This document shows positions 1 through 15,846 of a DNA stretch of 15,846 nucleotides, piece after piece; positions within the stretch are counted from its first letter, which is position 1, and every line of letters begins with the position of its first letter. Under the pieces are notes generated by a model that saw nothing but the letters and a program-made list of their open reading frames with translations, was not told the origin of the DNA and searched no databases. The DNA is from Thermococci archaeon (GTDB taxonomy: Archaea > Hadarchaeota > B88-G9): positions 1 to 15,846 of the forward strand of contig QMUK01000023.1 in assembly GCA_003660555.1 (NCBI GenBank), in the 5' to 3' direction. Both the position numbers and the translations under genes were made by a program.

Positions 1-900
1 AAGGGATATGAGGAAATAATCTTCGCAGGTAAATACACAATAGTTTGCATATACGAGCCCCTAGAATCTCTAGAGGAACTTCTCCCGAAGTTCACTGAGG
101 AGGATTGTCCTGAGCCAAAACCCGGTTACTATTTGGCCGGATGGTCTAGAGTGGTGAATCACCAAATCGTTGAGTCGAAAGGGAAAGAGAGGCCTAGTGA
201 AAGGGGATACGAATACGTGAAGTCCAGAACTGTGGTCAGAGATTGCGTTCCAGTCATAGACGAGGTATTGACATGCGTCTACGAACCAATTGAGCTCGAG
301 ATAATACCGTTAGAGGAGGCGATAAGGAGAGGGCTGATAGAACTAGAAGGACAAGACACTGCTTGGGGAGAGATATTCAAGGTGAAGAAGAGTCCAGAGG
401 GCAAGACGGTCACATTGCCACCGTATACTCCTCTAGTACCATCTGAGGAGGAGGATAAATACCAGAAGATGATAACATCGAATTCAGAGGAAATAGAGTT
501 AAAAGAGGGGGACACCATAGAGGGATACTGCTTAGATGCCTTCAAGGATCCACCGGCACCAGGAGTGAAATACGAAGTAGGTGAGGTCTCCGATAAGGAG
601 AGGATAGTGGCAATAATCGAAGCAGGGGTGGACCTATACCTCAAGGGAGAGTTGGACCAAGAGTTCATGCCTCCGGAGGAATACTTGGACTTCGTGGTCC
701 AGCAGGCCATATGGGTGTATATAGAAGGACTCTCCAAGGAGGACGTACAGGAGAACCTAGAAGCAATCCTCGAGATAGTAGAGAGACAAACTGGGAGGAG
801 GCTCCTGAGATGGCAGAAAAGTCAGTTCCTGGAGAGGGTTTGGGAGGACATCCAGAAGACGCTGAGAGAAGCAGGGATGGGAGACATTGGTACTCGATAA
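1..900 (+). CDS. Partial protein with thioester-domain-like (TQXA) C-terminal region
   Basis: The frame is open from the window edge (no stop in 299 codons), so the true start lies upstream; the TTG at 133 is not needed as a start. The N-terminal part carries two similar segments, each with a C-x-Y-E-P-(L/I)-E core (around residues 17 and 88), suggesting a tandem repeat. Residues ~165-240 hold a GYCLD motif (Cys177) followed by VQQAIW (Gln234, Gln235). This pairing resembles TQXA/thioester domains, where a Cys in a YC motif and the Gln of TQxAIW form an internal thioester used for covalent adhesion in Gram-positive surface proteins. The Cys-Gln distance (57 residues) is shorter than in characterised examples, so the assignment is tentative. 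The tail is helical and charged, with no C-terminal membrane anchor. A signal peptide, if any, is off the window. It is directly followed by the MBL hydrolase on the same strand. Confidence 0.6.
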   Translation, partial: KGYEEIIFAGKYTIVCIYEPLESLEELLPKFTEEDCPEPKPGYYLAGWSRVVNHQIVESKGKERPSERGYEYVKSRTVVRDCVPVIDEVLTCVYEPIELEIIPLEEAIRRGLIELEGQDTAWGEIFKVKKSPEGKTVTLPPYTPLVPSEEEDKYQKMITSNSEEIELKEGDTIEGYCLDAFKDPPAPGVKYEVGEVSDKERIVAIIEAGVDLYLKGELDQEFMPPEEYLDFVVQQAIWVYIEGLSKEDVQENLEAILEIVERQTGRRLLRWQKSQFLERVWEDIQKTLREAGMGDIGTR

Positions 901-905
901 GACGT

Positions 906-1862
906 TTGAGATATGGTCTAACTGTAAGCGTGAATGGAGAAGAGATATCCCTAGACACTAGGAAACCAAAGGGAATAACCTTAGTCAGTCACGCTCATTT
1001 CGACCACTCCCTTTCTCTAGGAGAAAGAGGAGAGAAGTACACTACTCCAGGGACTCTCTCTTATTTCTCTGCATTGAGAGAACCGTATGGAGAAATAAAA
1101 ACCTTGAAAATAGGTTCCAAGATAAAGATGGATGACGTAGAAATAGGATTCTTAGAGTCTGGCCATATATTCCATTCCTCTCAGTTCTTAATGGACTTCG
1201 GAGACATCTCAATTCTATATACTGGAGACCTCAATCCCAAGGGAGGTTTACTAGCTGAACCGGCTGAGAGGGAGGAATGCGACATCCTAATAATAGACTC
1301 CACTTACGGGTCGCCAAAGTACGTTTTCCCCGAGAGAGAAGAGACAGAAGAGGAAATACGCAATTGGGTAGAGGAAGAGGTGAGAAGGGGAAAGATACCA
1401 GTCCTCGGTGTATACACGATAGGGAAGGCTCAAGAAATAACTAAACTGTTGTGTGAGACTCAGCTGACTGTTATAGTGCATCCGAGGATAAATAAAGTGA
1501 ACTCTAAACTAGAAGAGGAATTCTCTCTGAATCTCGGAGATTATCTGTCTTCGGGTAATATAGAGGCGATAAAGATAATCGAGGATGGGGAATTCGTACT
1601 CTTGGTACCTCCCAATCTGGGCCATAGAGCAATCAGGAAATTGGAGGAAATGAGCGGAAGGAAAGCTAGTTATCGCAGAGTAAGCGGATGGGAGATATTT
1701 GGAGAGGGATTTCCTCTGAGCGACCATGGAGACTTTCCTTCCTTAATGGAATTCGTGTCAGATATTTCACCTAGATTGGTTTATACTGTTTTCGGACACT
1801 CCCAGAGGTTTGCGAAAGAGATAAAAAGGACTCTTGGAATAGAAGCTAGGGGATTGCCTTGA
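906..1862 (+). CDS. Metallo-beta-lactamase fold hydrolase, beta-CASP/COG1236-like
   Basis: Predicted metal-dependent RNA/DNA-processing hydrolase, probably cytoplasmic. Counted from the TTG at 906 (318 aa), the MBL metal motif HAHFDH is at 29-34, the next metal His is H87 (SGHIFH), and the Asp is D108 (YTGD). A beta-CASP-type C-terminal block shows SDHGD (residues 272-276) and a final FGH (H298). The IDSTYG stretch matches motif A of COG1236-type exonucleases. It is shorter than CPSF73-like enzymes and lacks KH domains, so it is closest to the compact mRNA 3'-end-processing-factor-like or ligase-associated exonuclease groups. The start is uncertain. TTG 906 lines up with the family N-terminus just after the upstream stop. 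ATG 810 sits behind a strong GGGAGGAGG sequence but would give a 91-bp overlap and a poorly conserved extension. Its TGA overlaps or abuts the next gene's ribosome binding site. Confidence 0.85.
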   Translation: MRYGLTVSVNGEEISLDTRKPKGITLVSHAHFDHSLSLGERGEKYTTPGTLSYFSALREPYGEIKTLKIGSKIKMDDVEIGFLESGHIFHSSQFLMDFGDISILYTGDLNPKGGLLAEPAEREECDILIIDSTYGSPKYVFPEREETEEEIRNWVEEEVRRGKIPVLGVYTIGKAQEITKLLCETQLTVIVHPRINKVNSKLEEEFSLNLGDYLSSGNIEAIKIIEDGEFVLLVPPNLGHRAIRKLEEMSGRKASYRRVSGWEIFGEGFPLSDHGDFPSLMEFVSDISPRLVYTVFGHSQRFAKEIKRTLGIEARGLP

Positions 1863-1870
1863 GGAGAGTG

Positions 1871-2113
1871 ATGATAAGGGCTCATGTCATAGAAGACAAC
1901 ATAGTCAGTAAGATAGCCGAAGCTTTGGAGGACTTGGATGCCGATCTAACCGAGATAGAGATAGAGGTACCCTCTCTCAAGTATTCCATAGAGAGACAGA
2001 TGTTCTCTACGATGAAATTCAACCTAGTAGGAAAAGAAGTAGAAGAAGCTTTCAACAGAATAGAGAAAATAGTCAGGGACGCGGATGGAAGGATAATAAA
2101 CATATACGAGTGA
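1871..2113 (+). CDS. Small conserved-looking protein, ferredoxin/ACT-like fold
   Basis: An 80-residue protein with alternating strand-helix-strand pattern (MIRAHVI strand, long acidic helix, IEIEV strand, a middle strand, a second helix, IINIYE strand). This beta-alpha-beta-beta-alpha-beta order suggests a ferredoxin-like or ACT/NIL-like module. No cysteines or catalytic motif are visible, and I do not recognise the family. ATG 1871 is preferred over TTG 1859 and GTG 1868 because GAGGAG at 1861-1866 lies 4 bases upstream. It follows the MBL hydrolase with almost no gap and is likely co-transcribed with it, so it might be a partner or allosteric subunit of that enzyme; that is inference only. 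Confidence 0.7.
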   Translation: MIRAHVIEDNIVSKIAEALEDLDADLTEIEIEVPSLKYSIERQMFSTMKFNLVGKEVEEAFNRIEKIVRDADGRIINIYE

Positions 2114-2135
2114 GTGAGTCAGGAGATGTATTTGG

Positions 2136-3962
2136 ATGCGCTTAGGGAAATACCCTTTGGCACTCTCGATACTAGTCATACTCGTATTAGTGATATTCGT
2201 TGTAACTTTACCTGAAAAAGAGATAGAGACTCCAGACATATCTGAAGACTTCAAATCGTACTATTTGGGAAAAACTGAGAAGGAAGTCCTCAGGGATGCT
2301 CTGAGGTCAATTAAAATGGATCTAAACGATTTATGGCTTAAATCAGACGTTGTAGAGGATGATTTCAGACTATCTGTTGTGGAGAGAGTAATGAACGACC
2401 CATACGAGGGGAATTTAAAGACTCTTCTGGAAATATCAAAGGAAATCTCATCCGAGGAAATGTGGAGAGTCCTGAAATCGATGGGAGAGAGGTTAGATAC
2501 CTCTCCAGAGAGATTCTCTGTTGAAGGTAAAGGAATACCAGCCTTAGTTTATTCCATGGCAGTCTCTGAAGAGTTAATATCAGAGGCCTTCTCGAACTTA
2601 ACCGAGGAGGAGCTAGCCATACTAGATAAGGGAATAGCGTTCCTCTTAGAGGGAGCAGAACCAGAGGTGGAGGAGGAAGAATTCCTGAGGATAGTCAGGA
2701 AAGTCGAGAGAGATAGGTTATATTCTGCAGGAGTAACAATTGTCTCGACAATGGAGGAGAACTTAGATGAAATAAGAGAAGAAGCGGACACAAAAGAGAA
2801 CAATAGGATATCTACACCCATAGGATACGTCGTCATAGGTACTAAAGGAGACGATGAGTATCTTCTTGGAGAAGGAGTGATCGGGGTTATAGATCCCGGA
2901 GGGAACGACCTTTACAAGTGGATGGAAAGCAGTGGGATAACCTTCGTGATAGACTTCTCTGGAAACGACACATACATTGGCGAAGACTTCTCCTTGGGAG
3001 GAGCCAGATTTGGAATAAGTATTTTATACGATTTGTCTGGAAACGACTACTACAAGGGAGAGAACTTCTCAATAGGATCTTCCTATTTCGGAGTTGGAGT
3101 TCTGAGAGACTTCTCTGGAAACGACTACTACGAGGGAGACACCTGTACACAAGGCGCAGGAGTCTTCGGACTTGGAGTGTTGAGAGATCACTCAGGTAAC
3201 GACACTTACAGAGCCGCCTTCGAGTCACAAGCGTTTGGATTCACTTGGGGCTTCGGAGTCCTTCACGATCTCTCCGGCAACGATCTCTACTATGCTGGCG
3301 GGAAGTACTTGGATTATCTGAGGTTCAAGGACAGATACCTCAGCCTATCTCAGGGATTTGGATTCGGGATGAGACCATATGCTTCTGGAGGAATAGGATT
3401 CCTGAGAGATGACTCAGGAAACGACGTTTACTTCTCAGACGTCTTCGGACAAGCTTCTAGCTACTGGTTCTCTCTGGGATACATACACGACCTCTCGGGC
3501 AATGACGTGTACCAGGGATGGCTTTACAATCAGGGAGCTGCAACACACCTCTGTGGATCTCTCCTACTCGAAGAGAAGGGAAACGACTCTTATTACGCTA
3601 AGGGAGTCTCGCAGGGATGTGGACACGACTTGGCCATAGGCATGCTAATAGATAGAGAAGGGAACGACTCCTATATAGCTGCAGACCTATCCCAGGGAGC
3701 GGGAAATGCAAACGGAATAGGAATACTCATAGACAACTCCGGAAATGACTCCTACACCGTGACCGAGGCCTTCGGAGTATACGACAATGCCCAAGGTTAC
3801 GGAAACTGGAGAAGGGATTTCGGAAGCATAGGGATACTGATAGATCTCTCTGGAGACGACAAGTACTCTGAACCAGGTAGAACGAACAATAGATTCTACA
3901 GAGGGACCAATTACGGCGTAGTTCTGGATGTAGAGACTAAGGAAGGAGGTGCTCGTGATTGA
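2136..3962 (+). CDS. Membrane-anchored GND-Y repeat protein, predicted beta-solenoid
   Basis: A 608-aa extracytoplasmic protein. Residues ~7-25 form one hydrophobic segment after a basic start (RLGK). There is no obvious small-residue cleavage site, so it may stay as a signal anchor. Residues ~35-225 are acidic and helical. From residue ~238 to ~600 the chain is built of 13 copies of a motif h-x-D-x-S-G-N-D-x-Y, mostly spaced 26-27 residues (one gap of 37, one of 47), often followed by QG and a G-h-G-h-L strand. The dense Asp/Asn/Gly turns followed by aromatic residues suggest a beta-helix with turn-bound cations. They recall RTX calcium-binding repeats but with a different consensus and period. 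The ATG at 2136 has AGGAG at 2121-2125. The stop overlaps the TTG of the secreted HEAT protein, implying translational coupling and joint function on the cell surface. No catalytic motif is visible; an adhesin or scaffold role is inference. Confidence 0.85.
   Translation: MRLGKYPLALSILVILVLVIFVVTLPEKEIETPDISEDFKSYYLGKTEKEVLRDALRSIKMDLNDLWLKSDVVEDDFRLSVVERVMNDPYEGNLKTLLEISKEISSEEMWRVLKSMGERLDTSPERFSVEGKGIPALVYSMAVSEELISEAFSNLTEEELAILDKGIAFLLEGAEPEVEEEEFLRIVRKVERDRLYSAGVTIVSTMEENLDEIREEADTKENNRISTPIGYVVIGTKGDDEYLLGEGVIGVIDPGGNDLYKWMESSGITFVIDFSGNDTYIGEDFSLGGARFGISILYDLSGNDYYKGENFSIGSSYFGVGVLRDFSGNDYYEGDTCTQGAGVFGLGVLRDHSGNDTYRAAFESQAFGFTWGFGVLHDLSGNDLYYAGGKYLDYLRFKDRYLSLSQGFGFGMRPYASGGIGFLRDDSGNDVYFSDVFGQASSYWFSLGYIHDLSGNDVYQGWLYNQGAATHLCGSLLLEEKGNDSYYAKGVSQGCGHDLAIGMLIDREGNDSYIAADLSQGAGNANGIGILIDNSGNDSYTVTEAFGVYDNAQGYGNWRRDFGSIGILIDLSGDDKYSEPGRTNNRFYRGTNYGVVLDVETKEGGARD
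2847..3863 (+). repeat. Thirteen in-frame G-(N/D)-D-x-Y coding repeats
   Basis: The conserved Gly codons of the motif start at 2847, 2901, 2961, 3039, 3117, 3195, 3276, 3417, 3498, 3579, 3660, 3741 and 3852. Successive spacings are 18, 20, 26, 26, 26, 27, 47, 27, 27, 27, 27 and 37 codons. Most copies read SGND-x-Y; edge copies degrade to KGDD (first), PGGND (second) and SGDD (last), as expected for solenoid caps. DNA identity between neighbouring copies is moderate, with copies around 2951-2969 and 3107-3125 nearly identical at the core, so the array expanded by duplication and then diverged. Confidence 0.85.
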
Positions 3963-4984
3963 AGACCCATAAACTCTTCTTCTTATTGTCGTTGGTGATA
4001 ATAGTCTCTCCAGTTCTATCTCCCCCATTAGTCGAACCACAAGGAGAAGAGAAAAGAAGAAGAATGGATTCACTTCCTTTCTTAGAGTACAATGAGACCT
4101 TCGCGAAAGAAGTAGAGGATCTCTTTCTGAAGGTAGCTTCCTTTGACATAAGGGTCAGGGAGAAGTACGGTGAGGAATCTAAGAGGAAGCTGATCGAGAT
4201 GGGAGCAAGAGCTGTCCCACCTCTCTTGGATATGTATCTGGAGACAGACGTAGCTAGAAGGAGAGTCTCTCTCTTCCAGATAATTAAGGGAATAGGAGAG
4301 GAAGCTCTCCCCTATTTGTGGTACTACATGGATAATTCGGAGAATCCCAAAGCTGTTTCCAGGTTGGCCTACTTATTAGGGGAAATTCCGAGCAAGGAGT
4401 CTTTACCATATTTAGTGAGTAAGCTCAAGGAGAAGGAGAGATACAGGGAGGCCTTAGGCAGTATAGCCTATGCTCTTGGGAGAATAGGTGACAGGAGAGC
4501 AACTCCTTATCTAGTAGAACTGGCAAAGGACGAGGACGTATTCGTTAGGAAGAGCGCCGTAGTAGCTCTAGGGAGACTCAAGGATCCTGAGGGGATACCA
4601 GTACTAATACATTCTCTTGAAGACGATTACCACATAGTAAGATATCCAGCATCCATTTCTCTCAAGGAAATAGGCCCAGAAACAATAGACCCTCTTCTCG
4701 ATTACCTTGAGTCGGATGCCCCTTCAATTGCTAAAGGCTACGCCATAGAGGTACTAGGAAGTATAGGTGCTGTGGAGAAGGACAAGGTATCTAAGACCCT
4801 GCTCGAATTACTACACTCTGAAGATCCTTGGTTGAGAGCATTTTCTGCTGAGGCAATAGCTGATCTCTGTGTAATCAGTGCTAAGAAAAGGCTTGTCTCG
4901 ATAATGGAAAAGGAAAAGCATCCGTTTGCTAAACAACAGTTAGTGGAGGCATTAGAAAAACTAGAAAACTGTGAAAAACAGTGA
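3959..4984 (+). CDS. Secreted HEAT/PBS-lyase-like repeat protein
   Basis: A 341-aa protein with a classic signal peptide (KTHK then a hydrophobic core to about residue 20, then SPPL). After a linker come at least six ~30-residue helical repeats of HEAT type, with recurrent P-x-L, A-x-x-A-L-G-x-I/L and D-P/D-E turn residues between residues ~115 and 335. HEAT repeats form alpha-solenoids that bind proteins; here the solenoid is predicted outside the cytoplasm, which is unusual. The TTG start is supported by GGAGGTG at 3945-3951 seven bases upstream and by the signal peptide starting at that codon. It overlaps the stop of the beta-solenoid gene as TTGA (3959-3962). The pair is best read as a two-gene surface module; any binding between the two products is inference. 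Confidence 0.85.
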   Translation: MKTHKLFFLLSLVIIVSPVLSPPLVEPQGEEKRRRMDSLPFLEYNETFAKEVEDLFLKVASFDIRVREKYGEESKRKLIEMGARAVPPLLDMYLETDVARRRVSLFQIIKGIGEEALPYLWYYMDNSENPKAVSRLAYLLGEIPSKESLPYLVSKLKEKERYREALGSIAYALGRIGDRRATPYLVELAKDEDVFVRKSAVVALGRLKDPEGIPVLIHSLEDDYHIVRYPASISLKEIGPETIDPLLDYLESDAPSIAKGYAIEVLGSIGAVEKDKVSKTLLELLHSEDPWLRAFSAEAIADLCVISAKKRLVSIMEKEKHPFAKQQLVEALEKLENCEKQ

Positions 4985-5031
4985 ATGGTAAACAGAACAA
5001 TTTCCCGGCGAAGTCATTGAGGTCTGTAATA

Positions 5032-5045
5032 CCGAAATATTTATA
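5032..5045 (+). promoter_or_regulatory. BRE/TATA promoter for the Cys-rich secreted protein
   Basis: CCGAAA (5032-5037, BRE-like) is followed by TATTTATA (5038-5045). Transcription would be expected near 5068, giving a leader of about 25 bases that contains the ribosome binding site GGAGGTGGGG (5082-5091) just before ATG 5094. The element lies in the only intergenic space on this side (4985-5093), separating this gene from the upstream surface-protein operon. Confidence 0.65.
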
Positions 5046-5093
5046 GTATGATAAGAGCATAGTACTGCAGGAACCTCGGTTGGAGGTGGGGCA

Positions 5094-5756
5094 ATGTCTA
5101 GGGCTTTACCCAAAGCAATGGCTCTAGTTCTAGTGCTGTTGGTAGTCAACCCAGTATTTGGTGGAACCGAGAGAGAAGTACTCGAGGAAGAGTATCAGAA
5201 TTTGTTATATGAGAACAAAGTGTTAGCTAGGGAACTACTCTCCATATTGAGCGGATGTGAAATATGTATGGACCCAGAGGAGATGGAGTATAGCATAGTC
5301 CCTACCGTGGTTTCCCTAGCAATGAAGACCAAGGAATGTTGCATAGATCCAGAAACTGGTGAAGGAGTAGTTAGATTCAAGCTAAAGAAGGTCGTGTGTG
5401 AATACGAGGCTCCAGAGATGGCTCTTAGAATAGAGGATCCAACTAAGTTGAGTGATGAAGACTTGGCGAAGCAAATAACTCTATTGATGAAAGAAAGAGA
5501 ACTGCTAAGGAGAGCAATAGCAAGAGCCAATATGGGAGCTAACAGAGGAGTCCAGTATGGATACGTAAGATATAAGAGATATAGCCACGCTTGGTCCATT
5601 TGCTGTGAAGAGGGAGCAATACCGGTCTTTGGGAACATAGAGATATCTGGAGATTTCCCGGTATGTCCATCTAGGTTCTGTAGACCATACTATTCAATAT
5701 CCGTGTGGATGAAGCGCCCCAACCCAGAAAAGATATTCTGTGGAAGAGATCCGTAG
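5094..5756 (+). CDS. Secreted cysteine-rich protein of unknown function
   Basis: A 220-aa protein with a clear signal peptide (SRALPK, hydrophobic core, cleavage likely after VFG near residue 23). The mature part starts with a charged, probably coiled-coil helix, then a pattern of ten cysteines (C-x-x-C, CC, one single, CC, then three singles near the C-terminus). An even number of Cys in an exported thermophile protein suggests up to five disulfides. A VVCEYEAPE segment resembles the C-x-Y-E-P segments in the partial gene at the left edge, so a shared small domain is possible. A basic, Tyr-rich region (VQYGYVRYKRYSHAW) precedes the last Cys cluster. I do not recognise the family. It has its own promoter, a strong ribosome binding site, and a T-rich terminator just after it, so it is probably monocistronic. 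Confidence 0.8.
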   Translation: MSRALPKAMALVLVLLVVNPVFGGTEREVLEEEYQNLLYENKVLARELLSILSGCEICMDPEEMEYSIVPTVVSLAMKTKECCIDPETGEGVVRFKLKKVVCEYEAPEMALRIEDPTKLSDEDLAKQITLLMKERELLRRAIARANMGANRGVQYGYVRYKRYSHAWSICCEEGAIPVFGNIEISGDFPVCPSRFCRPYYSISVWMKRPNPEKIFCGRDP

Positions 5757-5779
5757 TCTGACTTTTCTCTCCAACCATA

Positions 5780-5792
5780 TTTTTTACTTTTA
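5780..5792 (+). terminator. T-rich archaeal terminator
   Basis: A run of six T (5780-5785) followed by a second four-T run (5788-5791) lies 25-35 bases after the stop of the Cys-rich gene and immediately before the convergent small gene's stop. No hairpin is evident, which fits oligo-T-dependent archaeal termination on the + strand. The opposite strand shows only A runs here, so it would not stop the convergent transcript. Confidence 0.5.
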
Positions 5793-5793
5793 G

Positions 5794-6045
5794 TTAATGT
5801 ATGTAATTCTCACCTCTTTCTACATCAGATAACACGTATCCCGCTTCCCTTAGCCTTCCCTCCAAGTCTCTGGCCATCTCGAAGAAACCTATTATGGAGG
5901 AGAGAGCTAAGAAAGGAATCCTTATTCTCTCACCTCCCTGAATTAGTAGGACCAATAACTCGTTTTCCCCCTCTTTCTTGACCGACACCTCTATTCTCCC
6001 GAATGACGTCTCTATACTGCCCAATTTTATCTCCATGTGCTTCAC
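5794..6045 (-). CDS. Small protein of unknown function overlapping the EF-2 gene
   Basis: An 83-aa protein with beta-rich N-terminal half (EIKLG, RIEVSVKKE, LLVLLIQGG, RIRIPF) and a helical C-terminal half. It has no Cys and no known motif, and I do not recognise it. The GTG at 6045 overlaps the EF-2 stop as GTGA, with GAGGAG about 11 bases upstream. An alternative ATG at 6036 lies 5 bases after AGGTGA, and either start gives nearly the same protein. The tight coupling means it is co-transcribed with the abundant translation factor. The strand-dimer-like pattern would fit a small nucleic-acid or protein-binding adaptor, but that is a guess. Confidence 0.65.
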   Translation of the reverse strand: MKHMEIKLGSIETSFGRIEVSVKKEGENELLVLLIQGGERIRIPFLALSSIIGFFEMARDLEGRLREAGYVLSDVERGENYIH

Positions 6046-8231
6046 CTAGACATGTACTCCTCCGGAGATGGAGGCTCTGGCTTCAGCCCTTTTCTCTCCC
6101 TCACTCTCCTGACTATCTCCGGCTCAAGCTCTCTTGGGACTAACTCGAACTTCTCGAATTGCGTACCCCATATCGCTCTACCTTCTGTCTCGGATCTGAG
6201 CTCGGCAGCTAGCCCGAAGGACTCTGCTACCGGTATTAAAGCTTTAACTACCATGACGTCCTCCTCGTGTTCCATTGTCAGTAATTGTCCTCTCCTAGTC
6301 TGTATTACCTTGGTGACTCCACCTAGGAATTCTTCTGGAACTCTGACTTCTAATCTCAGAATCGGCTCCATTAATCTAGGATTGGCTGAGAGTATTCCTG
6401 CGTATATTGGTCTTCTCACTGCAGGGTATATCTGAGCAGGCCCTCTGTGGACAGCGTCCTCGTGTAATACTGCATCTACTAATATGACCTTAACACCTCT
6501 CACAGGCTCTCTTGCAATTGGTCCCTCGTTCATGGCTTGTTTGAAAGCTTCTATTATTAGTTCTTTGGTTTCTCTCATGTACTGTACACCTTTCGTGGCA
6601 TCCACTAAGACGTTGACTCCCTCTATCCACATGACCCCCTTAGCGTGATCTGTTGGCCATCCTAGTTCCCTCAATATTTTCGCCCTCTCTTTCCTGTCCT
6701 GAGTACTGGTTACTCTCTTCTCCTCTATGGCTCTCTGTACCTCTTCTTCCAATGGCTCTACCACTATGTAAAACTTGTTGTGCTTGTTCGGAGATTTACC
6801 CTCTATCGGGCCAGCGTTTCCAGTTATGGTTTCTCTGTAGACCACTAAAGGCTCGGAGGTCCTTACCTTGAGTCCAGCCTCCTTGAGTTTATATTCAGTT
6901 ATCTCTAGGTGTAATTCACCCATCCCTGATACCAAGTACTCTCCAGTTTCCTGATTTATCTTCACTTGGATGTTCGGATCCTCTATACTTATTTTGTTAA
7001 GAGTATCTATTAACTTGGGCAAGTCTGAGACGTCCTCTGGTTCTATTGCCACAGTTACTACCGGCTCGCTCAAATAAGTTATCTCTTCGAACGGAGGTAT
7101 GTCTAGGCCTTTGTCTGTTATTGTTTCACCAACTCTAGCTTCTTTGGATCCTATTATTGCAGCTATGTTCCCGGCAGGGACTTTTTCTACTTGAACCCTC
7201 TCAGGACCTATGTAAATGGCTACCTGCTGCACCTTGTAGTCTTTTTTTGCATTGACTAGATGTATTTCCCTACCCCTTTCCAGAACACCCGAGAATATCC
7301 TGCCGGTGGAAACCACTCCAGCGTGTTCATCTACTAATACATCGGTTATGACCATGACTACTTTTCCCTCTGGATTACACTCTAGCATGTCCTTCCCAAC
7401 TCCGTCGTTTATGTTTCCAGGCCAGAGAATCGGTACTCTGACCTTCTGAGCCACTTTCGGATTGGGCAAGTGTCTTATCACCATGTCCAGAATTACCTCA
7501 TAGAGAGGGCTTTTTTCGGATAGCACCTTCCAGTTGTCTTCCTTATAGGCCTCTATTATGTCTTTGAACGTTATTCCTTTCTTTTTCATTTGAGGAATCG
7601 AGAGAGCCCACTTGTGTAGAGCAGAACCGAACGCAACACTTCCGTCTTCAACTCTGACTTGCCACTCTTTCTTGAATTCCTCTGGAGCGTATTTCTTTAT
7701 CAACTGATTGAACTTAGTTATTATTTGGAAGAACCTATGTTGCATCTCCTCTGGGCTTATTCTAAGCTCCTGAATTAATCTATCAACCTTATTTATGAAC
7801 AAAATTGGCTTAGTCCTTTCCTTAAGCGCCATCCTCAAATTAGTCTCCGTCTGGACCATTACTCCTTCTACGGCATCCACCACCATTACCACACCATCTA
7901 TGGCCCTCAGAGCCCTAGTCACGTCGCCACTGAAGTCCACGTGCCCTGGGGTGTCTATCAGGTTAATGAGATATTCCTCTCCCTCGTAGTCGTGAACTAG
8001 GGATACAGCGACGGCGTTAATTGTTATTCCCCTCTGCTGCTCTAGTTCCCAGTAATCAGTGAACAGTTGCTCCCCTGCCAACTCCATAGATATTATCCCT
8101 GCAGCAGCTACTAAACTGTCTGTGAGAGTAGTCTTTCCGTGGTCGACATGGGCAACTATTCCTATGTTTCTTATCCTCTCAGGCTTCCACATGAGTTCTT
8201 GGATCTCCTTGACTTTCTTCACCCTAGCCAT
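6042..8231 (-). CDS. fusA: Archaeal translation elongation factor 2 (aEF-2)
   Basis: Ribosomal translocase GTPase. The 729 aa match full-length archaeal EF-2. G1 AHVDHGKTT is at 27-35, switch I contains QQRGITI, G3 is DTPGH and G4 is NKVD, all intact. Domain II (VDEHAGVVSTGRI) and the domain III/V elements (SGMGELHLE; RRPIYAG) are present. The domain IV loop reads LHEDAVHRG, with His595 at the diphthamide position and the preceding His590 also conserved, so the product should be a substrate for the Dph enzymes. Start ATG 8231 is preceded on its strand by GAGGTG (8237-8242), spacing 5, and a TATA box. The unrelated small gene follows with a 4-bp overlap. There is no sign of a second EF-2 paralogue in this window. 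Confidence 0.97.
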   Translation of the reverse strand: MARVKKVKEIQELMWKPERIRNIGIVAHVDHGKTTLTDSLVAAAGIISMELAGEQLFTDYWELEQQRGITINAVAVSLVHDYEGEEYLINLIDTPGHVDFSGDVTRALRAIDGVVMVVDAVEGVMVQTETNLRMALKERTKPILFINKVDRLIQELRISPEEMQHRFFQIITKFNQLIKKYAPEEFKKEWQVRVEDGSVAFGSALHKWALSIPQMKKKGITFKDIIEAYKEDNWKVLSEKSPLYEVILDMVIRHLPNPKVAQKVRVPILWPGNINDGVGKDMLECNPEGKVVMVITDVLVDEHAGVVSTGRIFSGVLERGREIHLVNAKKDYKVQQVAIYIGPERVQVEKVPAGNIAAIIGSKEARVGETITDKGLDIPPFEEITYLSEPVVTVAIEPEDVSDLPKLIDTLNKISIEDPNIQVKINQETGEYLVSGMGELHLEITEYKLKEAGLKVRTSEPLVVYRETITGNAGPIEGKSPNKHNKFYIVVEPLEEEVQRAIEEKRVTSTQDRKERAKILRELGWPTDHAKGVMWIEGVNVLVDATKGVQYMRETKELIIEAFKQAMNEGPIAREPVRGVKVILVDAVLHEDAVHRGPAQIYPAVRRPIYAGILSANPRLMEPILRLEVRVPEEFLGGVTKVIQTRRGQLLTMEHEEDVMVVKALIPVAESFGLAAELRSETEGRAIWGTQFEKFELVPRELEPEIVRRVRERKGLKPEPPSPEEYMSR

Positions 8232-8266
8232 TCCAACACCTCTTTTAAGTTCTCGTGACTTGGAAA

Positions 8267-8277
8267 CCCATATAAGG
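8267..8277 (-). promoter_or_regulatory. TATA promoter for EF-2
   Basis: Read on the minus strand the element is CCTTATATGGG, centred about 41 bases before the EF-2 ATG. A start point 25-27 bases downstream would leave a leader of roughly 14 bases that just contains the GAGGTG ribosome binding site. It sits in the divergent space between EF-2 and the DUF59 gene. Confidence 0.6.
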
Positions 8278-8308
8278 ATTGCCTGCCCTGGGACATGTGA
8301 GGGTTTCC

Positions 8309-8314
8309 TTTAAA
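8309..8314 (+). promoter_or_regulatory. Putative TATA element for the DUF59 gene
   Basis: TTTAAA, centred about 39 bases before the TTG start at 8351. The expected transcript start near 8338 leaves a short leader holding GGAGGG (8339-8344). The layout mirrors the EF-2 promoter on the other strand, so the 119-base spacer looks like a two-promoter divergent region. Confidence 0.45.
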
Positions 8315-8350
8315 CGTTACTAGGGACAACACACCCTTGGAGGGATTCCC

Positions 8351-8650
8351 TTGAATGAAAATGAAGTCATCGAAGTGCTAAAGGAAGTCGTAGACCCAGA
8401 AATAGGAGTAAATGTAGTAGATTTAGGCTTAATTTATGGAGTGAAGGTATCAGATGGGAAAGTAAAAGTGAAAATGACTTTGACATCTCCAATGTGTCCT
8501 CTTTCCTCTATAATTGTTAAAGAAGTAGAGAGGAAGATCAAAGAAAGACTAAATCCAGAGGAAGTAGATGTAGAACTCACCTTTGACCCACCGTGGAGTC
8601 CAGAAATGATGAGTGAAGAAGCCAAGAGGAAATTGGGCATTCCTAGGTAA
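8351..8650 (+). CDS. MIP18/DUF59 family iron-sulfur cluster assembly protein
   Basis: A 99-aa single-domain protein of the MIP18/PaaD/SufT-like family, which helps iron-sulfur cluster assembly or transfer to target enzymes. Diagnostic motifs are DPEIGVNVVDLGLIY near residues 15-29, the conserved reactive Cys in TSPMCPL (residue ~49), and DPPWSPEMMSEEAK near the C-terminus. Length is typical of the stand-alone family. The TTG start is chosen because GGAGGGA (8339-8345) lies 5 bases upstream and the protein then begins at the usual point. It lies 39 bases before a radical-SAM enzyme predicted to carry several metal centres, so a role in loading that enzyme is plausible, although the second gene has its own promoter-like element. 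Confidence 0.93.
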   Translation: MNENEVIEVLKEVVDPEIGVNVVDLGLIYGVKVSDGKVKVKMTLTSPMCPLSSIIVKEVERKIKERLNPEEVDVELTFDPPWSPEMMSEEAKRKLGIPR

Positions 8651-8655
8651 AGGAA

Positions 8656-8663
8656 CATTTATC
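8656..8663 (+). promoter_or_regulatory. Putative TATA element for the Tes-like gene
   Basis: CATTTATC preceded by purine-rich AAAGGAA (BRE-like), centred about 31 bases before ATG 8690. This distance fits a leaderless or near-leaderless transcript, and no well-spaced ribosome binding site is seen before that ATG. Confidence 0.45.
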
Positions 8664-8689
8664 TTCCCGAGGGTGAAATCCTTAGGGGG

Positions 8690-10300
8690 ATGCGGTTGGG
8701 AGTAGGAGAAGTGAAGAAGAAGCCTTTGGAGGTACTAGAGAGGAAGCTAAGTGTGGTTCAACCCACTAATCTCGATACGTCTTTACCGAGAAGGACCCTG
8801 TCTCTATGTCCTGAGTGTAGAAGGCTAATTCCAGCCGAAATATACCAAGAAGATGAGAAAGTATTCATATCTAAGAGGTGCCCAGATCACGGAGAATTTA
8901 GGGATTTGTACTACGGCGATTTAGAGACTTTCGAGAGATTCCACGAATTCGCTTTGGATGGTGTTGGAGTAGAGAATCCACACACCACCATAAGGAACTC
9001 ATGCCCATACGACTGCGGCCTCTGTGAGCAACACTATAGCCATCCTGGAATAGTCAACATAGACATAACCAATAGATGTAACCTCAGGTGTCCCATATGT
9101 TTCGCTAACGCCAATGCATTGGGATACGTCTTCGAGCTAGACTATGAACACGTAGCTGCCATGTTAGAATTGCTAAAGGAATTAAGACCAGTCTCTCCTC
9201 CAGCGATACAGTTCTCAGGAGGAGAACCGACCATACACAGAGATTTCCTTAAGATGATAAGGAAAGCTAGGGAATTAGGTTTTCCACAGATACAAGTAGC
9301 TACCAATGGAGTTAAGTTGGCCGATTTCCAGTTCACTCAGGCTTTAGTCGATGCTGGATTACACACAGTTTATTTGCAATTCGATGGATTTAAGGAAGAA
9401 GTATATGAGACTGCCAGAGGTATGAGGAATCTCCTAGAGGTCAAGATGAGGGTTATAGAGAACTGCAGGAGAGTAAAGCCCGAGCCCCTATCGACAGTGC
9501 TAGTGCCCACTGTACTAAAGGGAGTAAATGATGACGAAGTTGGAGAAATAGTGAACTTCGGATTAGAAAACCTAGATGTAATAAGAGCAGTTAATTTTCA
9601 ACCAGTCTCTCTTTCAGGAAGAATAGGCTACGATGAGAGAATGAAATTCAGATACACGATAGGGGATCTGATAAGAGACCTAGTCGATCAAACTGACTAC
9701 CTAGAGAAAGAAGACTTCTATCCAGTCCCAGTGGCAGCAGCTATATCCGAGCTAGTATCCGCAGTCCATGGAGAGGAGAAAGTAGCCTTCACATGTCATC
9801 CAGCTTGCGGAGCAGCGACGTATCTCTTCAAGACCGATGATGGAAGAGTGACACCAATAACTAGGTTCGTAGACGTGGAAGGCTTGTACGAAAAGAGCCT
9901 GGAGATATCTCAAAACATAAAGGGAAAGAGATTTGGAAGAATAAGAGCTCTAGTGAAGAGTTTCGATATCCTCCGATACATAGATCAGGATAAAGCCCCG
10001 AAAGGGCTTAATCTAAGGGGAATATTGAAAGCAATACTGTTAAAGGCCACTAAGAGAAGCCTAGCGGATTTCCACTGGAAGACACTTTTCATAGGGACTA
10101 TGCACTTCATGGACCTATATAACTACGATGTGGAGAGAGTTAAGAGGTGTGTAGTCCACTATGTGACCCCAGATGGAAGACTGATACCCTTCTGTGCATA
10201 TAACACCGGTCCCACTTACAGAGAGGAGGTGGAGAGGAAATTCTCCATACCTCTGGAGGAATGGAAGAATGTCGCTGAGAGAGAAAATGCTGGAGACTGA
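8690..10300 (+). CDS. tes: Radical SAM protein, probable tetraether lipid synthase (Tes-like)
   Basis: Predicted to join the tails of archaeal lipids by radical C-C bond formation to make GDGT-type tetraethers. The 536 aa show the Tes/MJ0619 layout. An N-terminal rubredoxin-like knuckle has CPEC (C40, C43) with RCPDHG (C64). An auxiliary cluster has CPYDCGLC (C105, C109, C112). The radical-SAM cluster is CNLRCPIC (C130, C134, C137), followed by SGGEP (176-180). Later Cys are in CHPAC (C369, C373), RCVVHY (C487) and PFCAYN (C502). Three extra Cys groups besides the SAM motif agree with the multi-metal Tes structure. Paralogues of this family with other substrates exist, so lipid coupling is probable rather than certain. 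The start could be GTG 8711, but ATG 8690 fits the TATA distance. A cytoplasmic HEAT protein overlaps its 3' end. Confidence 0.8.
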   Translation: MRLGVGEVKKKPLEVLERKLSVVQPTNLDTSLPRRTLSLCPECRRLIPAEIYQEDEKVFISKRCPDHGEFRDLYYGDLETFERFHEFALDGVGVENPHTTIRNSCPYDCGLCEQHYSHPGIVNIDITNRCNLRCPICFANANALGYVFELDYEHVAAMLELLKELRPVSPPAIQFSGGEPTIHRDFLKMIRKARELGFPQIQVATNGVKLADFQFTQALVDAGLHTVYLQFDGFKEEVYETARGMRNLLEVKMRVIENCRRVKPEPLSTVLVPTVLKGVNDDEVGEIVNFGLENLDVIRAVNFQPVSLSGRIGYDERMKFRYTIGDLIRDLVDQTDYLEKEDFYPVPVAAAISELVSAVHGEEKVAFTCHPACGAATYLFKTDDGRVTPITRFVDVEGLYEKSLEISQNIKGKRFGRIRALVKSFDILRYIDQDKAPKGLNLRGILKAILLKATKRSLADFHWKTLFIGTMHFMDLYNYDVERVKRCVVHYVTPDGRLIPFCAYNTGPTYREEVERKFSIPLEEWKNVAERENAGD

Positions 10301-10757
10301 GAACTTGGATGTAGAGGGAATAATATCTCAAGTAGAGAAAGATGGTATGGAAGATCTAATAAATTTGGGCAGAGATAAAGACTTCAGAATTAGATGGAAT
10401 TGTGCTAGGATAATTTCCTACATCTTGGAAAGAGACCCAGAGAAAATAAAAGAATTGAAAAACCTATTAATGGAAATGCTCTCGGATCATCACAGACTAG
10501 TGAGAAACTGGGCCTCCATTTCAGTTTTGAAGGTAGCTAGAAAGAGACCAGAGTTGCTCGGGGAAATCGCTGAGGCCTATTTGGAGAGATTCATAGGTGG
10601 AGACGACTACGAGAAGTTCGACTCTCTCAAACTACTGGAGTATATCAAGAGAAATAACCCCAAGGTTTTCGAGAAATTCAAAGACAGAATAGTGGAATTA
10701 TCCAAGGACGATAATCCAGTGGTGAGATATCAAGCGAAAAGGGTCTTGGAGGAGTAA
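10269..10757 (+). CDS. Cytoplasmic HEAT-like helical repeat protein
   Basis: A 162-aa all-helical protein with four to five HEAT-like repeats: DFRIRWNCARIISYIL, HHRLVRNWASISVLKVA, YEKFDSLKLLEYI and NPVVRYQAKRVLEE mark successive second helices with the usual V-R-x-x-A-x-x-x-L spacing. No signal peptide is present, in contrast to the secreted HEAT protein at 3959. ATG 10269 is chosen because GGAGGA (10256-10261) lies 7 bases upstream. It overlaps the Tes-like gene by 32 bases, so translation is probably coupled. ATG 10287 is an alternative. It likely acts as a protein-binding adaptor; a link to the upstream enzyme is inferred from context only. Confidence 0.8.
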   Translation: MSLREKMLETENLDVEGIISQVEKDGMEDLINLGRDKDFRIRWNCARIISYILERDPEKIKELKNLLMEMLSDHHRLVRNWASISVLKVARKRPELLGEIAEAYLERFIGGDDYEKFDSLKLLEYIKRNNPKVFEKFKDRIVELSKDDNPVVRYQAKRVLEE

Positions 10758-10759
10758 TT

Positions 10760-11695
10760 TTGATAGACATAGCAGACGGTTGTCTGAGAATACTCAGAGA
10801 TTGCTTGGGTGTCAGGGAAGGGGAGGAGGTATTAATTGTATCTGATCCACCGAAACTAGAGATAGCTAAAGCCCTGTTCTTCTCAGCTAGACTTCTAGAG
10901 GCAGAACCAGTCCTAATAACCATGAGAGAGACAGGTAGGAATGGAGCAGAGCCTCCTAGGGTAGTAGCGGAATCCATGAAGGAATGCGAAGTCTTCATCG
11001 CTCCGACTACTTATTCCATTAGCCACACTGAGGCTAGGAGAAGGGCAACCGAGAGAGGAGCTAGAGGAGCCACAATGCCGGGAGTAACTAAGGAGATGTT
11101 CAAGGGACCTCTCAGAGCCAATTATTCGGAAATTTCTTCGATAACTGACAGAGTGGCAGATGTGTTAGACTCAGGCAATGAAGTAGTGATAGAATCCGAG
11201 AACGGCACTTCCCTTTCGCTGGACATAAGTGGGAGAAGAGCAATGAGAGACAAGGGAATATATCTCAACCCTGGGGAATGGGGAAATCTCCCAGCTGGAG
11301 AAGCTTGTCTAGCACCGGTTTCGGCTGAGGGAACTCTAGTAATAGACAGGATGGGCAATCTGATCACTACTCCTTCTGAGATAAAAATAAGGGATGGAAG
11401 AGCCTTCGAATTCAAGGGAGAATCCAAGAAATTAGAGAAAATACTAAGAGAAGTTGATGAGAACGCTTTCATGGTGGCTGAACTTGGGATAGGGACAAAT
11501 CCACTGGCCGAGGTAAGGGGAATAATCCTAGAGGACGAGAAGGCTTTAGGTACAGTACACATAGCATTTGGAGATTCTAGGAGCTTTCCAGGAGGAGATA
11601 TAGCCAGCGGCATACACATAGATGGCGTAATACTGAATCCAACTCTCAAAGTAGACGGAGAGGTGATTCTGAGTGGGGGAGAACTCCTCCTTTGA
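10760..11695 (+). CDS. M29-like metalloaminopeptidase (AmpS/aminopeptidase T family)
   Basis: A 311-aa protein resembling leucyl aminopeptidase (thermophilic M29 family, COG2309), which also includes the NicX-type dioxygenases. Candidate metal ligands in the family order are E181 (PAGEACLAP), E241 (AELGIGTN), E258 or E260, H267 (GTVHIAFG), H286 and D288 (GIHIDGVI). It is shorter than the ~400-aa bacterial enzymes, matching the archaeal short form. The TTG at 10760 has GGAGGAG (10748-10754) 5 bases upstream and lies 2 bases after the HEAT gene stop, so it is operonic. Its last 50 bases overlap the convergent amidohydrolase. Probable role: cytoplasmic peptide turnover; the substrate cannot be read from sequence. 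Confidence 0.8.
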   Translation: MIDIADGCLRILRDCLGVREGEEVLIVSDPPKLEIAKALFFSARLLEAEPVLITMRETGRNGAEPPRVVAESMKECEVFIAPTTYSISHTEARRRATERGARGATMPGVTKEMFKGPLRANYSEISSITDRVADVLDSGNEVVIESENGTSLSLDISGRRAMRDKGIYLNPGEWGNLPAGEACLAPVSAEGTLVIDRMGNLITTPSEIKIRDGRAFEFKGESKKLEKILREVDENAFMVAELGIGTNPLAEVRGIILEDEKALGTVHIAFGDSRSFPGGDIASGIHIDGVILNPTLKVDGEVILSGGELLL

Positions 11696-13040
11696 TGTGG
11701 AACTCTCCTCCTACTACAGTACCGATAGTTCTACCGAGGGGAGACTTGGATATAGTCATGTCCGCTAACTTCCCTACTTCTATCTCTCCTCTTTCTCTCT
11801 CTTCAAATGTGGCATAAGCCCCATTTAGAGTATATGTCCTCAGGGCCTCTTCGAAAGTCAATCCTTTCTCCATTAGGATTTCAATTCCTCTCATTGGGTC
11901 TATCTCCTCTATCGGAGCATCAGATCCAGAACACATTATTATTCCAGCATCAAGCATTTTCTTGAATGGATATGCCATTTTCCCTCTTGCCCCAAGCCTC
12001 TTTGGGATCCAATAATCCGATGAGACGAACTGCGGTTGTATAGAAGCTATTATTTTTTTCTTAGAGGCAAGCTCTATGGAGTCCTCAGATGGAAGAGAGA
12101 AGTGTTCTATCCTGTCTCTGCCTCTCAGAACTTCTACCGCTATTTCTATTGCCCCATCACCAATTGCATGTACTGCCATTTGTCCATCGTAGCTCTTCCT
12201 AATTTCCCTAAGCTCGTCTTCTCCTAGATAAAGTGTTCCTTTATTTCCAGGGTCATCGGAGTATTCCTCTTTTAGAAAAGCAGTTCTTGCACCTAAGGAC
12301 CCATCTAGAATTACTTTCACACCTTTTATTTCAAACGGCCCATTTGACTTCGGAACTTCATTTGAAAATGGGACGTACACCCTTATCCTAACGGGAGGCT
12401 TTATTTCAGACAGTACTTCCAAGTCCCTAGGGAAAAGAGATGTATTTGCCATGTAGTTAACGGCTACTATTCCCTTCTCGATCAAATTAGAGAAGACGTA
12501 TTCGTATGCTCTCCTCAAATCTTCCCTTGATGGTGGAGGCAATCTGGAGGTCACCCTACTCACATCCAATCGAACTATACCTTTCTCGGAGTAAAGGCCG
12601 GTGATTTCCATTGCTTTGGAATTCAGAACTGATAGGTGACCGCAAACCCTAACTGCCACTACTGGCTTCTCCTTCGAGACCCCATCCAAATCTGATCTAG
12701 TGGGAAGTCTATCCAACTCCCCAAATCCATAGCCTATTATCACGTTCTCTTTTTTTCTTCTTGATAATCTGCTGATTACTTCTGAGACAGTTTTACACCC
12801 TCTCAGGTCAGTCCAAAGTAGTCTCCTGATACCATAGCTTGGGAGATGTATGTGACAATCATGCAGCCCTGGGAGTAGCCACAATCCTCCGAGATTAACT
12901 ATTTTTGGATCCTCTAAGTCCGAGATCACCTCCCTTTCTTCTCCAATGGAGACCACTCTCCCTTCTCTGATTCCCACAGCATCCACTATCCCCTCTGGAG
13001 TCCAGGCCTTGCAGTTAACTATGGCCACCTCTTTCCTCAT
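11646..13040 (-). CDS. Amidohydrolase family protein (COG1574, amidohydrolase 3)
   Basis: A 464-aa metal-dependent hydrolase of the YtcJ/NfdA-like group. The HxH metal motif is at H63/H65 (GLHDCHIHL). Further family motifs are VKVILDGSLGARTA, AVHAIGDGAI, RIEHFSL and the catalytic Asp in GSDAPIEEIDP, followed by the C-terminal urease-like beta sandwich (GEIEVGKLADM). It is shorter than typical ~530-aa members. The ATG at 13040 overlaps the reductase stop as ATGA, so it is the third gene of the Nudix-reductase-amidohydrolase operon. This family contains N-substituted formamide deformylases, so a deformylase step next to a riboflavin-pathway enzyme is conceivable; the substrate is not determinable. 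The 3' end overlaps the convergent M29 gene by 50 bases. Confidence 0.88.
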   Translation of the reverse strand: MRKEVAIVNCKAWTPEGIVDAVGIREGRVVSIGEEREVISDLEDPKIVNLGGLWLLPGLHDCHIHLPSYGIRRLLWTDLRGCKTVSEVISRLSRRKKENVIIGYGFGELDRLPTRSDLDGVSKEKPVVAVRVCGHLSVLNSKAMEITGLYSEKGIVRLDVSRVTSRLPPPSREDLRRAYEYVFSNLIEKGIVAVNYMANTSLFPRDLEVLSEIKPPVRIRVYVPFSNEVPKSNGPFEIKGVKVILDGSLGARTAFLKEEYSDDPGNKGTLYLGEDELREIRKSYDGQMAVHAIGDGAIEIAVEVLRGRDRIEHFSLPSEDSIELASKKKIIASIQPQFVSSDYWIPKRLGARGKMAYPFKKMLDAGIIMCSGSDAPIEEIDPMRGIEILMEKGLTFEEALRTYTLNGAYATFEERERGEIEVGKLADMTISKSPLGRTIGTVVGGEFHIKGGVLPHSESPLRLL

Positions 13041-13732
13041 CCTGTTACCTCCAAGTATTCATCTCTGGGTCTCAGCACACGATACCTTAGTACTAGATCT
13101 CTACCAACTCTTTTGTATTCTATTAGATCTAATTCAATCCCTTTTGAGACTTCAGCAAATCCATCTCCCTCAACTAGTGTTTTGGCCCCTCTCCCTCCCA
13201 AGATAACTGGAGCTATGGACACTCTGACCTCATCCACTAGTCCGGAACTTAGCATACTCCAGTTTAGTTCTCCCCCTCCTTCTAAGAGAATGCTTTCAAT
13301 TCCAATTCGGCTTAGCTTCACCAATCCATCTCTGAGATCCACTCTTCCATCAACTTCTCTACAAGTTATTACCTTCACACCCATTTCTTCCAGCAAGGAG
13401 TACTTCTCCTCTGGGTATCTAGACCCAGCTAGAACTATTATTTCTCCTTCACTGGAGAGCATCCTAGCATTAGTGGGAAATCTAAGTCTAGTGTCCACAA
13501 TTACTCTTTTTGGCCTATTTTCACAAGGAACTCTCCTCACTGTGAGCAAAGGGTCGTCCTTCAGTAGAGTTCCAATTCCTATTAGTATGCAATCGAAGGA
13601 ACACCTTAGTTTGTGTAACTCCACCAACTCTTCTTCACAGGATATGGAGGAGTCCCCTCCAACGGAAGATATCTTCCCGTCTAAGCTCATTCCACAGTTC
13701 ATCAGGACAAATGGCTTCCTTATTCTCCTCAT
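13037..13732 (-). CDS. Riboflavin-pathway pyrimidinone reductase (RibD C-terminal family)
   Basis: A 231-aa NADPH-dependent reductase of the RibD C-terminal/DHFR-like fold, matching archaeal 2,5-diamino-6-ribosylamino-4(3H)-pyrimidinone 5'-phosphate reductase (RIB7/ArfC type). Signatures are MSLDGKI (15-21), ILIGIGTLLKDDPLLTVR (49-66, the characteristic block), VDTRLRFP, LLEGGGELN for cofactor phosphate binding, and APVILGG near the end. No N-terminal deaminase domain is present, as expected in archaea. The ATG at 13732 overlaps the Nudix stop as ATGA, with GGTGA about 8 bases upstream. A much longer open frame exists upstream but lies inside the Nudix gene and has no similarity. Role: the reduction step in riboflavin/F420 chromophore precursor synthesis. 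Confidence 0.92.
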   Translation of the reverse strand: MRRIRKPFVLMNCGMSLDGKISSVGGDSSISCEEELVELHKLRCSFDCILIGIGTLLKDDPLLTVRRVPCENRPKRVIVDTRLRFPTNARMLSSEGEIIVLAGSRYPEEKYSLLEEMGVKVITCREVDGRVDLRDGLVKLSRIGIESILLEGGGELNWSMLSSGLVDEVRVSIAPVILGGRGAKTLVEGDGFAEVSKGIELDLIEYKRVGRDLVLRYRVLRPRDEYLEVTG

Positions 13733-14133
13733 GGGGAGATCACCATTTCCAATATGTCTAAGAAGTCCTCGGCGTACTCCAATTCTCTTGGAATAGTAGA
13801 AAACCATTTTACCTCCTCTATTTCCTCTCCTGGAGTGACGTCCTTGCCTGAAACCTCTACTAAGAATATCAGGAATGGTATACTTCCCCTTCTCATGATT
13901 AGTCTCATTGGAACTACTTTTGAAACTCTCTCCCTCTTTATTCCAACTTCCTCTTCTAATTCCCTCAGTAAAGCGTCTATTAGCCACTCTCCTTCCTCTA
14001 CCATTCCCCCCACTATGGTCCATCCTCTACCGTGCCCCTCCTCAATCTTATGCCTTACTAATAGCACCTCTTTTTTGTCTTCTGAGACCACGACAGCTCC
14101 TACCCCAATTCTCTCCTTAAGGCTAGGTTTCAT
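13729..14133 (-). CDS. Nudix hydrolase
   Basis: A 134-aa single-domain Nudix protein that hydrolyses a nucleoside diphosphate linked to another group. The Nudix box is perfect: G43, E49, then R57-E58-L59, E61-E62 and G64-I65, giving G-x5-E-x7-REU-x-EE-x-G-U. The N-terminal strand IGVGAVVV and the C-terminal EEVKWFS segment are family-typical. It starts at ATG 14133, 30 bases after the membrane-protein gene, with GGGGGT as a possible ribosome binding site. It heads an operon with the riboflavin reductase and amidohydrolase, coupled by an ATGA overlap, which suggests a pyrimidine or pterin nucleotide substrate or a clean-up role; substrate specificity is inference. Confidence 0.92.
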   Translation of the reverse strand: MKPSLKERIGVGAVVVSEDKKEVLLVRHKIEEGHGRGWTIVGGMVEEGEWLIDALLRELEEEVGIKRERVSKVVPMRLIMRRGSIPFLIFLVEVSGKDVTPGEEIEEVKWFSTIPRELEYAEDFLDILEMVISP

Positions 14134-14163
14134 GGAACCCCCGTTAAATAGGAAGTCGAGAAA

Positions 14164-14835
14164 TTACTTGCTCCTTCCCTTGGACAGTTCCCAGTAAACT
14201 GTGGTGAAAACCGCGAAGGAATACGGAATCAGGATGAGTAGTAGCAAGAGCCCTAGTGGGAATATCAGAGAGTTCAGGACCGAAGCTATGGCGAAGGCCA
14301 CTATTAGGACGATCACTATCGCTAGGACTTCTAGGAAATTCTCTCTCACCAGGGAGTAGCTCTCGTTCATGGATCCAAAGACTCCCTTTCCACCTACTAC
14401 TAGGGAGGCCACCGAGAGGCAGAGTAGTGTGAAAGCCACTATTCCCGGTATTATCAGCAATAGGAGACCAATTCCTACTATCACAGCTAAAACTATAGCT
14501 AAGACAACAAGGTTTATGATCTTGGGTCTCAGGTAGTCCCAGGCTTCAGAGAGACTGGACTCCTTGTCCTCTAGTACGTCCCAGGAGATCTTGGTCATTG
14601 GGCCTCCGACAATAACGCTAACTATGAACACTATTACCAAGGAGAGAACCAGTAGTATCAGGAAGCCAGGTGCCATGAAAGGTACTAAAATAGACCCTAC
14701 TGCTGTTATACCTACTGCCAAGCCTAGGATGGCTGACACCACCACCGGAACTAGAGTCAGTACTATCATCTCAAAGGCCTTGGCCCTAAATACCTCGAAA
14801 CCTCTTCCGAGGATTTCCATCAAGTCCAAGGACAT
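14164..14835 (-). CDS. Six-helix integral membrane protein (DUF975/YciC-like)
   Basis: A 223-aa membrane protein. Hydrophobic segments at about 22-46, 52-77, 106-127, 128-147, 167-188 and 191-213 give six predicted helices, separated by an amphipathic stretch around SWDVLEDKESSLSEAWDYLRPKI and a SMNESYSLVRENF segment. This pattern (helix pair, amphipathic D-E-A-W segment, S-x-x-L-x-R-x-N-F, helix pair) is typical of the DUF975/DUF4013/YciC-like group of unknown function. ATG 14835 is chosen over 14889 because the protein then starts directly before the conserved amphipathic helix (ILGRGFEVFR) and because the longer form would overlap the divergent gene. No ribosome binding site precedes it, but a TATA-like element lies about 29 bases upstream, so a leaderless mRNA is likely. 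Confidence 0.8.
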   Translation of the reverse strand: MSLDLMEILGRGFEVFRAKAFEMIVLTLVPVVVSAILGLAVGITAVGSILVPFMAPGFLILLVLSLVIVFIVSVIVGGPMTKISWDVLEDKESSLSEAWDYLRPKIINLVVLAIVLAVIVGIGLLLLIIPGIVAFTLLCLSVASLVVGGKGVFGSMNESYSLVRENFLEVLAIVIVLIVAFAIASVLNSLIFPLGLLLLLILIPYSFAVFTTVYWELSKGRSK

Positions 14836-14859
14836 CCCCGTTTGAGAAAGGAAAAATGA

Positions 14860-14869
14860 GGTAATAAGT
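14860..14869 (-). promoter_or_regulatory. Putative TATA element for the membrane protein gene
   Basis: On the minus strand the element reads ACTTATTACC, centred about 29 bases before ATG 14835. That is the spacing expected for a leaderless archaeal transcript. The same bases form the ribosome binding region (GAGGT, 14859-14863) of the plus-strand gene starting at 14870. Confidence 0.4.
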
Positions 14870-15109
14870 TTGTCGCCTAGGGAAGTCATACTCAGGATAA
14901 TTTGGCACCCAGAGGAAAGGGAAGAGGACTATCTAATCGTAATAAGGCACAGGGGCGCGCCTAGGAACGAGATCAGGATACCTCTAAGTGAAGTCAGTCC
15001 TAAGAGGTGGTTCTTGGAGTACGAGGGAAAACTAATTCCCTACCACAGAGTCCTGAGGATAGAGAGGAAGGAGGGAGACGTAATTTGGTCAAAAGGAAGA
15101 GGAGAATGA
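14870..15109 (+). CDS. UPF0248/DUF504 protein (MJ1316 RNA cyclic-end recognition domain)
   Basis: A 79-aa single-domain protein of the DUF504/UPF0248 family. Motifs are IIWHPEER near the start, VIRHRGAP (family-defining RHRGAP), an I-P-L strand, and IPYHRVLRIER with a final VIWSK. The MJ1316-type domain has been proposed to recognise cyclic phosphate RNA ends and is found fused to RNA ligase, kinase or phosphatase domains; here it stands alone. TTG 14870 is supported by GAGGT about 7 bases upstream and by the family's N-terminus. Its stop overlaps the NOG1-like GTPase start as ATGA, suggesting a joint role in RNA or ribosome metabolism. Confidence 0.88.
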   Translation: MSPREVILRIIWHPEEREEDYLIVIRHRGAPRNEIRIPLSEVSPKRWFLEYEGKLIPYHRVLRIERKEGDVIWSKGRGE

Positions 15110-15846
15110 GCTGGGTACCTACCCACGAAGAGGTAATAGACAAGGCATTCAGAAGAGCCAAGAGAGTGGCAATGGGAATCTGGACTTCCACTAGGGGTTC
15201 CCACATCTACAGGACAAAGAAAACTGAGGAGCAGAGAGTACTCACTGCTTGGCAAGTAATGAACGACAAATTGAAAGCAATAACAGAAAACAAGATAGAT
15301 TTCGACGAACTTCATCCCTTTTACAGGGACTTAATTACAGCAAAGATAGACGTTAGGAGGGCTACTACCTGCTACAGGAGAATAGAATGGGCAGCTTCCA
15401 AGATTCTGGAGATCAGAAAAGAGACTATAAGAAAGATCAGAAGGTCCAGAATGAAAGAAGAGATAATTCGTGCTAGAAGGGAATTCTACGGAAGATCTTC
15501 ATCTATATTGAGGGATATATCCGATTGTTTTCAACTCCTAAGAGATTTAAGACAGATATTGGAGGATCTCCCAACAATAGACCCCGAAAGAGAGGTAGTC
15601 ATAGTAGCTGGTTATCCTAACGTAGGCAAATCCACACTACTAAGGAAGTTGACCAAATCCAATCCGAAAGTAAGTCCATATCCTTTCACCACTAAGAAAA
15701 TACAAGTCGGAGTGACTGAAGATGGAATACAAGTGATAGACAGTCCGGGCTTACTTTACAGGGAGAAAAAGAATTGGATAGAGAAACAAGCAGTAGCTGC
15801 CTTAAGGCACTTAAAAGGGGTAATAGTCTACGTCTTCGACCCAACG
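15106..15846 (+). CDS. NOG1-like GTPase, N-terminal part
   Basis: The 247 visible codons run off the right edge. Residues 1-~160 are a helical bundle like the NOG1 N-terminal domain. The G domain begins with the P-loop GYPNVGKST (169-177), then a switch region SPYPFTTKKIQVG (F-T-T as in the OBG-HflX/NOG1 superfamily), and G3 DSPGL at 212-216, where DTPGL is more usual. G4 and the C-terminal NOG domain are beyond the window. NOG1 acts in large ribosomal subunit assembly in eukaryotes, and archaeal homologues are thought to do likewise. The ATG overlaps the UPF0248 stop (ATGA), with AGGAAGAGGAG immediately upstream as ribosome binding site. Confidence 0.9.
   Translation, partial: MSWVPTHEEVIDKAFRRAKRVAMGIWTSTRGSHIYRTKKTEEQRVLTAWQVMNDKLKAITENKIDFDELHPFYRDLITAKIDVRRATTCYRRIEWAASKILEIRKETIRKIRRSRMKEEIIRARREFYGRSSSILRDISDCFQLLRDLRQILEDLPTIDPEREVVIVAGYPNVGKSTLLRKLTKSNPKVSPYPFTTKKIQVGVTEDGIQVIDSPGLLYREKKNWIEKQAVAALRHLKGVIVYVFDPT

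Follow-up and report, generated by a model that had tools for sequence, protein, structure and literature searches.

Covalent 'harpoon' adhesion by Cys-Gln thioesters has been described for Gram-positive bacteria. Whether an archaeal surface protein carries a domain of this kind, and whether such a domain would still form the bond, is the question raised by the first open frame of the window, i.e., the whole 15,846-nt stretch of archaeal DNA analyzed here. The initial annotation had read this frame as encoding a possible TQXA-like internal-thioester domain (TED), of which an archaeal version would be new.

Gene reconstruction and predicted export

The window is one of 150 contigs (C23) of an archaeal genome of 1.3 Mb, which contains an archaeal SSU rRNA (1562 bits). 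The frame is open from base 1 (1-900, + strand; 299 aa) and encodes GYCLD (Cys177) followed by VQQAIW (Gln234), as originally described. Its N-terminus, correctly recognized as missing from the window, was recovered from the same genome: the final 123 bases of contig C126 are identical to the first 123 of the window, a sequence present genome-wide in only these two places, and the 5' part of the gene (its first 513 codons, L003:1770 onward) is located on C126. Joining C126 and the window therefore yields an 812-aa predicted-exported protein, the 3' part of whose gene occupies positions 1-900 (+). The joined protein begins MNRILVFVSVVSFILLTP..., and inspection of these first residues suggests an N-terminus that looks like a signal peptide. 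The beginning of the gene overlaps with the stop codon of the upstream gene, which encodes a 149-aa product with a hydrophobic N-terminus. A Pfam search of the 812 residues left the long N-terminal part without a match and returned no stalk domains; the bulk of the protein has no annotated homologue, and we infer export and a surface role from its first residues and its neighbors. A premature stop or frameshift concealing a C-terminal hairpin was considered and rejected, as inspection of the frames past position 900 revealed no TED-like continuation and a gene for a metallo-beta-lactamase-fold protein starts immediately.

Several other genes were noted around this locus. Window positions 2136-3962 (+) encode an exported-looking protein of 608 aa in which 'DLSGNDxY' recurs many times. 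It looks like a repetitive surface protein and matched no Pfam family above cut-off; positions 5094-5756 (+) encode a 220-aa Cys-rich, exported-looking protein with no Pfam match. Upstream of the gene, L003:1-906 (+) encodes what on inspection is a fragment of a glycoside-hydrolase-like protein, likewise with no Pfam match.

The window protein contains two copies of a Cys-containing domain designated CPEP-PGY, each about 70 aa in length. The end of the first copy lies at 1-66 (+; match to profile A3), and the second copy at 91-294 (+) is 41% identical to a short secreted protein that a Methanohalophilus-type genome encodes directly after a TED gene. This arrangement is circumstantial evidence that the window protein has a role at the surface. 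CPEP-PGY was also found in one further archaeal genome; there, the reading frame is interrupted inside the domain (L040/L050, G090), which may reflect a sequencing error or a pseudogene.

Resemblance to the TED family

The reference TED fold comprises a six-stranded barrel and a three-helix bundle. In solved TEDs, the bond-forming Gln is located on the C-terminal strand within the motif (Phi)Q(zeta)(Phi)(Phi), about 130-200 residues past its partner, the Cys of [YFL]C(Phi)(zeta) (PMC4450167; PMC6194298). Class I pairs include SfbI Cys109-Gln261, PnTIE Cys94-Gln247, and CpTIE Cys138-Gln267 (PMC4450167), and class II pairs include Cys71-Gln266, Cys296-Gln467, and Cys88-Gln292 (PMC4450167; PMC6194298). 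Another motif, TQxx(Phi)W, lies on helix 2 and makes hydrogen bonds to the backbone of the Cys through its Gln and Trp (PMC4450167; PMC6194298); according to the mutagenesis of Linke-Winnebeck 2014, as cited in PMC4450167, neither of these two residues of TQxA(I/V)W is required for the bond.

In the window protein, GYCLD (523-537, +) fits the [YFL]C(Phi)(zeta) definition of the thioester-Cys motif (PMC4450167), with Y-C-L-D at residues 176-179 and Cys177 at 529-531. VQQAIW (697-714, +; residues 233-238, with Gln234 at 700-702) corresponds to the T-motif of helix 2, in which V replaces the T of TQxx(Phi)W, and it falls in a predicted helix in both low-confidence structure models. Gln234 is this T-motif Gln and does not correspond to the thioester Gln of solved TEDs. 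The original proposal that Cys177 and Gln234 are themselves the two halves of the thioester is accordingly hard to sustain: both residues are present in the expected order, but solved TEDs form the bond via another Gln and can dispense with this one (PMC4450167; PMC6194298), making such a bond highly improbable. The accompanying caveat of a short Cys-Gln spacing dissolves as well, given that 57 residues is a normal Cys-to-T-motif distance (44-77 in archaeal TEDs).

The profile of the TED family (PF08341; 102 positions) matched the TED-like core at residues 176-249 (526-747, +) over profile positions 3-79. The score of 14.3-18.6 bits is below the Pfam gathering cut-off of 22 bits. The E-value ranged from 0.0048 to 0.057 depending on the amount of protein given and was 0.0024 when the whole genome was searched in six frames, a moderate excess over chance; the window protein was the sole match at E<=10 among 28 genomes of the phylum. 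The match was lost upon scrambling of GYCLD, VQQAIW, or the residues between them (in four of four scrambles of the intervening stretch). The initially suggested TED resemblance is therefore upheld as an in-register, scramble-sensitive match, but not as a score that reaches the family cut-off. An archaeal TED profile built from 24 TED-like archaeal sequences, with the window left out, assigned the window 12.7 bits, against 5.8 for the best of 3000 shuffles. When one archaeal family was held out per test, the window scored 7.2-16.3 bits and divergent genuine held-out members 5.4-19.2, with 1 of 1000 shuffles as high as the window in two of the seven tests. A narrower profile dominated by Methanohalophilus and Asgard sequences missed the window (3.3 bits).

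The C-terminal helices of the window protein also gave a match to POTRA_TamA_1 (E=0.002); this match is below cut-off, indifferent to motif scrambling, and implausible in an archaeon, and was taken as chance. E-values of such size are therefore not proof. In addition, motif pairs like that of the window arise by chance in unrelated phage proteins, and IMG/VR pattern scans for further TEDs returned only such chance matches. Nevertheless, TED ancestry of the window domain is probable, because the PF08341 match is in register and sensitive to scrambling and the 24-sequence profile ranks the window above all 3000 shuffles.

Searches for homologues of the TED-like part returned none in the phylum, in 394 archaea, in 84,980 species genomes (pattern-based), in IMG/VR, or in plasmids, and none among solved structures. 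Two candidates were rejected: viral contig L005, where DQEFMPPE is a chance match in a phage protein, and L030, a weak match to the TED region that lies within a CorA-like transporter gene and is likewise attributed to chance. Two AlphaFold2 runs, one of the protein alone and one with two archaeal TEDs, gave mean pLDDT values of 51.5 and 48.6, at which the Cys-Gln distance is not measurable, and a Foldseek search of the PDB with these low-pLDDT models returned no match at E<=0.001. Both weak models place the Cys strand, helix 1, helix 2 with QQAIW, and helix 3 in the same order as in solved TEDs, and in the second model all strands precede the helices.

Candidates for a bond-forming glutamine

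Two residues could be considered as the missing partner of Cys177. Gln285 (853-855, +; in DIQKTLREA) lies 108 residues past the Cys. In the TEDs of a Thorarchaeote and of a methanogen (L006) this distance is 105 residues, and in Methanohalophilus it is 124; the spacing of Gln285 is right, whereas its predicted structure is wrong for a thioester Gln. This spacing would favor an intact thioester and argue against its loss. However, neither profile comparison, nor shuffling, nor strand propensity revealed a recognizable P-Q hairpin or (Phi)Q(zeta)(Phi)(Phi) Gln strand in the tail of the window protein: 450 of 3000 shuffles of the tail scored as high as the tail itself against a profile of the Gln-strand region, and its strand propensity is 0.93, versus 1.08-1.32 in comparators. 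Instead, the profile test and both low-confidence AlphaFold2 models point to a C-terminal helix at about residues 270-290 (808-870, +), in place of the P-Q hairpin of other TEDs. The second residue, Gln155 (463-465, +), was found by motif scan and would be a speculative alternative. It sits upstream of the Cys in YQKMI, a strand resembling PhiQzetaPhiPhi, and aligns with an ordinary pre-Cys strand of other archaeal TEDs. Since the tail is not Gln-strand-like and Gln155 sits in an ordinary pre-Cys strand, the domain is described here as TED-like and is not filed as a TED; a working thioester is a candidate only, and a doubtful one.

TEDs in other archaea

In one archaeal order, which we take to be Methanobacteriales, 16 of 150 genomes have PF08341 matches above cut-off, and in three genomes of the Methanohalophilus class the score reaches 54.7 bits. 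TEDs with all three motifs, including Gln strands, occur in the former order (YQNYF, HQNFF; L006, L118, L128), in Methanohalophilus (KQLLF; L007, L035), where SdrD_B and DUF7507 stalk domains come after the TED, and in Asgard archaea (VQLIF, TQVPI; L019/L036, L101), among them a named Thorarchaeote. The presumption that an archaeal version would be new thus does not hold at the family level. When all solved structures were searched with a profile of six archaeal TED-like sequences, one of them from the window, only three chains were retrieved at E<=10, namely 5A0L, 5A0G, and 5A0D; the first two are named TED structures (PMC6194298), and 5A0D shares its molecule name with 5A0G. The literature yielded no paper on archaeal TEDs of this type. 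The archaeal alpha-2-macroglobulin-type thioester proteins that have been described are of a different kind (PMC8416519): like the window protein, for which export is predicted, these TEP-like proteins are exported and have a candidate internal thioester, but their thioester domain is unrelated and all-helical, with a CxEQ motif, whereas no CxEQ surrounds any Cys of the window protein and no Pfam match to the alpha-2-macroglobulin/TEP family was obtained.

Some further features of the archaeal TED-like proteins were observed. In the presumed Methanobacteriales, several of the surface proteins L006 and L109-L131 have the Cys, TQ, and C-terminal Gln motifs together with a hydrophobic C-terminal tail. 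In Methanohalophilus, L031 (G389) and L035 represent nearby paralogous adhesin-like genes that combine a TED with SdrD_B and DUF7507 domains, an archaeal sorting-like C-terminus, and all three thioester motifs, and the gene of the CPEP-PGY protein comes next. Among the Asgard TED-like domains (L019/L034/L036, L100-L102), L100 retains Q..AIW while its Cys is lost (GWTPDS).

Compared with class I TEDs (SfbI-TED, 5A0L; CpTIE-TED, 5A0G), the window domain shares the [YFL]C(Phi)(zeta) motif, a T-motif about 57 residues on, the predicted succession of Cys strand and helices 1 to 3, and, presumably, an exported protein. It differs in falling below the Pfam cut-off, in having no recognizable P-Q hairpin, and in its C-terminal position (the frame ends at 900), as opposed to an N-terminal distal tip; moreover, the protein has no LPXTG, and Pfam found no isopeptide or ester stalk domains in its 812 residues. 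With the three-motif archaeal TEDs, to which it is about 17-18% identical, it shares the Cys and T motifs at a similar spacing (57 versus 44-66 residues), whereas in these TEDs a Gln strand is clearly present at the C-terminus (YQNYF, KQLLF, VQLIF, TQVPI), and several of them have sorting-like tails of archaeal type at their C-terminus or carry known stalk domains. The methanogen PF08341 members L110, L111, L117, L119, and L132-L134 (the last three at E of about 1e-14) resemble the window in having Cys and T motifs and no evident Gln strand between helix 3 and the next domain, but they score far above the Pfam cut-off (up to 54.7 bits) and occupy the N-terminal half of their proteins, with Ig-like stalks next.

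Competing explanations and significance

The reading preferred here is that the 812-aa archaeal protein, predicted to be exported and to contain two CPEP-PGY domains, ends in a divergent domain of TED ancestry. This domain would preserve the recognizable N-terminal half of the TED fold, i.e., the Cys177 strand and the helices with the Gln/Trp T-motif, while, at the C-terminus, a helix appears to replace the P-Q hairpin from which the bond-forming Gln comes. Most likely, the domain would serve in recognition, either at the surface or in secreted form, and would have kept the TED scaffold with its classical Cys-Gln thioester lost or relocated; in this sense, we infer export, ligand binding, and thioester loss for the window protein. 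Loss is supported by the tail, which fits the Gln-strand region no better than its shuffles and has low strand propensity; strong methanogen members of PF08341 likewise have no evident Gln strand. The explanation as a whole is weakened by sub-cut-off scores, the failure of the narrower profile, and the poor models, leaving it with roughly an even chance of being correct.

A working, non-canonical TED would instead pair Cys177 with Gln285 at the extreme C-terminus, or with Gln155 on an upstream strand of a rearranged barrel, and capture amines covalently on a partner surface. Consistent with this, Cys177 sits in a perfect [YFL]C(Phi)(zeta) motif, Gln285 has archaeal spacing within D-I-Q-x-x-L-x-E, comparable to D-V-Q-x-x-F-x-E of the Thorarchaeote, YQKMI fits PhiQzetaPhiPhi, and the weak second model sets all strands before the helices. 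The shuffle and propensity results for the tail, the helix of the two low-confidence models, and the ordinary alignment of Gln155 argue otherwise, so that this reading is unlikely, and its specific form, a C-terminal archaeal TED whose thioester Gln has moved to Gln285 or Gln155 in a rearranged domain used for covalent attachment, is quite improbable. A similarly unlikely view is that the domain is not a TED at all but an alpha/beta domain specific to this lineage, which has both YCLD and QQAIW merely by coincidence. This view would fit the scores below threshold, the similarly strong POTRA match in the same region (itself taken as spurious), the chance occurrence of the motif pair in phage proteins, and the lack of any homologue showing conservation, whereas the dependence of the PF08341 match on the sequence between the motifs, the performance of the independent archaeal profile against 3000 shuffles, and the putative exported context speak against it.

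On the preferred reading of a divergent, TED-derived recognition domain, the window protein offers a test of whether a TED scaffold can be maintained once its bond is gone. More broadly, the archaeal TEDs, several of which have all three motifs, suggest that thioester chemistry reaches archaea, and this undescribed set constitutes a more useful lead than the window domain itself.

Follow-up and report, generated by a model that had tools for sequence, protein, structure and literature searches.

A beta-solenoid protein (P0001) and a HEAT-repeat protein (P0002) encoded side by side in archaeal DNA form a two-part unit, predicted to be exported, whose conservation is strongly supported. Because many bacterial phyla have the two parts either adjacent or fused, it is almost certain that they function together. 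With moderate confidence, we propose that the pair works as one extracytoplasmic unit, in which a Ca2+-binding beta-helix would carry a ligand-binding strip and the HEAT protein would serve as an adaptor, and that the archaeon acquired this unit from bacteria.

The archaeal gene pair

The window (the whole stretch of DNA that was analyzed, 15,846 bases long) is an entire contig of a 1.3 Mb archaeal genome assembled into 150 contigs; the features of the gene pair are collected in Table 1. A preliminary description of this DNA had recognized an exported repeat protein joined by a TTGA overlap to a HEAT protein, and the two open reading frames, at 2136-3962 and 3959-4984, bear this out. Because a second TTGA overlap is found at 1859-1862, between two genes upstream of P0001, the overlap between P0001 and P0002 is not by itself distinctive in the source genome. 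(The stretch 711-2113 holds a metallo-beta-lactamase/ligase-associated exonuclease-like gene, with a TIGR04122 match below cut-off, and, joined to it by a TTGA overlap, a gene of 84 aa that immediately precedes P0001. Downstream of the pair, 5094-5756 encodes an exported 220-aa protein with several cysteines and without a family match, and a TATA-like sequence at about 5037-5045 precedes this gene.)

Table 1. Coordinates in the window of the features of the P0001/P0002 gene pair
Feature	Position	Strand	Basis
P0001, GND beta-solenoid protein (predicted exported), subfamily A, 608 aa, ATG start	2136..3962	+	sequence, tree
P0001 N-terminal hydrophobic helix, residues 1-24, signal or membrane anchor, cleavage site not obvious	2136..2207	+	sequence; AlphaFold2 helix 7-24
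P0001 N-terminal all-helical domain, residues 46-219, common to bacterial relatives	2271..2792	+	alignment of relatives, AlphaFold2
P0001 beta-solenoid domain, residues 222-598, 13 coils, most of them 26-27 residues long, turns D-x-x-G-[ND]-D-x-Y	2799..3929	+	motif count, AlphaFold2, alignment
Conserved strip Q406, R413-P414, Y443-W444, H471, H497-D498, N526, on five successive coils	3351..3713	+	alignment
GGAGGTG ribosome-binding-like site for the HEAT gene, 7-nt spacer to the P0002 start	3945..3951	+	sequence
TTGA stop/start overlap of P0001 and P0002, 4 bp	3959..3962	+	sequence; equal 4-bp overlap in at least six Zixibacteria pairs
P0002, HEAT-repeat partner (predicted exported), 341 aa, TTG start	3959..4984	+	sequence, Pfam, HEAT profile
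P0002 signal peptide (MKTHKLFFLLSLVIIVSPVLS)	3959..4021	+	sequence; equivalent N-termini on nearly all bacterial partner genes
P0002 HEAT domain with family-specific N-cap (LFxxA...AR), residues 49-340	4103..4978	+	profile, alignment

Between residues 238 and 577, P0001 contains 13 G[ND]D-x-Y units (11 GND and 2 GDD), compared with a mean of 0.056 and a maximum of 2 such motifs in 5000 shuffled versions of the protein. The 13 SGND-x-Y repeats that had been described are thus present as G[ND]DxY, but only 8 of them are strictly SGND. The repetition exists at the protein level only, and no tandem repeat was detected at the DNA level. Twelve of the turns fit [DE]-x-x-G-[ND]-D-x-Y, i.e. they carry two acidic residues each, and the acidic turn residues are near invariant among 86 relatives. 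Searches of Pfam and NCBIfam gave no match to P0001 above cut-off, searches of PDB sequences gave no credible match, and a 29-row profile of the solenoid family matched nothing in the PDB; consistent with the preliminary description, these searches put no name on the solenoid. (A Pfam match to TerL_nuclease, with E 0.029, was dismissed as below cut-off, as were other weak Pfam matches.) Our searches of the literature outside subscription journals gave no description of the solenoid family or of the pair.

By sequence, P0002 is clearly a member of the PBS-lyase-like HEAT repeat family (PF13646/PF03130), with an E-value of 1.1e-31 and a score of 109.3 bits against HEAT_2, for which the curated cut-off is 27.7. 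It differs from PBS-lyase-like HEAT proteins in its predicted export, in its family-specific N-cap, and in its pairing with one partner family. Note that the HEAT profile we grew from P0002 was trained on its own set of loci and is more permissive than Pfam, as illustrated by locus L022, where it gave an E-value of 1.6e-54 and Pfam HEAT gave none at 0.01. In the loci scanned, the sole extra match of this profile beyond the partners was a weak one to 10194-10757 of the window, a second, short HEAT-like open reading frame whose signal peptide is not obvious.

Coupling to HEAT proteins and origin of the archaeal pair

The solenoid family is near-core in two bacterial groups, being found in 124 of the 132 Zixibacteria and 87 of the 98 Cloacimonadota genomes searched, and in the phylum containing Ignavibacteria it occurs in 13 of 148 genomes. 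One scan of genome contigs yielded 50 loci, mostly bacterial, from Ignavibacteria, Zixibacteria, Cloacimonadota, WOR-3, Planctomycetes, Latescibacteria and others. Among 394 archaeal genomes searched, the family was found in two, the source genome and G381. The source genome has a second copy (L002, 850-2892 of G000:C20) that is 40% identical to P0001 over the repeats; it stands as a single gene, encodes a signal peptide and lacks a HEAT neighbor. (The repeat domain of this paralog has a 100% identical copy in another metagenome-assembled genome, G394 (L010, ex4484_205), in which window DNA 3000-7400 had no match, the contig being missing or absent. Scans with the paralog as query, by tblastn against plasmids and against viral contigs, gave zero matches.)

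A tree of the solenoids, in which several deep forks are weakly supported, sets a HEAT-coupled subfamily A, containing P0001, apart from a subfamily B, containing the paralog. After near-duplicates were removed, subfamily A comprised 54 members with a C-terminal HEAT fusion, 32 with HEAT in the next gene, and 8 without HEAT, three of which (L080, L090 and L124) were left out because their downstream sequence was too short. HEAT was therefore found in 86 of 91 evaluable members, a figure that applies to the sampled loci, the sampling of which favors top-scoring matches. For subfamily B the corresponding count was 0 of 21. (An "adjacent" call for L125 in subfamily B was not counted because the HEAT frame does not adjoin the gene on the downstream side, the reported gap being -3559.) The pairing of two unlike solenoids that had been proposed from the window is thus conserved, and its recurrence as a fusion or as the next gene makes a strong Rosetta-stone case.

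The HEAT part consistently follows the solenoid. Fusion into one chain was found in Cloacimonadota and Ignavibacteria, and Pfam HEAT_2 scores above cut-off in fused members L024, L027, L040, L046 and L048 and just below it in L026. Almost every bacterial partner gene encodes an N-terminal signal peptide, and the gap of -4 seen in the window recurs in Zixibacteria (L092, L094, L109, L110, L111 and L112). Membership of the HEAT-coupled class was assigned when the solenoid scored better against A than against B and HEAT was fused or next downstream; the window pair, with its gap of -4 and its place in the HEAT-coupled group of the tree, falls in this class, profile A having been built from a set that includes the window sequence. 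Five subfamily-A-like members lack HEAT (L023, L030, L039, L041 and L043); PDZ-like domains stand in its place in L023, L030 and L043, an exo/endonuclease/phosphatase domain in L041, and, in a further relative of the solenoid, L049, a beta-propeller. Seven further members, three of them fused, could be assigned to neither subfamily, and at Zixibacteria locus L099 a distance of 1.2 kb separates the solenoid gene from the HEAT frame downstream of it. Sequence identities of solenoids and HEAT proteins correlate with r = 0.91 over 84 pairs, which partly reflects shared species history. No third conserved partner gene was found; the surroundings are otherwise not conserved, with unrelated genes on the flanks (TatC, phosphoesterase, histidine kinase, thiamin pyrophosphokinase and others).

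The preliminary description had looked to related archaea for conserved adjacency. The pair was absent from the other archaea searched, and it is in bacteria that the adjacency is conserved; the distant archaeal relatives of the solenoid, in G381 and at Thermoplasmatota loci L055, L056 and L059, had no HEAT partner that we could find. (Loci L006, L055 and L056, from G381 and Thermoplasmatota, make up a short, HEAT-less archaeal branch of about 450 aa and adjoin a common conserved gene that is adenylosuccinate lyase-like by sequence.) Identity to Zixibacteria solenoids reaches 55% for P0001, and the proteins nearest to P0002 are likewise Zixibacteria partner HEAT proteins (up to 37% identity). 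Moreover, P0002 scores 111.5 bits against the partner of L035 (Zixibacteria), compared with a highest score of 54 bits among 149 other archaeal genomes, and in the listed genomes of its own phylum it had no match at E 1e-6 besides itself. Most likely, then, the pair passed from bacteria to the archaeon as one unit. Zixibacteria were considered as the donor and rejected because P0001 lies outside the Zixibacteria clade in the tree, despite the identity of up to 55%.

Predicted fold and conserved strip

AlphaFold2 predicts, with a pLDDT of 90.1 and a pTM of 0.89, that P0001 consists of N-terminal helices followed by a regular beta-solenoid. In structural alignments of this model with VIA-align, MpAFP (3p4g) ranked far ahead of the rest (Z 20.6, 2.9 Å, 265 residues), and adhesin 5nxk and S-layer protein RsaA also aligned. 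The model can thus be placed among MpAFP-like parallel beta-helices, though Foldseek returned nothing from the PDB at E < 0.001, every match having E > 0.4, so that the likeness to MpAFP depends on the second aligner. For the natural fusion L027, a structure model (pLDDT 86.8) has a disordered linker at residues 619-638 and a pTM of 0.76, and thus no fixed interface is seen; a Foldseek search of the fusion model against viral models gave nothing at E < 0.001.

In MpAFP, thirteen xGTGNDxuxuGGxuxGxux repeats make up region IV, which is a beta-helix with bound Ca2+ (PMC3492233). P0001 resembles this region in its thirteen tandem GND-containing repeats, its predicted parallel beta-helix and its predicted export, but the two are only 17% identical, the coils of P0001 are 26-27 residues long rather than 19-21, and P0001 has no evident ice-binding Thr/Asx array. 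In addition, MpAFP is a type I secretion RTX adhesin, whereas P0001 has an N-terminal signal or anchor. To our knowledge, MpAFP has no HEAT partner. RTX or hemolysin-type repeats (PF00353) are characterized by a GGxGxDxUx nonapeptide and by type I secretion without an N-terminal signal. P0001 shares with them Asp-bearing glycine-rich turns in an exported beta-solenoid, but it gave no PF00353 match at E up to 1, its repeat is mostly 26-27 residues long, and by inspection both P0001 and its relatives carry an N-terminal hydrophobic signal or anchor. Because each turn has two acidic residues that are near invariant in relatives, our best inference is that the turns would hold a ladder of Ca2+, and the alignment to 3p4g points in the same direction.

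Superimposed on the repeats is a set of residues that are conserved at particular coils. R413, Y443, W444, H471 and D498 are 99-100% conserved in subfamily A and 90-95% conserved in subfamily B; P414, G490, Q493, N526 and R560 are conserved specifically in A. Placed by the repeat register in the sequence, the strip residues fall at about one coil position on successive coils. This pattern suggests that R413/Y443-W444/H471/D498 may form a binding or catalytic strip rather than part of a plain scaffold. Subfamily B retains the strip without a HEAT partner, which argues that the core function of the solenoid is independent of HEAT. The alignments also suggest that the strip may be common to the family and the HEAT protein an addition specific to subfamily A.

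Proposed working and alternative explanations

We propose that P0001 is most likely a parallel beta-helix anchored in the membrane and that its stacked D-x-x-G-[ND]-D-x-Y turns would hold a row of Ca2+; with Ca2+ in its turns, P0001 would fold only once exported. The five-coil row R413, Y443-W444, H471, H497-D498 and N526 would most likely bind an extended ligand, for example an envelope or environmental glycan, and would perhaps act on it. P0002 would be a dedicated exported HEAT adaptor, presumably in direct contact with the solenoid, that recruits or positions another protein relative to it. In bacteria, this adaptor would be supplied in the same chain via a flexible linker or by the next, translationally coupled gene.

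The preliminary description had instead seen a surface scaffold, adhesin or sheath, in which the beta-helix is a rigid spacer and the HEAT protein a second building block. The solenoids are predicted to be exported and align structurally to adhesin 5nxk, RsaA and MpAFP, as such a structure would have it. However, a pure spacer should keep its repeat residues only, and in both subfamilies R413, YW443-444, H471 and D498 are each fixed at one particular coil; furthermore, most genomes with the family have a single copy or a few copies that are similar in length, and no variable repeat array. We regard a scaffold, adhesin or sheath as a possible but unlikely role of the pair; the strip, as judged from sequence, favors ligand binding or catalysis. 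The same fixed R/YW/H/D row would suit a polysaccharide lyase-like or other enzyme, with the HEAT protein retained for expression as an unrelated accessory. PL6 alginate lyases and similar enzymes (7o84, 6qps), together with one polygalacturonase, align to the P0001 model with Z about 10-12, and the PL6-like enzymes share with P0001 a parallel beta-helix with conserved polar and aromatic residues along the solenoid. However, Z-values of this size may reflect the parallel beta-helix arrangement alone, P0001 has no sequence match to such enzymes and leaves their catalytic residues unmatched, and zero carbohydrate genes were present among the ten neighbors scanned, so that we consider a lyase-like enzyme quite unlikely.

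Close pairing, translational coupling and a HEAT part that always comes after the solenoid would also be expected if the HEAT protein were a dedicated chaperone or assembly factor that folds or anchors the solenoid and stays outside the final device. We think this decidedly unlikely: the one-chain fusions of Cloacimonadota and Ignavibacteria retain HEAT in the mature protein, and the solenoids of subfamily B occur without HEAT. That the adjacency is incidental packing of operons in a small genome, for which the other TTGA overlap at 1859 might speak, is contradicted by the 54 fusions and 32 adjacent pairs in many phyla together with their absence from subfamily B, and its probability is close to negligible.

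Returning to the ligand-binding beta-helix with a HEAT adaptor, we put forward, tentatively and as somewhat less probable than not, a broader claim: that a so far undescribed, near-core device of several bacterial phyla, made of a Ca2+-laddered beta-helix, a near-invariant R/YW/H/D ligand or catalytic strip and a dedicated exported HEAT adaptor, has passed to an archaeon. If this is true, the device would represent an envelope receptor or enzyme of a new class. Zixibacteria and Cloacimonadota have in this family a near-core protein with a putative functional row, for which sequence searches of Pfam, NCBIfam and the PDB gave no match in the members tested. Occurring both as split genes and as fusions, the family supplies a testable partner, a testable strip (R413, Y443, W444, H471 and D498) and, in subfamily B, a natural control. 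The pair thus offers a concrete way into the function of an envelope protein from mostly uncultured phyla.
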